Source of the DNA: Leptothrix discophora
Lineage (GTDB): Bacteria; Pseudomonadota; Gammaproteobacteria; Burkholderiales; Burkholderiaceae_C
Direction of reading: 5' to 3'
Assembly (NCBI RefSeq): GCF_030705305.1
Contig: NZ_JAUZEE010000007.1
Coordinates: forward strand, 62,001-126,000
DNA: 64,000 nt
Positions 1-64,000 of the stretch are shown here, in pieces. A program made the translations under genes and the position numbers. Within the stretch, counting starts at the first letter, position 1; every line of letters starts with the position of its first letter. The notes below the pieces were generated by a model. The model saw nothing but the letters and a program-made list of their open reading frames with translations, ran no database searches and was not told the DNA's origin.

Positions 1-756
1 TCCGAGCAGATCCGCGGCTGGCAGCGCTCGGTCCTGAAGGCGCTGTTCGAGAACGAGGACGCCGCCACCGAAGCCCTCACCGTCCTGCTGGCGCAGGACG
101 GCATGGCGGGCGCGGACGGCGTGCATGTGCAGTCGATGCAGACGGTGGCTGAGCAGGATTGGGTCCGCCTGACGCAGTCGCAGTTCGACCCGGTCCCCAT
201 CACCGGGCAGTTCTGGATCGTGCCGTCCTGGCATGAGCCGCCGGCCGAGGCCCGCCAGGTCATGCGCCTGGATCCGGGCCTGGCCTTTGGCACCGGCACG
301 CATCCGACCACCCGCATGTGCCTGCGCTGGATCGCCCGTCACGCCGCCGAGGCGCAGGGCTGGGACCGTGTGCTGGACTACGGCTGCGGCTCCGGCATCC
401 TGGCCATCGGCGCAGCATTGCATGGCGCGCGCGGCATCGACGCGGTCGACATCGACCCGGCCGCCGTCGAGTCGACGCAGGCCAACGCGGCGGCCAACGG
501 CGTGACGCTGACCGCCGGGCTGCCCGAGCGTGCCGACGGCCTCTACCCGGTCGTGCTGGCCAACATCCTGTCGGCCCCGCTCAAGCTGCTGGCACCGCTG
601 CTGTGCAGCCACGTCGCACCGGGCGGCCATCTCGTGTTGTCCGGCATCCTGGCCCGCCAGACCGAGGAACTCCAGGCCGCCTACGCGCCCTGGGTCGCGC
701 TCGAGGCCGGCGATCAGGAAGACGGCTGGGTGCTGCTGACCGGCCGCCGCGCCTGA
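1..756 (+). CDS. prmA: Ribosomal protein L11 methyltransferase (5'-truncated)
   Basis: PrmA trimethylates ribosomal protein L11 with S-adenosylmethionine in the cytoplasm. The reading frame is open from base 1, so the start lies outside the window; 251 codons are visible. The AdoMet-binding motif I (LDYGCGSGILAIGA) lies near visible residue 125, and the family motif VLANILSAPL lies near residue 185. The stretch RLDPGLAFGTGTHPTTR before motif I is typical of PrmA. The protein ends at a TGA, 22 bp before the DUF3426 gene on the same strand; that pairing is common in Burkholderiales. An internal ATG at 103 is not the start, because family homology continues upstream of it. Confidence 0.93.
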   Translation, partial: SEQIRGWQRSVLKALFENEDAATEALTVLLAQDGMAGADGVHVQSMQTVAEQDWVRLTQSQFDPVPITGQFWIVPSWHEPPAEARQVMRLDPGLAFGTGTHPTTRMCLRWIARHAAEAQGWDRVLDYGCGSGILAIGAALHGARGIDAVDIDPAAVESTQANAAANGVTLTAGLPERADGLYPVVLANILSAPLKLLAPLLCSHVAPGGHLVLSGILARQTEELQAAYAPWVALEAGDQEDGWVLLTGRRA

Positions 757-778
757 GCGTGGCCCGATCCGTCCGCCC

Positions 779-2149
779 ATGACGCTCGCGACGTCCTGTC
801 CATCCTGCGGGACCGTCTTCAAGGTCATCGAGGACCAGCTCAAGGTGTCCGAGGGCTGGGTCCGCTGCGGCCATTGCCATTCGGTCTTCAACGCGCTGGA
901 AGGCCTGTTCGACCTGAGCACACGCTCGCGCAGCGGCCATTCGCGACCGATGGCGCCCGAGGGCCTGGCCAGCGGTGCCGGTCGGTTGCCTGAACCGGAG
1001 CGTCCGGCGCCGACGCCTGCCGCCCCGGAAGCGCCTGTCGAGCGTCCTTCACCCGTGTCCTGGCAAGCCGGCGCGGCGGTGGCGACGTCCGGCCTGGCGG
1101 AGCCTTCCGGCTTCGGTCAGAGCGGCTGGGGCAACAGCGGATTCGGTGCGGCAGCCGCTCCCCGGCCGGTTGCGCCCGAGGTCGAGGCGGACGGCCAGGC
1201 GGTCGTCCCGCCTGCGCCCCTCGACAGCACCGTGCGGCATCCGTCCGATGACCTGTTCGACGAGACGCCGCGCCAGGATCACCTCGCCGCCGGTTCGGTC
1301 CACGAACGGCATGAGCTGGAAGCGGCCCGCGGCGCACGGCGACAGTCGTTCGACGATGCCGACGGCGACACCGTCTTCCTGGCCCACGAGGGCTTCGGCA
1401 CCGAGGACGACGCCTTGCTGGTCGTCCGCCCCGGAGCGGATGCGGTCAACGCGCTGCCTGCCTCAACATCGCATGCAGAGCCTTCCTTCGACGACCTGGC
1501 GCCTTCGGGCGTCGCGTCAAACGGCGATTCCGGCCTGGCGCCACTGGCGCATGGCTCCGATGCCCTGGTCGGTGCCGTCGACCGACCGGCCGACAACGGC
1601 TGGACCGATCCGCTGCCCGACTTCAGCACCGGCGAGCATTCGCCCAGCTTTGTCCGCCATGCCGACCGTGCCGCCTGGTGGCGGCAGCCGTGGGTGCGCG
1701 TCGGCCTGGCGCTGGCGTGCGTGCTCGCCACCGCCGGGCTGATCCTGCAACTGGGCCTGATGCGGCGCGACCTGCTGGCGGCCCAGTCACCCGCAGCACG
1801 TTCGGTGCTGGAAGCGGCCTGCGAGCAGCTCGGCTGCACGATCGAGCCGCCTCGGCTGCTGGACGCGCTGGCGGTCGAGAACAGCAACATGGTCAAGCTC
1901 TCGGGCATCGACGGCTACCGTCTGCAATTGCTGCTGCGCAACCGCGCGGGCCATGAGGTGCGCGCGCCCCACGTCGAACTGAGCCTGACCGACGCCACGG
2001 GTGCGCTGGTGGTGCGGCGCGTGCTGCCGCCGGCCGACTTCCGCCAGCCGGCATCCCTGGCTGCCGAAGCGGAGGGCAACTGGCAACTCGACTTCGCCAG
2101 CGCCGACCGTCGCGTGGCCGGCTACACGGTCGCGATCTTCTATCCCTGA
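779..2149 (+). CDS. Zinc-ribbon DUF3426 membrane protein
   Basis: The N-terminus has an MJ0042-type zinc ribbon, CPSC at residues 8-11 and CGHC near 30-33. A long Pro/Ala/Asp-rich linker of about 260 residues with low complexity follows. A single membrane segment lies near residues 305-327 (VRVGLALACVLATAG...). The C-terminal domain, about 125 residues, carries the DUF3426 signature with a conserved Cys pair in ACEQLGCTI. The likely topology is ribbon in the cytoplasm and C-terminal domain in the periplasm. The function of the family is not established. The gene follows prmA by 22 bp and is probably co-transcribed. The ATG at 779 is the only start that keeps the zinc ribbon at the N-terminus. 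Confidence 0.85.
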   Translation: MTLATSCPSCGTVFKVIEDQLKVSEGWVRCGHCHSVFNALEGLFDLSTRSRSGHSRPMAPEGLASGAGRLPEPERPAPTPAAPEAPVERPSPVSWQAGAAVATSGLAEPSGFGQSGWGNSGFGAAAAPRPVAPEVEADGQAVVPPAPLDSTVRHPSDDLFDETPRQDHLAAGSVHERHELEAARGARRQSFDDADGDTVFLAHEGFGTEDDALLVVRPGADAVNALPASTSHAEPSFDDLAPSGVASNGDSGLAPLAHGSDALVGAVDRPADNGWTDPLPDFSTGEHSPSFVRHADRAAWWRQPWVRVGLALACVLATAGLILQLGLMRRDLLAAQSPAARSVLEAACEQLGCTIEPPRLLDALAVENSNMVKLSGIDGYRLQLLLRNRAGHEVRAPHVELSLTDATGALVVRRVLPPADFRQPASLAAEAEGNWQLDFASADRRVAGYTVAIFYP

Positions 2150-2170
2150 CGCGCCGTCCTGCCCACCATG

Positions 2171-2197
2171 AAAAAGGGCGACCCGAGGGTCGCCCTT
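2171..2197 (-). terminator. Intrinsic terminator after the peroxiredoxin gene
   Basis: A 10-bp perfect stem (AAGGGCGACC / GGTCGCCCTT) with a 4-nt loop spans 2174-2197. On the minus strand it is followed by a run of five T, 30 bp beyond the peroxiredoxin stop codon. On the plus strand the stem has no T-run, so it serves the minus-strand gene, though it may also block read-through from the DUF3426 gene. Confidence 0.8.
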
Positions 2198-2226
2198 GCT
2201 CCTTGCGCTTGGCAGCGTCGAGACAA

Positions 2227-2733
2227 TCAGCCGCGTGCCTGCTTGAGCATGGTCTGCGCGTCGCTGACCTCGAAGGCGCCGGGTGCCTCGATGTTCAGCG
2301 TCTTGACCACGCCGTCCTCGACCAGCATCGAGTAGCGTTGCGAACGCAGGCCCATGCCGCGCGCGGTCAGGTCCAGCGTCAAGCCGGTGGCCTGGGTGAA
2401 AGTGGCCGAGCCGTCGCCCATCATGCGGACCTTGCCGCCGGTGCCCTGCTCGCGGCCCCAAGCGCCCATCACGAAGGCGTCGTTGACCGACACGCACCAG
2501 ATCTCGTCCACGCCGGCCGCCTTCAGGTCGGCCGCTGCCTCGACATAGCCGGGCACGTGCTTGGCCGAGCAGGTCGGCGTGTAGGCGCCGGGCAGCGCGA
2601 AGATCGCGACCTTCTTGCCGGCGGTCTCCTTCTGCACGTCGAAGCTGTTCGGTCCGATCGAGCAGCCATTGCCTTCGACCTCGATGAATTCCTGCAGCGT
2701 GCCCGCGGGCAGCTTGTCTCCAACCTTCAGCAT
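2227..2733 (-). CDS. Peroxiredoxin (Prx5/AhpC-TSA type)
   Basis: This is a cytoplasmic thiol peroxidase that reduces hydrogen peroxide and organic hydroperoxides. It has 168 residues, a usual Prx5 length. The peroxidatic cysteine lies in PGAYTPTCSAKHVPGY (Cys55), and a second cysteine follows in EIWCVSVND (Cys80). There is no fused glutaredoxin domain, so an external thiol system is expected to recycle it. The start is the ATG at 2733, which has a good ribosome-binding site (GGAG, 6 nt upstream); the open frame extends further upstream but without family homology. It sits between the terminator of the ribosomal operon and its own terminator, so it is a single-gene unit. Confidence 0.92.
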   Translation of the reverse strand: MLKVGDKLPAGTLQEFIEVEGNGCSIGPNSFDVQKETAGKKVAIFALPGAYTPTCSAKHVPGYVEAAADLKAAGVDEIWCVSVNDAFVMGAWGREQGTGGKVRMMGDGSATFTQATGLTLDLTARGMGLRSQRYSMLVEDGVVKTLNIEAPGAFEVSDAQTMLKQARG

Positions 2734-2793
2734 CTGTTTCTCCAGAGTCGTTGAACCGTGAGGATCGGTCCGCCGGGAGGGCCGCGCGGACAC

Positions 2794-2831
2794 AAAAAAA
2801 CCGGGCTGCCAGTATCCCAGCAGTCCGGTTT
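2794..2831 (-). terminator. Intrinsic terminator of the S10-type operon
   Basis: On the minus strand a stem AAACCGG / CCGGTTT, extended by a CTGC/GCAG pairing around a 10-nt loop, is followed by seven consecutive T. It lies about 85 bp after the rpsQ stop. It is one of the two clearest terminators in the window and marks the end of the ribosomal operon. Confidence 0.88.
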
Positions 2832-2914
2832 CGGGGTGGTCGGCGGCGTCTAATCCGCCAGCCAACCGGGGTCGGTGCGACGGTGCCGGCGCGAGGCCGA
2901 CACCAGGCCGGTCA

Positions 2915-3190
2915 TCAGACCGTGCGTGCCTTCTCGACCAGGCGGGTCACGACCCAGCTCTTGGTCTTCGACAGCGGACGGCTCTCGGTGATCTCGACCA
3001 CGTCGCCCATCTTGAATTCGCCGTTCTCGTCGTGCGCGTGGTACTTGCGCGAGCGGGCCACGATCTTGCCGTAGAGCTCGTGCTTGGCACGACGCTCGAC
3101 CAGCACGGTCACGGTCTTCGCGCGCTTGTCGCTGACGATCTTGCCCACGAAGGTGCGGACAGACTTGGCGCGGGTTTGGGCTTCGCTCAT
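2915..3190 (-). CDS. rpsQ: 30S ribosomal protein S17
   Basis: S17 is a primary 16S rRNA-binding protein of the small subunit. The 91 residues contain the family core [18 protein letters not shown] and the [16 protein letters not shown] segment. The ATG at 3190 shares its A with the rpmC stop (TGATG), so translation is coupled; an in-frame GTG one codon upstream is less likely. It is the last gene before the operon terminator. In most relatives rplN would come next, but here the neighbour is a peroxiredoxin gene. Confidence 0.97.
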
Positions 3191-3387
3191 CACGCAGCTC
3201 CCTTCTTCTTCTCGGCGAGGATCGTGCGGGCGCGGGCGATGTCGCGACGCGTCTGCTTGAGCACGTTGGTGTTGCTCAATTGTTGCGTGGCCTTTTGCAT
3301 GCGCAGACCGAAGTGGGCCTTCAGCAGGTCGCTGATTTCCTTCTCCAGAGCTGCGACATCCTTGGCGCGGAGTTCAGAGGCTTTCAT
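3190..3387 (-). CDS. rpmC: 50S ribosomal protein L29
   Basis: L29 sits near the nascent-chain exit tunnel of the large subunit. The 65-residue protein begins [18 protein letters not shown] and contains the helical hairpin [30 protein letters not shown], which is diagnostic of the family. It lies 17 bp after rplP and overlaps rpsQ by one base, as is usual in the S10 cluster. Confidence 0.97.
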
Positions 3388-3404
3388 CCATGTTCTCCTT
3401 GCGC

Positions 3405-3821
3405 TCAGGCGCCAAAGCCACGCGTCACGAACGTCGTGCGCAGCGGCAGCTTCGCAGCGGCCAGCGTGAACGCCTCGCGGGCGAGATCTTCGGGCACGCC
3501 GTTGAGTTCATACAGCACCTTGCCCGGCTGGATCTCGGCGACGTAGTACTCGGGGTTGCCCTTGCCGTTACCCATACGCACTTCGGCCGGCTTCTGCGAA
3601 ATCGGCTTGTCCGGAAAGATCCGGATGAAGATGCGGCCGCCGCGCTTGATGTGGCGCGAGATGGCACGACGGGCGGCTTCGATCTGGCGCGCGGTGATGC
3701 GGCCACGCTCGGTGGCCTTCAGGCCAAACTCGCCGAACGACACGTTGGCGCCACGGGTGGCGAGGCCGGTGTTGCGGCCCTTCTGTTCCTTGCGGAACTT
3801 GCGACGCGATGGTTGCAACAT
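3405..3821 (-). CDS. rplP: 50S ribosomal protein L16
   Basis: L16 binds 23S rRNA near the A site and the 5S rRNA. The length of 138 residues is standard. Recognisable segments are [17 protein letters not shown] at the N-terminus, the [23 protein letters not shown] block, and the C-terminal [17 protein letters not shown]. It starts three bases after the rpsC stop codon and is translated in the same operon. Confidence 0.97.
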
Positions 3822-3824
3822 TCC

Positions 3825-4673
3825 TTACTCTCCTTTGGCAGCCGCCGGTGCAGCCGCGCGAACGACGCGCTTGGCACCCGGCTTGGCATCACCAGCAGGG
3901 CCCGCCGACGGGGCGCCGGCAGGGCCGTCACCACGAGCGGGGCCACGCGGGCCACGACGATCACCCGGACGGTCGCTGCGCGGACCGCGGCGGCGGCGAT
4001 CGTCTTCCGGACGATCCTCACCACGCAGTTGCGGCGCTTCGCCGTTGGCCAGGCGGTCACCCCGGTAGACCCAGACCTTGACGCCGATGACGCCGTAGGT
4101 GGTCTTGGCTTCCGAGAAACCGTAGTCGATGTCGGCCTTGAGGGTGTGCAGGGGCACACGGCCTTCGCGATACCACTCGGTGCGAGCGATCTCGATGCCG
4201 TTCAGACGGCCGGCCGACATGATCTTGATGCCCTGGGCGCCCAGGCGCATCGCGTTCTGCATCGCGCGCTTCATGGCGCGGCGGAACATGATGCGCTTCT
4301 CGAGCTGCTGGGTGATCGATTCGGCGATCAGCTGGGCATCGACTTCGGGCTTGCGCACTTCCTCGATGTTGACGGCCACCGGCACGCCCAGCATCTTGGC
4401 CAGTTCGACCTTCAGGTTCTCGATGTCCTCGCCCTTCTTGCCGATCACCACGCCCGGACGGGCGGAGTAGATCGTGATGCGGGCGTTCTTCGCCGGGCGC
4501 TCGATGGTGATGCGCGAGACCGCGGCGCTCTTGAGCTTCTTCTTCAGGAACTCACGAACTTCGATGTCTTCGGCCAGCATCGCGGCGAACTGGCGATTGC
4601 CAGCGTACCAACGCGACGACCAGTTGCGCGTCACCGGCAGGCGGAACCCGGTCGGATGGATTTTCTGTCCCAT
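3825..4673 (-). CDS. rpsC: 30S ribosomal protein S3 with extended C-terminal tail
   Basis: S3 lines the mRNA entry channel and has helicase activity there. The first 210 residues carry the normal family features, including the KH domain with the [14 protein letters not shown] loop. The protein has 282 residues, against about 233 in E. coli. The extra C-terminal region of roughly 70 residues is rich in Arg, Pro, Gly and Ala ([19 protein letters not shown]) and looks disordered and positively charged. Similar tails occur in other betaproteobacteria. It lies 15 bp after rplV. Confidence 0.97.
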
Positions 4674-4688
4674 GGATTTCGTCCTGCC

Positions 4689-5018
4689 TTAGTTGCCGAC
4701 GGTCACGTAGATGTGCGCGGTGGGCTTGCTGATGCGGTTGCCACGGCCCTTGGCGCGGGCCGCGAATCGCTTCAGCGTGGCGCCTTGCTCGACATAGATC
4801 GAGGTGACGCGCAGCTCATCGATGTCAGCGCCATCGTTGTGTTCGGCATTCGCGATGGCGCTCTCGAGCGCCTTCTTGATGATGCCGGCGGCCTTCTTCT
4901 GGGTGAAGTTCAGGATGTTCAGCGCCTGATCGACCTTCTTGCCACGGATCATGTCCGCGACCAGACGGCCCTTGTCGCAGGACAAGCGGACGCCTCGCAC
5001 GACTGCTTTGGTTTCCAT
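4689..5018 (-). CDS. rplV: 50S ribosomal protein L22
   Basis: L22 contributes a loop to the peptide exit tunnel. The 109 residues include [30 protein letters not shown] and the terminal block [21 protein letters not shown], both typical. The macrolide-relevant loop near residues 80-95 shows no unusual insertion. It lies 12 bp after rpsS. Confidence 0.97.
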
Positions 5019-5030
5019 TGCTGCGACTCC

Positions 5031-5306
5031 TTAGCGCTTGGCCTTCTTGTCCGCCGGATGACCCTTGAACGTACGGGTCAGTGCGAACTCGCCCAGCTTG
5101 TGACCGACCATCTGGTCGGACACATACACGGGCACGTGCTGCTTGCCGTTGTGCACGGCAATCGTCAGGCCAATGAACTCGGGCAGGATGGTCGAACGAC
5201 GCGACCAGGTCTTGACGGGCTTCTTGTCCTTGGTCGCCACGGCCTTCTCGACTTTCGCGAGCAGGTGGTGGTCGACGAAGGGACCCTTCTTGAGTGAACG
5301 AGACAT
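5031..5306 (-). CDS. rpsS: 30S ribosomal protein S19
   Basis: S19 is a head protein of the small subunit, in contact with S13. It has 91 residues, starting [19 protein letters not shown] and containing the conserved [24 protein letters not shown] block. It begins 15 bp after the rplB stop and ends at a TAA. Confidence 0.97.
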
Positions 5307-5321
5307 GTGTTCGCTCCCCTT

Positions 5322-6146
5322 TTACTTCTTGCGACGCGAGACGATGAACGTCTGCGTGCGCTTGTTGTTGCGGGTGCGGTAGCCCTTGGTCAGGGTGTTC
5401 CACGGCGACACAGGGGCCTGGCCCTCGCCGGTGCGGCCTTCGCCGCCGCCGTGCGGGTGGTCCACCGGGTTCATTGCCGTGCCGCGAACGGTCGGGCGGA
5501 TACCCAGCCAACGCTTGGCACCGGCCTTGCCGTACTGGCGCAGGTTGTGCTCTTCGTTGGAGACCTCGCCAAGCGTGGCGCGGCAGTCAACGTGGATCTT
5601 GCGCACTTCACCCGAACGCAGGCGAACCTGGGCGTAGGTGCCTTCGCGCGCCATCAGCGTCACCGAGGTGCCAGCCGAACGGGCGATCTGGGCGCCCTTG
5701 CCGGGCATCATCTCGACGCAGTGGATCGTCGAACCCACCGGGATGTTGCGGATCGGCAGGGTGTTGCCAGCCTTGATCGGCGACTCGGCGCCGCTCAGGA
5801 CCGTCTGACCCACTTCCAGGCCACGCGGGGCAATGATGTAGCGACGCTCGCCGTCGGCGTAGCACACCAGCGCGATGTGGGCCGTGCGGTTCGGGTCGTA
5901 CTCGATGCGCTCGACCTTGGCCGGGATGCCATCCTTGTTGCGACGGAAGTCCACCACACGGTAGTGGTGCTTGTGACCGCCGCCCTTGTGACGGATGGTG
6001 ATGTGACCGTTGTTGTTGCGGCCGGAGTTCTGCTTCTGCGGTTCCAGCAGCGAAGCTTCCGGCGCACCCTTGTGCAGGTGCTTGTGCACCACCTTCACCA
6101 CGGCACGGCGGCCGGGCGAAGTGGGTTTGACCTTGACGACAGCCAT
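5322..6146 (-). CDS. rplB: 50S ribosomal protein L2
   Basis: L2 is a primary 23S rRNA-binding protein required for subunit association and the peptidyltransferase centre. The length of 274 residues matches the family. The C-terminal motif [15 protein letters not shown], with the conserved histidine, is intact. Its ATG shares a base with the rplW stop (TAATG), which implies coupled translation. Confidence 0.98.
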
Positions 6147-6463
6147 TACGCGGCCTCCCCGGAGAAGTTGAGTTCCTGGCCTTCCTTCAGGGAAACATAG
6201 GCCTTGCGCAGGTGGTCGCGACGGCCGATGCGGCCGCCGAAGCGCTTGGTCTTGCCCTTGATGTTCAGCACGTTCACCGACGCGACCTCGACCTTGAACA
6301 TCAGTTCAACAGCGGCCTTGATCTCGGTCTTGGTGGCGTCCTGGAGCACCTTGAAGGTCACCTGGTTGTTCTTCTCACCAACGCGGGTCGCCTTTTCCGA
6401 AATGATCGGGGCAACCAGCACCTGGGCCAGACGGCCCTCGTCGAACTTGGGTGCGGCGCTCAT
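6146..6463 (-). CDS. rplW: 50S ribosomal protein L23
   Basis: L23 stands at the tunnel exit and is the docking site for trigger factor and SRP. The 105 residues include [20 protein letters not shown] and [20 protein letters not shown]. The ATG at 6463 overlaps the rplD stop as ATGA; the open frame runs much further upstream inside rplD, but that part is a shadow. The short acidic-free N-terminal lead [14 protein letters not shown] is normal for betaproteobacteria. Confidence 0.97.
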
Positions 6464-7080
6464 GCGTACATCTCCTGCAGCTGCTCGATGGCGGCCTTCG
6501 TCACCAGGACCTTCTTGTAGAAGACCAGCGACAGCGGATCGGCGTAACGCGGCTCGACCACCAGCACATTGGCGAGGTTGCGCGAGGCGAGGAACAGGTT
6601 CTCGTCGATCGCGTCGGAGATCACCATCACGTGATCGAGGTTCATCGCCTTCAGCTTGGCGGCCAGCAGCTTGGTCTTGGGCGCTTCGATGGAGATCGAA
6701 TCGACCACGGCCAGGCGGCCTTCGCGGGCCAGCTGCGAGAGGATCGACGCCATGCCGGCGCGATACATCTTCTTGTTGACCTTCTGGCTGAAGTTCTCGT
6801 CCGGCTTGTTCGGGAAGATGCGGCCGCCGCTGCGCCACAGGGGCGAGGCGGTCGAACCGGCGCGAGCGCGGCCGGTGCCCTTCTGGCGGAACGGCTTCTT
6901 CGTCGAGTGGTGGACTTCGGCGCGGGTCTTCTGGGCACGGGTGCCCTGACGCGCGTTGGCCTGGTAGGCGACGACGAGCTGATGGATCAGCGCTTCGTTG
7001 TAATCGCGGGCGAACACGGTGTCAGGCGCGTCCACCTTGGCGGTGGCCTGACCCTGCTCGTTCAGGAGCTCGAGCTGCAT
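6460..7080 (-). CDS. rplD: 50S ribosomal protein L4
   Basis: L4 is a tunnel-wall protein, and in E. coli it is the translational and transcriptional repressor of the S10 operon. The 206 residues include the conserved loop [20 protein letters not shown], which reaches into the tunnel. Its ATG shares a base with the rplC stop (TGATG). No E. coli-like S10 leader can be recognised in this window, because rpsJ is not upstream of rplC. Confidence 0.97.
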
Positions 7081-7760
7081 CAGTTGGCCCCTTTCTTGAG
7101 CTTGACCTTGACGGCCGGGCGCACGGTGACGAAGCCACCCTTGGCGCCAGGAACCGCGCCCTTGACCAGCAGCAGCTGGCGGGCTTCGTCGATGCGCACG
7201 ACGTCGAGGTTCTGGGTCGTGACGGTGTCGTCGCCCAGGTGGCCGGACATCTTCTTGCCCGGGAACACGCGGCCCGGGTCCTGCGCCATCGAGATCGAGC
7301 CCGGCACGTTGTGCGAGCGGGAGTTGCCGTGCGATGCGCGCTGCGAACCGAAGTTGTGGCGCTTGATCGTGCCGGCGAAGCCCTTGCCGATCGAGGTGCC
7401 CTGGATGTCGACCTGCTGGCCGACCTGGAACAGGCTGGCAGCGATCGTGGCACCCGGCTTCAGCTCGGCGGCGACTTCGGCGGGAACACGGAATTCGCGC
7501 AGCAGCTCCGCGCCATCAGCGCCAGCCTTCGCCAGGTGACCGGCTTCGGGCTTGGTGATGCGGGAGGCCTTGCGGCTGCCGAACGCGACCTGCACGGCGA
7601 CGTAGCCGTCGGTCTCGACCGACTTGACCTGGGTCACGCGGTTGTTGGACACGTCGAGCACCGTCACGGGCACGGCATCGCCGTCGTCCGTGAAGATGCG
7701 CATCATGCCCACCTTGCGGCCCAGCAAACCGAGGCGCTCGCCCGGGTTGGGGGTAGTCAT
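7080..7760 (-). CDS. rplC: 50S ribosomal protein L3
   Basis: L3 is an early-assembly protein that reaches the peptidyltransferase centre. The 226 residues contain the family signature [20 protein letters not shown], with the conserved Gln that PrmB methylates in other species, and [18 protein letters not shown]. An N-terminal lead [11 protein letters not shown] precedes the normal start region [12 protein letters not shown]. It is the first ribosomal gene of this unit; the next gene upstream is an MFS transporter about 215 bp away, also on the minus strand. Confidence 0.97.
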
Positions 7761-7916
7761 GGTTCTTCTCCAATGCCCGACAACGATTGGCCGGGCTGAC
7801 TGATGTGCTCGTCTGTCGGGCTCTGCCGTCCCGATCCTCGCGGACCGGGCCAGCCGGAACTCTCCAGCGGGCGCTTGAAATGGACGCGGGTTGCCCCTCG
7901 TCCGGGAAAGCTCGCG

Positions 7917-7946
7917 ATGCTAGCACATGCGTGATCGAGGCATCAA
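7917..7946 (-). promoter_or_regulatory. Candidate promoter of the rplC operon
   Basis: On the minus strand TTGATG (7946-7941) and TAGCAT (7922-7917) are 18 bp apart. TG lies one base upstream of the second hexamer, giving an extended -10. It sits about 155 bp before the rplC ATG in the only sizeable gap upstream of the operon. Both hexamers deviate from consensus, so this is a candidate only. Confidence 0.35.
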
Positions 7947-7976
7947 GCTCGGCCTACCGGGGAAGTGCGTGGGCTG

Positions 7977-9215
7977 TCAAGCCTGCCGGGCCGCGTGGCG
8001 CAACGCCAGCAGCATGCCGGCGACGCCGACGACCAGCGAGGCGGCGATCAGCACGAAGGCCGTCGCGTCGGAGGCTCGCGCCGCCACCAGCCCCAGCAGC
8101 AGCGGCGTGGGCAGGCGGATCACGCCCGAGATCAGCGAGGCCCGCCCGAGCGCCTGTCCGCCGCGTCCGGGCAGCGCCGCGGCGATCTGCGCGAAGCAGC
8201 ACGGGACGACGCAGGCCGTGCCCAGGCCGACCAGCGCGAAGCCGGCCACGCCGACCGCGAAGCTGTCGGCCATCGCGACGACGCCGAAGCCGACCGCCGC
8301 CAGCAGCAGCGACACCGTGATCACGCGGACATCGCCGAAGCGGTGCCGCAGCGGGTCGCCGACCAGTCGGACCAGCGACTGGCAGCCCGCGTACAGCGCC
8401 GCGCCGGCGCCGGCCAGCGCGGCCAGGCTGGCGGCCTGCTCGGCCAGGAACTTCGCCGACCACATCTGCGCGGTCAGCTCGGCCACGGTCGACAGGCCCA
8501 GCACGATGCCGAACAGCAGCACCGGATCGGGCTTGCGGCGCGGGCCAACGGCCAACGTCGACGCGGCCTGGATCGCCGCCGCACCGGCGCTCTCCAGCTC
8601 GGGCTCGCGCAGGGTGGCCGGCGGCGGATCGGGCAAGGGGCGACGCCGCCCCAGCCGCGTCACCGCCAGCCAGACCGGCGCAACCACCGCCGCGCTCAGC
8701 AGCGCGCAGGCCAGTGGGCCGACCGAGGTGGAGATCAGGCTGCCGCCGATCGCCCCGAGCGCGAACGAGCCCGAGGCCGCCGCGTGCATGCGCGTGAGCA
8801 TCGGCTGGCCGCGCTCATGCTCCAGCGTGGTCGCCTCGGTGTTCATCGCCAGGTCCAGCGATCCGGCGGTCAGGCCCATGACGACCAGCGCCAGCACCAG
8901 CATCCAGGCCGACGTGGCGGTGAAGATGCCGAAGAACGCGACGCCGTGCGCGGCCAGCAGCGCGGCCATGAAGCCGCGCAGCTCGAAGCGCCGGGTCATG
9001 CGTCCGGCCAGCGTCATCGCGCCGATGTAGGCCGCGCTGTGCAGCGTCAGCGCCAGCCCCAGGCCTTCGGCGCCCAGGCCGGTGCGGTGCATCAGGACCG
9101 GCACCGAGCCGGCCCACAGGCCGATGCCCAGCGCGAAGGCGAAGAACACGGCGGTCGTCACCGCACGCGGCGACAGCACGCCCCAGGCGGGATTCAGGAA
9201 GGAACGGGATTCCAC
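7977..9215 (-). CDS. MFS transporter
   Basis: This is a major facilitator superfamily inner-membrane protein of about 412 residues with twelve predicted hydrophobic segments. A charged central loop (TRLGRRRPLPDPPPATLREPE) divides the two halves. The motif-A-like sequence GRMTRRFELRG follows the second membrane segment. It resembles the YbjJ/FucP-like families, but no substrate can be named. The start is taken as the GTG at 9215, preceded 6 nt upstream by GAGAGG; it lies 25 bp after the stop of another MFS gene on the same strand, so the two are probably co-transcribed. The frame stays open farther upstream, but that part lies inside the preceding gene. Confidence 0.82.
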   Translation of the reverse strand: MESRSFLNPAWGVLSPRAVTTAVFFAFALGIGLWAGSVPVLMHRTGLGAEGLGLALTLHSAAYIGAMTLAGRMTRRFELRGFMAALLAAHGVAFFGIFTATSAWMLVLALVVMGLTAGSLDLAMNTEATTLEHERGQPMLTRMHAAASGSFALGAIGGSLISTSVGPLACALLSAAVVAPVWLAVTRLGRRRPLPDPPPATLREPELESAGAAAIQAASTLAVGPRRKPDPVLLFGIVLGLSTVAELTAQMWSAKFLAEQAASLAALAGAGAALYAGCQSLVRLVGDPLRHRFGDVRVITVSLLLAAVGFGVVAMADSFAVGVAGFALVGLGTACVVPCCFAQIAAALPGRGGQALGRASLISGVIRLPTPLLLGLVAARASDATAFVLIAASLVVGVAGMLLALRHAARQA

Positions 9216-9240
9216 CGGCGACCTCTCGACATGCCGGCCG

Positions 9241-10455
9241 TCAGGCGCCCTGCGTGGTGGCCGCTGCGGGCTGCGCCACGGGGCGCTGGCGCAGCACGCC
9301 GCTGACGGCAAGGCTCAGCAGCACCATCGGCAGACCGAGGCCAAAGCTCCAGCGGATGCCGATGTGCTCGGCGACGAAGCCCAGCAGCGGCGGCGCGAGC
9401 ATGAAGCTCACGAAGGCGATCTGGGCCAGTGCCGCGACGTTGACGGCAGCGGATCGGTCGGTGCGCTGCGCCGCGGCCGACATGGCCAGCGGGAACAGCA
9501 CGCTGGTGCCGACGCCCATCAGGCCGAAGCCGATCAGTGCCTGCGCCGGATGGGCGGCGGTCACGACCAGCACGTTGCCGAGTCCGAGCAGCGTGAGCAT
9601 CAGCCGGGCCACCTTCATCGGGCTGTGACGCTCGACGTGGCGGTCGGCGAGGTAGCGCGTCACCGCCTGCGTGAAGGCGCCGATCGCCACCGCCGCCGCG
9701 CCGACCCACGGGGCGGCCTGAAAGACGTCGCGCATGAAGATCGCCGACCAGTCGAAGCCGGCGCCTTCGAGCACCAGCGCCGACAGCGACAGCGCGACCA
9801 GCACGAGGATGGCGCCGGTCGGCCGGGAGAACAGCGGCGCCGGCCCGTCGCTGGCGGCGACTGCGGCGGCGCGGTGCGGCGCAGCCTCGAAACGGCCCAT
9901 CAGCAGCACGGTCATGAGCAGCGACAGCGGCACCATGCCGGCGAGCTGCCATTGCGGGCTCAGGCCGACGCGGGCGGCCAGCGCGCCCAGCAGGCCGGCA
10001 CCGAAGAAGCCGAAGCTCCAGAAGGCATGGGCGCGGTTCATGATGCGCCGGCCTTCCTGGTGCTCGACGCGGTCGGCCTCCAGGTTGACGACCACCTCGA
10101 TCGCACCGATGAAGAGGCCGGCCGGGAACAGGCACAGGAACAGCCCGAGCGTGCCGCTGGCGTGCGAGGCGACCGCGTAGAAGACCGGCAGCAGCGGCGG
10201 CACGATCAGCAGCATGCGGCGGTGCCCGATGCGCTCGATCAGCCGGCCGGCGAAGGTCAGCGAGACCAGCGTGCCCATCGCCGCGCCGATCAGGCCCATG
10301 CCGAGCTGGCCCTCGGTCACGCCCATCATCCCCTGCAGCTCGCCCAGGCGCGGGAAGAAGCCGCCGAAGCCGAAGGCATAAAGGAAGAAACCGGCGAAGA
10401 CGCGGCGGTGCGCGGGCAGCTCGAGCCCGAGGCGGCGGATCAGGGAGGTGGACAA
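9241..10455 (-). CDS. MFS transporter (YbjJ/FucP-like)
   Basis: This MFS permease has about 404 residues and twelve hydrophobic segments. The N-terminal half carries FAGRLIERIGHRRMLL, a motif-A region, and the first segment FAGFFLYAFGFGGFFPRLGELQ is typical of fucose-permease-like and YbjJ-like proteins. The substrate is unknown. The start is uncertain: a TTG at 10455 with CGGAG 10 nt upstream is preferred, because the residues before it look like out-of-family Arg-rich sequence. It is followed 25 bp later by a second MFS gene. The two proteins show only limited identity by eye, so a recent duplication is unlikely. Confidence 0.78.
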   Translation of the reverse strand: MSTSLIRRLGLELPAHRRVFAGFFLYAFGFGGFFPRLGELQGMMGVTEGQLGMGLIGAAMGTLVSLTFAGRLIERIGHRRMLLIVPPLLPVFYAVASHASGTLGLFLCLFPAGLFIGAIEVVVNLEADRVEHQEGRRIMNRAHAFWSFGFFGAGLLGALAARVGLSPQWQLAGMVPLSLLMTVLLMGRFEAAPHRAAAVAASDGPAPLFSRPTGAILVLVALSLSALVLEGAGFDWSAIFMRDVFQAAPWVGAAAVAIGAFTQAVTRYLADRHVERHSPMKVARLMLTLLGLGNVLVVTAAHPAQALIGFGLMGVGTSVLFPLAMSAAAQRTDRSAAVNVAALAQIAFVSFMLAPPLLGFVAEHIGIRWSFGLGLPMVLLSLAVSGVLRQRPVAQPAAATTQGA

Positions 10456-10584
10456 GCGGCGGCTCCGGAGGCGGGAGATGGGGGCGGACGTTCTGGGCGG
10501 CCGCGCAGTATGCGTTGCAGCCCTTGATCGCGTGCGACAGGCGGGTACACGACGGCGGCGCGTGCGCCGCACCACGGTCCGGGC

Positions 10585-11673
<1,089 letters not shown>

Positions 11674-11680
11674 GGGTCGG

Positions 11681-13549
11681 TCAATGTCCGGTGACGAGCA
11701 CGTCGCGCGCGCCGGCGGCAGGTTCGGCGCCGCGCTGGCGCCGGCCGATGCGGGTCTCGCCGGTCAGCGCCTGCACGGCCAGCAGCACCGCCAGCATGAA
11801 CACGATCAGCACCGTCGAGTAGGCGATGGCCAGCGGGTACTCGCCGGCCTCGACGCGGCCGATGATGTAGACGGTCGCCAGGTTGTATTTCGCCGTGACC
11901 AGGAAGATCACCGCGCTGACCGCCGTCATCGCATGCGTGAAGCTGAAGACCAGCGTGGTCACGATGGCCGGCCGCAGCAGCGGCAGCACGACCCGGCGCA
12001 GCGTCTGCAGCGTGCCGGCCCGCAGCGTCGACGAGGCCTCGTCGAGCGAACGGTCGATCTGCGCCAGTGCCGCGACGCCCGCCCGCACGCCCACCGGCAT
12101 GTTGCGGAACACGAAGCAGATCACCAGGATCGCCAGTCCGCCGGTCAGCTCCAGCGGCGGCACGTTGAAGGCGACGATGTAGGCCACGCCGATCACCGTG
12201 CCCGGCACCGCGAAGGCGACCAGCGTCATGAACTCGAAGATGCCGCGCCCGGCGTAGCGGTGGCGCGTGATCACGTAGGCCGACAGCAGACCGACAAGGG
12301 CCGTCAGCGGCGCGGAGATCCCGGCCACCATCACGGTGGTGAAGAAGCTGTCCCAGGCCGAGCCGCTGAACAGCAGGCCGTGCGGCCCCCAGTCGATGCC
12401 GAAGCCTGCGCCCAGGTGCTTGAGCGACAGCGCCATGTCGCCGCGGCCGATGTCCTTGACGAAGCCGCCGACCGCGATCACCGCATAGCAGGCCAGCGTG
12501 AAGCCGATCCACAGCCAGGACAGGCCGACACAGCCGAGCCGCAGCGCGTCGGGCAGCACGGCGGGCAGGCCGCTGTCGCCCTTGCCGGTGACGCTGACGT
12601 AGCTCGCGCGACCGAGCCAGCGCTGTTGCAGCGCGAAGGCCGCCAGCGTGAAGACCAGCAGCACGGCGGCCAGCACGGCGGCCCGGCCCGGGTCGAGCTG
12701 CGCGCCGGCGACGGCGAAGAAGATCTTGGTCGACAGCACCTCGTAGTTGCCGGCCAGCACGATCGGGTTGGCGAAGTCGGCCATGCTCTCGACGAAGCCG
12801 AGCAGGAAGGCGTTGGCCAGCGCCGGCCGCAGCAGCGGCCAGGTGACGGTGCGCATGACGCGCCAGCGCGAGGCCCGCAGCGTCTGGGCCGCCTCTTCCA
12901 GCGACGGGCTGATGGCCGCCAGCGCGGCGTGCAGCATCATGAAGGCGATGGGCGTGAAGCTCAGCAGCTGAGCCAGCGTCACGCCGGTCAGGCCGTAGAT
13001 CCAGCGCGAGCGCGGGATCTCGAAGACGCTCGACAGCCAGCCCGTCACCAGCCCGGTGCGGCCGAACAGCACCACCAGGGCCAGCGCGATCACGAACGGC
13101 GGCGTGACGATCGGCAGCACCGCCATCAGCCGGAACAGCGCGCCCTGCCGGCGCTGCGCCTCCGGGTCGCGGTGCCCGCGCTGTGCGGCCAGCGCCAGCA
13201 CCAGGCCGAGCAGCGTTGACAGCAGTCCGACGATCGTCGCCAGCACGATCGAGTTGATCGCGACGCCGCAGTGCGCGCCCTCCCCGGCCAGGCAACCCAG
13301 CCCCCAGATGTCCGGGGCGGCCAGGCGCTGCAGCACGACCCACGGCGCGAAGGCGCCGGCATCGTCGAACAACGCCGCGCCGAGCGAGCGGCCGACCGGG
13401 TAGAAGATGAACAGCAGCAGCAGCGTGGCGATCAGCACCACGAGGGTCGCCACCGTGCGGTCGGCGCCGAAGGCACCGCGCCGCGCCAGCCACTGGGCCA
13501 GCAAGAGCGCGGCGACGACGACCAGCGCCAGGGTCAGCGCGGTCGTCAT
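11681..13549 (-). CDS. ABC importer permease, two fused domains (FbpB/AfuB type)
   Basis: The inner-membrane permease has 622 residues and two binding-protein-dependent transport domains in one chain, as in FbpB and AfuB. Each half has about six membrane segments and an EAA-like loop contacting the ATPase: SLEEAAQTLRASRWRVMRTVTWPLLRPAL in the first half and SLDEASSTLRAGTLQTLRRVVLPLLRPAI in the second. The first-half segment MAVLPIVTPPFVIALALVVLFG and the second-half FVFRNMPVGVRAGVAAL are also family-like. It lies 31 bp after the binding-protein gene and 7 bp before the ATPase gene. Confidence 0.9.
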   Translation of the reverse strand: MTTALTLALVVVAALLLAQWLARRGAFGADRTVATLVVLIATLLLLFIFYPVGRSLGAALFDDAGAFAPWVVLQRLAAPDIWGLGCLAGEGAHCGVAINSIVLATIVGLLSTLLGLVLALAAQRGHRDPEAQRRQGALFRLMAVLPIVTPPFVIALALVVLFGRTGLVTGWLSSVFEIPRSRWIYGLTGVTLAQLLSFTPIAFMMLHAALAAISPSLEEAAQTLRASRWRVMRTVTWPLLRPALANAFLLGFVESMADFANPIVLAGNYEVLSTKIFFAVAGAQLDPGRAAVLAAVLLVFTLAAFALQQRWLGRASYVSVTGKGDSGLPAVLPDALRLGCVGLSWLWIGFTLACYAVIAVGGFVKDIGRGDMALSLKHLGAGFGIDWGPHGLLFSGSAWDSFFTTVMVAGISAPLTALVGLLSAYVITRHRYAGRGIFEFMTLVAFAVPGTVIGVAYIVAFNVPPLELTGGLAILVICFVFRNMPVGVRAGVAALAQIDRSLDEASSTLRAGTLQTLRRVVLPLLRPAIVTTLVFSFTHAMTAVSAVIFLVTAKYNLATVYIIGRVEAGEYPLAIAYSTVLIVFMLAVLLAVQALTGETRIGRRQRGAEPAAGARDVLVTGH

Positions 13550-13580
13550 GCGGCGCGCGGCTTCGTCGTCGTCATCCAGC

Positions 13581-14639
13581 TCACTTCGGCTGGTTGCCGA
13601 CCTCGGCGTCCCACTTGGCCAGCAGGCGCTTGCGCTCGGCCGAGGAGCCGTACTTGGCGAAGTTGTAGTCGATCAGCTTGATCTCGCTGAGCTTGGGCGC
13701 CGCTGCCGGCACGGTCGCCTTCTTGTTGGACGGCACCTGGTAGCTCACGCCGGCGGTCGCGCCGATCGCCTGGGCCTCGGGCGTCAGGGCCCAGTCGTAC
13801 CACTTGCGCGCGTTGGCCAGGTTCTTCGCGCCCTTGATGATCGACATGCTGCCGATCTCGTAGCCGGTGCCCTCGCAGGGCGACACGATCTTGACCGGTG
13901 CGCCGCCCAGCGCCTGCACCACCGCGTCATGCTGGAACGTGATGCCGATCAGCGACTCGCCGGTGGCCACCGCGCGGGCCGGCGCGGCACCGCTCTTGGT
14001 GTACTGGTTGACGTTCTTGTGCAGCGCCTTCATCCACGCGAAGGCCTTGTCCTCGCCCATGATCTGGACCATCGTCGCCAGCATGGTGTACGAGGTGCCC
14101 GAGGAGTTCGGGTTGGCCACCTGGATCTCGTCCTTGTAGATGGGCTTGACCAGGTCGGCCCAGCACTTCGGCTCGGGCAGCTTGCGCTTCTTCAGCTCGT
14201 CGGCGTTGTAGCTGAAGCCCAGCGCGCCAGCGTAGATGCCGACGGTGCGGAACTGCGCCGAGCGGGCCTGGCGCACGGCCCAGTCCTGCAGGCTGTCGAG
14301 GCTGGTCTTCGAGACATAGGGATCGGTCAGGCCTTCCTCGGCCGCCTGAAGGTGCGGGTCGCCGGTGCCGCCCCACCAGACGTCGCCACGCGGGTTGGCG
14401 GACTCGGCCTTGATCTGGGCATAGAACTCGCCAGAGCTCTTGCGCGTCATCGAGACCTTGATGCCGGTGGTCTTCTCAAAGGCCGCGACCATCGGCCGGC
14501 ACCATTCCTCCTGCACCGTGCAGTAGACGGTCAGCTCGCCCTGGGCCGACGCGATGGACGGCGCGGCGAGCGCAACGGCGGCGCCGGCCAGCGCCAGCCA
14601 GCGGCGCAGCGGCAGGAAGGGGGTGTTCGACAGCTTCAT
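13581..14639 (-). CDS. Periplasmic solute-binding protein (FbpA/AfuA-like)
   Basis: This is an extracellular solute-binding protein of the iron(III)/hexose-phosphate group, 352 residues. The signal peptide covers residues 1 to about 32, ending SIASAQ. Family blocks include GELTVYCTVQEEWCRPMVAAFEK, DVWWGGTGDP near 86-95 and LGFSYNADELKKRKLPEP near 140-157. The adjacent tyrosine pair that binds iron in FbpA is not seen; the matching segment reads GITFQHDAVV (His237-Asp238). As far as I recall, AfuA-type proteins use a His-Asp pair for sugar phosphates. A good AGGAG precedes the ATG. The gene sits between the phosphatase and permease genes of one operon. Confidence 0.85.
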   Translation of the reverse strand: MKLSNTPFLPLRRWLALAGAAVALAAPSIASAQGELTVYCTVQEEWCRPMVAAFEKTTGIKVSMTRKSSGEFYAQIKAESANPRGDVWWGGTGDPHLQAAEEGLTDPYVSKTSLDSLQDWAVRQARSAQFRTVGIYAGALGFSYNADELKKRKLPEPKCWADLVKPIYKDEIQVANPNSSGTSYTMLATMVQIMGEDKAFAWMKALHKNVNQYTKSGAAPARAVATGESLIGITFQHDAVVQALGGAPVKIVSPCEGTGYEIGSMSIIKGAKNLANARKWYDWALTPEAQAIGATAGVSYQVPSNKKATVPAAAPKLSEIKLIDYNFAKYGSSAERKRLLAKWDAEVGNQPK

Positions 14640-14690
14640 GGTTGTTCTCCTGATGTGGTGACAGCTGACTCGGGCCGGTCGGCCGAGGCT

Positions 14691-15482
14691 TCAGCGATGC
14701 CGCAGCGGCGCGATGGCGAGGACCCGCTCCAGCTCGGCGGCCAGCGCATGGCTGGTGGCGACCAGCACGTTGCCCTCGCGCAGGCCGGCGCCATCGGCGC
14801 TGAAGAAGTCGTTGCAATGGCCGCCCGCCTCCTCGACCAGCAGCACGCCGGCGGCGCAGTCCCAGGCGTTGATGTGCAGCTCGGCATAGGCCTCGATGCG
14901 GCCGGCGGCAACGTCGACCAGACCCAGCGCGCCCGAGCCGGCACGGCGCATCGCGCAGCCGGCGTGCATCACGCGCGAGACCATCGCCAGGTAGTCCTCG
15001 GTCGAACGGCGCAGCGACCAGCCGCATTCCACCGTGGCCGCGCCCAGCGTGTCGCAGGCGCTGACCGCCAGGCGCCGGTCGGGCTGGCCGGCCTCGCTCA
15101 GCCAGGCCCCGCCGCCACGCTGCGCCAGGTAGAGCCGGTCGTGGCTGGGGTCGTGGATGGCACCCGCCACCGGCTGGCCGCCCTCCAGGTAGCCGATCGA
15201 GACGCAGTAGTGCGCGATGCCGCGGGCGTAGTTCGCGGTGCCGTCGATCGGGTCGATGATCCAGATCCGTTCGCCGGGCTCGCCGCCGTCCTCCTCGCCG
15301 ATCACGGCATCGTTGGGATAGGCCGCCGCGATGGCGGCGCGCACGTGGCGCTCGACCCGGCCGTCCATCTCGGTCAGCACGTCGTGACGGCCCTTGAGCG
15401 AGGCCGCCGAGCTGCCGAAGCCGGTGTGCGCAAGCGCCCCGGCTTCGCGGACAAGTTGCCGGAGAAAGTCGAGGCGATTCAT
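14691..15482 (-). CDS. Inositol-monophosphatase-family phosphatase
   Basis: This Mg2+-dependent phosphatase of the IMPase/SuhB/CysQ superfamily has 263 residues. The metal-binding motifs are intact: GEED at 62-65, WIIDPIDGT at 74-82 and INAWDCAAG near 204-212. It is the first gene of the ABC importer operon, 51 bp before the binding-protein gene. Substrates in this superfamily include inositol phosphate, fructose bisphosphate, histidinol phosphate and PAP, and the exact one cannot be read from the sequence. The operon position suggests that it dephosphorylates an imported organophosphate. Confidence 0.88.
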   Translation of the reverse strand: MNRLDFLRQLVREAGALAHTGFGSSAASLKGRHDVLTEMDGRVERHVRAAIAAAYPNDAVIGEEDGGEPGERIWIIDPIDGTANYARGIAHYCVSIGYLEGGQPVAGAIHDPSHDRLYLAQRGGGAWLSEAGQPDRRLAVSACDTLGAATVECGWSLRRSTEDYLAMVSRVMHAGCAMRRAGSGALGLVDVAAGRIEAYAELHINAWDCAAGVLLVEEAGGHCNDFFSADGAGLREGNVLVATSHALAAELERVLAIAPLRHR

Positions 15483-15714
15483 GCGGCGCCCCCGGGCTTG
15501 TCATCGGGCCATGCTAGCGGTCGAAACCAAGCGTCACGGCACGGCCCTCACCCGGACTTTCCCGCAACGCCCCAAAGCCATCACGGCCTTGGCAGGGTGG
15601 TTTGTCGGCCCGAGCGGTGCGGCGTACAACGGCTTGCACGCGTGGCAGGCCCGGTCCGGGTGGGCCGCTCAGGTCCCGCCGCGCCGGCCTTGACGCTCAT
15701 CCGAGGAGTCCGAC

Positions 15715-16230
15715 ATGCGCAGACGCATCTATTGGCTGGTGCCCGACCTGGCAAGTGCCCGCCGCACCATGGACGACCTGCTGCTCGCCCGCATCGGCGA
15801 GTCGCACATCCACTTCATCGCCCGCGATGGCGCCGAGCTGACCGGCCTGCACGCGGCCAACCTTCTGCAAAGCTCGGACATCGTGCGCGCGGCGCAGTCC
15901 GGCCTGGTGATCGGCGGCGCGGTCGGCATGCTGTGCGGCGTCGGGCTGGCGCTGCTCGGGCCGCTGCTGGACAGCACGCCGCAGTGGGGCCTGGTCGGCG
16001 CGCTGGCGATCGCCGGCGGCCTGTTCGGGGCCTGGTCGGCCAGCATGATCGGCGCGTCCACGCCCAGCCACCGGCTGCTGCGCTTCATGCCGGCGATCGA
16101 GCGCGGCGACTACCTGCTGATGATCGACGTGCCGCGTGGCCGGGTCGACGAGATCGAGGACCGCCTCGCCGCGCTGCACCCGGAGGCGCATCTCGAAGGG
16201 GTCGAGCCGGGCATCCCGGCCTTCCCCTGA
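15715..16230 (+). CDS. DUF1269-type membrane protein
   Basis: This is a small conserved membrane protein of 171 residues. A soluble N-terminal part (RRRIYWLVPDLASARRTMDDLLLARIGESHIHFIA) is followed by two glycine-rich membrane segments near 64-83 and 92-109. The C-terminal part is a second soluble region with a ferredoxin-like pattern (GDYLLMIDVPRGRVDEIEDRL). This matches the DUF1269 family, whose function is unknown. GAGGAG upstream of the ATG supports the start. The 230 bp upstream, shared with the divergent phosphatase gene, show no convincing promoter. Confidence 0.72.
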   Translation: MRRRIYWLVPDLASARRTMDDLLLARIGESHIHFIARDGAELTGLHAANLLQSSDIVRAAQSGLVIGGAVGMLCGVGLALLGPLLDSTPQWGLVGALAIAGGLFGAWSASMIGASTPSHRLLRFMPAIERGDYLLMIDVPRGRVDEIEDRLAALHPEAHLEGVEPGIPAFP

Positions 16231-16255
16231 ACGCCTGGACGGCCGAGTCCGCCGT

Positions 16256-17470
16256 TCAGCCCGGGATGATCCCGTAGAAGCGCTCCGGCTGGAGCTTGGG
16301 CAGTTGTGCGGCCCGGGCCGGGTCGAGCGGACCGGCGATGCCGAACTCGGCCTGCGCCGTGTCGCGCGGCGTGGTCGACAGCGACGGGTTGCCGCGTGCG
16401 TCGCTGATCGCCGCTGCCTTGGGCGCCGGGCCTTGTGCGGCACGGCGCGTCACCACCGCCGTCTCGCCGCTCTTGAGGGTGACCAGGTCGCCCGGTGGGT
16501 AGATGCCGATCGAGCGGATCAGCGCCTGCGACAGCGCCTTGCCCTGCGCGTCGACCTGCTCGGCCTGGTAGAGCTGGCGCGCCGCCACCTGCGGCGCCAA
16601 CGCCGCGCGCTGCGCCCGCGGGCTGATCTTGGCCATGTAGACATCGGCGGCGCGCAGCAGCCGGGCCGCCTCGGTCGGCTCGGCCACGCCCTGCGGATAG
16701 CCGCCGCCGCCGGGCTCCTCGTGGTGCATCAGCACGGCGTCGAGCCATTCCTCGTCGTCGACGCCACAGCGCCGCAGCAGCTCGACCGACAGCTTCGGAT
16801 GCAGCCGGATCGCCTCGCGCTGGCGCGTGTTCGGCGGATCGGCCTGTTCGGCCAGCACCGCCTGCAGTTCGAGCATCGACACGTTCATCGTCAGCGCCGC
16901 GCAGACGATGCGCCGCTGGCGCTCGACCGGCCAGCCCAGCGCCCGGCTGGTCAGCAGGCAGATCACCGCGACGTGCAGCGCGTGGGTCAGCGCGTACAGC
17001 GCGAATCGGCGGTCGTCGCGCCGCACCGCGAGGTAGAGCGCGACATCCGGGTCGCGGTCGACCAGCGCGATGCAGGCGTCGGCATGGGCCTCCAGCTCGG
17101 GCTTCAGCTCCCGGAACTTCGGCACCCGGCGCAGCAGCGCGTCGTAGTCCCAGACCTGCTGCTCCCAGCGGTCGAACAGCGTCGGGTGACGCGCGCTGGG
17201 CACCTTGCCGGCGCCGGTCGCCGCGGCGGCAGCCCGCTCGCCGCGCAGCCGCTTGACCTGGGCGTACTCGACCCAGGCGCCGCGCTCGTTGAGCATGTCG
17301 AACTGGCGTTCGGTCAGCACGCTCTGGCCCTGCGCCAGCAGCAGCCGGGCCTGCGCGTCCAGCACCCGGAAGGGCAAGGCCAGGCCCAGGTGGATCAGGT
17401 CGCGGACCTGGTCCAGCGGAACCCGCTCGGCGGGCGGCACGTCGGAAGCATGGTTGGGGTCTGCACTCAT
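16256..17470 (-). CDS. HD-GYP-like protein with degenerate HD motif
   Basis: HD-GYP proteins hydrolyse cyclic di-GMP. This 404-residue protein has the HD-GYP fold region at about 165-310, with the GYP part HHEEPGGGGYPQG near 252-264. At the place of the catalytic HD (usually LLHDIGK) it reads LTMNVSM near 197, so both metal-binding residues are missing. The phosphodiesterase activity is therefore doubtful, and a sensor or adaptor role is possible. The N-terminal 160 residues and the last 80, with a small beta-rich region (GDLVTLKSGETAVVTRR), have no certain assignment. The ATG at 17470 is the only good start. Confidence 0.75.
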   Translation of the reverse strand: MSADPNHASDVPPAERVPLDQVRDLIHLGLALPFRVLDAQARLLLAQGQSVLTERQFDMLNERGAWVEYAQVKRLRGERAAAAATGAGKVPSARHPTLFDRWEQQVWDYDALLRRVPKFRELKPELEAHADACIALVDRDPDVALYLAVRRDDRRFALYALTHALHVAVICLLTSRALGWPVERQRRIVCAALTMNVSMLELQAVLAEQADPPNTRQREAIRLHPKLSVELLRRCGVDDEEWLDAVLMHHEEPGGGGYPQGVAEPTEAARLLRAADVYMAKISPRAQRAALAPQVAARQLYQAEQVDAQGKALSQALIRSIGIYPPGDLVTLKSGETAVVTRRAAQGPAPKAAAISDARGNPSLSTTPRDTAQAEFGIAGPLDPARAAQLPKLQPERFYGIIPG

Positions 17471-17644
17471 GAGCGTCGTCTTCCTTCACCGGACCGGCTT
17501 GCAGTCTCGCACCGCGACCCGCCCGCCGCGAGCGCCTCGCACGCCGTCCGCCCCAGCACCCCCGCACACCGGTCGACGGCGGACCCGCAACGCGCAGATC
17601 GGGCCCGGATCTGCGACATCTAGAGTTCCGTCACTAGACTTTGC

Positions 17645-17717
17645 TGCAGCGCAGCAAAACGCTTGCAGCTGTCACGGTCGACCCCTATAGTCCGTTCCAT
17701 GTTGCAGTGCAGCAAAG
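17645..17717 (+). promoter_or_regulatory. Operator-like repeats flanking the phaP promoter
   Basis: Two direct repeats, TGCAGCGCAGCAAAA at 17645-17659 and TGCAGTGCAGCAAAG at 17703-17717, agree at 13 of 15 positions. One lies just upstream of the -35 hexamer and the other a few bases after the expected transcription start. Each also has dyad character (TTGCTGC..GCAGCAA). PhaR repressors bind GC-rich sites of this kind upstream of phasin genes, so a PhaR operator pair is the best guess. Confidence 0.55.
17663..17691 (+). promoter_or_regulatory. Sigma-70 promoter of the phasin gene
   Basis: TTGCAG (17663-17668) and TATAGT (17686-17691) are separated by exactly 17 bp. Each hexamer differs from the sigma-70 consensus at two positions. 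The start of transcription should fall near 17698, about 66 bp before the phasin ATG. It is the best-formed promoter in the window, in keeping with the high expression of phasins. Confidence 0.75.
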
Positions 17718-17763
17718 CACCGCAGACGATCCACCCGATCAACCAACCGCCCGGAGTCACACC

Positions 17764-18327
17764 ATGACCATCTCGCCCGAACAGATCGCCGCCGCCAACA
17801 AGGCCGCCCTCGACAACCTCGTCACGCTGACCCAGCAAGCCTTCAAGGGCATCGAGCAGCTCGTCGAACTCAACATGCAGGCTGCCCGCAGCTCGCTGGA
17901 CGACACCGCCGAGAAGGCCAAGGCCGCCCTGGGCGCCAAGGACCCGCAGGAATTCGTCAGCCTGCAAGCCAGCCTGATCCAGCCGGCCCAGGAAAAGGCC
18001 GTGGCCTACGGCCGCCAGGTCGCCGACATCGCCGCCGCCACTCAAGCCGAAGTGACCAAGCTGGCCGAAGCCCAGGTCAAGGCTGCGCAGGACCAGTTCC
18101 AGTCGCTGGTCGAAGCCGCCACCAAGCAGGCCCCGGCCGGCAGCGAGAGCGCCGTGGCCGCCGTCAAGACCGCGATCGCCAACGCGACCGCCGCCTACGA
18201 CACCGTCCAGAAGGCCGCCAAGCAGGCCGCCTCGGCCGCCGAAGCCAACTTCAAGCAGCTGAGCGCCACCGCCGAGTCGACCGCCAAGGCCGCCGCCGAA
18301 GCTGTCAAGAAGACCACCAAGCGCTGA
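17764..18327 (+). CDS. phaP: Phasin
   Basis: Phasins coat polyhydroxyalkanoate granules and control their number and size. The protein has 187 residues, is almost entirely helical and is rich in Ala, Lys, Glu and Gln. It starts MTISPEQIAAANKAALDNLVTLTQQAFKGIEQLVELNMQ, the family signature, and ends in an Ala/Lys-rich tail, ...AAAEAVKKTTKR. The start is the ATG at 17764 with GGAG 8 nt upstream; the open frame before it overlaps the promoter and is not coding. The gene stands alone with its own promoter and terminator. PHA synthase genes are not in the window. Confidence 0.94.
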   Translation: MTISPEQIAAANKAALDNLVTLTQQAFKGIEQLVELNMQAARSSLDDTAEKAKAALGAKDPQEFVSLQASLIQPAQEKAVAYGRQVADIAAATQAEVTKLAEAQVKAAQDQFQSLVEAATKQAPAGSESAVAAVKTAIANATAAYDTVQKAAKQAASAAEANFKQLSATAESTAKAAAEAVKKTTKR

Positions 18328-18376
18328 TCCGGCGCGCCGTTCGCCCTCGGGCGAGCGACACCCGACCCGCTCGAAG

Positions 18377-18401
18377 AGCCCGGCCCCGGCCGGGCTTTTT
18401 T
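18377..18401 (+). terminator. Intrinsic terminator of phaP
   Basis: A GC stem AGCCCGG / CCGGGCT with a short C/G-rich loop is followed by six T, 50 bp after the phaP stop. Confidence 0.9.
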
Positions 18402-18526
18402 GCGTCTGGCCGAACCGCGCTTGAAGCGCGTCCGCCGACCAGCGCGATCGGTCGACGCGCGGCATCATCGCGCCCTCGCCGCCCGGACCGGAACACCCGC
18501 CGGGCGCATCCACGAGGAGACACCCG

Positions 18527-19567
18527 ATGAGCTACACCGCCGCCGCCGACCGCTACGAATCCATGCCCTACCGCCGATGCGGCGCCAGCGGGTTGAAGCT
18601 GCCCGCGCTGTCGCTGGGCCTGTGGCACAACTTCGGCGACACCACGCCGATGAGCGTGCAGCGCGAGATGGCGCGCACCGCCTTCGACCTGGGCATCACC
18701 CACTTCGACCTGGCCAACAACTACGGGCCGCCCTACGGCAGCGCCGAGATCAACTTCGGCCGGCTGCTGCGCGAGGACTTCAAGCCCTACCGCGACGAGC
18801 TGATCATCTCCAGCAAGGCCGGCTGGGACATGTGGCCCGGCCCCTATGGCCAGGGTGGCGGCTCGCGCAAGTACGTGCTGGCCAGCCTGGACCAGAGCCT
18901 GCAGCGCCTCGGCCTCGACTACGTCGACATCTTCTACTCGCACCGCTACGACAAGGACACGCCGCTGGAGGAGACCGCGCAGGCGCTGGCCCAGGCCGTG
19001 CGGCAGGGCAAGGCGCTCTACATCGGCATCTCGTCCTACTCGCCCGGCAAGACCGCCGAGATGGCCGCGCTGCTCAAGGCCGAGGGCGTGCCGCTGCTGA
19101 TCCACCAGCCCAGCTACAACCTGCTCAACCGCTGGATCGAGAACGGCCTGCTCGACACCCTGGCGCAGCACGGCGCGGGCTGCATCACCTTCACCGCGCT
19201 GGCCCAGGGCCTGCTGTCGGACAAGTACCTCGCCGGCATCCCGGCCGATGCCCGCATCAACCGGCCGGGCGGCGGCTCGCTGATGCGCGAGCACCTCAGC
19301 GAGGCCAACCTGCAGCGCGTGCGCGCGCTCAACGGCATCGCCCAGCGTCGCGGCCAGAGCCTCGCCCAGATGGCGCTGGCCTGGGTGCTGCGCGACCCAC
19401 GCGTGACGACCACGCTGATCGGCGCGAGCAGCGCCGCCCAGATCCGCGAGAACGTCGGCGCGCTGCGCAACCTGACCTTCACCGCCCAGGAACTCGCCGA
19501 GATCGACGCCCATGCCGGCGAAGGCGGCGTCGACCTGTGGCGGGCTCCGGCGACGGACTGGGCCTGA
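18527..19567 (+). CDS. Aldo/keto reductase (YghZ/MgrA-like)
   Basis: This NADPH-dependent oxidoreductase has 346 residues and the (beta/alpha)8 aldo-keto reductase fold. The catalytic tetrad is visible as Asp61 (THFDLANNYG), Tyr66, Lys97 (IISSKAGWDMWPGPYG) and His138 (FYSHRYD). The block SSKAGWDMWPGPYGQGGGSRKYVLASLDQSLQRLGLDYVDIFYSHR is characteristic of YghZ, an L-glyceraldehyde-3-phosphate reductase that helps clear methylglyoxal-type aldehydes, and of KCNAB-type relatives. GAGGAG lies 8 nt before the ATG at 18527. It is followed by a convergent gene 25 bp downstream. Confidence 0.9.
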   Translation: MSYTAAADRYESMPYRRCGASGLKLPALSLGLWHNFGDTTPMSVQREMARTAFDLGITHFDLANNYGPPYGSAEINFGRLLREDFKPYRDELIISSKAGWDMWPGPYGQGGGSRKYVLASLDQSLQRLGLDYVDIFYSHRYDKDTPLEETAQALAQAVRQGKALYIGISSYSPGKTAEMAALLKAEGVPLLIHQPSYNLLNRWIENGLLDTLAQHGAGCITFTALAQGLLSDKYLAGIPADARINRPGGGSLMREHLSEANLQRVRALNGIAQRRGQSLAQMALAWVLRDPRVTTTLIGASSAAQIRENVGALRNLTFTAQELAEIDAHAGEGGVDLWRAPATDWA

Positions 19568-19592
19568 TCCCGGTCCCGCTCGGCGGCGTGGC

Positions 19593-20159
19593 TCATCCGC
19601 GCCGCCACGCCGCCTGCTCCGCCACCCAGCCCGCGAAGGCATCCAGCAGCGGGGCGTAGCGGGCGGCATCGGACTCGATGTCGGCCAGCGCCAGGCAGGT
19701 CGCCTCCAGCGTCGACAGCTGGCCCGGCCGGGCCGCCTTGCGCAGCGCGGCATAGCGGCTGTCGGGCGGGGACTGCAACGGCCAGCGTGGCAGGGCCTGC
19801 AGGGCGGGATCGAGGTGCAGCAGGCGCAGGCTCTTGCGCCAGGTGGCGTCCAGCACGACCAGGCGCTGCGGGCGCACCGCGCGGTCGGCCAGCGGGCCAG
19901 GGGCCGATTCGGTGACCGGGTAGAGCAGCACGGTGCGGCCTTCGGCGCCGCCGTCGGCCGCACCGTCCAGCGTCTCGCCGACGTGGACCTCGCAGCGCTG
20001 CAGGCTCAGCTGCAGCAGCCTCAGGCTGCCCTTGGCCTGGGCGGCCTCGTCCGGGTGCTGCAGCACGCGCACCTCGACCGCGTGGGCGGTTGGGCGGACC
20101 CAGCGGCACAGGCAGGTCGGCAGCGGGCGCAGGCAGGCAGGGCAGTGGGGACGCGACAT
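19593..20159 (-). CDS. DTW-domain tRNA-uridine aminocarboxypropyltransferase
   Basis: DTW proteins such as TapT/TuaA add an aminocarboxypropyl group to uridine in tRNA. This one has 188 residues with the DATW motif at 104-107 (LVVLDATWRKS). An N-terminal cysteine cluster, CPACLRPLPTCLC (Cys6, 9, 16, 18), probably binds zinc. The ATG at 20159 is preferred to a TTG two codons upstream. It is the left neighbour of the restriction-modification island. The exact target uridine is not inferable. Confidence 0.85.
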   Translation of the reverse strand: MSRPHCPACLRPLPTCLCRWVRPTAHAVEVRVLQHPDEAAQAKGSLRLLQLSLQRCEVHVGETLDGAADGGAEGRTVLLYPVTESAPGPLADRAVRPQRLVVLDATWRKSLRLLHLDPALQALPRWPLQSPPDSRYAALRKAARPGQLSTLEATCLALADIESDAARYAPLLDAFAGWVAEQAAWRRG

Positions 20160-20211
20160 GGGCAAGGCGACGGCAGGTGGACGATTGTGGTCGCCCCACC
20201 CGCCCGGCCGG

Positions 20212-20628
20212 TCAGCTCGCCGGATCTTCCGGCGGCGGCTCCTGGTGGGCCTTGGCGAAGGTCAGGATGACCTCCCGGAGGATCTTGCGTTGCGGGGCGG
20301 GCAGCTGCAGGAAGGCATCGAAGGTCTCGCGCTCCTCGTACGTCAGCTTGTCTTCCCAGCGCGCCTTGTACTTCTGCACCGACTCGGCCACGCCTTCGCC
20401 GAAGCGCAGCACCTGAGGCTCGACCTTGAGCCACTCGGCCAGGACCTGCAGCTTGTCCTGGGCGGGGATGGCCTTGGCGTTGAGCCAGCTCCACGCGGCC
20501 TGGAGGCTGATCGACCGACCCAACCAGCGCTGGTTGAACTCGTGCTCGATGACCGAGGCGCGCACCTCACAGCCAGCGGCCTGCATCGCGGCGCGGAGTC
20601 GCTTGCTGAACTCGAGCTTCTCATCCAT
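20212..20628 (-). CDS. HTH regulator divergent from the type III R-M genes
   Basis: This 138-residue DNA-binding protein has a helix-turn-helix of Xre/Cro type spanning about 5-80 (FSKRLRAAMQAAG; SISLQAAWSWLNAKAIPAQDKLQVLAEWLKV). The C-terminal helical part, ERETFDAFLQLPAPQRKILREVILTFAK, probably mediates dimerisation. The ATG at 20628 is chosen over an adjacent TTG; the ribosome-binding site is weak. It is transcribed away from mod, and the 93-bp gap between them holds three palindromes with TCAA half-sites. It therefore looks like a controller of its own gene and of mod-res. Similar proteins occur in prophages, so an unrelated origin remains possible. Confidence 0.7.
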   Translation of the reverse strand: MDEKLEFSKRLRAAMQAAGCEVRASVIEHEFNQRWLGRSISLQAAWSWLNAKAIPAQDKLQVLAEWLKVEPQVLRFGEGVAESVQKYKARWEDKLTYEERETFDAFLQLPAPQRKILREVILTFAKAHQEPPPEDPAS

Positions 20629-20649
20629 CAAGTGGAAATTAATGGAGGC

Positions 20650-20677
20650 ATCAAGCGACGAATGCAGTTCGTTTGAT
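20650..20677. promoter_or_regulatory. Candidate operator 1 (mod/regulator intergenic)
   Basis: ATCAAGCGA and TCGTTTGAT form an inverted repeat of nine bases per arm with one mismatch, spaced by 10 bp, in the gap between the HTH gene and mod. Confidence 0.5.
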
Positions 20678-20682
20678 CAGAG

Positions 20683-20701
20683 AATCAAAAGTCGTTTGAT
20701 T
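20683..20701. promoter_or_regulatory. Candidate operator 2 (mod/regulator intergenic)
   Basis: AATCAAA-AGTCG-TTTGATT is a perfect inverted repeat with seven-base arms. Its TCAA half-sites have the same spacing as those of operator 3. Confidence 0.55.
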
Positions 20702-20707
20702 TCTGAG

Positions 20708-20722
20708 TCAAGCCTCGCTTGA
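20708..20722. promoter_or_regulatory. Candidate operator 3 overlapping the mod start codon
   Basis: TCAAGC-CTC-GCTTGA is a perfect six-base-arm palindrome. Its last base is the A of the mod ATG at 20722, so the operator occupies the place where a Shine-Dalgarno sequence would be. Centre-to-centre distance to operator 2 is 23 bp. Confidence 0.55.
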
Positions 20723-22857
20723 TGCCGCGCATGCCCAAGTCACTGCTCGATCAACTGCCCGACATCGTCGCCCAAGGCCGCAAGGAGGCCGAGAAGATCC
20801 TGGAAAGCCTGGAAGGCCGTCACCGCGTCGGCCTGCAGACCCGCGAACTGGTGCTGCCCGCCCGCGACAGCAGCGCCCAGGACTGGGTCACCCAGCAGCG
20901 TCGCCAGGCGCAGGCCCGCGAGGTCGGCGCCGCGCTGCCCGACACCGCGCCCTGGACCAACCGCCTGATCTATGGCGACAACCTGCTGGCCATGGCCGCC
21001 CTGCTGGCCGGCGACGAGGACACGCCCTCGCTGCGGGGCCGCGTCGACCTGATCTACATCGACCCGCCGTTCGACTCCAAGGCCGACTACCGCACCAAGG
21101 TGACGCTGCCCGGCGTCGAGCTGGAGCAGAAACCCACCGTCATCGAGCAGTTCGCCTACTCCGACACCTGGGCGGACGGCACCGCGTCCTACCTGGCCAT
21201 GATCACGCCGAGGTTGATCCTGATGCGGGAGCTGCTGGCGGATACGGGGTCGATCTACGTGCATCTGGATTGGCACGTGGGGCATTACGTGAAGTTGGTG
21301 ATGGACGAGGTTTTTGGAAAGGACCAGTTCATCAACGAAATCATTTGGAAGCGGCAGACGGCCAAGGGCGACGTCACCCAAGGGGCCACACACATGGGGC
21401 GCATTCATGACACGCTCTTCCTTTACGGAAAAACCGTCGCGCGACATTGGTCACCGGTCTTCACGCCATACACGCAGGACTACATCGATGACTTCTACCG
21501 CCACAAGGATTCCGGCGGTCTTTACCAACTGAGCGATATCACGGCGCCAGGAGGCGCGTCCAAAGGCAATCCGTACTACGAGTTCATGGGCGTGACGCGC
21601 TACTGGCGCTTTTCTGAGGCACGCATGCACGCCCTGTATGCAGAGGGTCGAATCGTGCAGACCTCGCCCGGAACAGTGCCACGCCAGAAGCGCTACCTGC
21701 ATGACATGCCCGGAGTCCCTCTTCAGGACCTGTGGTCGGACATCCTCCCCGTGCAAGCGCAAGCCAAGGAAGCCGTGGACTACGGGACCCAGAAGCCTGA
21801 GTCCCTGCTCGATCGCATCGTTCGTGCGTCTTGCCCGGAAAACGGAATGGTCCTGGATTTGAACGGAGGCTCAGGCACCACCGCCGCCGTTGCCGAAAAA
21901 CTCGGTCGCCGCTGGATCACCACCGACATTGGCAAACCCGCCTGCATGATCATGCGCAAGCGCTTGATCGACCTGGACGCCAAACCCTTCCTGTACCAGG
22001 CGGTGGGCGACTACCACGTCGAAGCCGCCAAGGCCACGATGGGGCGGGACTTCCGGATCGGCGACCTGGCGCAGATCGTGTTGTCGCTGTATGGCGCACT
22101 GCCCTTGGCGCCGGAAGACAACCCGGCGCGCAACCTTGGCCAGATCGCGGGTTTCTCGGGCAGCGCCGGGCGTGGCAGCAAGACGCTGGTGCTGGCGGAT
22201 TCGCCGAACAAGATGACTGGCACCGCCACCCTGAAGAAGGCCGTGGCGCTGCGGGATACCCTGCTGGGCGGCTGGGATCGGGTGGTGGTGCTGGGCTGGA
22301 ATTTCGAGCCTTCGATCGGCGAAACCCTGACGGCGATGAACGACAGCCGTCTGGAGGTGCTGGTGATTCCGCCCGACCTGCTCGATCGGCTGAAGAAGAA
22401 GGGTGGCGTCGACAAGTTGCGCGGCCAGGTGCGGTTCTCGTCGCTGCAATACCTGACGCTGGACCCGGTGGATCGCCGCCGCCTGCCGCCCGATGCGGAC
22501 GGTGCGCCGCAGGAAAAACTCACCGTGTCGCTGAAGAACTATGTGCTGCTGTCGCCCGAGGCGATCAACCTCGATGAGGCCAACCGCGTCAAGCTCCAGG
22601 CGGTGATGAACAAGGATCCGCTGGCGCTGATCGAATACTGGGCGGTCGACCCGGACCACGACGGGAAACTCTTCCGCTCGGTCTGGCAGGACTACCGCGG
22701 CAACACGGCCAACGATGGCGACGAATGGATGGTGATGTCGGTGGCCGATCTGGTCGTGCCGGCGGTGCCGGGCACGCGTCGGGTCTGCGTCCGGGCGGTC
22801 GACGTGTTCGGCTTCGAGTCGGAGGTGGTGGCCACCGTGGCGGAGGCGCGGGCATGA
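20722..22857 (+). CDS. mod: Type III restriction-modification DNA methyltransferase (Mod)
   Basis: Mod modifies adenine in an asymmetric DNA site and also supplies specificity to the restriction complex. The protein has about 711 residues. Catalytic motif IV IDPPFDSK is at 113-120, and the AdoMet-binding motif I is LDLNGGSGTTAAVAEKLGRRW near 379-399; motif IV before motif I is the beta-class order of type III Mod. The region between them, about 195-375, is the target-recognition domain, and its DNA is visibly poorer in G+C than the rest. Two starts are possible, ATG 20722 or ATG 20731; neither has a clear ribosome-binding site. The stop overlaps the res start as ATGA. Confidence 0.88.
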   Translation: MPRMPKSLLDQLPDIVAQGRKEAEKILESLEGRHRVGLQTRELVLPARDSSAQDWVTQQRRQAQAREVGAALPDTAPWTNRLIYGDNLLAMAALLAGDEDTPSLRGRVDLIYIDPPFDSKADYRTKVTLPGVELEQKPTVIEQFAYSDTWADGTASYLAMITPRLILMRELLADTGSIYVHLDWHVGHYVKLVMDEVFGKDQFINEIIWKRQTAKGDVTQGATHMGRIHDTLFLYGKTVARHWSPVFTPYTQDYIDDFYRHKDSGGLYQLSDITAPGGASKGNPYYEFMGVTRYWRFSEARMHALYAEGRIVQTSPGTVPRQKRYLHDMPGVPLQDLWSDILPVQAQAKEAVDYGTQKPESLLDRIVRASCPENGMVLDLNGGSGTTAAVAEKLGRRWITTDIGKPACMIMRKRLIDLDAKPFLYQAVGDYHVEAAKATMGRDFRIGDLAQIVLSLYGALPLAPEDNPARNLGQIAGFSGSAGRGSKTLVLADSPNKMTGTATLKKAVALRDTLLGGWDRVVVLGWNFEPSIGETLTAMNDSRLEVLVIPPDLLDRLKKKGGVDKLRGQVRFSSLQYLTLDPVDRRRLPPDADGAPQEKLTVSLKNYVLLSPEAINLDEANRVKLQAVMNKDPLALIEYWAVDPDHDGKLFRSVWQDYRGNTANDGDEWMVMSVADLVVPAVPGTRRVCVRAVDVFGFESEVVATVAEARA

Positions 22858-25853
22858 GCGCCGCCGCGAAGTTGACAGGAAAGCTGGCAGCGACGTTGGC
22901 AGCGAATCCAGCCGCGCAGGCCGACGATCCGCTGGCGCTGTCCAAGGCCCTCACCGCCTACACGGCACCGCTGTGCAACGGGCTGGCGCATGGCGCGGCC
23001 GATCTGTTCGACCTCGTCACGCCGACCACGGCCGAGCTGCTGCACGTCTGGTTCGGCGAGGATATGACGGCCACCCGCCAGGGCCTGAACTTCCACCCCG
23101 GACAGAGGCAGGCGATCCTGAACACGATCGTCGCGCACGAGGTTCTGGCGGCGGGATCGTTGCGAGAGCTGTACGAGAAGGTCGCGCCCACGGCCTTGCT
23201 GGCGGGCGACCGGCTGGCCGAGGTGTCCGATGCCAGGCATGCCCATCCGAAGTACTGCCTGAAGATGGCCACCGGCACCGGCAAGACCTGGGTGCTGCAG
23301 GCGCTGCTGATCTGGCAGCTGCTCAACAAGAACGCCGCGCTCGCAGAGGGCCGGGACGACCCGCGCTTCACGCGCCAGTTCATGGTCGTGGCACCCGGCT
23401 TGATCGTCTACGAACGGCTGCTGGATGCCTTCTGCGGCAAGCTGGTCGCCGGCTCCACCTCCGGCGCGCGCGACTTCGCCACATCGGATCTGGTGCGTTA
23501 CGCCGAGCTGTTCATTCCCGCGGCGCACCGCGCGTCCGTGCTCGCCTTCGTGCGCGGCAACGTCTGCAGCAAGAGCGAGATCGGCCTGAAGGCCACCGGC
23601 AACGGGATGATCGCCATCACCAACTGGCACCTGCTGGCCGAGGGCGACGTCGAGGACGAGGTGCCCGACGTCCACGCGCCGGGCGAGCTGCCCGACCCGC
23701 AGCGCGTGGTGGACGCGGTGCTGCCGCTCACCCCCGGCCGGGCCGCCGGCAACAGCCTGGACATGCTCGACCGCCGCTACGCCAGAGGCAACGTGCTGGC
23801 GTACCTGGCGAGCCTGCCCGAACTGATGGTGTTCAACGACGAGGCGCATCACATCCACGAGGTCCGGCGCGAAGGCGAGACCACCGAGGTGGAATGGCAG
23901 AAGAGCCTGCGCCGCATCGCCGAGACCAAGGGCCGCCGCTTCGTGCAGGTGGACTTCTCGGCCACGCCCTACAACGACGTCGGCACGCCGACGCGGCGTC
24001 GCAAGGTCTACTTCCCGCACATCGTGACCGACTTCGATCTCCAGAGCGCCATGCGCGCGGGGCTGGTGAAGTCGCTGGTGCTGGACCGCCGCAGCGAGAT
24101 CGGCGCCCTGCCGTTGGAGTTCAAGGCCGAGCGGGACGAGCACGGCAACCCGATCCTGAGCGCCGGCCAGCGCGTCATGCTGCGCGCCGGCCTGCACAAG
24201 CTGCGCAAGCTGGAGACCGACTTCGCGAGGATCGACCCGACGCGTCATCCGAAGATGCTGGTGGTCTGCGAGGACACGGGCGTGTCGCCCCTGGTGGCCG
24301 GCTTCCTGCGCGACGAGGGACTGGCCGAGGACGAGGTCATGACGATCGACTCGGGCAAGAAGGCCGAGCTGGGTCCGAGGGACTGGCTGCCGGTGCGCGA
24401 GCGCCTGTTCAACGTCGACCGGCATGCCAGGCCGCGGGTGATCGTCAGCGTGCTGATGCTGCGAGAGGGCTTCGACGTCAACAACATCTGCGTGATCGTG
24501 CCGCTGCGTTCCTCGCAAGCCCAGATCCTGCTGGAGCAGACCATCGGCCGCGGCCTGCGACTGATGTGGCGCGACCCGGAATATGCCGACCTGAAGCGCG
24601 AGAACCGCGAGCGCATCAACGCCGGGCAAGAGCCGGAGAACCTGCTGGACATCCTGTCCATCGTCGAGCACCCGGCCTTCCAGTCCTTCTACGACGAGCT
24701 GATGCATGAAGGCCTGGCCGGCATCAGCACCGACGATGCCGATGAGCGCTCGGGCACCGGCGACGTGGTCGCGTCCGAACTGCGGGAAGGCCACGAGGCC
24801 TTCGATTTCGCGATCCCCTTCATCCTCCGCGAAGCCGACGAGGTGATCGCCCATGCCCCGCTGGACGTGGCGACGCTGCCCGCGTTCACGACGCTGGGCC
24901 TGGACCAGCTCAAGGGCCTGCTGGGCCAGGGCGACCAGTTCGTGTCCCAGGACCTGCAGAGCAGCACGCTGTTCGGCAGCTACCGCATCGACGGCGCGGT
25001 GATGCGCGTGGGCGGCTACAACGACTACCTCTCGCGCCTGACCCGGCGCATCAGCCAGGCCCTGAGCCAGCCGCTGCCGAAGACCGGCAAGGTGGCCAAC
25101 CACCTGGCCCAGCCCTACCTGCAGGTCAACACGGTCGAGCTGACGGGCTGGCTGGACGACTACGTCTGGGACCGGCTGTTCGGCCGCGACTTCAATCCCC
25201 TGGCCGACGACAACTGGCGCGTCCTCTTGCTGCAACCCGTCGTCGACCATGTGACCAAGGTGTTCGGCATGGCCCTGCTGGACGCGCAGGAGCGCCGCAT
25301 CGAGGGCGAGACGGAGGTGCGTCACCGGCGCCTGTCCGAGGTGCCCCGTCTGATGGTGCGCACGAGCTGTTCGGTGGCGGTCAGCAAGTGCATCTACCCG
25401 CGCCTGCCCTATCCGTCGCACCACGGCGGTCTGGAAAGGACCTTCATGCACTGGGCACAGGCCGATGCGGGCATCCAGGCCTTCTGCAAGATCAGCGAGA
25501 CGCGGCACGGCTTCGCCCGGCTGCGCTACGTGAAGGAAGACGGCCTCCCGGCCTTCTATTCGCCGGACTTCCTGGTGCGCACGGACGACGCGATCCACCT
25601 GGTCGAGACCAAGGCGCAGGCGCAGACGCTGCATCCGAATGTCCAGCGCAAGCGCCGCGCGGCGCTCGCCTGGTGCGAACGCATCAACCAGCTGCCCGAG
25701 GCGGACCGGGACGGACGCCCATGGCACTACGTCCTGCTGGGCGAGGACGTCATGGCGGACTGGCAAGCCAAGGGCGCGACGCTGGCGCAACTGCTCCGGT
25801 TCGCGCGCTTGCGTCCGGTGGCGGACGGGGCCGCGCAAGTCCCGCTGCTCTGA
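22854..25853 (+). CDS. res: Type III restriction endonuclease subunit (Res)
   Basis: Res is the ATP-dependent translocase and nuclease of the type III complex and acts only with Mod. It has 999 residues. Superfamily II motifs appear in order: Walker A MATGTGKTW near 138-146, DEAH-type NDEAHH near 328, SATPYN near 368, REGFDVNNICVI near 537 and QTIGRGLR near 563. A C-terminal PD-(D/E)xK nuclease is seen as SPDFLVR (about 902) followed by HLVETKAQ (about 916). All motifs are intact, so the enzyme is expected to be active. The ATG overlaps the mod stop, so the pair is translationally coupled. The next gene begins 65 bp later. Confidence 0.9.
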   Translation: MSAAAKLTGKLAATLAANPAAQADDPLALSKALTAYTAPLCNGLAHGAADLFDLVTPTTAELLHVWFGEDMTATRQGLNFHPGQRQAILNTIVAHEVLAAGSLRELYEKVAPTALLAGDRLAEVSDARHAHPKYCLKMATGTGKTWVLQALLIWQLLNKNAALAEGRDDPRFTRQFMVVAPGLIVYERLLDAFCGKLVAGSTSGARDFATSDLVRYAELFIPAAHRASVLAFVRGNVCSKSEIGLKATGNGMIAITNWHLLAEGDVEDEVPDVHAPGELPDPQRVVDAVLPLTPGRAAGNSLDMLDRRYARGNVLAYLASLPELMVFNDEAHHIHEVRREGETTEVEWQKSLRRIAETKGRRFVQVDFSATPYNDVGTPTRRRKVYFPHIVTDFDLQSAMRAGLVKSLVLDRRSEIGALPLEFKAERDEHGNPILSAGQRVMLRAGLHKLRKLETDFARIDPTRHPKMLVVCEDTGVSPLVAGFLRDEGLAEDEVMTIDSGKKAELGPRDWLPVRERLFNVDRHARPRVIVSVLMLREGFDVNNICVIVPLRSSQAQILLEQTIGRGLRLMWRDPEYADLKRENRERINAGQEPENLLDILSIVEHPAFQSFYDELMHEGLAGISTDDADERSGTGDVVASELREGHEAFDFAIPFILREADEVIAHAPLDVATLPAFTTLGLDQLKGLLGQGDQFVSQDLQSSTLFGSYRIDGAVMRVGGYNDYLSRLTRRISQALSQPLPKTGKVANHLAQPYLQVNTVELTGWLDDYVWDRLFGRDFNPLADDNWRVLLLQPVVDHVTKVFGMALLDAQERRIEGETEVRHRRLSEVPRLMVRTSCSVAVSKCIYPRLPYPSHHGGLERTFMHWAQADAGIQAFCKISETRHGFARLRYVKEDGLPAFYSPDFLVRTDDAIHLVETKAQAQTLHPNVQRKRRAALAWCERINQLPEADRDGRPWHYVLLGEDVMADWQAKGATLAQLLRFARLRPVADGAAQVPLL

Positions 25854-25918
25854 GACCTGTCCCGCACCGATCGGGGCTGCGCTACCGTTGCCCCACCCCA
25901 CCCCGGAGAGCCGCACCC

Positions 25919-26887
25919 ATGGCGAGCAACATCGAGATCAAGGCCCGCCTGTCCTCGCTGGAGGCGATCGAGCCGCAGGTCGCCGCCGTCGCGACGCAAG
26001 GGCCGGTCGAGCTGCTGCAGGACGACACCTTCTTCACCTGCGACAACGGCCGGCTCAAGTTGCGGGCCTTCGGGCCGGACGCGCAGGGGCGGGCGGTGCC
26101 GGCCGACCTGATCTTCTACCGGCGTGCCGATGCGGCCGGGCCGCGGGCCTGTCACTACCGCCTCAGCGCCTGTCCGGATCCGGACGGCATGCGCGTGCTG
26201 CTGGCCGAGGCACACGGCCAGACCGGACGGGTGCGCAAGCGCCGGCTGCTCTACCTCGTCGGCCGCACGCGCATCCACCTGGACCGGGTCGAGGGGCTGG
26301 GCGACTTCCTGGAACTGGAAGTCGTGATGCGCGACGGCGAGCCGCCCGAGGCCGGCCTGGCCGAGGCCCGCGCGCTGATGGCGCAGCTGGGCATCGGCGC
26401 GGACCAGCTGGTCGCGCAGGCCTATGTCGACCTGCTGGCCGCGCGTGAAGCGGCACAGGACGCCGCCCGCCAGGCCACGCCCGACTGGCTGCTGGACCTG
26501 GCCGATTCCGAGCTGGCCTCGGTCACGCCCGACGGTGCCGGCGGCCTGCGGCTGCGGCTGGCCGTCGCGCTGCTGGCGCCGACGCCGTCACGCCGGGCCG
26601 AGGGCGCCGAGGCCGAACACGCGCTGGGCGTGACGCTGCATGTCATGGCCGTCACCGGGCTGGACGCAGCGGCGCTGGCCGAGGTGACGGCCGGGCGCAT
26701 CCGCCAGGCCCGGCTGGTTGACGCCGCCTCGGGCGCGACGCTCGCCCTGCCCTGCCCTGGCCGTGTCGACGGGCCGCTGCGGATCGAGCTGCAGCCGGCT
26801 CACGGACCGGCGTTGCGCTGGCAGGCGGGCGGCCTGCGGGTCGAGCTGCCGGACGACGCGCGGCGGCTGGGCGTTCACGCCTGCTGA
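25919..26887 (+). CDS. CYTH-domain protein with unknown C-terminal domain
   Basis: CYTH proteins act on triphosphorylated substrates (triphosphatase, thiamine triphosphatase or class IV adenylate cyclase). The 322-residue protein opens with MASNIEIKARL, the EIK motif of the family. It keeps the alternating charged strands of the tunnel (RLKLRAFG, LIFYRRAD, HLDRVEGLGDFLELEVVM) through about residue 178. Residues 180-322 have no recognised domain. GGAGAG lies 9 nt before the ATG at 25919. The 3' end overlaps that of the convergent LysR gene by 13 bp. The substrate cannot be told from the sequence. Confidence 0.82.
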   Translation: MASNIEIKARLSSLEAIEPQVAAVATQGPVELLQDDTFFTCDNGRLKLRAFGPDAQGRAVPADLIFYRRADAAGPRACHYRLSACPDPDGMRVLLAEAHGQTGRVRKRRLLYLVGRTRIHLDRVEGLGDFLELEVVMRDGEPPEAGLAEARALMAQLGIGADQLVAQAYVDLLAAREAAQDAARQATPDWLLDLADSELASVTPDGAGGLRLRLAVALLAPTPSRRAEGAEAEHALGVTLHVMAVTGLDAAALAEVTAGRIRQARLVDAASGATLALPCPGRVDGPLRIELQPAHGPALRWQAGGLRVELPDDARRLGVHAC

Positions 26888-27816
26888 ACCACGCCGCCGG
26901 CGGTCCCGGCCCCGGTCCAGTAGCTCGGCGCGCCGTAGGTGTGCTTGAGGTAGTCGATCCACAGCCGCACCCGCAGCGGCAGGTGGCGGGCGTGCGAGAA
27001 CACCGCGTAGATGCCGTTGGGCGACGCCGCGTAGCCGTCCAGCACGGCCACCAGGCGGCCACTGCGCAGGTCGTCCTCGACCTCCCACTGGCTGCGCCAG
27101 GCCAGCCCGAGGCCGTCGCGGCACCAGGCGTGCAGGACCTGGCCGTCGGTGCAGTCCAGCCGGCCCGGCGGACGCAGGTGGTGGACCTCGCCGTCGATCA
27201 TGAAGGCCCAGCCGCGCGACTGGCTGGCCTCGGAGCTGAGCGTCAGGCATTCGTGGCGCATCAGGTCGGAGGGGTGCTGCGGCAGGCCGGCGCGGGCCAG
27301 GTAGGACGGCGCGGCGACGCAGCGGCGGCGATTGTCGGCCAGCCGCACGCTGATCAGGCTGGAGTCGGGCAGGTCGCCGACCCGCACGGCGCAGTCGTAG
27401 CTCTCGTGCACCAGGTCGATCACCCGGTCGGCCAGGTTCAGCGAGATGCGCACCTCCGGATGCAGCGCCTGGAAGCGCGGCACCAGCGGCGCGACGTGGC
27501 GGCGGCCAAAGCCGCCGGGCGCGGTCAGGCGCAGCTGGCCGGCCGCCTTGACGCCGCCGGCGCTGACGCTCGCCTCGGCGTTGGCGAGGTCGGCCAGCAG
27601 CCGGTGGCAGTCCTCCAGGAAGGCGCTGCCCTCGTGCGTCAGCGTGATGCGGCGGGTCGTGCGCAGCATCAGCTTGACGCCCAGGCGGGCCTCCAGCGCA
27701 TCGATGCGCCGGCCGATCATGGCCGGCGCCACGCCCTCGCCCGCCGCCGCGGCGGTCAGGCTGCCCTTCTGGGCGACAGCCACGAAGGCTTCGAGCTGGG
27801 TCAGGCGATCGGACAT
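26875..27816 (-). CDS. LysR-family transcriptional regulator
   Basis: The 313-residue protein has the N-terminal winged HTH MSDRLTQLEAFVAVAQKGSLTAAAAGEGVAPAMIGRRIDALEARLGVKLMLRTTRRITLTHEG, classic for LysR, and a substrate-binding effector domain to about 300. The HTH has the variant APAMIGRRI recognition helix found in the AaeR/DmlR-like subgroup. It is divergent from the haloacid dehalogenase gene across a 142-bp gap that contains two inverted repeats. The likely targets are its own gene and the dehalogenase/malate-synthase pair. The effector is unknown. Confidence 0.92.
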   Translation of the reverse strand: MSDRLTQLEAFVAVAQKGSLTAAAAGEGVAPAMIGRRIDALEARLGVKLMLRTTRRITLTHEGSAFLEDCHRLLADLANAEASVSAGGVKAAGQLRLTAPGGFGRRHVAPLVPRFQALHPEVRISLNLADRVIDLVHESYDCAVRVGDLPDSSLISVRLADNRRRCVAAPSYLARAGLPQHPSDLMRHECLTLSSEASQSRGWAFMIDGEVHHLRPPGRLDCTDGQVLHAWCRDGLGLAWRSQWEVEDDLRSGRLVAVLDGYAASPNGIYAVFSHARHLPLRVRLWIDYLKHTYGAPSYWTGAGTAGGVVQQA

Positions 27817-27836
27817 CGGGGTCTCCCGTGGTGGTC

Positions 27837-27861
27837 GATTCGTGCATCAGGCGCACGAATC
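27837..27861. promoter_or_regulatory. Candidate LysR operator (long palindrome)
   Basis: GATTCGTGC-ATCAGGC-GCACGAATC is a perfect inverted repeat with nine-base arms, 21 bp upstream of the LysR start codon. That size and location suit the recognition site of a LysR regulator. Confidence 0.55.
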
Positions 27862-27881
27862 AATGAACTTTGGCGAGCGTA

Positions 27882-27897
27882 ATACTGATCAAAGTAT
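27882..27897. promoter_or_regulatory. Candidate LysR activation site
   Basis: ATACT-GATCAA-AGTAT is an inverted repeat with five-base arms, 21 bp from the first palindrome and on the dehalogenase side. The pair resembles the recognition and activation sites seen in LysR-controlled divergent promoters. Confidence 0.4.
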
Positions 27898-27958
27898 GGA
27901 ATAAAGTCCCCTCTCACGCTTCCCCCGATCCACCCACCTGCGCTCGCCGCACTGCACC

Positions 27959-28654
27959 ATGGTCCGCGCTGTCCTGTTCGATGCCTACGGCACCCTGTTC
28001 GACGTCTACAGCGTCGGGCTGCTGGCCGAGCAGCTGTTCCCGCAGCGCGGCGACGCGCTGGCGCTGCTCTGGCGCGACAAGCAGATCGAGTACACCCGGC
28101 TGATCACCATGAGCGCGGCCGACGGCAGCCGCTACCGGCCGTTCTGGGACATCACCCGCGCCGCGCTGCGCTACGCCGGCCAGCGCCTGGGCCTGGCCAT
28201 GAGCGCCGAGGCCGAGGACCGGCTGATGAACCAGTACCGCCACCTGAGCGCCTTCCCCGAGGTCCGCGAGGTGCTGCAGGCGCTGCACGCCCGCGGCATC
28301 CGCACCGGCATCCTGAGCAACGGCGACCCGGCCATGCTGGGCATCGCGGTGCGCAGCGCCGGGCTGGACAGCCTGATCGACCCGCTGCTGAGCGTCGAGC
28401 CGGTGCGCGCCTTCAAGACCGATGCCCGCGCCTACGCGCTCGGCCCGCAGGCGCTGGGCCTGCCGGCGCGCGAGATCCTGTTCGTCTCCAGCAACGGCTG
28501 GGACGCGATCGGCGCAACCTGGCACGGCTACACGACGCTCTGGGTCAACCGGGCCGGCCTGCCGCTGGACCCGCTCGGCACCGAGCCGACCCGCATCGGC
28601 AGCAGCCTGGCCGACGTGCTGGGCTTCTTCCCCGATCCGGCCGGCGCGGCCTGA
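27959..28654 (+). CDS. Haloacid dehalogenase, type II
   Basis: L-2-haloacid dehalogenases hydrolyse haloacetate to glycolate or 2-halopropionate to lactate. This 231-residue HAD protein has the nucleophile Asp8 in FDAYGTLFDV, SNG at 120-122, Lys153 in FKTDARAY, and the type II signature SSNGWDAIG at 177-185. It is preceded by a divergent LysR gene and followed 69 bp later on the same strand by malate synthase G. No clear Shine-Dalgarno sequence precedes the ATG. A true dehalogenase role fits the motifs, but phosphatase activity cannot be excluded. Confidence 0.88.
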   Translation: MVRAVLFDAYGTLFDVYSVGLLAEQLFPQRGDALALLWRDKQIEYTRLITMSAADGSRYRPFWDITRAALRYAGQRLGLAMSAEAEDRLMNQYRHLSAFPEVREVLQALHARGIRTGILSNGDPAMLGIAVRSAGLDSLIDPLLSVEPVRAFKTDARAYALGPQALGLPAREILFVSSNGWDAIGATWHGYTTLWVNRAGLPLDPLGTEPTRIGSSLADVLGFFPDPAGAA

Positions 28655-28723
28655 TTCCTGCACCCGACCGCCGGCACCCGACAAGAACCGACCGATCCTC
28701 ACCCTCCCCCGAAGGACACCGCC

Positions 28724-30940
28724 ATGACCGCACGCACCTCCATCCACGGCCTGAAGGTCGCCACCGAGCTGTTCCGCTTCATCGAGGACGAGGTGCTGCC
28801 CGGCACCGGCGTCGCCAGCGCCAGCTTCTGGGCCGGCTTCGACGCCATCGTGCGCGACCTCGCCCCGCGCAATGCCGCGCTGCTGGCCGAGCGTGACCGC
28901 ATCCAGACCGAGATGGACGGCTGGCACCGCGCCCACCCCGGCCCGATCGCCGACATGGCCACCTACCGCGCCTTCCTGAGCCAGATCGGCTACCTGGTGC
29001 CGGTGCCCGAGACGGTACAGACGACCACCGCCCACGTCGACGCCGAACTCGCCACCCAGGCCGGCCCGCAGCTGGTCGTGCCGATCCTGAACGCCCGCTA
29101 CGCGCTGAACGCCGCCAACGCGCGCTGGGGCTCGCTGTACGACGCGCTCTACGGCACCGACGCCATCCCCGAGACCGGCGGCGCCGAGCGCTCCGGTGGC
29201 TACAACCCGGTGCGCGGTGCCCAGGTCATCGCCTATGCCCGCCGCGTGCTCGACCAGGCCGCCCCGCTGGCCAGCGGCAGCCATGCCGACGCCACCGGCT
29301 ATGTGGTCGCCGGCGGCGCGCTGGTGGTCACGCTCCAGGGCGGCGCCACGACCGGCCTGAAGGACGCCGCCGCCTTTGCCGGCTACACCGGCGAGGCCGC
29401 CGCACCGCGCTCGATCCTGCTGGCCCACCACGGCCTGCACCTGGACGTGCAGATCGACCGCAGCACGACCATCGGCGCCAGCGACGCGGCCGGCATCAGC
29501 GACGTGATCGTCGAGTCGGCGCTGTCGACCATCCTCGACCTGGAAGACTCGGTCGCCGCCGTCGACGCCGAGGACAAGGTGCTGGCCTACCGCAACTGGC
29601 TGGGCATCCAGCTGGGCACGCTGACCGAGGAGGTCAGCAAGGGTGGCAAGACCTTCACCCGCCGCCTCAACGCCGACCGCGTCTACACCGCGCCGTCCGG
29701 CAGCGGCGAGGTGCGCCTGCATGGCCGCTCGCTCATGTTCGTGCGCAACGTCGGCCACCTGATGACCAACCCGGCCATCCTGTGGGGCGCCGCGAATGGC
29801 GACGGTGACCGCGAGATCCCGGAAGGGATCCTGGACGCCGTCGTCACCACCACCATCGCGCTGCATGACCTGCAGGGTCGTGGCCAGAACGGCCTGCGCA
29901 ACTCGCGCACCGGCAGCGTCTACATCGTCAAGCCGAAGATGCACGGCCCGGCCGAGGTCGCGTTCGCGGCCGAGCTGTTCGGCCGCGTCGAGCAGCTGCT
30001 GGGCCTGCCCGACAGCACCGTCAAGCTGGGCATCATGGACGAGGAGCGCCGCACCAGCGTCAACCTCAAGGCCTGCATCGCCGCCGCCTCGTCGCGCGTG
30101 GCCTTCATCAACACCGGCTTCCTGGACCGCACCGGCGACGAGATGCACACCGCCATGCTGGCCGGCCCGATGATGCGCAAGGGCGACATCAAGGGCAGCG
30201 CCTGGATCGCCGCCTACGAGCGCCGCAACGTGCTGATCGGCCTGAGCTGCGGCCTGCGCGGCCGGGCCCAGATCGGCAAGGGCATGTGGGCCATGCCCGA
30301 CCTGATGGCCGCCATGCTCGACCAGAAGATCGGCCACCCCAAGGCCGGCGCCAACACCGCCTGGGTCCCGAGCCCGACCGCGGCGACGCTGCACGCGCTG
30401 CACTACCACCAGGTCAGCGTGGCCGCTGTCCAGCAGCAGATCGAGGCCAGCGGCGACGCCACCGATCCGGCCATCACCGAGAAGCTGCTGACCGACCTGC
30501 TGACCATCCCCGTGGTCGCCCAGGCCACCTGGAGCGCCGCCGAGCGCCAGCAGGAGATCGACAACAACGTGCAGGGCATCCTCGGCTACGTCGTGCGCTG
30601 GGTCGACCAGGGCGTGGGCTGCTCCAAGGTGCCCGACATCAACGACGTCGGCCTGATGGAAGACCGCGCCACGCTGCGCATCAGCAGCCAGCACATCTGC
30701 AACTGGCTGCACCACGGCGTCGTGACCGAGGCCCAGGTGCGCGAGACCTTCGCCCGCATGGCCGCCAAGGTCGACCAGCAGAACGCCGGCGACCCGTCCT
30801 ACAAGAGCCTGGTCGCGAACCCGCAGGGCGCCGCCTACCAGGCCGCGCTGGACCTCGTCTTCAAGGGCAAGGAACAGCCCAGCGGCTACACCGAGCCGCT
30901 GCTGCATGCGTGGCGGCTGAAGGTGAAGGCGGGGGCCTGA
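28724..30940 (+). CDS. glcB: Malate synthase G
   Basis: This enzyme condenses glyoxylate and acetyl-CoA to malate. The protein has 738 residues, close to the 723 of E. coli GlcB, and shows isoform-G features throughout. These include [54 protein letters not shown], the [16 protein letters not shown] acidic site near 267-282, and [28 protein letters not shown] precedes the ATG at 28724. It lies 69 bp after the dehalogenase gene, so glycolate made there could, after oxidation to glyoxylate, feed this enzyme. Confidence 0.97.
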
Positions 30941-30950
30941 GCGGGGCGGC

Positions 30951-31334
30951 TCAGCCCTCGCCACCCCAGCTGAACGCCTCGCCCAGCGCCCGCGCGACCG
31001 CCTCGGTCGCGGCGATCGACAGGGTGAGGGTGTGGCGCACGGTCTCGCCACCGCCGGCCGGCTCGGACACGAGGCGGCCGGCCGACGGGTCGTAGCGGAC
31101 CTGCTCGCGGGTGCTGCGCTCGGTGCTGGCGCGCAGGTCGGCGTCCCAGGGCGCACCCTCGTCGAGCGGGCCGGGGCCGTCCGGGAAACGGCGGTGCAGC
31201 CAGGCCAGCACCTGCACCACCTCGGCCTGCAGGGCCGGCAGGTGATCCGGCCGGACGGAGGCCATCGCATCCAGCGTGCAATGGCCTTCGCCGTCGTCGC
31301 TGGTCTCGAAGTCGAGCAAGGTCAGGGAAGTCAT
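30951..31334 (-). CDS. Conserved hypothetical protein
   Basis: This 127-residue protein has no recognised domain. It is acidic and seems to be alpha/beta (MTSLTLLDFETSDDGEGHCTLDAMASV..., ETVRHTLTLSIAATEAVARALGEAF). No signal peptide or membrane segment is visible. Its ATG overlaps the stop of the eRF1-like gene as ATGA, so the two are coupled. The 3' end is convergent with glcB, 10 bp away. Confidence 0.65.
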   Translation of the reverse strand: MTSLTLLDFETSDDGEGHCTLDAMASVRPDHLPALQAEVVQVLAWLHRRFPDGPGPLDEGAPWDADLRASTERSTREQVRYDPSAGRLVSEPAGGGETVRHTLTLSIAATEAVARALGEAFSWGGEG

Positions 31335-31726
31335 CGGCTCGATTCTGGCGCTGCCGTCCGGCCTCCATTCATCTGGTCGTACTTCAGGAAGTACTGCTTC
31401 GCCAACGCCACCAGTTGCCGGTCACTCGGGTGATCGACCAGCTCGTAGCCGACCACCTGCGGCACCAGCGCCGGGCGGTGCTTCTCGACGTAGTGGCGGA
31501 AGTCCGTCAGCGCGGTGTGCGAGCCGGTGACCAGCACCTCGGCGATGCCGGCCAGCGCGTCGCAGACGACGGCGTAGAACTCGTGTTCGGTGCGCACCGC
31601 GCTGCCGTGCTGCTTGGTGTGGTGGGTGCGGGCCTTGACCTTCTCGGCCTGGACATGCTCGGCGTCGAACTGCAGCACCTGGGCCTGGTGGTGATCGATC
31701 AGCACCACGGCGTGGAACATCGTCAT
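31331..31726 (-). CDS. eRF1/Pelota-like 'translational machinery' protein
   Basis: This 131-residue cytoplasmic protein resembles proteins annotated in Burkholderiales as 'translational machinery protein', related to the central domain of archaeal/eukaryotic release factor 1. Recognisable parts are FHAVVLIDHHQAQVLQF at the N-terminus, a His/Lys-rich loop (KARTHHTKQHGSAV), EVLVTGSHTALTDFRHYVEKH, and VVGYELVDHPSDRQLVALAKQYF. The true start is the ATG at 31726 with AGGAGA 7 nt upstream, although the frame is open further. Direct experimental roles for this bacterial group are not known to me. Confidence 0.65.
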   Translation of the reverse strand: MTMFHAVVLIDHHQAQVLQFDAEHVQAEKVKARTHHTKQHGSAVRTEHEFYAVVCDALAGIAEVLVTGSHTALTDFRHYVEKHRPALVPQVVGYELVDHPSDRQLVALAKQYFLKYDQMNGGRTAAPESSR

Positions 31727-31952
31727 CGAGGGTTCTCCTGCTCTTTCCGCGCGTCCGGGGCCGGGTCGGCGGGTTGCCGGTGGTTGGCGTGCCCCAGGCG
31801 TCGAAGCCATGTTCTGCCCGGACGACGCACCCGGCCTTGACCGGGCGCAAGCCGCAGCCCCATCCGTGGAAACCCGCACCGGCCGACCCGACATTCCGAG
31901 TCGATAGCATCCCGCCCTTGCCCGTCAGACGTCGCCTTGCGCGCCACCGCCG

Positions 31953-33152
31953 ATGAACCGCTCCCTGTTCCACCATGCCCTGATCCTGGGGCTGCTCTCG
32001 GCCATCGGCCCGTTCGCGATCGACATGTACCTGCCGGCGCTGCCGGAGATCGGCCGCGCGCTGCAGGCCGAGCCGCATGCGGTGCAGAACAGCCTGACGG
32101 TGTTCTTCCTGGCGATGGGCGTGTGCCAGCTGATCTACGGCCCGATGTCGGACCGCTACGGCCGCAAGCCGCCGCTCTACCTGGGCCTGGCGCTGTTCGT
32201 GATCGGCAGCATCGGCTGCGCGCTGGCGACCGACGTGAACCAGCTGATCGGCTTCCGCTTCCTCGAAGGCCTGGGCGCCTGCGCCGGCGCGGTCGTGCCG
32301 CGCGCCATCGTGCGCGACCTGCACACCGGCGTCGAGGCGACCCGGCTCAGCTCCCTGCTGATGCTGGTCTTCAGCGTCTCGCCCATCCTCGCGCCGCTGG
32401 CCGGCAGCCTGACCATCGCGGCGGTCGGCTGGCGCGGCATCTTCTGGGCCGTCACGCTGTTCGCGCTGGCCGCCATCGTGATGATGGCGATGTGGCTGGA
32501 GGAAAGCCGCCCCGCCGCCGCCCGCGCCGGCACGCGCCTGAGCGGCACCCTGCCGGCCTACCTGATGCTGCTGCGCGACCGCCACTTCCTCGGGCTGACC
32601 TTCATCGGCGCCTTCGGCATGTCGGGCTTCTTCGCCTACCTGGGCAGTTCGCCCTACGTGCTGATCGAGCACTACGGCCTGAGCCCGACGCAGTACAGCT
32701 TCTGCTTCTCGATCAACGCGGCGGCCTTCATCGGCCTTGCGCAGTTCAACGGCCGCCTGGTGGCGCGCCACGGCCTGCCGGCCGTCGTGCGGCTGGGCGT
32801 GATCGGCTACTGCAGCATGGCCGTGCTGCTGTGGCTGAGCTTCGCGGCCGGTTTCGGCTCGCTGCCGCTGCTGCTGGTGCTGGTCTTCTTCAGCCTGGGC
32901 TGCCTGGGCCTGGTCGTGCCGACCACGGCGGTGCTGGCGCTGGAGAACCACGGCGCGGTCGCCGGCACGGCCTCGGCGCTGCAGGGCACCCTGCAGTTCG
33001 TGGTGGGCGCGGCGGTGATGGGCACGGTCTCGGTGTTCGTCGACGGCACCGCCTGGCCGATGGTCTGCGGCATCGCCGGCTGCGCCGTCACCGCCGCCGC
33101 GCTGACCTGGGGCACGCTGGGCCGGCGCGATGCCGCGCCCGTCACGCCATGA
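31953..33152 (+). CDS. Bcr/CflA-family multidrug efflux MFS transporter
   Basis: This drug:H+ antiporter has 399 residues and twelve membrane segments. The start LILGLLSAIGPFAIDMYLPALPEIGRAL is the typical Bcr/CflA helix 1, and motif A reads GPMSDRYGRKPPLYLGL near 63-79. FRFLEGLGACAGAVVPRAIVRD near 100-121 is another family block. The start is the ATG at 31953; no strong Shine-Dalgarno sequence is visible. Its stop overlaps the next small gene as ATGA. Substrates cannot be predicted. Confidence 0.92.
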   Translation: MNRSLFHHALILGLLSAIGPFAIDMYLPALPEIGRALQAEPHAVQNSLTVFFLAMGVCQLIYGPMSDRYGRKPPLYLGLALFVIGSIGCALATDVNQLIGFRFLEGLGACAGAVVPRAIVRDLHTGVEATRLSSLLMLVFSVSPILAPLAGSLTIAAVGWRGIFWAVTLFALAAIVMMAMWLEESRPAAARAGTRLSGTLPAYLMLLRDRHFLGLTFIGAFGMSGFFAYLGSSPYVLIEHYGLSPTQYSFCFSINAAAFIGLAQFNGRLVARHGLPAVVRLGVIGYCSMAVLLWLSFAAGFGSLPLLLVLVFFSLGCLGLVVPTTAVLALENHGAVAGTASALQGTLQFVVGAAVMGTVSVFVDGTAWPMVCGIAGCAVTAAALTWGTLGRRDAAPVTP

Positions 33153-33493
33153 GCGACGACTGCCAGATCGAGGTCCCGCCCTCCTTCACCGCGCTGCATG
33201 TCGATGCGCGATCGCGCCTGCGCATCCCCCTGGCCGAGCTGCGCCAGCGCTACGAGTGGTGCGAGGACATGGCCCAGCAGCTGGTCGAGCGGGCCCAGCA
33301 GGTCCACCACGACCTGGGCGTGGCGCAGGACCAGGTCATCGCCCGGATCGGCGCCGGCCTGGCCGATCCGGCCAGCCAGGTCGACGCCGCCGAGGCCGGC
33401 TGGGTGCTGCGCCGGCTGGCCGAGCTGCTGGGCTGGGACTGGGACGAGGTTGCGCCGCCGCCGGATGCATCCGATCCGCAGCGGCCTGCGTAA
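33149..33493 (+). CDS. Conserved small protein, coupled to the efflux gene
   Basis: This 114-residue protein has no membrane segment. It has the pattern IEVPPSFTALHVDARSRLRIPLAELRQRYEWCEDMAQQLVERAQ followed by a helical region ending in AEAGWVLRRLAELLGWDWDEV. Similar proteins in Burkholderiales carry the label 'ATPase with chaperone activity', but I see no Walker motif here. The ATG at 33149 overlaps the Bcr/CflA stop, so translation is probably coupled. Confidence 0.68.
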   Translation: MSDDCQIEVPPSFTALHVDARSRLRIPLAELRQRYEWCEDMAQQLVERAQQVHHDLGVAQDQVIARIGAGLADPASQVDAAEAGWVLRRLAELLGWDWDEVAPPPDASDPQRPA

Positions 33494-33552
33494 AGGGTGG
33501 AGGCGAGGCGGTCACGGGACCGTCCGACCCCCAACCTCACCCGGAACGCAAC

Positions 33553-34122
33553 ATGCAACGCAAGCTCACCCTGATCGCCGCCGCCACCGCCACGCTGGTC
33601 CTCAGTGCCTGCGGCTCGATAAAGCCGATGGCCGACAAGATGGCGATGAAGCCGTTTGACCAGTCCACCCTGCCGGCCGCCGTGCAGGTCCCCGCCGGCC
33701 ACCAGGTCGTGCTGGAGACCGTCGGTGCAGGCGACATCACCTACGAATGCAAGGCCAAGGCCGACAAGAGCGGCCACGAGTGGGTCTTCGTCGGCCCGAT
33801 GGCGGTGCTCAAGGACCGCAGCGGCAAGGCGATCGGCAGCTACTTCGGCCCGCCCGCGACCTGGAAGGCGAACGATGGTTCGGCCGTCACCGGCAAGCAG
33901 CTCGCCGTCGCCCCGGCCAGCGCCGGCAGCATCCCGCTGCAGCTGGTCCAGGCCAACCCGGCCACCGGCATGGGCGCGATGCAGGGCATCAGCCACATCC
34001 AGCGCGTCGCCACGATGGGCGGCGTCGCACCGGCCAGCACCTGCGACGCGGGCGCGGTCGGCAAGAAGGAAGTCGTCAAGTACCAGGCGGACTACATCTT
34101 CTGGGCTGCCAAGAAGATGTGA
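33553..34122 (+). CDS. DUF3455 lipoprotein
   Basis: This 189-residue protein has a lipoprotein signal peptide: MQRKLTLIAAATATLVLSAC with lipobox LSAC and Cys20. The mature part has the DUF3455 features: VPAGHQVVLETVGAGDITYECKA, WVFVGPMAVLKDRSGKAIGSYFGPPATWKANDGSAVTGK and KYQADYIFWAAKK. It should be anchored to a membrane facing the periplasm. The function of DUF3455 is not known. The start is the ATG at 33553. The 3' end is followed within 10 bp by the tandem repeat. Confidence 0.83.
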   Translation: MQRKLTLIAAATATLVLSACGSIKPMADKMAMKPFDQSTLPAAVQVPAGHQVVLETVGAGDITYECKAKADKSGHEWVFVGPMAVLKDRSGKAIGSYFGPPATWKANDGSAVTGKQLAVAPASAGSIPLQLVQANPATGMGAMQGISHIQRVATMGGVAPASTCDAGAVGKKEVVKYQADYIFWAAKKM

Positions 34123-34129
34123 CATGAAG

Positions 34130-34308
34130 CCCCTCGACCGGCGGGTACGCCGGTCGATCCCCCAGGGGGATCCGGGCCGGCTTGGGGCGGCCCGGCGCTC
34201 GGCCCGGGAATGCGTTCGCCCCTCGCCCGGCGGGTACGCCGGTCGATCCCCCAGGGGGATGTCGGGCCGGCTTGGGGCGGCCCGGCGCTCGGCCCGGGAA
34301 CGCGTTCG
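34130..34308. repeat. Tandem duplication of an 89-bp GC-rich palindromic element
   Basis: Two head-to-tail copies start at 34130 and 34219 (89 and 90 bp). They are identical apart from a few differences near CCTCGACC/CCTCGCCC, GGATCC/GGATGTC and GGAATGC/GGAACGC. Each copy holds two hairpins, CCGGCG-GGTA-CGCCGG and ATCCCC-CAG-GGGGAT, followed by a Gly/Arg-coding-looking stretch. It lies in the intergenic space between the DUF3455 and OmpA genes. It looks like a REP/BIME-type or other dispersed intergenic repeat. No other copy was seen in the window. Confidence 0.85.
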
Positions 34309-34367
34309 CCCCTCCATGGGGCCGCCGGTCCGGCCCCTTGTCCCGTGCGGCCTTCGGCGGGCGTCGA

Positions 34368-35039
34368 TCAGCCCTTCTGCGGCTCGCGCAGGTAGATCTC
34401 CACGCGCCGGTTCATCGCCCGACCGGCCGGCGTGGTGTTCGTCGCGACCGGCTCGCGTTCGCCGCGGCCTTCGACCTGGATGCGGCTGGCCGGCACGCCG
34501 TGGCGGGCCAGGTAGTCGCGCACCGCTTCGGCACGGTCCAGCGACAGCGGGTTGTTGACCGCGTCGCTGCCGGTGTCGTCGGTGTGGCCGATGACGTGCA
34601 TCTGCATGTCGGCGTCCAGGCCCTGGGCCAGCTTGTCCAGCACCGGCACCATCACCGGCTTGATCGCGGCGCGGCCGACGTCGAAGCTGAAGTCGGCCGG
34701 GATGTTCACCTTGAGCTGGTTGTCGGTCGTGCGGGCCACGTCGATGCCGGTGCCGCGGGTGGCGGCTTCCATCGCCTGGCGCTTGTCTTCCATGCGCTTG
34801 GACCAGAGGTTGCCGGCCACCGCGCCGACGGCGCCACCGACCACTGCCCCCGTGCCGGCCTTGCCGCCGGTGCCCTTGGCGATCAGCGCCCCTCCCACGG
34901 CACCGATGGCCGCGCCGGCGGCCGTGCCCTTCTGGGTCTCGCTCATGTTGGCGCAGGCGCCCAGCAGCAGGGCGCTGGAAGCCAGCGCGACGACGGTCAG
35001 CTGGCGGGTGTTCGAACGGGTCATGCGGGTATCGGTCAT
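34368..35039 (-). CDS. OmpA-family lipoprotein
   Basis: This 223-residue outer-membrane-associated lipoprotein has a signal peptide ending in LLLGAC (Cys29). It continues with a glycine-zipper region near 38-76 (GTAAGAAIGAVGGALIAKGTG...) and a C-terminal OmpA domain near 108-218 that contains MQMHVIGHTDDTGSDAVN and SLDRAEAVRDYLARHGV for peptidoglycan binding. The ATG at 35039 has AGGAGAG 5 nt upstream. It is YiaD-like in architecture. Neighbours give no further clue. Confidence 0.92.
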   Translation of the reverse strand: MTDTRMTRSNTRQLTVVALASSALLLGACANMSETQKGTAAGAAIGAVGGALIAKGTGGKAGTGAVVGGAVGAVAGNLWSKRMEDKRQAMEAATRGTGIDVARTTDNQLKVNIPADFSFDVGRAAIKPVMVPVLDKLAQGLDADMQMHVIGHTDDTGSDAVNNPLSLDRAEAVRDYLARHGVPASRIQVEGRGEREPVATNTTPAGRAMNRRVEIYLREPQKG

Positions 35040-35131
35040 CGGGTCTCTCCTGTGTCAGTCGCCGGGCAGACATCGGCCCGGTGGCGCGGCGCGATTCTGT
35101 CGCCGCTGCGTTCACCCCTTGTCACAAGCTG

Positions 35132-36100
35132 TCAATAGCCGCGCGCCCGGTCGACCCGGTGACGCACCGGCTGACCCGCCAGCGCGGCGCGCACATTGGC
35201 CACCGCGACGTCGGCGGCGCTGCGCAGGTCGGTCATGGCTGCCGCATGCGGCAGCAGGGTCACGCCCGGGTGCGACCAGAAGGCATGGCCAGCCGGCAGT
35301 GGCTCGGTCGCGAACACGTCCAGCACCGCATGCCCGAGTTGACCGCTGGCCAGCGCGGCCAGCAGGTCGGCCTCGACCAGGTGGGCGCCGCGTGCCAGGT
35401 TCACCACCGCCGCGCCGCGCGGCAGGGCGGCCAGGAAACGTGCATCGATCAGCCCGCGCGTGGCGGGCGTCAGCGGCAGCAGGTTGACGACGATCTCGCT
35501 GCGCGCGAGCAACGGCCCGAGCGCCTGTGGCCCGCTCGTGCAGGCCAGCCCGTCCGGATCGGCCAGACGCGGCGTGGCGCCCCAGCCGGTCACGTCGTAG
35601 CCCTGCGCACGCAGCCGCAGCGCGGCGGTGCGGCCCATCTGGCCCAGGCCCAGCACGGCCACGCGGACCTCGTCGGCACGGCGCTGCGGGTGCGGCGCCC
35701 AGAGGCCCTCGCGCTGCGCCTGCGCGTAGCGGTGAAAACCACGGTGCAGCATCAGCACGGCCCACAGCGCGGTCTCGGCCATCGCGGCGTTCATGGCCGG
35801 ATCGACCATGCGGGCGATCGGCAGTCCGGCCGGCACGCTGTCGTCGGCCAGCAGCTTCTCCACCCCGGCCCAGAGCGACTGCACCAGCCGCAGCCGGGGC
35901 AGGCCGCGCAGCACCGCCGGTGCCGGGTTGGCGACGATGGCGACGTCGATGCGGCCGGCCTCCTCGGGCGTCGCCGGCGCGTCCAGCACCCAGCGTGCCT
36001 CGGGCAGCCGCTCGGCCAGCGCGCGGTGCCAGTCGTCGCGCTCGCCGCGGTCCCAGCGGCCGGTCAGGAGGAGGGTCGGTTCGGTCAGCGGCTCGGTCAT
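35132..36100 (-). CDS. 2-Hydroxyacid dehydrogenase (GhrA-like)
   Basis: This is a D-isomer-specific NAD(P)H-dependent dehydrogenase of glyoxylate/hydroxypyruvate reductase A type, 322 residues. The Rossmann motif VLGLGQMGRTAA is at 149-160. The substrate/catalytic blocks are VNLLPLTPATRGLI, VNLARGAHLVEADLL (Arg) and HPGVTLLPHAAAMT (His). The N-terminal half lacks the long extra loop of SerA. It would convert glyoxylate to glycolate, so it touches the same C2 metabolites as malate synthase G earlier in the window. It is divergent from the RlmL-like gene across 67 bp. Confidence 0.88.
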   Translation of the reverse strand: MTEPLTEPTLLLTGRWDRGERDDWHRALAERLPEARWVLDAPATPEEAGRIDVAIVANPAPAVLRGLPRLRLVQSLWAGVEKLLADDSVPAGLPIARMVDPAMNAAMAETALWAVLMLHRGFHRYAQAQREGLWAPHPQRRADEVRVAVLGLGQMGRTAALRLRAQGYDVTGWGATPRLADPDGLACTSGPQALGPLLARSEIVVNLLPLTPATRGLIDARFLAALPRGAAVVNLARGAHLVEADLLAALASGQLGHAVLDVFATEPLPAGHAFWSHPGVTLLPHAAAMTDLRSAADVAVANVRAALAGQPVRHRVDRARGY

Positions 36101-36167
36101 CGCGCCAGCATACCGAGGCGGTCGGCCGAAGCGGTCCGGCGCGGCCGTTCACGGCGACAATCCGGCG

Positions 36168-37511
36168 GTGAATCCGACCCCCCTCTTCCTGCCTTGCGCC
36201 AACGGCGTCGAGGCCCTCCTGGCCGACGAAGTTCGCGCCATCCTGGCCCCCGTCGCGCCGCGCGCGCTCGAGACGATCAACGCCGGACGCGGCGGCGTCG
36301 GCCTGCTCGGCAGTGCCGCCACCGCGATGCGGCTGCACCTGCACAGCCGGCTGGCCCAGCGCGTGCTGTGGCAGATCGCCGCCGGCCCCTACCGCGACGA
36401 GCAGGACCTCTACGCGCTGGCCATGGGCGTGCGCTGGGGCGACTGGATCACGCCGAAGAACTCGATCCGCGTCGACACCACGGCGATCCGCTCGCCGCTG
36501 CAGAGCCTGCACTTCGCCTCGCTGCGCATCAAGGACGCCGTCTGCGACGCCCTGCGCGCCAGCCACGGCGCCCGGCCGGACGTCGACCCGCGCCATCCCG
36601 ACCTGAGCCTGGTGCTGCACCTGCACGAGGACCACGCCGCGCTCAGCATCGACCTGAGCGGCGAGGCCCTGTTCAAGCGCGGCTGGCGCGAGGCCAAGGG
36701 CGAGGCGCCGCTGAAGGAGACCCTGGCCGCCGCGATGCTGGCCGCCGCCGGCTGGCAGGGCCGCGAGGAAGACGGCGACCTGCTCGACCCCTGCTGCGGC
36801 GCCGGCACCATCGCCATCGAGGCGGCCCAGATCGCCTGCGGCATCGCCCCCGGCCTGCAACGCAGCTACGCCTTCGAGAAGCTGGCGCCCTTCCGGGCCG
36901 AGTCGCTGGCCTGGCAGCAGATGAAGGCCGAGGCCCGCGAGGCCGCGCACGCGCCGGCCGTGGCCATCCACGCCGGCGACGTCTCCTTCCGTATGACCGA
37001 CTTCGCCACCCGCAACGCCGAGCGGGCCGGCGTCGAGCGGGCGATCCAGTTCAAGACCGCCGACGCGCTGCAGCGCCCGGCGCCCGGACCGCGAGGCGTG
37101 CTGATCATGAACCCGCCCTATGGCGAGCGGATCGAGGCCAAGGGCAGCGGCTCCGGCGGTCGCCAGGAACGCGGCAGCGACCGCTGGCAGTCGACCGAAG
37201 CCTGGGAACGACCCGGCCAGCGCGACGACGCCGGTGCCCGTGAAGGCTTCGAGGGCGCCAGCAACGCCGCCACCTTCTTCTCGGCCCTGGCGGCGCACTG
37301 GAAGCGCCAGTACGGCGGCTGGACCGCCTGGGTCCTCAGCCCCGACGCCAAGCTCCCCAGCGCCATGCGCCTGAAGGAAAGCCGCCGCATCCCGATGTGG
37401 AACGGCCCGATCGAGTGCCGGCTGTTCCGCTTCGACCTGGTCTCCGGCTCGATGCGCGAGAGCAAGCCGGTGGCCGGGCTGGGTGAGGCGGAGGCGGGGC
37501 TCCAGGATTGA
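36168..37511 (+). CDS. THUMP-domain class I rRNA methyltransferase (RlmL-like)
   Basis: This is similar to the m2G-forming half of RlmKL (YcbY), which modifies G2445 of 23S rRNA. It has 447 residues. The THUMP region covers about 50-165. The methyltransferase core has motif I DPCCGAGTIAIEAA at 207-220 and motif IV MNPPYGERIEAKG near 313-325. A low-complexity insertion (about 326-365, GSGSGGRQERGSDRWQ...) follows motif IV. The start is a GTG at 36168; homology begins right there (NPTPLFLPCANGVEALLADEV). The RlmK half is absent, so the protein is a stand-alone RlmL. Confidence 0.85.
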   Translation: MNPTPLFLPCANGVEALLADEVRAILAPVAPRALETINAGRGGVGLLGSAATAMRLHLHSRLAQRVLWQIAAGPYRDEQDLYALAMGVRWGDWITPKNSIRVDTTAIRSPLQSLHFASLRIKDAVCDALRASHGARPDVDPRHPDLSLVLHLHEDHAALSIDLSGEALFKRGWREAKGEAPLKETLAAAMLAAAGWQGREEDGDLLDPCCGAGTIAIEAAQIACGIAPGLQRSYAFEKLAPFRAESLAWQQMKAEAREAAHAPAVAIHAGDVSFRMTDFATRNAERAGVERAIQFKTADALQRPAPGPRGVLIMNPPYGERIEAKGSGSGGRQERGSDRWQSTEAWERPGQRDDAGAREGFEGASNAATFFSALAAHWKRQYGGWTAWVLSPDAKLPSAMRLKESRRIPMWNGPIECRLFRFDLVSGSMRESKPVAGLGEAEAGLQD

Positions 37512-37546
37512 GGGCTTGCGTCACTCGCCGAAGGGCTCCGCCCAAT

Positions 37547-37557
37547 CTCAAATTGAG
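37547..37557. promoter_or_regulatory. Candidate HigA operator
   Basis: CTCAA-A-TTGAG is a palindrome 20 bp before the toxin start codon. Autoregulated HigBA operons carry operators of this kind at the promoter. Confidence 0.4.
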
Positions 37558-37576
37558 GTAGGCTTCCTGGGTGGCG

Positions 37577-37861
37577 ATGAAGCTCATCTCGAACAAGGCC
37601 CTGCGTGACTTTGCGCGGCTGCACGTCGATGCCGAGACGTCGCTGCAGGCCTGGCGAAGGCTGATCGAGCACGGGAGCTACGGCAACTTCGCCGAGCTCC
37701 GCGCCACGTTCGCCACCGTGGACAAGGTAGGCGATCGCTACGTGTTCAACATGGGTGGCAACAAGTACCGCCTGATTGCAGCCATCGCCTTCAAGCCCGG
37801 ATGGGTATGGGTCAAGGCTGTGCTGACCCATGCCGAGTACGACCGAGGAGCCTGGAAATGA
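37577..37861 (+). CDS. higB: HigB-family toxin
   Basis: HigB toxins are mRNA interferases of the RelE superfamily that act on translating ribosomes. The 94-residue protein begins MKLISNKALRDFARLHVDAETSLQAWRRLIEHGSYGNFAELRATFATVDKVGDRYVFNMGGNKYRLIAAIAF, which matches the HigB/GP49 group (usual length about 95). The ATG at 37577 with a G-rich leader is favoured over the GTG at 37571. The toxin gene precedes the antitoxin gene, as usual for higBA, and overlaps it as ATGA. Confidence 0.88.
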   Translation: MKLISNKALRDFARLHVDAETSLQAWRRLIEHGSYGNFAELRATFATVDKVGDRYVFNMGGNKYRLIAAIAFKPGWVWVKAVLTHAEYDRGAWK

Positions 37862-38268
37862 ACGTTCAAGACATTTCGTCGCACTGGGTGGCACTTCACG
37901 AGGCGCTCGGCGTCGGCGCGCCGCTGGCCGACGAGTCGGCCTACCTGGCCTTGCTCGCGCAGGTGGACGACATGGTCGAGGCCACCGGCGGCCAGGAGGA
38001 GGATCCGCTGTGGGGCCTGATCGGCGTGGCGGGCGATCGCCTGCGCGAGTACGAGGCCCGACACCATCCCTGGCCCGACACGAGCACGCCGGCCGAGGTG
38101 CTGGCCAGCCTGATGCAGGAACACGGCCTGACCCAGGCCCAGCTTCCGGAAATCGGCTCCCAGGGCGTGGTCAGCGAGGTACTGTCCGGCAAGCGCATGC
38201 TGAACCTGCGCCAGGTCCGTGCGCTGGCGAAACGGTTCAGCGTGCCCATGGAAGTGTTCGCGAACTGA
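37858..38268 (+). CDS. higA: HigA-family antitoxin
   Basis: This is the antitoxin and transcriptional autorepressor of the HigBA pair, 136 residues. The Xre-type HTH is C-terminal, PAEVLASLMQEHGLTQAQLPEIGSQGVVSEVLSGKRMLNLRQVRALAKRFSVPMEVF. The N-terminal half, about 75 residues, has the acidic helices typical of the group that also includes MqsA-like and HigA antitoxins. The ATG overlaps the toxin stop codon. Confidence 0.85.
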   Translation: MNVQDISSHWVALHEALGVGAPLADESAYLALLAQVDDMVEATGGQEEDPLWGLIGVAGDRLREYEARHHPWPDTSTPAEVLASLMQEHGLTQAQLPEIGSQGVVSEVLSGKRMLNLRQVRALAKRFSVPMEVFAN

Positions 38269-38326
38269 ACCAACGCTCCTGCGGATCGGCTGGCGCGCCA
38301 TGGGGCGGTGAAACCACGTCCCGTGT

Positions 38327-39781
38327 TCACCCACCGAGCAAGCGCCGCGCGATCGCGCCGACCTCGCGCAGCGCGGCCTGCTGGGTCTCGTCCCAGCGGC
38401 CGCCGAAGCCCAGGCGGATGCAGTGGCGGAAGCGGTCGGTGGCGCTGAACATGGTGCCGGGGGCGATGCAGATGCGCCGTTCCAGGCAGGCCTGCGACAG
38501 CACCATCGAGTCCAGCCCGCCCGGCAACTCGACCCACAGGATGAAGCCGCCCGCCGGGTCGGTCACGCGCGTGCCTTTCGGGAAGCTCTCGGCGATCAGG
38601 TGGCGTGCCGCGTCCATGCGGGCGGCGACGGTCGCGCGCATCTGCCGGAAGGCCGACTCCTGGCCCGGCTGCGTCAGCACGTCGGCCATGGCGTGTTCCA
38701 GCAGCTCGGTATGGGCGCCCGACTGGACCGCCTTCAGGCGCTGCACCTCGGTCGACCAGCGGCCGGCCTCCAGCCAGCCCAGCCGCAGCCCCGGCGCGAC
38801 GGTCTTGGAGAACGAACCGCAGATCATCACGTGGCCGCTGCTGTCGAAGGCCTTGACCGCGCGGCGCTTGTCCTCCTGCTCGGCCAGGTCGTTGTAGATC
38901 ACGTCCTCGACCAGCGGGATGCCCTGCTGCCCGCACATCTGCGCCAGCCGGCGGCGGTCGGCCAGCGTCATGCTCGAGCCCAGCGGGTTGCTCAGGGTCG
39001 GCACCGCCAGCACGGCCTTGACCGGCTGCGTGTCGAAGGCGAGCTGCAGCGCGTCCAGCGACAAGCCGGTGCGCGGATGGGTCGGGATCTCGAGCGCGCG
39101 CAGGTGCAGGCTTTCGAGGATTTCCAGGAAGCTGAAGTGGGTCGGCGACTCCAGCGCGACCACGTCGCCCGGCCGGGTCACCGCCCGCAGGCACAGGCTG
39201 ATCGACTCCAGGCAGCTGTTGGTGACGACCAGCTGGTGCGGCTCCAGCTGGCAGCCCATGCGCAGGGCATGGCGGGCGATGGCACGGCGCAGGTCAAGGT
39301 GGCCTGGGCCGACCGGGTAGGTGCACAGCGACGCCCGGTGGCGCTGCGCCGCGCGGCTGACGGCGCGCCGGATGCGCTCCTGCTGGAACAGGTCGGCCGA
39401 CGGGCAGACCGCGCCGAAGGAGATGTGGTCCGGCGACATCGCGAGCTTGAGCACCTGCTCGGCCAGCGAGCTGACGTCGACCGCCAGCGAGGACGCCGGT
39501 GGCGCCGACGGCTCCGGCTCCGGCAGGCGGGCCGGCCGCGCGGCGACGAAATAGCCCGAGCGCGGCCGCGCCTCGATCAGCCGCGCGTCCTCCAGCGCCC
39601 GGTAGGCCTGCACGGCGGTCGACGGCGAGACGCCCTGCTGGCGCGCCAGCTCGCGCACCGACGGGATGCGCGCGCCGCGCGCCAGCGTGCCGGAGCGGAT
39701 CGAACGCGCCAGGCGCTCGGCGATCTGCAGGTACAGCGTGTCGGACGTGGAGCGGCTCAGGTCGTCGGTGGCGGTGGTCAT
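38327..39781 (-). CDS. MocR-type GntR/aminotransferase regulator
   Basis: This 484-residue fusion protein has an N-terminal GntR winged HTH (residues 10-85, RSIRSGTLARGARIPSVRELARQQGVSPSTAVQAYRALEDARLIEARPRSGYFV). The rest is a type I aminotransferase fold, with the PLP-binding lysine in SFSKTVAPGLRLGW near 326. MocR regulators sense PLP or amino compounds. It is divergent from the DUF2917 gene across 143 bp with an inverted repeat. Proteins of this sequence type (PdxR/YdcR-like) often control neighbouring genes. The start is the ATG at 39781. Confidence 0.92.
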   Translation of the reverse strand: MTTATDDLSRSTSDTLYLQIAERLARSIRSGTLARGARIPSVRELARQQGVSPSTAVQAYRALEDARLIEARPRSGYFVAARPARLPEPEPSAPPASSLAVDVSSLAEQVLKLAMSPDHISFGAVCPSADLFQQERIRRAVSRAAQRHRASLCTYPVGPGHLDLRRAIARHALRMGCQLEPHQLVVTNSCLESISLCLRAVTRPGDVVALESPTHFSFLEILESLHLRALEIPTHPRTGLSLDALQLAFDTQPVKAVLAVPTLSNPLGSSMTLADRRRLAQMCGQQGIPLVEDVIYNDLAEQEDKRRAVKAFDSSGHVMICGSFSKTVAPGLRLGWLEAGRWSTEVQRLKAVQSGAHTELLEHAMADVLTQPGQESAFRQMRATVAARMDAARHLIAESFPKGTRVTDPAGGFILWVELPGGLDSMVLSQACLERRICIAPGTMFSATDRFRHCIRLGFGGRWDETQQAALREVGAIARRLLGG

Positions 39782-39817
39782 CGCTCGATTCTGTGCGGGT
39801 CGATCTGCGCCAGACCC

Positions 39818-39871
39818 GTACAGATGGCACCCGATCCGACCGACACAGGCCGCCGTTCCAGCCACCTGTAC
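39818..39871. promoter_or_regulatory. Inverted repeat between MocR and DUF2917 genes
   Basis: GTACAGATGG (39818-39827) and CCACCTGTAC (39862-39871) match as an inverted repeat at nine of ten bases. The 34-bp spacer gives about four helical turns between arm centres (44 bp), a geometry compatible with a dimeric MocR protein bridging two half-sites. Confidence 0.45.
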
Positions 39872-39924
39872 CGACCCGGACGACCACGGCCTGTGGCGGG
39901 TCGGGTGCACAGACGGCGGCCACG

Positions 39925-40203
39925 ATGGCCGCCATGGACACCCACCTCGCGTCGCCCTCGCCGGTCTCGACCCCGGCCCCCGCCCGTCCAGCCCTGTCGC
40001 TGGCCCCCGGCGCCCTGCACCGCCGCGAGATCGCCGCTGGCGCGACGCTGGCGGTGCTCGCCGGGCGGCTCTGGGTCACGCTGGACGGCGACCCGGACGA
40101 CCACTTCATCGCCGTCGGCCAGCGCTGGACCGCGTCGCATGCCGGGCGCTGCGTCATCCAGGGCGACGGCGCCGGGGCGAGCGCGTGGCGCTGGCTGGCC
40201 TGA
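39925..40203 (+). CDS. DUF2917 protein
   Basis: This 92-residue protein has a Pro/Ala-rich N-terminus and a compact beta-rich core with the DUF2917 pattern LSLAPGALHRREIAAGATLAVLAGRLWVTLDGDPDDHFIAVGQRW. The cupin-like core suggests a small binding domain, but no function is established. It is transcribed away from the MocR regulator and may be its target. Two ATGs in frame (39925, 39934) are possible starts. Confidence 0.72.
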   Translation: MAAMDTHLASPSPVSTPAPARPALSLAPGALHRREIAAGATLAVLAGRLWVTLDGDPDDHFIAVGQRWTASHAGRCVIQGDGAGASAWRWLA

Positions 40204-40270
40204 GCGGCATGCGGCGCGCGCCGTGCTGCGCCGACAATCGCGGGCTTCCACAGCCCCACCCCGCACGCCC

Positions 40271-40999
40271 GTGAAACTCGCCCAACTGCTCTTTTCCCAA
40301 GGCTTCGGCCCGCGCCGCACCTGCGAGGGCCTGATCTGCTCGGGCGAGGTCCGCATCGGCGGCGTCGTCATCGACGACCCCTTCCACGAGATCGACCCGG
40401 TCGGTCTCGCATTCACCGTCGAGGACCAGGACTGGACCTACCAGGAGAAGGCGCTGCTGGTCATGAACAAGCCGGCCGGCTACGAGTGCTCGCAGAAGCC
40501 CAAGCACCATCCCAGCGTCTACGGCCTGTTGCCGGCTCCGCTGCGGCGGCGCGACGTGCAGAGCATCGGCCGGCTGGACGAGGACACCACCGGCCTGCTG
40601 CTGTTCACCGACGACGGCGGCCTGATCCACCGCTGGACCTCGCCCAAGCACCACCTGCCCAAGGTCTACGAGATCGGCTGCAAGCACCCGCTGACCGAAC
40701 GCGCCATCGCCGACCTGCTGCATGGCGTCGTGCTGCATGACGACCCGCTGCCGGTGGCAGCGGCCGCCGCCGAGGCGACCGGGCCGTTCGAGCATGCGCA
40801 GCACGGCACGCTGCACGGGCTGCGCCTGACGCTGACCGAAGGCAAGTACCACCAGGTCAAGCGCATGGTCGCGGCGGTGGAAAACCGGGTCGAGACCCTG
40901 CACCGCAGCACCTTCGGCGCCTTCGTGCTGCCGGCCGACCTCGCACCCGGTCAATGGCGCTGGATCGCCAGCCCGACCGAGGTGCAGCCGGCGCGCTGA
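40271..40999 (+). CDS. RsuA-family pseudouridine synthase
   Basis: This is a 16S/23S rRNA pseudouridine synthase of the RsuA family, probably RsuA (16S position 516). It has 242 residues: an S4 RNA-binding domain at 1-45 (MKLAQLLFSQGFGPRRTCEGLICSGEVRIGG) and the catalytic domain with GRLDEDTTGLLLFTDDG near 100-116, whose first Asp is the nucleophile. The block LTLTEGKYHQVKRMVAAVENRVETLHR is typical of RsuA. The start is the GTG at 40271, where homology begins. Confidence 0.88.
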   Translation: MKLAQLLFSQGFGPRRTCEGLICSGEVRIGGVVIDDPFHEIDPVGLAFTVEDQDWTYQEKALLVMNKPAGYECSQKPKHHPSVYGLLPAPLRRRDVQSIGRLDEDTTGLLLFTDDGGLIHRWTSPKHHLPKVYEIGCKHPLTERAIADLLHGVVLHDDPLPVAAAAAEATGPFEHAQHGTLHGLRLTLTEGKYHQVKRMVAAVENRVETLHRSTFGAFVLPADLAPGQWRWIASPTEVQPAR

Positions 41000-41020
41000 C
41001 CGGCGCCCGGCAGCGACGTG

Positions 41021-41443
41021 TCAGTTCGACACGATTGCTTGCCGGCCTTGCAGCTTGCCGACGTCGGCGAGCGCGGCTCTTTCCGTCGCCAGGGTGGTCG
41101 CCAGGTCCGGATCGCCGCCCAGGTCCAGGCCAACCAGGTCGACCTGCTGGCCACGGCTGCGGACCAGCTCAAGCACCATCTCGCGCACCTCCGGCGACAG
41201 CTCGGGCCAGAGCGCCTGGGCGTCGGCGACGAACTGTTCCAGGCGTGCATCCCGCGCCGGGGCCGGTGCCACCGCCGGGCGGGCCATGCGCTCGATGCGG
41301 CTGGCCGCAGCGGGCCGCGCCGCCGGGCTGGCCAGCACGGCGCTGGCCGCCAGCATGCCGAGGGTGCCGAGCACGCCCCAGGCCACCATCAACTTGTCGA
41401 GACGACCCTGGCGGTCGCCGTTCCGGTTCTTGCTGCTGCTCAT
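41021..41443 (-). CDS. Membrane-anchored protein of unknown function
   Basis: This 140-residue protein has a charged N-terminus, one membrane segment near 17-38 (LMVAWGVLGTLGMLAASAVLA), an Ala/Pro-rich linker and a C-terminal helical region (RLEQFVADAQALWPELSPEVREMVLELVRSRGQQV). The topology is probably N-in with a periplasmic C-terminus. The ATG at 41443 has GGAG 8 nt upstream and is preferred to a GTG at 41464. No family was recognised. It lies beside, and on the same strand as, the Roadblock/LC7 gene. Confidence 0.62.
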   Translation of the reverse strand: MSSSKNRNGDRQGRLDKLMVAWGVLGTLGMLAASAVLASPAARPAAASRIERMARPAVAPAPARDARLEQFVADAQALWPELSPEVREMVLELVRSRGQQVDLVGLDLGGDPDLATTLATERAALADVGKLQGRQAIVSN

Positions 41444-41539
41444 CACGGTCACTCCATCCCGCACGACTGCCGGGCTGGAACGCAGTCTGCGGGCCAGCCT
41501 CGGCGGCTGGGTTGCAGGCTGTGACAGACGTGACGGCGA

Positions 41540-41905
41540 TCAGAGCTTCTTGATCGACTGGTCGAGCTTCTTCATCTCCATGCGGGCCAGCGCCAGGTTG
41601 CCGTGGCGGCGGTCGATCGACAGGTAGATGAAGACCTCGCGGTTGATGCCCACCGGGCGGATCAGGTGGTACTGCTCGGTCAGGCTGATGAGGATGTCCT
41701 CGATCGCCTGGTCGCCGAGTCCGACCGCCTTCATCGCCTTGAGCTTGGCCTGGACAACCTGGGTGTTGGCGGCCGAGGCGGCCTCGATGTCGAAGCTGCC
41801 GTTGCTGGTCGCCTCGATCATCATGCCGCTGGTGGAGTCGACGATCGCGGCGGCGATGAAGCCTTCCAGGTCGCGCAGGGGCTGGATGGTGCGGGAATTG
41901 GTCAT
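41540..41905 (-). CDS. Roadblock/LC7-domain protein (MglB-like)
   Basis: This 121-residue single-domain protein follows the Roadblock/LC7 fold: DLEGFIAAAIVDSTSGMMIEATSNGSFDIEAASAANTQVVQAKLKAMKAVG, then VFIYLSIDRRHGNLALARMEMKKLDQSI. Such proteins regulate small GTPases (MglB acts on MglA) or act as dimeric scaffolds. No MglA-like GTPase gene is in the window. The frame is open for 54 more codons upstream, but the ATG at 41905 is where the domain begins. It lies between the small membrane protein and uvrA on the same strand. Confidence 0.72.
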   Translation of the reverse strand: MTNSRTIQPLRDLEGFIAAAIVDSTSGMMIEATSNGSFDIEAASAANTQVVQAKLKAMKAVGLGDQAIEDILISLTEQYHLIRPVGINREVFIYLSIDRRHGNLALARMEMKKLDQSIKKL

Positions 41906-42136
41906 GTCGTTTCTGCCTGAAAAGTGGGGGATCGGAGGGTGGGTGGTTGCCCCGACCGATGCCGGCATCACGTCAGGGTTGAACCCATCGTAGGCAGCAA
42001 ACGATTTCGGAAATTGACATTTGTCCAGTTTCGGACCCCGGAAACGTGCGATCCGACCCTCCGGCACCCCGCCTGAACACGGGGGCCGGATGGGGCGGGA
42101 GGGGGCCGGACGGCGTGCCAGGCCCGATTCGTCCGG

Positions 42137-45100
42137 TCAGCGCGCCAGCACCGGCTTTAGCGCCGCGCCGGTGTGCGTGCGGCTGCGCACCACCTGCTCG
42201 GGTGAGCCGGCCATCACGACCTGGCCGCCGCCGGTGCCGCCTTCGGGGCCCAGGTCGATGACCCAGTCGGCCTCGGCGATGACGTCGAGGTCGTGCTCGA
42301 TCACCACCACGCTGTGGCCCGCGTCGACCAGGCGGTGCAGCACCCGGATCAGCTTCTCGACGTCGGCCATGTGCAGGCCCACGGTCGGTTCGTCCAGGAC
42401 GTAGAGCGTGTGCGGCGCGCCGGGACCGCGACGCGGCGCGGCGCGCGGGGTCGGGCCGTCGGCCGGCCCGGGCGGCAGCGGCAGCTCGTCGCGGACCTTG
42501 CTGAGTTCGGTCACCAGCTTGATGCGCTGGGCCTCGCCGCCGGACAGCGTCGGCGAGGGCTGGCCCAGCGTCAGGTAGCCCAGGCCGACGTCCTGCAGCA
42601 GCTTGAGCGGGTGGGCGATGCTGGGCATGCTGGCGAAGAACTCGACCGCCTCGTCGACCTCCATCTGCAGCACGTCGCCGATGCTCTTGCCGCGCCAGGT
42701 GACGGCCAGCGTCTCCGGGTTGAAGCGCGCGCCGTGGCAGAGGTCGCAGGGCACCTTGACGTCGGGCAGGAAGGCCATCTCGATGGTCCGCATGCCCTGC
42801 CCCTCGCAGCCGGGGCAGCGGCCGTTGCCGGTGTTGAAGCTGAATCGGTTGGCGGCGTAGCCGCGCGCCTTGGCCTCCAGCGTCTCGGTGTAGAGCTTGC
42901 GGATCGTGTCCCAGAAGCCGATGTAGGTCGCCGGACAGCTGCGCGGGGTCTTGCCGATCGGGGTCTGGTCGACCTCCAGCACGCGCTCGACGTTGCTCCA
43001 GCCCTCGACGGCGTCGCAGCCGGTCCAGGCGACCTTGGGCAACGGCGCCTCGGCGGCCTTGCGCCCGGTGCCGCGGGCGCTGACCGCCGCCTGCACGTTG
43101 GCCAGCAGGACGTCGCGCGCCAGCGTGCTCTTGCCGGAGCCGGACACGCCGGTCACGGCCACCAGCCGGGCCAGCGGCACCTCGGCATCGACGCTGCGCA
43201 GGTTGTGCAGCTTCGCGCCGCGCAGCTTGAGCACCGGCGTGTCGGCATCGATCGGGCGACGCGGCTTGAGCGGGTGACGCAGCGGCGCGTTCAGGTAGCG
43301 CCCGGTGATGGAGTCCGGATTGGCCTTGAGCTGCTCGGCCGTGCCCTCGGCCATGATGCGGCCGCCGCGCTTGCCGGCGCCCGGGCCGATGTCGATGATG
43401 TGGTCGGCCCGCCGGATGGTGTCCTCGTCGTGCTCGACCACCACCAGCGTGTTGCCGGAGGCGCCGAGCTTGTGCAGCGCATCCAGCAGGACCTGGTTGT
43501 CGCGCGGGTGCAGGCCGATGGTCGGCTCGTCCAGCACGTAGCAGACGCCCTGCAGGTTGCTGCCGAGCTGGGCGGCCAGGCGGATGCGCTGGGCCTCGCC
43601 GCCGGACAGCGTCGGTGCGGCGCGGTCCAGCGTCAGGTAGCCCAGGCCGACCTCGTCGAGGAAGCTCAGGCGCGACCTGATCTCGCTGACCACGTCGCGG
43701 GCGATCGCGGCCTCGCGGCCGTCGAGCTTCTGGCGCGTGATCCAGCGCGCCGCGTCGTTGACCGACAGCGCCGCCAGCGCCGCGATCGACTCGCCGCGGA
43801 AGCGCACCGCGCGCGAGACCGGGTTCAGCCGCGCGCCGGCGCAGGTCGTGCAGGGCCGGCCTTCGGCGCCCTCCTCCAGCTCGATCTCGGGTTCGGCGAA
43901 GGTGCGCTCGCGGCCCTTGTTGTCGTCGTCCTGCAGGCTGTCGTCGAGCGCCTTGCGCTGCTCGCGCGTCAGCGCCAGGCCGGTGCCGACGCAGTCGGGG
44001 CACCAGCCGTGCTTGCTGTTGTACGAGAACATGCGCGGGTCCAGCTCGGGGTAGCTGGTGCCGCACTGCGGGCAGGCGCGCTTGATCGAGAAGACCTTGG
44101 CCCGGCCGATGCGCCCGGAGGTGCCGGCCGCCATCGCGGTCTTCAGGCCCTTGAGCGGCGTCAGCAGGTGCAGCACGCCCTTGCCGTGTTCGAGCGCCTC
44201 GGCCAGCTTGGCGCGCAGCAGGGCCTCGTTCTCCGGCTCGACCACCAGGTCGGCGACCGGCAGCTCGATGGTGTGTTCCTTGTAGCGGTCCAGCTTGGTG
44301 CCCTTGGTGCCCCAACCGTCGGTCGGCAGGAACTCGCCATCGACCCGCAGGTGGGTGTAGCCCTTGCCCTTGGCCCACTTGGCCAGGTCGGTGTAGACGC
44401 CCTTGCGGTTGACCACCAGCGGCGCGAGCAGGCCGATGTGCTGGCCGCGGTACTCGCGCAGCATCTGCGCGGCGATCGATTCGGGCGTCTGCGGCTGCAC
44501 GGCGACCCAGGCCTCGGGCGCCTCGCCGGTCTTGTCGGCCGGGTCGGGCAGGACGTGGAAGTCGCTGCAGGCCGGGCAGTACTGCACGCCCAGCTTGACG
44601 TAGAGCAGGCGCAGGAAGTGCCAGACCTCGGTGGTCGTGGCGACCGTGCTCTTGCGCCCGCCGCGCGACAGGCGCTGCTCGATCGCGACGGTCGGCGGGA
44701 TGCCGTAGACCGCGTCGACGTCGGGCCGGCCGGCCGGCTGCACGATGCTGCGGGCGTAGGCGTTGAGGCTTTCGAGGTAGCGGCGTTGGCCCTCGTTGAA
44801 CAGGATGTCGAAGGCCAGCGTGCTCTTGCCCGAGCCCGACACGCCGGTGACGACGCTGAACTTGCCGCGCGGGATGTCGACGCTGATGCCCTTGAGGTTG
44901 TGCTCGCGGGCGTTGACGATCTGGATCGCCTGGTCGCGCCGCGCCTTCAGCAGGGTCTGCAGCGGACGGCCCTCGGCATCCTGGGCGTCCTCGGTCGAGG
45001 CGTAGGTGGCCGCCTTCTCGGCGACGCGCACGCCGCCGTGGCCCAGCATCTCCTCGTACTCGCGCAGCGCCTGGCCGGTGTGGCTGGTGGCGTGGCCGCG

Positions 45101-48064
45101 CAGGTCGGCCGGCGTGCCCTCGGCGACCAGCAGACCGCCGGCGTCGCCGCCTTCGGGGCCGAGGTCGATCAGCCAGTCGCTGGCGCGGATGACGTCAAGG
45201 TTGTGCTCGATCACCAGCAGGCTGTGGCCGGCTTCGAGCAGCTTGCGGAAGGCCCGCATCAGCTTGGCGATGTCGTCGAAGTGCAGGCCGGTGGTCGGCT
45301 CGTCGAACAGGAACAGCGTGCCCTTGCGGGCCAGCTTCTGGCGGCTCGCGGTGCTGTTGCGCGCGGCCTCGGCCAGGAAGCCGGCGAGCTTCAGGCGCTG
45401 GGCCTCGCCGCCCGAAAGCGTCGGCACCGGCTGGCCGAGCTTGACGTAGTCCAGGCCGACGTCGGCCAGCGGCTGCAGCGCGCGCACCACCTCGCGGTCG
45501 TCGGCGAACAGGCGCACGGCGTCGGCGACGGTCAGCTCCAGCACGTCGGAGATGCTCATCTCGCGGCTGCCGCGCGCGAGCTTGACCTCGCGGATCTCCG
45601 GCCGGTAACGGGTGCCGTCGCAGTCCGGGCAGCGCAGGTAGACGTCGCTCAGGAACTGCATCTCGACGTGCTCGAAGCCCGAGCCGCCGCAGGTCGCGCA
45701 GCGGCCGTCGCCGGCGTTGAAGCTGAACAGGCCGGCGGTGTAGTTGCGCTGCTGCGCGGCCGGCAGCGCGGCGAACAGCTCGCGCACCGCGTCGAAGGCG
45801 CCGACGAAGCTGGCCGGGTTGGAGCGCGCGGTCTTGCCGATCGGGCTCTGGTCGACGAAGACCGCGTCCGACAGCCAGTCCGCGCCCAGCAGGCGGTCGT
45901 GCTCGCCGGGCGTCTCGGTGGCCTGGCCGAAGTGGCGTGCCAGCGCCGGGTAGAGCACGTCCTGGATCAGCGTGGACTTGCCCGAGCCGCTGACGCCGGT
46001 CACGCAGACCAGCCGCTGCAGCGGGAACTCGACCGTCAGGTCGCGCAGGTTGTGCTCGCGCGCGCCTTCGAGGATCAGGCACGGCGTGCTGTCGAGCACC
46101 GGCCGCGTCAGGCCCAGGCCGATGCTGCGGCGCGCGCCGAGGTAGGCGCCGGTCAGCGTCTCGGCCGACTTGAGCTGCTCGGGCGTGCCGTCGAAGACGA
46201 TGCGCCCGCCCTGCGTGCCGGGGCCGGGGCCGAGGTCGATGACGCGGTCGGCCGCCAGCATCACCGCCGGGTCGTGCTCGACCACCACCAGCGTGTTGCC
46301 GGCATCGCGCAGCCTCAGCATCGCCTGGTTGATGCGGTGCATGTCGCGCGGGTGCAGGCCGATGCTGGGCTCGTCCAGCACGAACAGCGTGTTGACCAGC
46401 GAGGTGCCCAGCGCCGTCGTCAGGTTGATGCGCTGGACCTCGCCGCCGGACAGCGTGCGGCTCTGGCGGTCCAGCGTCAGGTAGCCCAGGCCGACGTCGC
46501 ACAGGTAGCGCAGGCGGGTGCGGACCTCGTCGAGCACCAGCTGCATCGCGGCGTCGGCCGCGCCCTCGCCCGGCAGGTGCTGGGGCTCGGCGGCGACCGC
46601 GTCGGCAAAGCGGCGCAGGCGCTCGATCGGCAGGATCATCAGGTCGTGCAGGCCGAGGCCGGGCAAGCCCTCCAGCTGCTCGCGGCGCCAGGTCACGCCC
46701 TTGGGCATGAAGCGCTTTGACGGTGGCAGCACCGCGTCGGCCTGGGCCTTCGTGCCGATGCGCCAGAGCAGCGATTCGGTCTTCAGCCGCGCGCCGCCGC
46801 AGTCACCGCAGGGCGTGTAGCTGCGGTACTTGGACAGCAGCACGCGGATGTGCATCTTGTAGGCCTTGCTCTCGAGGTACTCGAAGAAGCGCCGGATGCC
46901 GTACCACTGCTGGTTCCACTTGCCGTTCCAGTTCGGCGAGCCCTCGATGACCCAGTCGCGCTGGGCCGCCGTCAGCTGGTTCCACGGCGTGTCGCGCGGC
47001 ACGCCGGCATCGCCGGCGTACTTGATCAGGTCGTCCTGGCATTCCTTCCAGGCCGGCGTCTGCAGCGGCTTGACCGCGCCGCCGCGCAGCGTCTTGCGCA
47101 CGTCGGGGACGACCAGGCCGAAGTCCACGCCGATCACCCGGCCGAAGCCGCGACAGGTCTCGCAGGCGCCGTAGGCCGAGTTGAACGAGAACATCGACGG
47201 CTGCGGCGCGCTGTAGCGGCGGTCGCTCTCCGGGCAGTGCAGGCCCGCGCTGTAGCGCCAGATCTCGAGCTCGGCCGGCGGGCTGTGGACAACTTCCGGG
47301 CCGCCCTCCCCGCCTGCCTCATGTCGCAGCACGTAGACGTTGAACCGGCCACCGCCGCGCTTGAGCGCGGCTTCGATCGCTTCGACGACACGGACCTTCT
47401 CGGCGTTGCCCATGCGCAGCCGGTCGGCCACCACGTCGAGCCGCTTGCGCGGTCCCGTCGGCGTGGCGACCTCGCGTTCGGCCTGGATGCGGGTGTAGCC
47501 GCTGGCCGAGAGCCACTGGGTGATCTCCTCGGTGGTGGTGCCGGCCGGCAGCTCGACCGGGAAGGTCAGCACCAGGCGCGGATCGCCGGCCGCCGCCGCG
47601 CGCGCCTGCAGGTCGCTCCAGATGCTCTGCGGATCGTCCTCGCGCACCGGCCGCGCGGTCTCGGCGTCGTGCAGGTGGGCGGCGCGGCCGAACAGCAGCT
47701 TCAGGTGGTCGTTCAGCTCGGTCATCGTGCCGACCGTGCTGCGGCTGGTGCGCACCGGGTTGGTCTGGTCGATCGCGATGGCCGGCGGCACGCCTTCGAC
47801 CGAATCGACCGCCGGGCGGTCCATGCGGTCGAGGAACTGGCGGGCGTAGGCCGAGAAGGTCTCGACGTAGCGCCGCTGGCCCTCGGCATAGAGCGTGTCG
47901 AACACCAGGCTGGACTTGCCCGAGCCGCTCGGGCCGGTCACCACCGTCAGCTCGCCGGTGCGGATGTCGAGGTCCAGGTTCTTGAGGTTGTGCTGTCGCG
48001 CACCCCGGATGCGGATCAGGCCGGCGCGGGAGCCGGAAGCGGGAGAGCCATTCGAACCAGGCAT
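42137..48064 (-). CDS. uvrA: Double-length excinuclease ABC subunit A
   Basis: UvrA finds DNA damage and loads UvrB. This protein has about 1975 residues, roughly twice the usual 940, and consists of two UvrA units in tandem. Four Walker A sites (GPSGSGKSS at 44-52, GVSGSGKST near 693, 1075 and 1638) and four LSGGE signatures (near 538, 885, 1488 and 1841) are intact. Zinc CxxC pairs appear in both units, but the first unit's early pair is changed ([12 protein letters not shown]). The join is near 1030-1050. The start is uncertain: ATG 48064 is preferred and ATG 48097 is possible; neither has a clear Shine-Dalgarno sequence. It would be a paralogue if a normal uvrA exists elsewhere. Confidence 0.9.
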
Positions 48065-48149
48065 GAGGAGCTGCTTGCACGAGGGGGAATCGACCATTCT
48101 AGGAAGCCGACGCCCGGCCTGCTGACGCCGTTCCGGACGCATCCAGCCC

Positions 48150-48548
48150 TGTGGGCAAGCCTGGGGACAAGCCCTGGATGACGCCTGCACAAGGCCGCTG
48201 GGTCGGTGAACAAGCCGGTGCACAAGCCTGTGGATGGAGATGCCCGGACGCGGCGCGGCGGTCCCAGCCGGTGCGAACAGCTTTGAGGACAGCCTGTGGA
48301 CAAGCTTGTGGATGTCCGGTGCAGGGATTCGACCGCCGCCGTCCCCGCCTGTGGGCAAGACTGGGGACAAGTCCTTCCCAAGTTGTGGACGACCTGTGCC
48401 CGCGCGGTGGACGACCGGTGGACAGTGGCTGGGCCTGCCGTGAAGACGGGGTCGCAGCAGTGGAAAACCGGTGGATGCCCTGTGTGCGGGGCGGGATGAG
48501 GGGTGGACAAGCGCGAAACCGACGCGTCTGTCCACAGGTGGCCTGTGG
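48150..48548. repeat. 11-12-bp phased repeats resembling DnaA boxes
   Basis: The 675-bp gap upstream of uvrA has no gene but is filled with variants of (T/G)GTGGACAAGCC. Copies start 12 bp apart at 48150, 48162, 48174; at 48205, 48217, 48229; at 48283, 48295, 48307; and at 48350, 48362. They start 11 bp apart at 48384, 48395, 48406, 48417. TGTGGACAA (48295) and TGTGGATGA (48544) match the reversed DnaA box TGTGGATAA at eight of nine bases. A 25-bp composite unit occurs at both 48150 and 48350. A palindrome CCACAGG-TGG-CCTGTGG sits at 48532-48548. The region is GC-rich, without an AT-rich block. Confidence 0.75.
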
Positions 48549-48621
48549 ATGAGCTGTGGGCTTTCCAGGCGGGACAGGAACGGGGTGCGGAGAACCGCGC
48601 ACCAGAACGGGCGCGGCACAA

Positions 48622-48647
48622 GAAAAGGGGCGACTGGCCGTCGCCCC
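48622..48647 (-). terminator. Terminator of the cytochrome c/dehydrogenase operon
   Basis: On the minus strand the stem GGGGCGAC / GTCGCCCC with a 5-nt loop is followed by TTTTCTTG. It lies about 95 bp beyond the cytochrome c stop codon. Confidence 0.72.
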
Positions 48648-48672
48648 AAGTCGACCGGGTCCGCGAGGGACG

Positions 48673-48696
48673 CCCTCCGGCACGGGCGCCGGAGGG
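48673..48696. other. Perfect nine-base-pair hairpin
   Basis: CCCTCCGGC-ACGGGC-GCCGGAGGG lies between the cytochrome c gene and its likely terminator. It has no T-run on either side, so it is probably an mRNA 3'-end structure rather than a second terminator. Confidence 0.5.
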
Positions 48697-48739
48697 AGGT
48701 CGACACACGATCAGGGTCCGTGGACGACCCTGCGACGGC

Positions 48740-49090
48740 TCATTCGGGAGGACGAACGACGTCGATCTTCAGGCTGGCATACCAGGCGGCCAGGTCGGCG
48801 ATGTCCGCGTCGCTGAGCGGCTTGGCCATCACGTTCATGACCTCGTGGCGGCGCGCGCCACTGCGGAAGGCCTTGAGCTGGGCGCTCAGGTAGATCTCCG
48901 GCTGACCGGCCAGGTGCGGTGCATCCGGCGTCTGGCCCATGCCCAGCGCACCATGGCAGGTCGCGCACAGGCCGGCTTTCTGCCGACCGGCGGCGGGATC
49001 GGCGGCGAGCGCCGATCCGCTCGCCACCGACAGCCCGGCCCACAACAGGGCCGCCGCGACCGGGCCCCAGGTTTCACGCGACATCGTCAT
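48740..49090 (-). CDS. Periplasmic class I cytochrome c
   Basis: This 116-residue protein has a signal peptide (about 1-29, ending GSALA), one haem-binding CATCH at 42-46 and candidate axial methionines at 85 and 88 (HEVMNVMAK). It matches the small cytochrome c553/c5 type: GLCATCHGALGMGQTPDAPHLAGQPEIYLSAQLKAFRSG. The ATG at 49090 with GAGGGG upstream is preferred; an ATG at 49111 would overlap the dehydrogenase stop (TGATG). Sitting just downstream of the dehydrogenase gene, it is its likely electron acceptor. Confidence 0.88.
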   Translation of the reverse strand: MTMSRETWGPVAAALLWAGLSVASGSALAADPAAGRQKAGLCATCHGALGMGQTPDAPHLAGQPEIYLSAQLKAFRSGARRHEVMNVMAKPLSDADIADLAAWYASLKIDVVRPPE

Positions 49091-49110
49091 GCGGCGGTCC
49101 CCTCGTGCCA

Positions 49111-50394
49111 TCAGTTGCCGTAGGTGATGCGGTAGATCGCACCCGCGTAGTCGTCGGACACCAGCAGCGAGCCGTCCTTCCAGACCGCCACGTCGACCGG
49201 CCGGCCGCGGTAGCTGCCGGTCTCGGCGTCGAGGAAGCCTTCGGCGAAGGTCTCCAGCGCGCCGGCGGTGCCGTCGGCCTTGAGGGGCACGAACTGCACC
49301 AGGCCGCCGGACGGCTTGGTGCGGTTCCACGAGCCGTGGGCCGCGATGAACACGCCACCCTGGTACTTCGCCGGGAACTGCTTGGCGTTGTAGAAGCTCA
49401 TGCCCAGCTGCGCCTGGTGGGCGGGCAGCTCGACCTGCGGCTTGGTCCACTGGGCCGGCGGCTGCAGGCCCTTGAGGTCCGGGGCCGCGCCGGTGCCGGC
49501 GATCTGGGTGTTGTTGCCGTGGATGTAGGGATAGCCGAAGTGCTCGCCACCGGTCTTGGTGATGCGGTTCAGCTCGCCCGGCGGGATGTCGTCACCCATG
49601 CCGTCGGTCTGGTTGTCGGTGAACCAGACGGTCTTGTCCTTCGGGTTGATGTCCATGCCGACCGAGTTGCGCACGCCCCGCGCGACCACTTCGCGGCCTG
49701 AACCGTCGAAGGGGTTCAGCTTGATCATGCCGCCGATGCCCAGCTTCTCGAACTCGGCGATCTTTTCCTTGGGCTGCACGTTGAAGGGCTGGCCGAGCGT
49801 GATGTGCAGCTTGCCGTCGTCGCTGACGCGGCAGGTGCGCGCGCCGTGGTTGAAGCTCTCGTGTTCCGTCGGGACCAGCTGGCCCTGCGGCACCACCTCG
49901 ATCACCGCGACGTCCGGGCCTTCATAGAAGAACTCGGCGGCCGGGAAGTTCAGCACGCGGTTGTGCTCGACGACGATCAGGAAGCCGTCCTTGGTCCAGC
50001 ACACCCCGTTGGGCACCTTGAAGTTCAGGCCGGGCGCGAAGGACTTGACCTCGTCGGCGACACCGTCGCTGTTGCGGTCGGTGACCGCCCAGACCGTCGT
50101 CTTGCGCGTGCCGACGAAGAGCATGTTGGTGCTGGGGCCGACGGCCATGTGGCGGGCATCGGGCACGACCGCGAACAGCTCGATCTTGAAGCCCGGCGGC
50201 AGCTTCACCTTCTCGAGGTTCTTGCGGATCGCCGCCGCGTTTCGGCCTTCCTGGGCCACGGTCGGCAGGTTCAGGTCGGTCGTCGCGACCTTGAACTGCT
50301 TCATCTTCTCGATGGTCTGGGCTTGCGCGCCAACCACCGCCAACATGGCGGCGAGGGCAACACCACCCACGGCAAACAGCGAACGATGCTTCAT
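49111..50394 (-). CDS. PQQ-type sugar dehydrogenase-like periplasmic protein
   Basis: This six-bladed beta-propeller protein of the soluble glucose/sorbosone dehydrogenase group has 427 residues. A signal peptide covers 1 to about 25 (LAVVGAQAQ). Family blocks include LPPGFKIELFAVVPDARHMAVGP, PNGVCWTKDGFLIVVEHNRVLNF, HGARTCRVSDDGKLHITLGQP, ARGVRNSVGMDINPKDKTVWFTDN and GGVFIAAHGSWNRTKPSGG. Such proteins oxidise sugars or aldehydes with PQQ. The substrate is not known, and no PQQ biosynthesis genes are in the window. A cytochrome c gene follows directly. Confidence 0.85.
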   Translation of the reverse strand: MKHRSLFAVGGVALAAMLAVVGAQAQTIEKMKQFKVATTDLNLPTVAQEGRNAAAIRKNLEKVKLPPGFKIELFAVVPDARHMAVGPSTNMLFVGTRKTTVWAVTDRNSDGVADEVKSFAPGLNFKVPNGVCWTKDGFLIVVEHNRVLNFPAAEFFYEGPDVAVIEVVPQGQLVPTEHESFNHGARTCRVSDDGKLHITLGQPFNVQPKEKIAEFEKLGIGGMIKLNPFDGSGREVVARGVRNSVGMDINPKDKTVWFTDNQTDGMGDDIPPGELNRITKTGGEHFGYPYIHGNNTQIAGTGAAPDLKGLQPPAQWTKPQVELPAHQAQLGMSFYNAKQFPAKYQGGVFIAAHGSWNRTKPSGGLVQFVPLKADGTAGALETFAEGFLDAETGSYRGRPVDVAVWKDGSLLVSDDYAGAIYRITYGN

Positions 50395-50472
50395 GTCTGA
50401 GTCTCCACGGTTTGTTCGTCGTCGTCACGGAGACTGCCGCGCCCGACGCTTGCGCAGCAGCCATCCAGCCCC

Positions 50473-50492
50473 CTGACGCCCCCAGGCGTCAG
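50473..50492. other. Hairpin between the RHH and dehydrogenase genes
   Basis: CTGACGCC-CCCA-GGCGTCAG is a perfect eight-base-pair stem with a four-base loop in the 161-bp gap. There is no T-run. It could be a factor-dependent terminator element for the RHH gene or an operator. Confidence 0.45.
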
Positions 50493-50555
50493 GTGCCGAG
50501 ATCTCGGGTCTTCGGGGCTGGCCCGCAAACGGGGCGGCCCATGCGGGGTCGGGGG

Positions 50556-50921
50556 CTAGCTGCTGGCAGCGAGCGACACCGCCTGCGGCCGTGCCAACGT
50601 CACGGGCGGTGTCACCGACGGCGTCACCACGCGGAGCGGCCGCTCGATCTGCTGGCCGTCGAGCTGGCGACGCATGAAGCGCATGCAGGTCACGCGCAGG
50701 AAGGACGCGAAGTTGGGCACGTCGCCCCGGTGCGCCACGATCTCGTCATGCAGCTGCGCGATCAGGTTGTTGGTGGTCCGGTCTTCGGATGCCGCCATTT
50801 CCGCCAGGATGTCCCACACCATGTTCTCGAGCCGGATGCTGGTCAGCACGCCATGGATGCGGATCGTGCGGGTGCGCTGCTCATAGAGGATCGGGTCTGC
50901 CTTGACGAAAAACTCGCACAT
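50556..50921 (-). CDS. Ribbon-helix-helix domain protein
   Basis: This 121-residue protein has the RHH_4-type domain TRTIRIHGVLTSIRLENMVWDILAEMAASEDRTTNNLIAQLHDEI at about 18-62. A conserved helical extension, NFASFLRVTCMRFMRRQL, follows, and then a Pro/Val-rich tail. It is probably a small DNA-binding regulator. No toxin-like partner lies beside it. The ATG is at 50921. The 171 bp upstream (50922-51092) hold no gene and no convincing promoter. Confidence 0.72.
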   Translation of the reverse strand: MCEFFVKADPILYEQRTRTIRIHGVLTSIRLENMVWDILAEMAASEDRTTNNLIAQLHDEIVAHRGDVPNFASFLRVTCMRFMRRQLDGQQIERPLRVVTPSVTPPVTLARPQAVSLAASS

Positions 50922-51092
50922 GCGGGACTCCTGTCTCGAGCGGGTTCTGGAACAGCCTGGGGTACGTTGCGGCGGAGTTTCACCGCAGCCCCGACCCCCT
51001 TGGTGATAGGTGGCTATTTACACGGGAAGATCCCAAGTGGAGGGGTCACGCAGGCGACAGGACGTCGCGACAAGGCTGCGCGCCGGCGGCGC

Positions 51093-51371
51093 TCAGGGCC
51101 GCGTCTCGCGCTCCAGGCGGTCCAGCCAGGTCATCGCGTGGACGCGGTCCGGGCCGCACATCTCCGGTCCGGGCTGCAGGCCGGCGCAGACCGCCGGGCG
51201 GTCCGGGTGGCCGAAGATCCGGCAGCGCAGCGCCTCGTCGAGCTGCACGCAGGGCACACCGGCCGGCTTGCCGCCGGGCATGCCGGGGATCGGGCTGCTG
51301 ATCGACGGCGCCGTGCAGCAGGCGCCGCAGTGCGGCCGGCAGGCAAACGGGAGCGGGGCGTCGGCGGGCAT
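51093..51371 (-). CDS. YkgJ-family CxxCxxCC protein
   Basis: This 92-residue protein carries the cysteine cluster CRPHCGACC at about 12-20 and two later cysteines ([28 protein letters not shown]). This is the pattern of the YkgJ zinc/iron-chelating family. There is no signal peptide. The ATG at 51371 begins right at the family homology. It is divergent from the UPF0149 gene by 91 bp. The family's role is not firmly known. Confidence 0.82.
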
Positions 51372-51462
51372 CGCCGGATCATATTCAGCGTCGCGCGCCC
51401 GCCCCGGAGGCCGACCACGGCGTGCCACACTGACGGCCCTCCGCGCCAGCCGTCCCGCCGCC

Positions 51463-52116
51463 ATGAAGCATCCGCAATACAACCCCGCCCTGCCCAACGA
51501 ACCGCTCGGCGATGCCGAGATCGACCAGCTCGACAGCCTGCTCGGCAAGATCGACGGCGATGCCGTGCTGGATGTCGAATCGCTCGACGGCTACCTGACC
51601 GGCCTGCTGGTCAGCCCGCAGCTGCCGGCCTCGGATGTCTGGATCTCGCGCATCTGGGGTGGCGACGAAGACAGCGAGCCGCCCTTCCCCAGCGGCAAGC
51701 AGACCAAGAAGGTGGTCCAGCTGGCGCTGCGCATGATGGCCGGCATCGACCGACAGCTGCGCGGCGACATGTCGCGCTTCGAGCCCTGGTTCGGCGTGGC
51801 CGAGTCCGGCGCCGACGAGTGGGTCGACGCCCAGGTCTGGTGTGCCGGCTTCCTGCTCGCGCTGGACCTCTGCGCCGACCAGTGGCAGCACGACTGGGAC
51901 CTGCCCGAGGTTGCGCTGGCACTGCGCCCGATCACGCTGCTGGGCGGCGACGAACTGCCGCCCGAGGACGCCGCGCTGGTCGCGACGCCGGCCCAGCGCG
52001 ACGAGTGGAGCCGCCAGGTGCCCGAGGCCATCGAGGCGCTGGTGCGCCACTGGCATCCGACCCGGCTGGATCCGGCCGTCGAGGCCGATCCGGCCGACGA
52101 CGCCGCGGACGCCTGA
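51463..52116 (+). CDS. UPF0149/YecA-family protein
   Basis: This 217-residue protein contains the UPF0149 pattern [52 protein letters not shown] and [24 protein letters not shown]. It lacks the C-terminal SEC-C zinc motif present in many YecA proteins. It is cytoplasmic. The function of the family is unclear. The ATG at 51463 has no strong Shine-Dalgarno sequence. It is followed 44 bp later by the metallopeptidase gene on the same strand. Confidence 0.85.
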
Positions 52117-52160
52117 CCGGCGTCCCACCCCACGCCCCCCCAACGTCCGACCGATCGGCC

Positions 52161-52691
52161 ATGGACACGACCGTCGTCGAGCATGCGCTGCGCCTCATCG
52201 CCGGCTACGGCGACGCGGTCCGCGATCAGGTCCGCACGCTGGCGCTGTCGGGCGGGCTGGCCGAGCGGCTGTCGCGCCGCTACCCCGAGCGCCATGCGGT
52301 GCGCACCGACGCCGCGCTCTACGACTACACCCAGGCGCTCAAGTCGCGCTACCTGAAGAGTGCGCCACCGCTGGCCAAGGTGGTCTATGCGGCCCGGCTG
52401 GACGTGATCCAGAACGCGCTCGGCACCCACACCACCATCGCCCGGGTGCAGGGCGCGCAGCTCAAGGCCAAGCGCGAGATCCGCATCGCCGCCCTCTTCC
52501 GCGACGCGCCGCCCGAGTTCCTGAAGATGATCGTCGTGCACGAGCTGGCGCACCTGCGCGAACGCGAGCACGACCGCGCCTTCTACGCCCTGTGCTGCCA
52601 CATGGAGCCGGACTACCACCAGCTGGAGTTCGACCTGCGCCTGCACCTGGTCGCGCTGGCACTGGACAAGGCGGCGCCGCGCACCGACTGA
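52161..52691 (+). CDS. YgjP-like zinc metallopeptidase
   Basis: This 176-residue protein of the YgjP/WLM (DUF45) family has the zinc-binding motif HELAH at 127-131. The third ligand region follows (REHDRAFYALCCHMEPDYHQLEFDLRLHL). No membrane segment or signal peptide is present. The start is the ATG at 52161. Its substrate is unknown. The first parS site begins 24 bp after its stop codon. Confidence 0.85.
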   Translation: MDTTVVEHALRLIAGYGDAVRDQVRTLALSGGLAERLSRRYPERHAVRTDAALYDYTQALKSRYLKSAPPLAKVVYAARLDVIQNALGTHTTIARVQGAQLKAKREIRIAALFRDAPPEFLKMIVVHELAHLREREHDRAFYALCCHMEPDYHQLEFDLRLHLVALALDKAAPRTD

Positions 52692-52714
52692 GTCGGTGAC
52701 GCCAGCCGGCGCGC

Positions 52715-52730
52715 TGTTTCACGTGGAACA
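52715..52730. promoter_or_regulatory. parS site 1
   Basis: TGTTTCACGTGGAACA is a match to the ParB-binding parS consensus (TGTTNCACGTGNAACA type). It is bounded by C and G, so the sequence reads as an 18-bp near-palindrome. It lies between the metallopeptidase gene and mnmG. Confidence 0.9.
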
Positions 52731-52765
52731 GCACGCGTCGCCCGCCGGCCAGCAAGGCCGCGCGG

Positions 52766-52794
52766 GTGACTTGTCCACAGGCCCTCCCTAAAAT
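52766..52794 (+). promoter_or_regulatory. Candidate mnmG promoter with DnaA-box-like spacer
   Basis: GTGACT (52766-52771) and TAAAAT (52789-52794) are exactly 17 bp apart, about 110 bp before the mnmG ATG. The spacer overlaps TTGTCCACA (52771-52779), which differs from the DnaA box TTATCCACA at one base. Confidence 0.5.
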
Positions 52795-52903
52795 CGCGGG
52801 TTCCCCCGAGGTGGCCGACGTGGCGCCCGGCTTGTGCGACAAGCCGGCCCGCCTGTCTGCGGCTGCCCAGCCTTCCCGCAAGGCCCATCCAGAAGGTGCC
52901 GAG

Positions 52904-54934
52904 ATGCTCTATCCCCAGGAATTCGACGTGATCGTGGTCGGCGGCGGCCACGCCGGCACCGAGGCGGCGCTCGCCGCCGCACGCATGGGCGCCCGCACGC
53001 TGCTGCTGACCCACAACATCGAGACGCTGGGGCAGATGAGCTGCAACCCGTCGATCGGTGGCATCGGCAAGGGCCACCTCGTCAAGGAAGTCGATGCGCT
53101 CGGCGGCGCGATGGCCGCAGCGACCGACGAGTCCGGCATCCAGTTCCGCATCCTCAATTCCAGCAAGGGCCCCGCCGTGCGTGCGACCCGCGCCCAGGCC
53201 GACCGCATCCTCTACAAGGCCGCGATCCGCCGCCGGCTGGAGAACCAGCCCAACTTGTGGCTGTTCCAGCAGGCCGTGGACGACCTGATGGTGGCGTCCA
53301 CCGGGTCGGGCGACCGGGTCGTCGGCGCCGTCACCCAGGTCGGCATCCGCTTCCGCAGCCGCACCGTCGTGCTGACGGCCGGCACCTTCCTGGACGGCAA
53401 GATCCACGTCGGCCTGAACAACTACCCGGCCGGCCGGGCCGGCGACCCGCCCGCCGTCAGCCTGTCGGGTCGGCTCAAGGCGCTGAAGCTGCCCCAGGGA
53501 CGCTTGAAGACCGGCACGCCGCCGCGCATCGACGGGCGCTCGATCGACTTCAGCCGCCTGACCGAACAGCCCGGCGACCTGGACCCGGTGCCCGTCTTCA
53601 GCTTCCTCGGCAACGCCGACCAGCACCCGCGCCAGGTGCCCTGCTGGATCACCCACACCAGCGAGCAGACCCACGCCATCCTGCGCACCGGCTTCGACCG
53701 CAGCCCGATGTTCACCGGCGTGATCGAGGGCGTCGGCCCGCGCTACTGCCCCAGCATCGAGGACAAGATCAACCGCTTCGCCGACAAGGACAGCCACCAG
53801 ATCTTCCTGGAGCCCGAAGGCCTGACGACGAACGAGTTCTACCCGAACGGCATCTCGACCTCGTTGCCCTTCGACATCCAGCTGGCCGCCGTGCGCACCC
53901 TGCCCGGCCTCGAGAACGCGCACATCCTGCGCCCCGGCTACGCGATCGAATACGACTACTTCGACCCGCGCGAGCTGGGGGCGACCTTCGAATCCAAGGC
54001 CATCGGCGGACTGTTCTTCGCCGGCCAGATCAACGGCACGACCGGCTACGAGGAAGCGGCCGCCCAGGGCCTGCATGCCGGCGCCAACGCGGCGCTGCAG
54101 GCCCGCGGCGAAGGCCCGCTGACGCTGCGCCGCGACCAGGCCTACCTCGGCGTGCTGGTCGATGACCTGATCACCAAGGGCGTGACCGAGCCTTACCGCA
54201 TGTTCACCAGCCGGGCCGAGTTCCGCCTGCAACTGCGCGAGGACAACGCCGACCTGCGCCTGACCGAGCTGGGCCGACAGATCGGCCTGGTCGACGACGC
54301 CCGCTGGGGCGCCTTCAACCGCAAGCGCGACGCGCTGGCGCGCGAGACCGAGCGGCTGAAGTCGACCTGGGTCCACCCCGGCATCCTGGAAGCGGCCCAG
54401 GCCGAGCGGCTGCTGGGCAAGGCACTGGAGCGGGAATACAACCTCGCCGACCTGCTGCGCCGACCTGGCGTCGGCTACGACGCGGTCGCCGAAGTGGCCG
54501 CCCTCGCCCGCCCGCACACCGCGCCGGACGAGCGTGTTTCACGTGAAACGCTGTCCGCCAGGCTCGGCGCGCAGCTGGCCGATGCGGTGATCGAGCAGCT
54601 GGAAATCGCCACCAAGTACGCCGGCTACATCGACAAGCAGAACGACGAGGTCCAGCGCGCCGCCCACTACGAGCACCTGCGGCTGCCGGCCGAGCTGGAC
54701 TACGCACAGGTCACCGCCCTGTCCTTCGAGGTCCGCCAGAAGCTGGCCACGCACCGGCCGGAGACGCTGGGCCAGGCCTCGCGCGTTTCCGGCATCACGC
54801 CGGCCGCGATCTCGCTGCTGCTGGTCCACCTGAAGAAGGGCAAGTACAAGGGCTTCGACAAGGTCGCGCCCACCGCCCTGTCCACCGACGCCCCCGAAGC
54901 CACGGCGGCAGAAACGGCGAGCGATGTCGGCTGA
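52904..54934 (+). CDS. mnmG: tRNA uridine-34 modification enzyme MnmG
   Basis: MnmG (GidA), with MnmE, makes the 5-carboxymethylaminomethyl modification of wobble uridine in tRNA. The FAD site is [19 protein letters not shown] at 11-29. The cysteine-bearing block [19 protein letters not shown] follows, and later [18 protein letters not shown]-like and [20 protein letters not shown] regions are standard. It has 676 residues (E. coli 629), including a tail rich in Thr/Ala. The start is ATG 52904 ([15 protein letters not shown]). A parS site lies inside the coding sequence at 54535. The 3' end overlaps rsmG by 11 bp. Confidence 0.97.
54535..54550. promoter_or_regulatory. parS site 2, inside mnmG
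   Basis: TGTTTCACGTGAAACG contains the perfect 14-bp palindrome GTTTCACGTGAAAC (54536-54549), the core of bacterial parS. It encodes VSRET in MnmG, so it is placed within the coding sequence. Confidence 0.93.
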
Positions 54935-55580
54935 CCGCGACCGCCTCCAGGCCGGCGCCGAGGTGCTGGGCACGCCCATCACCGAGACCCAGGCCGACAC
55001 CCTGCTCGCCTACCTGGCCCTGCTGCAGCGCTGGAACCAGGTCTACAACCTGACCGCCATCCGCGACCCGCAGCAGATGCTGGTCCAGCACCTGCTCGAC
55101 AGCCTGTCCGTGCTCGCTCCGCTGGACCGCCATCGCGCGGGCCTGGGCGAGCGCCCGATCCGGCTTCTGGACGTGGGCTCCGGTGGCGGCCTGCCGGGCG
55201 CGGTCATCGCCGTGCTGCAGCCGGACGTCGCCGTGACCTGCGTGGACACCGTGGGCAAGAAGGCGACCTTCATCCGCCAGGTCGGCGCGGAACTGCGCCT
55301 GCCCAACCTGCAGGCCCGCCACGCCCGCGTCGAGGAACTGCGCGAGCCGCCTTATGACGTCATCACCGCACGGGCCTTCGCGTCGCTCGCCGACCTGGTC
55401 CGGCTGACGCGCAGCCTGCTCGCCCCCGGCGCCTGCTGGATGGCGATGAAGGGCCAGCACCCGCAGGCCGAGATCGACACGCTGCCTGTCGACGTGTCGG
55501 TGTTTCACGTGGAACAGCTCCAGGTGCCGCATCTGGACGCCGAGCGCTGCCTGATCTGGATGCGTCCGGCGACTGTTTGA
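54924..55580 (+). CDS. rsmG: 16S rRNA m7G527 methyltransferase
   Basis: RsmG (GidB) forms 7-methylguanosine at position 527 of 16S rRNA. It has 218 residues. The AdoMet motif [16 protein letters not shown] is at 81-96; earlier blocks [23 protein letters not shown] and later [14 protein letters not shown] are family-like. The ATG at 54924 overlaps the mnmG end, as in many bacteria (gidAB). A third parS site lies in its 3' part at 55501. Confidence 0.96.
55501..55516. promoter_or_regulatory. parS site 3, inside rsmG
   Basis: TGTTTCACGTGGAACA is identical to parS site 1. It is inside the 3' part of rsmG, encoding VFHVEQ, 950 bp from site 2 and 860 bp before parA. Confidence 0.92.
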
Positions 55581-55702
55581 CGCAACAGTCCTCCGGCTCA
55601 CCGGCCCGCCGTCGCGCTTGGGCAGGCTCTCGACGGATGCCGTGACCGGCATCTGCGGTACGCTCGATCGGCTTTGTTCCACGGCCACCCGAAAGAACTT
55701 CC

Positions 55703-56314
55703 ATGCTCGGCATCGCGGACTTCGGCGCCTTCTGCGCCGCCATCGTTGTCTTCCTCGCCCTGCCCGGTCCGGGCACCTTCGCGCTCCTGGGCGCATCGGC
55801 CCAGGGCGGCTTCCGGGCCGGCGCCGCCGCGACCTTCGGGGTCATCGCAGGAGACCAGGTCCTGCTGTGGCTCGCGGTGGCCGGCGTCGCCGCGCTGATG
55901 GCCGCGACGCCCTGGCTGTTCAACGCGGTGCGCTGGGCCGGCGCGGCCTACCTGGCCTGGATGGGCTTCAAGCTGCTGTTCGCCAAGGACGGCGAGGACG
56001 CCAGCCCGGTCAGGATCGCCCCCAGCCACTTCTTCCGCCAGGCGCTGCTGATCACGCTGCTGAACCCTAAGGCCATCGTGTTCTACATGGCCTTCTTCCC
56101 GCTCTTCATCGACCCGGCCACCCACCGCGGCCTGCCGACCTTTGCGGCCATGGCCGTCACCATCGCCGTGATCACCGCGATCTGGTGCCTGACGCTGTGC
56201 GCCTTCGCCGAACGCATCGCCGGCCATGTGCGCGCCCATCGCCGGCTGGCGATGCTGCTGCGGCGCGGCGCGGGCGTCTGCCTGATCGGCTTCGGCCTGC
56301 GCATGGTGCGCTGA
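55703..56314 (+). CDS. LysE/RhtB-family exporter
   Basis: This small amino-acid exporter of the inner membrane has 203 residues and about six membrane segments. The start FGAFCAAIVVFLALPGPGTFALLGASAQGGFRAG holds the conserved PGP motif. FFRQALLITLLNPKAIVFYMAFFPLFID carries the NPKA motif. It sits between rsmG and parA. Substrates cannot be assigned. The ATG at 55703 is the first in frame with the family start. Confidence 0.9.
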   Translation: MLGIADFGAFCAAIVVFLALPGPGTFALLGASAQGGFRAGAAATFGVIAGDQVLLWLAVAGVAALMAATPWLFNAVRWAGAAYLAWMGFKLLFAKDGEDASPVRIAPSHFFRQALLITLLNPKAIVFYMAFFPLFIDPATHRGLPTFAAMAVTIAVITAIWCLTLCAFAERIAGHVRAHRRLAMLLRRGAGVCLIGFGLRMVR

Positions 56315-56375
56315 GCCACGCCACCCCCTGCCCCGCCCTCCGTCCTCCGACCACCGTTCCCCAGACCGCGCACCC

Positions 56376-57146
56376 ATGGCCCGTATCTTCTGCATCGCCA
56401 ACCAGAAAGGCGGCGTCGGCAAGACGACCACCACCGTCAACCTCGCCGCCGGGCTGTCCCGCATCGGCCAGCGCGTGCTGGTGGTCGACCTCGACCCGCA
56501 GGGCAACGCGACCATGGGCTCGGGCGTCGACAAGCGCAGCCTGAAGGCCACCGTCTACGACGTGCTGATCGGCGGTGCCGGCGTGCGCGAGGCCCGCGTG
56601 ACCAGCGAGAAGGCCGGCTACGACGTGCTGGGCGCGAACCGCGAGCTGGCCGGCGCCGAGATCGAGCTGGTCAACCTGGAGCAGCGCGACCGCCGCCTCA
56701 AGCTCGCGCTGGCCGACGCGATCGGCGACTACGACTTCGTGCTGATCGACTGCCCGCCCTCGCTGAGCCTGCTGACGCTCAACGGCCTGAACTGCGCCCA
56801 CGGCGTGATCGTGCCGATGCAGTGCGAGTACTTCGCGCTTGAGGGCCTGTCCGACCTGGTCAACACCATCAAGCAGGTCCACGCCAACCTCAACCGCGAC
56901 CTGCAGCTGATCGGCCTGCTGCGGGTGATGTTCGATCCGCGCATCACGCTGCAGCAGCAGGTCAGCGAGCAGCTCAAGGCGCACTTCGGCGACAAGGTCT
57001 TCAACAGCATGATCCCGCGCAACGTGCGCCTGGCCGAAGCGCCCAGCTATGGCCTGCCAGGCGTCGTGTTCGACCCGGCCTCGCGCGGCGCGCAGGCCTT
57101 CGTCGAGTTCGCGCAGGAGATGGTCGAGCGCGTCAAGACGCTCTGA
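56376..57146 (+). CDS. parA: Chromosome partitioning ATPase ParA
   Basis: ParA/Soj pulls ParB-parS complexes apart at chromosome segregation. It has 256 residues: the deviant Walker A KGGVGKTTT at 11-19, the Walker A' region DLDPQGNATMG and Walker B VLIDCPPSLSLLTLNGL are intact. There is no HTH N-terminal extension, so it is the short chromosomal (type Ib-like) form. It lies 61 bp after the exporter gene, and three parS sites lie within 4 kb upstream. No parB follows: the next gene is on the opposite strand. Confidence 0.96.
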   Translation: MARIFCIANQKGGVGKTTTTVNLAAGLSRIGQRVLVVDLDPQGNATMGSGVDKRSLKATVYDVLIGGAGVREARVTSEKAGYDVLGANRELAGAEIELVNLEQRDRRLKLALADAIGDYDFVLIDCPPSLSLLTLNGLNCAHGVIVPMQCEYFALEGLSDLVNTIKQVHANLNRDLQLIGLLRVMFDPRITLQQQVSEQLKAHFGDKVFNSMIPRNVRLAEAPSYGLPGVVFDPASRGAQAFVEFAQEMVERVKTL

Positions 57147-57152
57147 CCCTCC

Positions 57153-58229
57153 TCAGGCCGGCAGTCCGAAGCGCCAGACGCCGTCCGCATCGCGGCTGCG
57201 GACCAGCCGGCCGGACAGCCACAGCAGGTGCAGGTGGGCGACCGACTCGCCCATCGCGAAGGTGGTCTGGTGCAGGTCCAGCGCCCGCTTGAACAGCACC
57301 GGCAGCACGTCGGCCGCGCTCTGCGGCGCGGCGGCGCAGGCCTCCAGCACCTCGGCCAGGCGTTCCGCATGGTGGCCATGCAGCTGGTCGATGCGTGCAT
57401 GCAGGCCGCGGAAGGGCTTGCCGTGCGAGGGCAGCACCAGCGTGTCGGCCGGCAGCACGCGCAGCCGGTCCAGCGAGGCGAGGTAGAGCGACAGCGGATC
57501 GGCCTCGGGCTCCAGGTCGATCACGCTGACGTTGGTCGAGATGCGCGGCAGCACCATGTCGCCGGAAATCATCAGGCCGAGGCCGGGCGCATGCAGGCTG
57601 ATGTGCTCGGGCGAATGGCCATGGCCGGCGAGGCAGCGCCAGGCCTGGCCGCCGATCTCGATCACCTGCCCATCCATCAGGCGGCGGAACTGGGTCGGCA
57701 CCTTGGGCACCATCGAGCCGTAGTAGTTGCCCCGCGCGCGGACCTTGGCCTGGCGGTCCGGATCGGTCAGCCCGTGGGCCGCGAAGAAGCGCGCCGCCGC
57801 CTCGCCGCCGTAGCCGGTGGTCTGCTGGCTGGCCATGCGGCCGGCGTTCCAGTCGGTGCCGCTGATCCAGAGGCGGCAGTCGTGCTCGGGCGTGGACCAG
57901 CGCTCGCACAGCCAGTGCGCCAGCCCGATATGGTCCGGGTGCATGTGGGTGACGATCACGCGCAGCACCGGCAGGCCGTCCATCTGCTCGGCGAAGACCT
58001 GTTCCCAGGCCCGCTGGGTCGGGTCGTTGGTGATGCCGCAGTCGACCACCGTCCAGCCCTCGCGGCCGTCGATCCGGTCGCGCAGCAGCCACAGGTTGAT
58101 GTGGTCCAGCGCGAAGGGCAGGCCCATGCGGATCCAGCGCACGCCGGGTGCCAGCGTGATGGCCTGGCCCGGTTCGGGGACGCTGTCGCCGAGGACGTAG
58201 TCGAGCTGGTGTTCAAGCGGATTGGCCAT
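57153..58229 (-). CDS. MBL-fold hydrolase
   Basis: This metallo-beta-lactamase-fold enzyme has 358 residues. The metal motif THMHPDH is at 94-100, and further ligands are seen in LAGHGHSPEHIS and ISGDMVLPRIS. A C-terminal winged-helix-like tail (about 280-358) is present, as in the LACTB2-like group. It shares its promoter region with the divergent MerR gene and a palindrome typical of LiuR. The substrate may be a thioester or a phosphodiester; this cannot be decided from the sequence. Confidence 0.87.
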   Translation of the reverse strand: MANPLEHQLDYVLGDSVPEPGQAITLAPGVRWIRMGLPFALDHINLWLLRDRIDGREGWTVVDCGITNDPTQRAWEQVFAEQMDGLPVLRVIVTHMHPDHIGLAHWLCERWSTPEHDCRLWISGTDWNAGRMASQQTTGYGGEAAARFFAAHGLTDPDRQAKVRARGNYYGSMVPKVPTQFRRLMDGQVIEIGGQAWRCLAGHGHSPEHISLHAPGLGLMISGDMVLPRISTNVSVIDLEPEADPLSLYLASLDRLRVLPADTLVLPSHGKPFRGLHARIDQLHGHHAERLAEVLEACAAAPQSAADVLPVLFKRALDLHQTTFAMGESVAHLHLLWLSGRLVRSRDADGVWRFGLPA

Positions 58230-58285
58230 CGGGACTCCATCGGTCGGATGCGGCCGACCGGCCGGATCGCGGGGTTAGACTTGCA

Positions 58286-58301
58286 TTGACGTTTACGTCA
58301 A
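58286..58301. promoter_or_regulatory. Candidate LiuR (MerR) operator
   Basis: TTGACG-TTTA-CGTCAA is an inverted repeat with perfect six-base arms in the 129-bp divergent gap. It fits the consensus I know for LiuR regulators of branched-chain amino acid and isovalerate degradation in proteobacteria. Confidence 0.65.
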
Positions 58302-58358
58302 CGGCAGTTTAACCAGCGCACCCTTGGCGTGCCCTCTCCCCGACCGGACCGTGATCCC

Positions 58359-58781
58359 ATGACCTCCGCCCCTGTCGACGCGCCCCGCACCTACACGATC
58401 ACCGAGCTGTCCAGCGAGTTCGACATCACGCCGCGCGCGATCCGCTTCTACGAGGACGTCGGCCTGCTGGAGCCGGCCCGCGACGGCCGCAACCGCGTCT
58501 ACACCCTGCGCGACCGGACCCGCCTGAAGCTGACGCTGCGCGGCAAGCGCCTGGGCCTGAGCCTGCAGGAGATCAAGCAGCTGGTCGACATGTACGAGTC
58601 GCCCGACGACACGCACCAGCAGCTGCAGGCCTTCCTGGGCATCCTGCGCCAGCACCGCAGCCAGCTCGAACAGCAGCTGGAGGACCTGCAGGTCACGCTG
58701 GCCGAGATCGCCCAGCACGAGGAACGCTGCCTGCGCATGCTCGAAGGCAAGTCGGGCGACCTGCCCGAAGCGATCGACTGA
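58359..58781 (+). CDS. MerR-family regulator (LiuR-like)
   Basis: This 140-residue regulator has the MerR winged HTH YTITELSSEFDITPRAIRFYEDVGLLEPARDGRNRVYTLRDRTRLKLTLRGKRLGLSLQEIKQLVDMY at 12-82. A coiled-coil dimer helix and a His/Cys end (QHEERCLRML) follow. It resembles LiuR, the activator/repressor of leucine and isovalerate degradation genes. The ATG at 58359 is preferred over upstream frame extension. The following PaaI gene lies 19 bp downstream on the same strand. Confidence 0.88.
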   Translation: MTSAPVDAPRTYTITELSSEFDITPRAIRFYEDVGLLEPARDGRNRVYTLRDRTRLKLTLRGKRLGLSLQEIKQLVDMYESPDDTHQQLQAFLGILRQHRSQLEQQLEDLQVTLAEIAQHEERCLRMLEGKSGDLPEAID

Positions 58782-58800
58782 ACCCGAAAGGCCCTCGCCC

Positions 58801-59265
58801 ATGTCCAGCCACCAGCCCGCCGATCCCGCCTACGCCGAGCGCGTGACCGCGTCCTTCGCCCGCCAGAGCGCCATGACGACCATCGGCGCGCGGCTGCTGG
58901 CCGTCCGGCCGGGCGAGGTCGAGATCGAGCTGCCGCACGGCCCCGGCATCTGCCAGCAGCACGGCTTCGTGCACGCCGGCATCGTCTCGACCGCGCTGGA
59001 CTCGGCCTGCGGCTACGCGGCCGCCAGCCTGATGCCGGCCGACGCCGGCGTGCTGACCATCGAGTTCAAGGTCAACCTGCTGGCGCCGGCGCGCGGGCCG
59101 GTGATTCGCATGGTCGGGCGCGTCACCAAGGCCGGTCGGACCATCAGCGTGGTCGACGGCCAGGCCCTGCAGCCGCATCCGCGCGACCCGGCGCAGACCC
59201 AGGTCGTCGCCACCATGACCGCCACCGTGATGACCGTCAGCGGCCGCGACGACGTGCGCGGCTGA
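58801..59265 (+). CDS. PaaI-family hotdog thioesterase
   Basis: This 154-residue single hotdog-fold protein resembles the PaaI/YbgC-like acyl-CoA thioesterases. It keeps the glycine-rich [20 protein letters not shown] block with the active-site Asp at about 68, and [15 protein letters not shown]. It probably hydrolyses a CoA thioester. It lies 19 bp after the LiuR-like gene and 48 bp before the carbonic anhydrase gene. Confidence 0.86.
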
Positions 59266-59313
59266 TCCCCTTCCCTGTCCGCCGCGCCATGCGGCTGCGC
59301 AACAATTCCGGCC

Positions 59314-60012
59314 ATGAGCACCGAACTGCAAGAACTCTTCGACAGCAACCGCAACTGGGCCCGCAAGGTCGAGCAGCGCGAGCCCGGTTTCTTCTCCAAG
59401 CTGCTGGAACAGCAGACGCCGCAATACCTGTGGATCGGCTGCGCCGACAGCCGCGTGCCGGCCAACGAGCTGGTCGGGCTGCTGCCCGGCGAGCTGTTCG
59501 TGCACCGCAACGTCGCCAACGTGGTCGTGCATTCGGACATGAATGCGCTGTCGGTGATCCAGTTCGCCGTCGACGGGCTGAAGGTCCAGCACATCATCGT
59601 CGTCGGCCATTCGAACTGCGGCGGCGTGAAGGCCGCGCTCAACGACCTGCGCCTGGGCCTGGTCGACAACTGGATCCGCCACGTCAAGGACGTGCGCCAC
59701 CTGCACCAGGGCCTGCTCGAACGCATCGCGCCGGAGCTGCGCCTGAACGCGCTGGTCGAGCTGAACGTGCTGGAGCAGTCGCTCAACGTCTGCCACACCA
59801 GCGCCGTGCAGGACGCCTGGGCGCGCGGCCAGGAGGTGGTCGTGCACGGCTGGGTCTACGGCCTGCACAACGGCCTGCTGCAGGACCTGCGCATGACGGT
59901 CCGTCAGGGTGGCGATATCCAGCCGGCCTACGCTGCCGCCCTCGCCTCGCTGACGGCCCGCTACGTCAGCGCCGATCCCGCACCGGACCCCGCGCCGCAG
60001 AAAGCCGTTTGA
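59314..60012 (+). CDS. Beta-class carbonic anhydrase
   Basis: This enzyme interconverts CO2 and bicarbonate. It has 232 residues. Zinc ligands are Cys43 (CADSR, with Asp45 and Arg47), His99 and Cys102 (HSNCGG). It belongs to the Can/CynT type. The stop codon shares a base with the aceK ATG (TGATG), so translation is coupled. Bicarbonate supply to carboxylases would fit with neighbouring acyl-CoA metabolism. Confidence 0.94.
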
Positions 60013-61838
60013 TGTTCCCGCAACAGCTCAACGACAGCCGAGCCTTCGACATCGCCACCGCCCTGGTCGAAGGCTTCAACCGCCACTACCGGCTGTTCCG
60101 CGAGACCAGCGCCGAGGCCAAGGCCCGTTTCGAGGTCGCCGACTGGCACGGCCAGCAGCGCGCCCAGCGCGAACGCATCGAGTTCTACGACATCCGCGTG
60201 CAGGAAGCGGCCGACCGGCTGCAGACCGAGTTCAAGGCCGGCACGCTGGCGATGGATGTCTGGCAGCAGATCAAGCTGCATTACATCGGCCTGCTGACCA
60301 ACCACCACCAGCCCGAGCTGGCCGAGACCTTCTTCAACTCGGTCACCACCAAGATCCTGCACCGGGACTACTTCCACAACGACTTCATCTTCGTGCGGCC
60401 GGCCGTCAGCACCGAGTACATCGAGAACAACGAGCCCGCCGCCAAGCCGACCTTCCGGGCCTGGTACCCGACCCGCGAGACGCTGCGCGACACGCTGGCT
60501 CAGCTCGTGAGCTACTTCGACCTGAAGGGCCGCTGGGAAGACTTCGACCGCGACATCGACCACATCGACGCGGTGATGCGCCAGGAGCTGGGCGACGAGC
60601 GCCTGCGCACCAACTTCCAGTTCCAGGTTCTGTCCTCGCTGTTCTTCCGCAACAAGGGCGCCTACATCGTCGGCAAGATCCTCAACGGCTACCGCGAGAC
60701 GCCCTTCGCGCTGCCGATCCTGCACAACGGCAACGGCGAGTTCTACGTCGATGCGATGCTGCTCGGCGAGGACGACCTGCAGATGCTCTTCAGCTTCGCG
60801 CGGGCCTACTTCATGGTCGAGATGGAGGTGCCCTCGGCCTACGTGCAGTTCCTGCGCTCGATGATGCCGCGCAAGCCGCGCAGCGAGCTCTACAACGCGC
60901 TGGGCCTGCAGAAGCAGGGCAAGACGCTGTTCTTCCGCGACTTCCAGTTCCACCTGCGCCACAGCAGCGACCACTTCCGCATCGCACCCGGCATCAAGGG
61001 CATGGTCATGCTGGTGTTCGACCTGCCGAGCTACCCGTTCGTCTTCAAGGTCATCAAGGACTACTACCCGCCGCAGAAGGACACCACGCGCGAGCTGATC
61101 AAGAGCAAGTACCTGCTGGTCAAGCAGCACGACCGGGTCGGGCGCATGGCCGACACGCTGGAGTTCAGCAACGTCGCCTTCCCGCGCTCGCGCTTCGAGC
61201 AGGAACTCATCGACGAGATCCGGAAGTTCGCGCCCAGCCAGCTGGAGATCTCCGACCGCGACGGCGACGGCGAGGAGGAGGTCATCCTCAAGCACGTCTA
61301 CATCGAGCGCCGCATGGTGCCGCTCAACATCTACCTGCAGGAAGCCGATCCGGGCCAGCTCGAACACGCGGTGATCGAGTACGGCAACGCGATCAAGGAC
61401 CTGGTCGCGGCCAACATCTTCCCCGGCGACATGCTGTGGAAGAACTTCGGCGTGATGCGGCAGAACAAGGTCGTCTTCTACGACTACGACGAGATCGAGT
61501 ACATCACCGACTGCAACTTCCGCCGCGTGCCCGCACCTCGCAACGAGGAGGACGAGATGTCCGGCGAGATCTGGTATCGCGTCGGCCCGAAGGACGTCTT
61601 CCCCGAGACCTTCGGCCCCTTCCTGCTCGGCAACCACGCGGTCCGCGACGTCTTCATGCGGCACCACGGCGACCTGCTCGACGCCGCCTTCTGGCAGGGC
61701 CACAAGGAACGCATCCTGGCCGGCCACGTGCACGACGTCTTCCCCTACGAGCAGGACAAGCGCTTCATCAGCCACCGCAACGGCAGCGCCGCGCGCAACA
61801 CCAACAGCCTGGCGCAGGCCGGCCGCTCGGCCGACTGA
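60012..61838 (+). CDS. aceK: Isocitrate dehydrogenase kinase/phosphatase
   Basis: AceK phosphorylates or dephosphorylates isocitrate dehydrogenase, switching flow between the TCA cycle and glyoxylate bypass. It has 608 residues (E. coli 578). Blocks [24 protein letters not shown], the [29 protein letters not shown]-binding segment near 326-351 and [31 protein letters not shown] are diagnostic. The aceA and aceB genes are not beside it; malate synthase G lies about 30 kb earlier in this window. The start overlaps the carbonic anhydrase stop. Confidence 0.97.
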
Positions 61839-61890
61839 CGCCCCGCGAAGCCGGCCGTCCCGCCCCACCGATCCACACGAGGTCCCCGCC

Positions 61891-63078
61891 ATGTCCATCC
61901 CGACCGATCCGATCGTCATCGTCTCCGCCGCCCGCACGCCGATCGGCGGCCTGCTGGGCGACTTCGCCGGCCTGAGCGCCTCCGAGCTGGGCGGCGTGGC
62001 GATCGCCGCCGCCGTGCAGCGCGCCGGCATCGACGGTGGCGCCGTCCACGAGGTGCTGATGGGCAACTGCCTGCTGGCCGGCCAGGGTCAGGCCCCGGCG
62101 CGCCAGGCGGCGCTGAAGGCCGGCCTGCCGCTGACGGCCGGCGCGGTCACGCTCAGCAAGATGTGCGGCTCGGGCATGCGCGCCATGATGTTCGGCCACG
62201 ACATGCTCGCGGCCGGCAGCGCCGAGGTGGTCGTCGCCGGTGGCATGGAGAGCATGACCAATGCGCCGCACCTGATGTTCGCGCGCAAGGGCGTCAAGTA
62301 CGGCGCGGCCCAGATGTTCGACCACATGGCGATGGACGGGCTGGAGGACGCCTACGAGCGCGGCAAGGCCATGGGCGTGTTCGCCGAAGCCTGCGTGGCG
62401 AAATATGGTTTCACCCGCGAGCAGCAGGACGCCTACGCCATCGCCTCCACCACCCGCGCCAAGACCGCCAACGAGGACGGCAGCTTCGACTGGGAAATCG
62501 CGCCGGTGACGGTCGCCGGCCGCGGTGGCGACACGGTGATCCGCCACGACGAGCAGCCCGCCAAGGCCCGGCTCGACAAGATCGGCAGCCTGCGGCCGGC
62601 CTTCCTCAAGGACGGCACCATCACCGCCGCCAACGCCAGCAGCATCAGCGACGGCGCGGCCGCGCTGGTGCTGATGCGCGCCTCGACCGCGAAGGCCCGC
62701 GGCCTGCAGCCGCTGGCCCGGATCGTGAGCCATGCGGTCCATGCGCAGGAACCGGCCTGGTTCAGCACCGCGCCGGCCGGCGCGATCCGCAAGGCGCTGG
62801 ACAAGGCCGGCTGGACGCCCGCCGACGTGCAGCTCTGGGAAGTCAACGAGGCCTTCGCCGCCGTGACGCTGGCCGCGATGGCCGACTTCGAGCTGCCGCA
62901 CGACATCGTCAACGTGCACGGCGGCGCCTGCGCGCTGGGCCACCCGATCGGCGCCTCCGGTGCCCGCATCGTCGTCACGCTGCTGGGCGCGCTGAAGAAG
63001 CGCGGCCTGTCGCGCGGCATGGCCAGCCTGTGCATCGGCGGCGGCGAGGCCACCGCGCTGGCCGTCGAGATGCTGTGA
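61891..63078 (+). CDS. Acetyl-CoA C-acetyltransferase (thiolase)
   Basis: This biosynthetic-type thiolase has 395 residues. The nucleophile is Cys92 in KMCGSGMRAM, and the His/Cys pair is in GGACALGHPIGASGARI (about 343-359) and SLCIGGGEA. It would make or split acetoacetyl-CoA. It follows aceK by 52 bp. In Burkholderiales a thiolase often stands beside isovaleryl-CoA degradation genes; those are not in the window. Confidence 0.94.
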   Translation: MSIPTDPIVIVSAARTPIGGLLGDFAGLSASELGGVAIAAAVQRAGIDGGAVHEVLMGNCLLAGQGQAPARQAALKAGLPLTAGAVTLSKMCGSGMRAMMFGHDMLAAGSAEVVVAGGMESMTNAPHLMFARKGVKYGAAQMFDHMAMDGLEDAYERGKAMGVFAEACVAKYGFTREQQDAYAIASTTRAKTANEDGSFDWEIAPVTVAGRGGDTVIRHDEQPAKARLDKIGSLRPAFLKDGTITAANASSISDGAAALVLMRASTAKARGLQPLARIVSHAVHAQEPAWFSTAPAGAIRKALDKAGWTPADVQLWEVNEAFAAVTLAAMADFELPHDIVNVHGGACALGHPIGASGARIVVTLLGALKKRGLSRGMASLCIGGGEATALAVEML

Positions 63079-63091
63079 GGCCCGCGCCGCC

Positions 63092-63751
63092 ATGACCCCG
63101 CTCGGCCTCCAGGACCTCGCACTCTTCAGCCTGACCGTGCTGGTGCTCAACGCCACGCCGGGGGTCGATCTGCTGTTCACGGTCACCCGCACGCTGCAGC
63201 ACGGCGTGCGCGGCGGGCTGGCGGGAGCGGCGGGGATCTCGGCCGGTTGCGTCGTGCATGCGGTCGGCGCGGCCTTCGGGCTGGCGGCGCTGATGGCGAC
63301 GTCGGCGGCGGCGTTCGGGGCGGTGAAGTGGGCCGGCGCGGTCTACCTGCTGTGGCTGGGGCTGACGGCGTGGCGTGGCGTGCTGCGGCGCGGGCCGGCG
63401 CCGGGCCATCCGCCGTCGACGGAACCGCCGATCGCCACGGCCATGCCGGCCGGCCGGCTGTTCCGCCAGGGCCTGCTGACCAACGTGCTGAACCCGAAGG
63501 TCGCGATCTTCTTCCTCGCGCTGCTGCCGCAGTTCATCGCCGCCGACGCGCCGCACAAGACGCTGGCCTTCCTCGCGCTCGGCGCCTGGTTCGTGCTGCA
63601 GAGCGCCGTCTTCCTGACCGTGCTGGTGCTGGCGGTCGCGCCCTTGCGACGCTGGCAGCCGGGCACGGCGGTGCGGCGCACGCTGGGCGGCCTGTCGGGC
63701 CTGCTGTTCCTGGGCCTGGCGGCGCGGCTGGCGCTGACGCCACGGCCCTGA
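63092..63751 (+). CDS. LysE/RhtB-family exporter
   Basis: This is a second LysE-type amino-acid exporter, 219 residues. [40 protein letters not shown] is its N-terminal segment, in which the usual PGP is [31 protein letters not shown] carries the NPK motif. It starts 13 bp after the thiolase stop. The substrate is unknown. Confidence 0.88.
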
Positions 63752-63803
63752 TCACCTGCCCCGCCCGAACCGTTTCCTTTCCCACCTTCCCGACCGAGAC
63801 CCG

Positions 63804-64000
63804 ATGAGCCGTTACTGGAGTCCGCTGGTTCACACGCTGAGCCCCTATGTCCCGGGCGAGCAGCCGAAGATCGCCCAGCTCATCAAGCTCAACACCAACG
63901 AGCACCCCTGGCCACCCAGCCCGCGCGTGGCCGCCGCGATCGCGGCCGAGCTGGCCGGCGAGGCGGGCCAGGCCAGCGGCGAGCGGCTGCGGCTCTACCC
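63804..64000 (+). CDS. hisC: Histidinol-phosphate aminotransferase (3'-truncated)
   Basis: This is the start of an aminotransferase, 65 codons visible: [20 protein letters not shown] and [13 protein letters not shown], the N-terminus of HisC. HisC converts histidinol phosphate and 2-oxoglutarate to imidazole acetol phosphate and glutamate, or acts on related substrates. Its remainder lies outside the window. It lies 52 bp after the exporter gene. Confidence 0.85.

Follow-up and report, generated by a model that had tools for sequence, protein, structure and literature searches.

Upstream of uvrA in Leptothrix discophora lies a non-coding array of DnaA-box-like units, 16 pointing the same way and one reversed (table 1), which, by its sequence, is a member of the DnaA-box clusters. 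The reading that we favour, and hold to be somewhat probable, is that the array acts as an oriC-proximal, one-way DnaA-binding site, at which DnaA would be titrated and/or inactivated and early re-initiation thereby prevented. A titrating role of this type had been offered in the original prediction, made from the window (i.e. the whole 64,000-nucleotide stretch of DNA that was analysed); a predicted oriC on the same contig, and box clusters upstream of mnmG in seven of ten same-genus genomes, now speak for it. In the following, genomes are given by handle, G000 being that of the host and G007 that of its closest relative.

Table 1. Coordinates of the array, its parts and neighbouring features (positions of the window unless a contig is named).
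Feature	Position	Strand	Remarks
Array, 16 same-direction DnaA-box-like units, consensus CTGTGGACAAGC, plus 1 reverse box	48147..48566	+	9-mer scan
Composite box pair, copy 1: boxes 48150 and 48162, 12-bp pitch	48148..48175	+	counterpart pair kept in G007
Three weak boxes 48205, 48217, 48229, 12-bp pitch	48205..48237	+	
Three boxes 48284, 48295 (perfect TGTGGACAA), 48307, 11-12 bp pitch	48284..48315	+	
Composite box pair, copy 2: boxes 48350 and 48362	48348..48375	+	
Boxes 48384, 48406, 48417, steps 22 and 11 bp	48384..48425	+	
Boxes 48459, 48502, 48544 (steps 43 and 42 bp) plus reverse box 48528	48459..48552	+	
uvrA, long form, 1975 aa	42140..48064	-	start codon 48064, 86 bp from first box; neighbour by synteny, not function, in the preferred reading
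parS-like site TGTTTCACGTGGAACA	52715..52730	.	upstream of mnmG
Perfect DnaA box	52771..52779	-	125 bp upstream of mnmG
mnmG (gidA)	52904..54931	+	start 4.3 kb from array
Second parS-like site, identical TGTTTCACGTGGAACA	55501..55516	.	upstream of parA
parA-like ATPase	56376..57143	+	start 7.8 kb from array
G000 copies of the box pair + IHF module	C27:320786 (L170), C11:273341 (L157)		

Composition and spacing of the array

Within two mismatches of TGTGGATAA or TGTGGACAA, the array holds 17 boxes, whose outer limits are 48150-48552, in 420 bp of non-coding DNA; nine of them (eight forward and one reverse) lie within a single mismatch, and the sole perfect one is the TGTGGACAA box. The original prediction of about fifteen copies is thus borne out, the number being far above that found in shuffled sequence. 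Indeed, the whole uvrA-side gap (48065-48739) contains 19 boxes at up to two mismatches and nine at up to one, to be compared with means of 2.0 (maximum 6) and 0.18 (maximum 2), respectively, in 300 dinucleotide shuffles. The densest 400 bp of the window hold 16 boxes, and the best non-overlapping stretch listed besides holds five. Across 1.23 Mb of G000 and G009, at least five boxes within one mismatch per 420 bp are found in only two stretches, namely the array and the origin locus of G009; the reversed motif, at the same threshold and in the same 1.23 Mb, gives none.

Successive forward boxes follow one another at steps of 12, 43, 12, 12, 55, 11, 12, 43, 12, 22, 22, 11, 42, 43 and 42 bp; of these 15 gaps, seven are of 11-12 bp, two of 22 bp, five of 42-43 bp and one of 55 bp. 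The 11-12 bp pitch inside the blocks, about one helical turn, is certainly real, and to this extent the helical phasing proposed earlier stands. Over the entire array, the 18 forward boxes of 48065-48739 give a best period of 11.2 bp (R 0.69), which 0.4% of random layouts match, but when only the long gaps are jittered, the short ones being retained, 8% of controls reach the same score, so that array-wide phasing is not significant once the short gaps are controlled for, and is only suggestive. The repetition of a composite unit, also part of the prediction, was recovered, the unit being 28 bp long and its two copies, 200 bp apart, 93% identical.

That the units are DnaA boxes of a kind used in this genus is supported by several observations. 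Beside dnaA, two perfect boxes stand in inverted orientation some 60 bp from each other, and at the variable base they read T/T in G000 and G007, C/T in G012 and T/C in G008 (a C/T pair of equal spacing in G002 is probably the same dnaA-side site); therefore, both the TGTGGACAA and the TGTGGATAA forms are in use in the genus. By its sequence context, TGTGGACAA is a true box form, replacing TGTGGATAA beside dnaA in relatives and supplying the core box of the predicted origin, where it is read as TTGTCCACA. The DnaA protein retains its domain IV motif, GGRDHTTV. Perfect boxes number 13 in the G000 genome, versus eight for the reversed motif; across 13 genomes of the genus the counts run from 10 to 70 and exceed those of the reversed motif (3 to 19) in every one. 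Each of the 13 genomes also has pairs of boxes at a 12-bp pitch, defined by TGTGGAYAASNNTGTGGRYAAG with two mismatches. There are 89 such pairs altogether, and none of the reversed pattern; this tighter pattern was adopted because a three-mismatch version was swamped by coding-like matches and, overall, did not exceed its reversed control (it did in 3 of 13 genomes).

An IHF site, searched for as WATCAANNNNTTR with no or one mismatch, is absent from 48065-48740, and no structured RNA was matched in the window by Rfam at gathering thresholds. Downstream of the array, two identical parS-like sites (so named from the parS consensus) flank mnmG, upstream of parA, and the distances of about 4 kb to mnmG and 8 kb to parA given in the prediction hold. 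The perfect box just upstream of mnmG is also present in G007 and G009. The interval 57228-58286 has no Pfam match, and parB is not claimed. As for the rest of the window, uvrA is roughly double the normal size, both of its halves matching the UvrA family, a separate UvrA-like gene (open frame of 1053 aa) being found on contig C3 of G000; a tandem repeat of period 90 (2.1 copies, 95% matches) lies at 34129-34314.

The predicted origin and GC skew

In G000, dnaA lies on another contig (C27), and the rpmH-dnaA gap contains two perfect inverted boxes, with neither a box cluster nor a DnaA-trio. The dnaA locus was discarded as the origin on these grounds, and also because the GC skew of G008 stays negative across dnaA. 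DnaA-trios are treated as origin elements in PMC5295017. The predicted oriC is, instead, on the contig of the window, at about 179.5-179.8 kb of C29 (179450-179800), between a fadD-like gene (AMP-binding acyl-CoA synthetase) and a pat-like gene (CoA-ligase/GNAT; both by Pfam). It comprises a small box cluster (three within one mismatch), an IHF-consensus core and the core box, followed by a 14-bp GC-rich spacer, then by CTATTACTACGACTAC, which reads as TAG-type trios on the opposite strand, and an AT-rich stretch.

A search for the box-plus-trio core over 2.5 Mb of fetched, partly redundant sequence returned the fadD/pat locus, and only this locus, in G000, G007, G009, G002 and G011; G009 carries two copies, 346 bp apart. 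The same layout with a weaker core box was read by eye near the fadD-like gene in G001, G005 and G008, and these cores give weaker support, since a loose automatic scan missed them and the other five were found by the box-plus-trio search. No core of this type was found in the sequence fetched for G010, G012 or the others. In six aligned core copies the box is invariant, as are most trio columns. In the more distant G030, two box-plus-trio cores (CTACTACTACTA) about 390 bp apart, at about 5138.2 and 5138.6 kb of L364 and 11 kb from mnmG, are a probable origin near mnmG.

The GC skew was sampled in G008, which is in three contigs, by taking 26 windows, each of 20 kb, from the region 1.02-2.22 Mb of a 4.83-Mb contig. 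It is negative in 5/5 windows left of dnaA (1.327 Mb; mean -0.030) and in 11/12 from dnaA to 1.79 Mb (mean -0.011 +/- 0.0025), the exception (+0.006) being the window that contains the predicted origin (1.7857 Mb), and positive in 8/9 beyond 1.79 Mb (mean +0.022 +/- 0.005). Thus, the skew of G008 changes sign at the predicted origin locus and not at dnaA, which supports that locus. The skew plot proposed earlier as a check was, however, informative in G008 only: in G000 there is no flip at the predicted oriC and the skew is too weak to decide, and in G009 the sign change is nearer to dnaA than to the predicted oriC. A dense group of perfect DnaA boxes was observed in G008 at C1:1811644-1814143, 26-28 kb from its predicted origin.

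The array, at C29:110,147-110,566, lies therefore outside the origin, about 69 kb from a predicted oriC that the G008 skew supports and on which that of G000 is undecided; the corresponding distances are 67 kb in G007, 52 kb in G009 and 75 kb in G005. An origin-related neighbourhood, as first suggested, is supported by these data. That the array is itself a main or secondary replication origin is, on the other hand, very improbable: DnaA boxes near mnmG, parA and two parS-like sites would suit an origin, but the array (GC 0.667) has no AT-rich stretch, its lowest 40-bp GC being 0.50 versus 0.35 at the predicted oriC, the pattern of box, GC spacer and DnaA-trio is absent from the window and present at the locus 69 kb away, and no sustained skew flip occurs at the array.

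Recurrence of box clusters beside mnmG

Conservation was first sought upstream of uvrA. Among 39 relatives searched, 26 with a long-uvrA locus were examined (only 629 bp upstream in G028). Within 1.5 kb upstream of the orthologous gene, G007 has seven boxes and G009 four at up to one mismatch, and 24 of the 26 have at most one; at up to two mismatches, G014, G018 and G032 reach 9-12 boxes per 1.5 kb, versus 20 in G000. This anchor, which had suggested conservation in the closest relatives only, proved misleading and was abandoned, as the clusters follow mnmG. In G005 and G010, clusters of ten and nine boxes, respectively, with six perfect boxes each, lie about 4 kb upstream of mnmG, uvrA being on other contigs. 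A cluster (at least three boxes within one mismatch) is found up to 8 kb upstream of mnmG in seven of the ten assessable same-genus genomes, the host's own included (G000, G007, G009, G005, G010, G001 and G008), and is absent within that distance from G002, G011 and G012; in G011 and G012, the sole group is one of two boxes, situated between mnmG and parA. Outside this count are G003 and G006 (contig edges) and G004 (no mnmG match). Beyond the genus, no mnmG cluster was found in any of ten genomes (G013, G014, G015, G016, G019, G021, G022, G023, G027 and G030). The background is two clusters in 980 kb of other sequence, i.e. 0.016 per 8 kb, and one of the two is the priA module described below.

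The position beside mnmG is less telling in G001, G005 and G010, because their whole origin zone is cluster-rich; these three look closely related, and their zones were fetched for holding 12-bp box pairs. In the sparse zones of G000, G007 and G009, the location of the cluster near mnmG is specific. The forward:reverse ratios at up to two mismatches are 16:1 in G000, 12:2 in G007, 4:1 in G009, 12:3 in G005, 13:3 in G010 and a mixed 8:6 in G001, the G008 cluster consisting of three boxes.

DnaA-dependent control of uvrA, by repression or activation through the array, is accordingly a rather improbable reading. The closeness of the first box to the uvrA start codon (86 bp) would agree with it, as would the position of the equivalent G005 cluster, which adjoins the gene of another repair protein, O6-methylguanine-DNA methyltransferase. 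It is opposed by the scarcity of boxes upstream of uvrA in 24/26 relatives and by clusters that track mnmG rather than uvrA; a simple consensus scan, which is weak evidence, found no sigma-70-like promoter in 47950-48850. The link to the SOS response that had also been proposed fares no better, as 47901-48800 contains no CTGT-N8-ACAG site, the LexA consensus of E. coli.

Another explanation, which we regard as unlikely although less so than control of uvrA, is that the array is the decaying, now functionless remnant of an older DnaA/IHF element near mnmG, as found in G005 and G010, eroded by GC-biased mutation. Only 1 of its 17 boxes (up to two mismatches, both strands) is perfect, versus 6/15 in G005 and 6/16 in G010; the IHF site is missing; 17 of the 23 mismatches in its 16 forward boxes, counted by hand, are changes of A or T to G; and the intergenic sequence of G000 aligns poorly with that of G007, in which the flanks align well. 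However, plain decay should cut the number of boxes and scramble their spacing, and for this reason the remnant is disfavoured: 16 forward boxes in G000 and 12 in G007 are kept amid poorly aligned DNA, with gaps of 11-13 bp in 7/15 and 3/11 cases, respectively, and the composite pair of G000 is repeated almost unchanged at a distance of 200 bp.

In several of these genomes, perfect boxes are concentrated in the origin zone. The fetched origin zones contain 31 of the 51 perfect boxes of G005 in 2.3% of its genome, 28/49 in 1.7% for G010, 25/40 in 1.2% for G001 and 36/70 in 2.6% for G008. As the zones were chosen by box-pair matches, we do not offer the nominal P values as tests, but such a choice by itself could hardly bring half of the boxes into 2% of a genome. 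For G009, 8/16 perfect boxes fall in 400 kb taken so as to cover dnaA and the uvrA array (8.1% of the genome), and 1/16 in an evenly spaced 400-kb sample; in G000, 4/13 lie on contig 29 (5.5% of the genome) and 3/13 on the dnaA-containing portion of contig 27 (3.9%). Pairs of boxes no more than 70 bp from each other were also counted in the zones of the other species: a spacing of 11-12 bp is seen in 30/83 same-strand pairs and in 2/28 opposite-strand pairs, the reversed motif giving one same-strand pair; the peak at 12 bp is partly built in, because the zones were picked with a 12-bp pattern, and in 1.23 Mb not so picked 4 of 11 same-strand pairs, the array included, are at 12 bp. A further DnaA-box-like cluster, of mixed directions, was observed in G000 at C26:65331-65647 (L002), in the gap upstream of a putative ureD-like gene; G007 C5:243173-243488 is its likely counterpart.

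Relation to the box pair with IHF site and to known systems

The 22-bp box pair, searched for as an exact pattern, occurs in at least 118 stretches of named genomes. Of 119 matches listed, 56 are at xseA/exbB, 28 at priA/hemE, two at mnmG and 33 elsewhere or unassigned (genes by Pfam), and among these listed matches an IHF core (ATCAANNNNTTR) is met no more than 200 bp further on in 37/56 at xseA, 23/28 at priA, 0/2 at mnmG and 12/33 of the others (expected 0.016), at an offset of 105-109 bp (median 108) at priA and 53-108 bp (median 106) at xseA. A scan of 2.9 Mb of fetched, partly redundant sequence, which admitted any offset from 80 to 140 bp and any pitch from 11 to 13 bp, gave 23 rows that we count as 15 distinct places, six at xseA, seven at priA and two at mnmG, all with a pitch of 12 and an offset of 106-109 except for the priA place of G009, where the offset is 118. 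Because many loci were fetched with the 12-bp pattern, the pitch is in part a product of that choice; the offset is not. At mnmG, the places found are the G005 and G010 clusters, with the IHF site 108 bp on. The module, which among the matches listed adjoins priA/hemE and xseA/exbB in many genomes of Burkholderiales and in some related ones, looks like a candidate element of the datA/DARS type; a partial literature search found no description of such elements for Betaproteobacteria. The array has 12-bp pairs and lacks the IHF site; with the mnmG member of G005 and G010 it has place and direction in common.

As to known systems, the account of E. coli datA in PMC5742627 has the essential boxes in one direction, suggesting head-to-tail ATP-DnaA. 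Like datA, the array is a non-coding cluster of same-direction boxes (16/17 one way) outside oriC; unlike the minimal datA, whose 183 bp include an IHF site and three boxes, two of high and one of low affinity, it has 16 forward boxes, most of them weak, spread over 400 bp, and no IHF site. Since datA needs IHF, the array does not belong to datA; its geometry is datA-like, and it may still function in a similar way. The absence of an IHF site also separates it from E. coli DARS1 and DARS2, which resemble it as non-coding DnaA boxes and of which DARS2 is acted upon by IHF and Fis, according to PMC5295017. The same paper describes DnaA-box clusters outside the origin of Bacillus subtilis, the joint removal of which leads to early initiation; the array is similar in being a cluster outside the origin, in a bacterium of another phylum. 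It further resembles the low-affinity box arrays of the halves of E. coli oriC, with weak boxes of one direction per half that bind ATP-DnaA head to tail (PMC5742627), but has no unwinding element. Finally, the enrichment of DnaA boxes around E. coli oriC, which covers roughly centisomes 98 to 5 in a genome with boxes in the hundreds, is read as titration in PMC12371093; G005, G010, G001 and G008 have 40-70 perfect boxes, half or more in 1-3% of the genome, though the two measures differ.

On the favoured reading, titration or inactivation at an oriC-proximal site, DnaA would first bind the single perfect box and then fill the weak neighbouring boxes head to tail, probably in its ATP form, nearly all of these having the same direction and many being one helical turn apart. 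Because it is about 69 kb from oriC, the array would be copied soon after initiation, and its two copies would sequester free DnaA and might also favour hydrolysis of the bound ATP, oriC being thereby kept from firing again at once. Early duplication, many DnaA sites and no unwinding element are the reasons why titration or inactivation would fit the array. Several observations tell against this reading: a single box of the 17 is perfect; the IHF site of datA and of the G005 and G010 equivalents is missing; G002, G011, G012 and the ten genomes beyond the genus have no mnmG cluster; the origin zones of G005, G010 and G001 are cluster-rich throughout; the skew of G000 and G009 does not change at the predicted oriC; perfect boxes are also present in the dnaA portion of contig 27; and the arrays of G000 and G005 correspond by position and not by alignment. 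More tentatively, and as a possibility to which we give less credence, the array may be part of an undescribed DnaA-control system of Burkholderiales, in which the 12-bp box pair with an IHF site 106-109 bp on would be fixed at priA and xseA, with a third member in the origin zone near mnmG, and, together with the box-dense zone, would set the timing of initiation; the array of the window would then be a derived, IHF-free, one-way oligomerization track that has replaced the third member.

The origin of this genus is here predicted to lie away from dnaA; for another member of the Burkholderiales, Burkholderia cenocepacia, the exact origin of the main chromosome is called uncertain in PMC4948915. 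How proteobacteria other than E. coli time their replication, by titration or by nucleotide switching, is the open question that these observations address. With its predicted origin, its box-dense zone and discrete box elements, among them a box/IHF module found, among the matches listed, in many Burkholderiales, the genus offers a setting in which such elements can be read from the sequence and removed singly.
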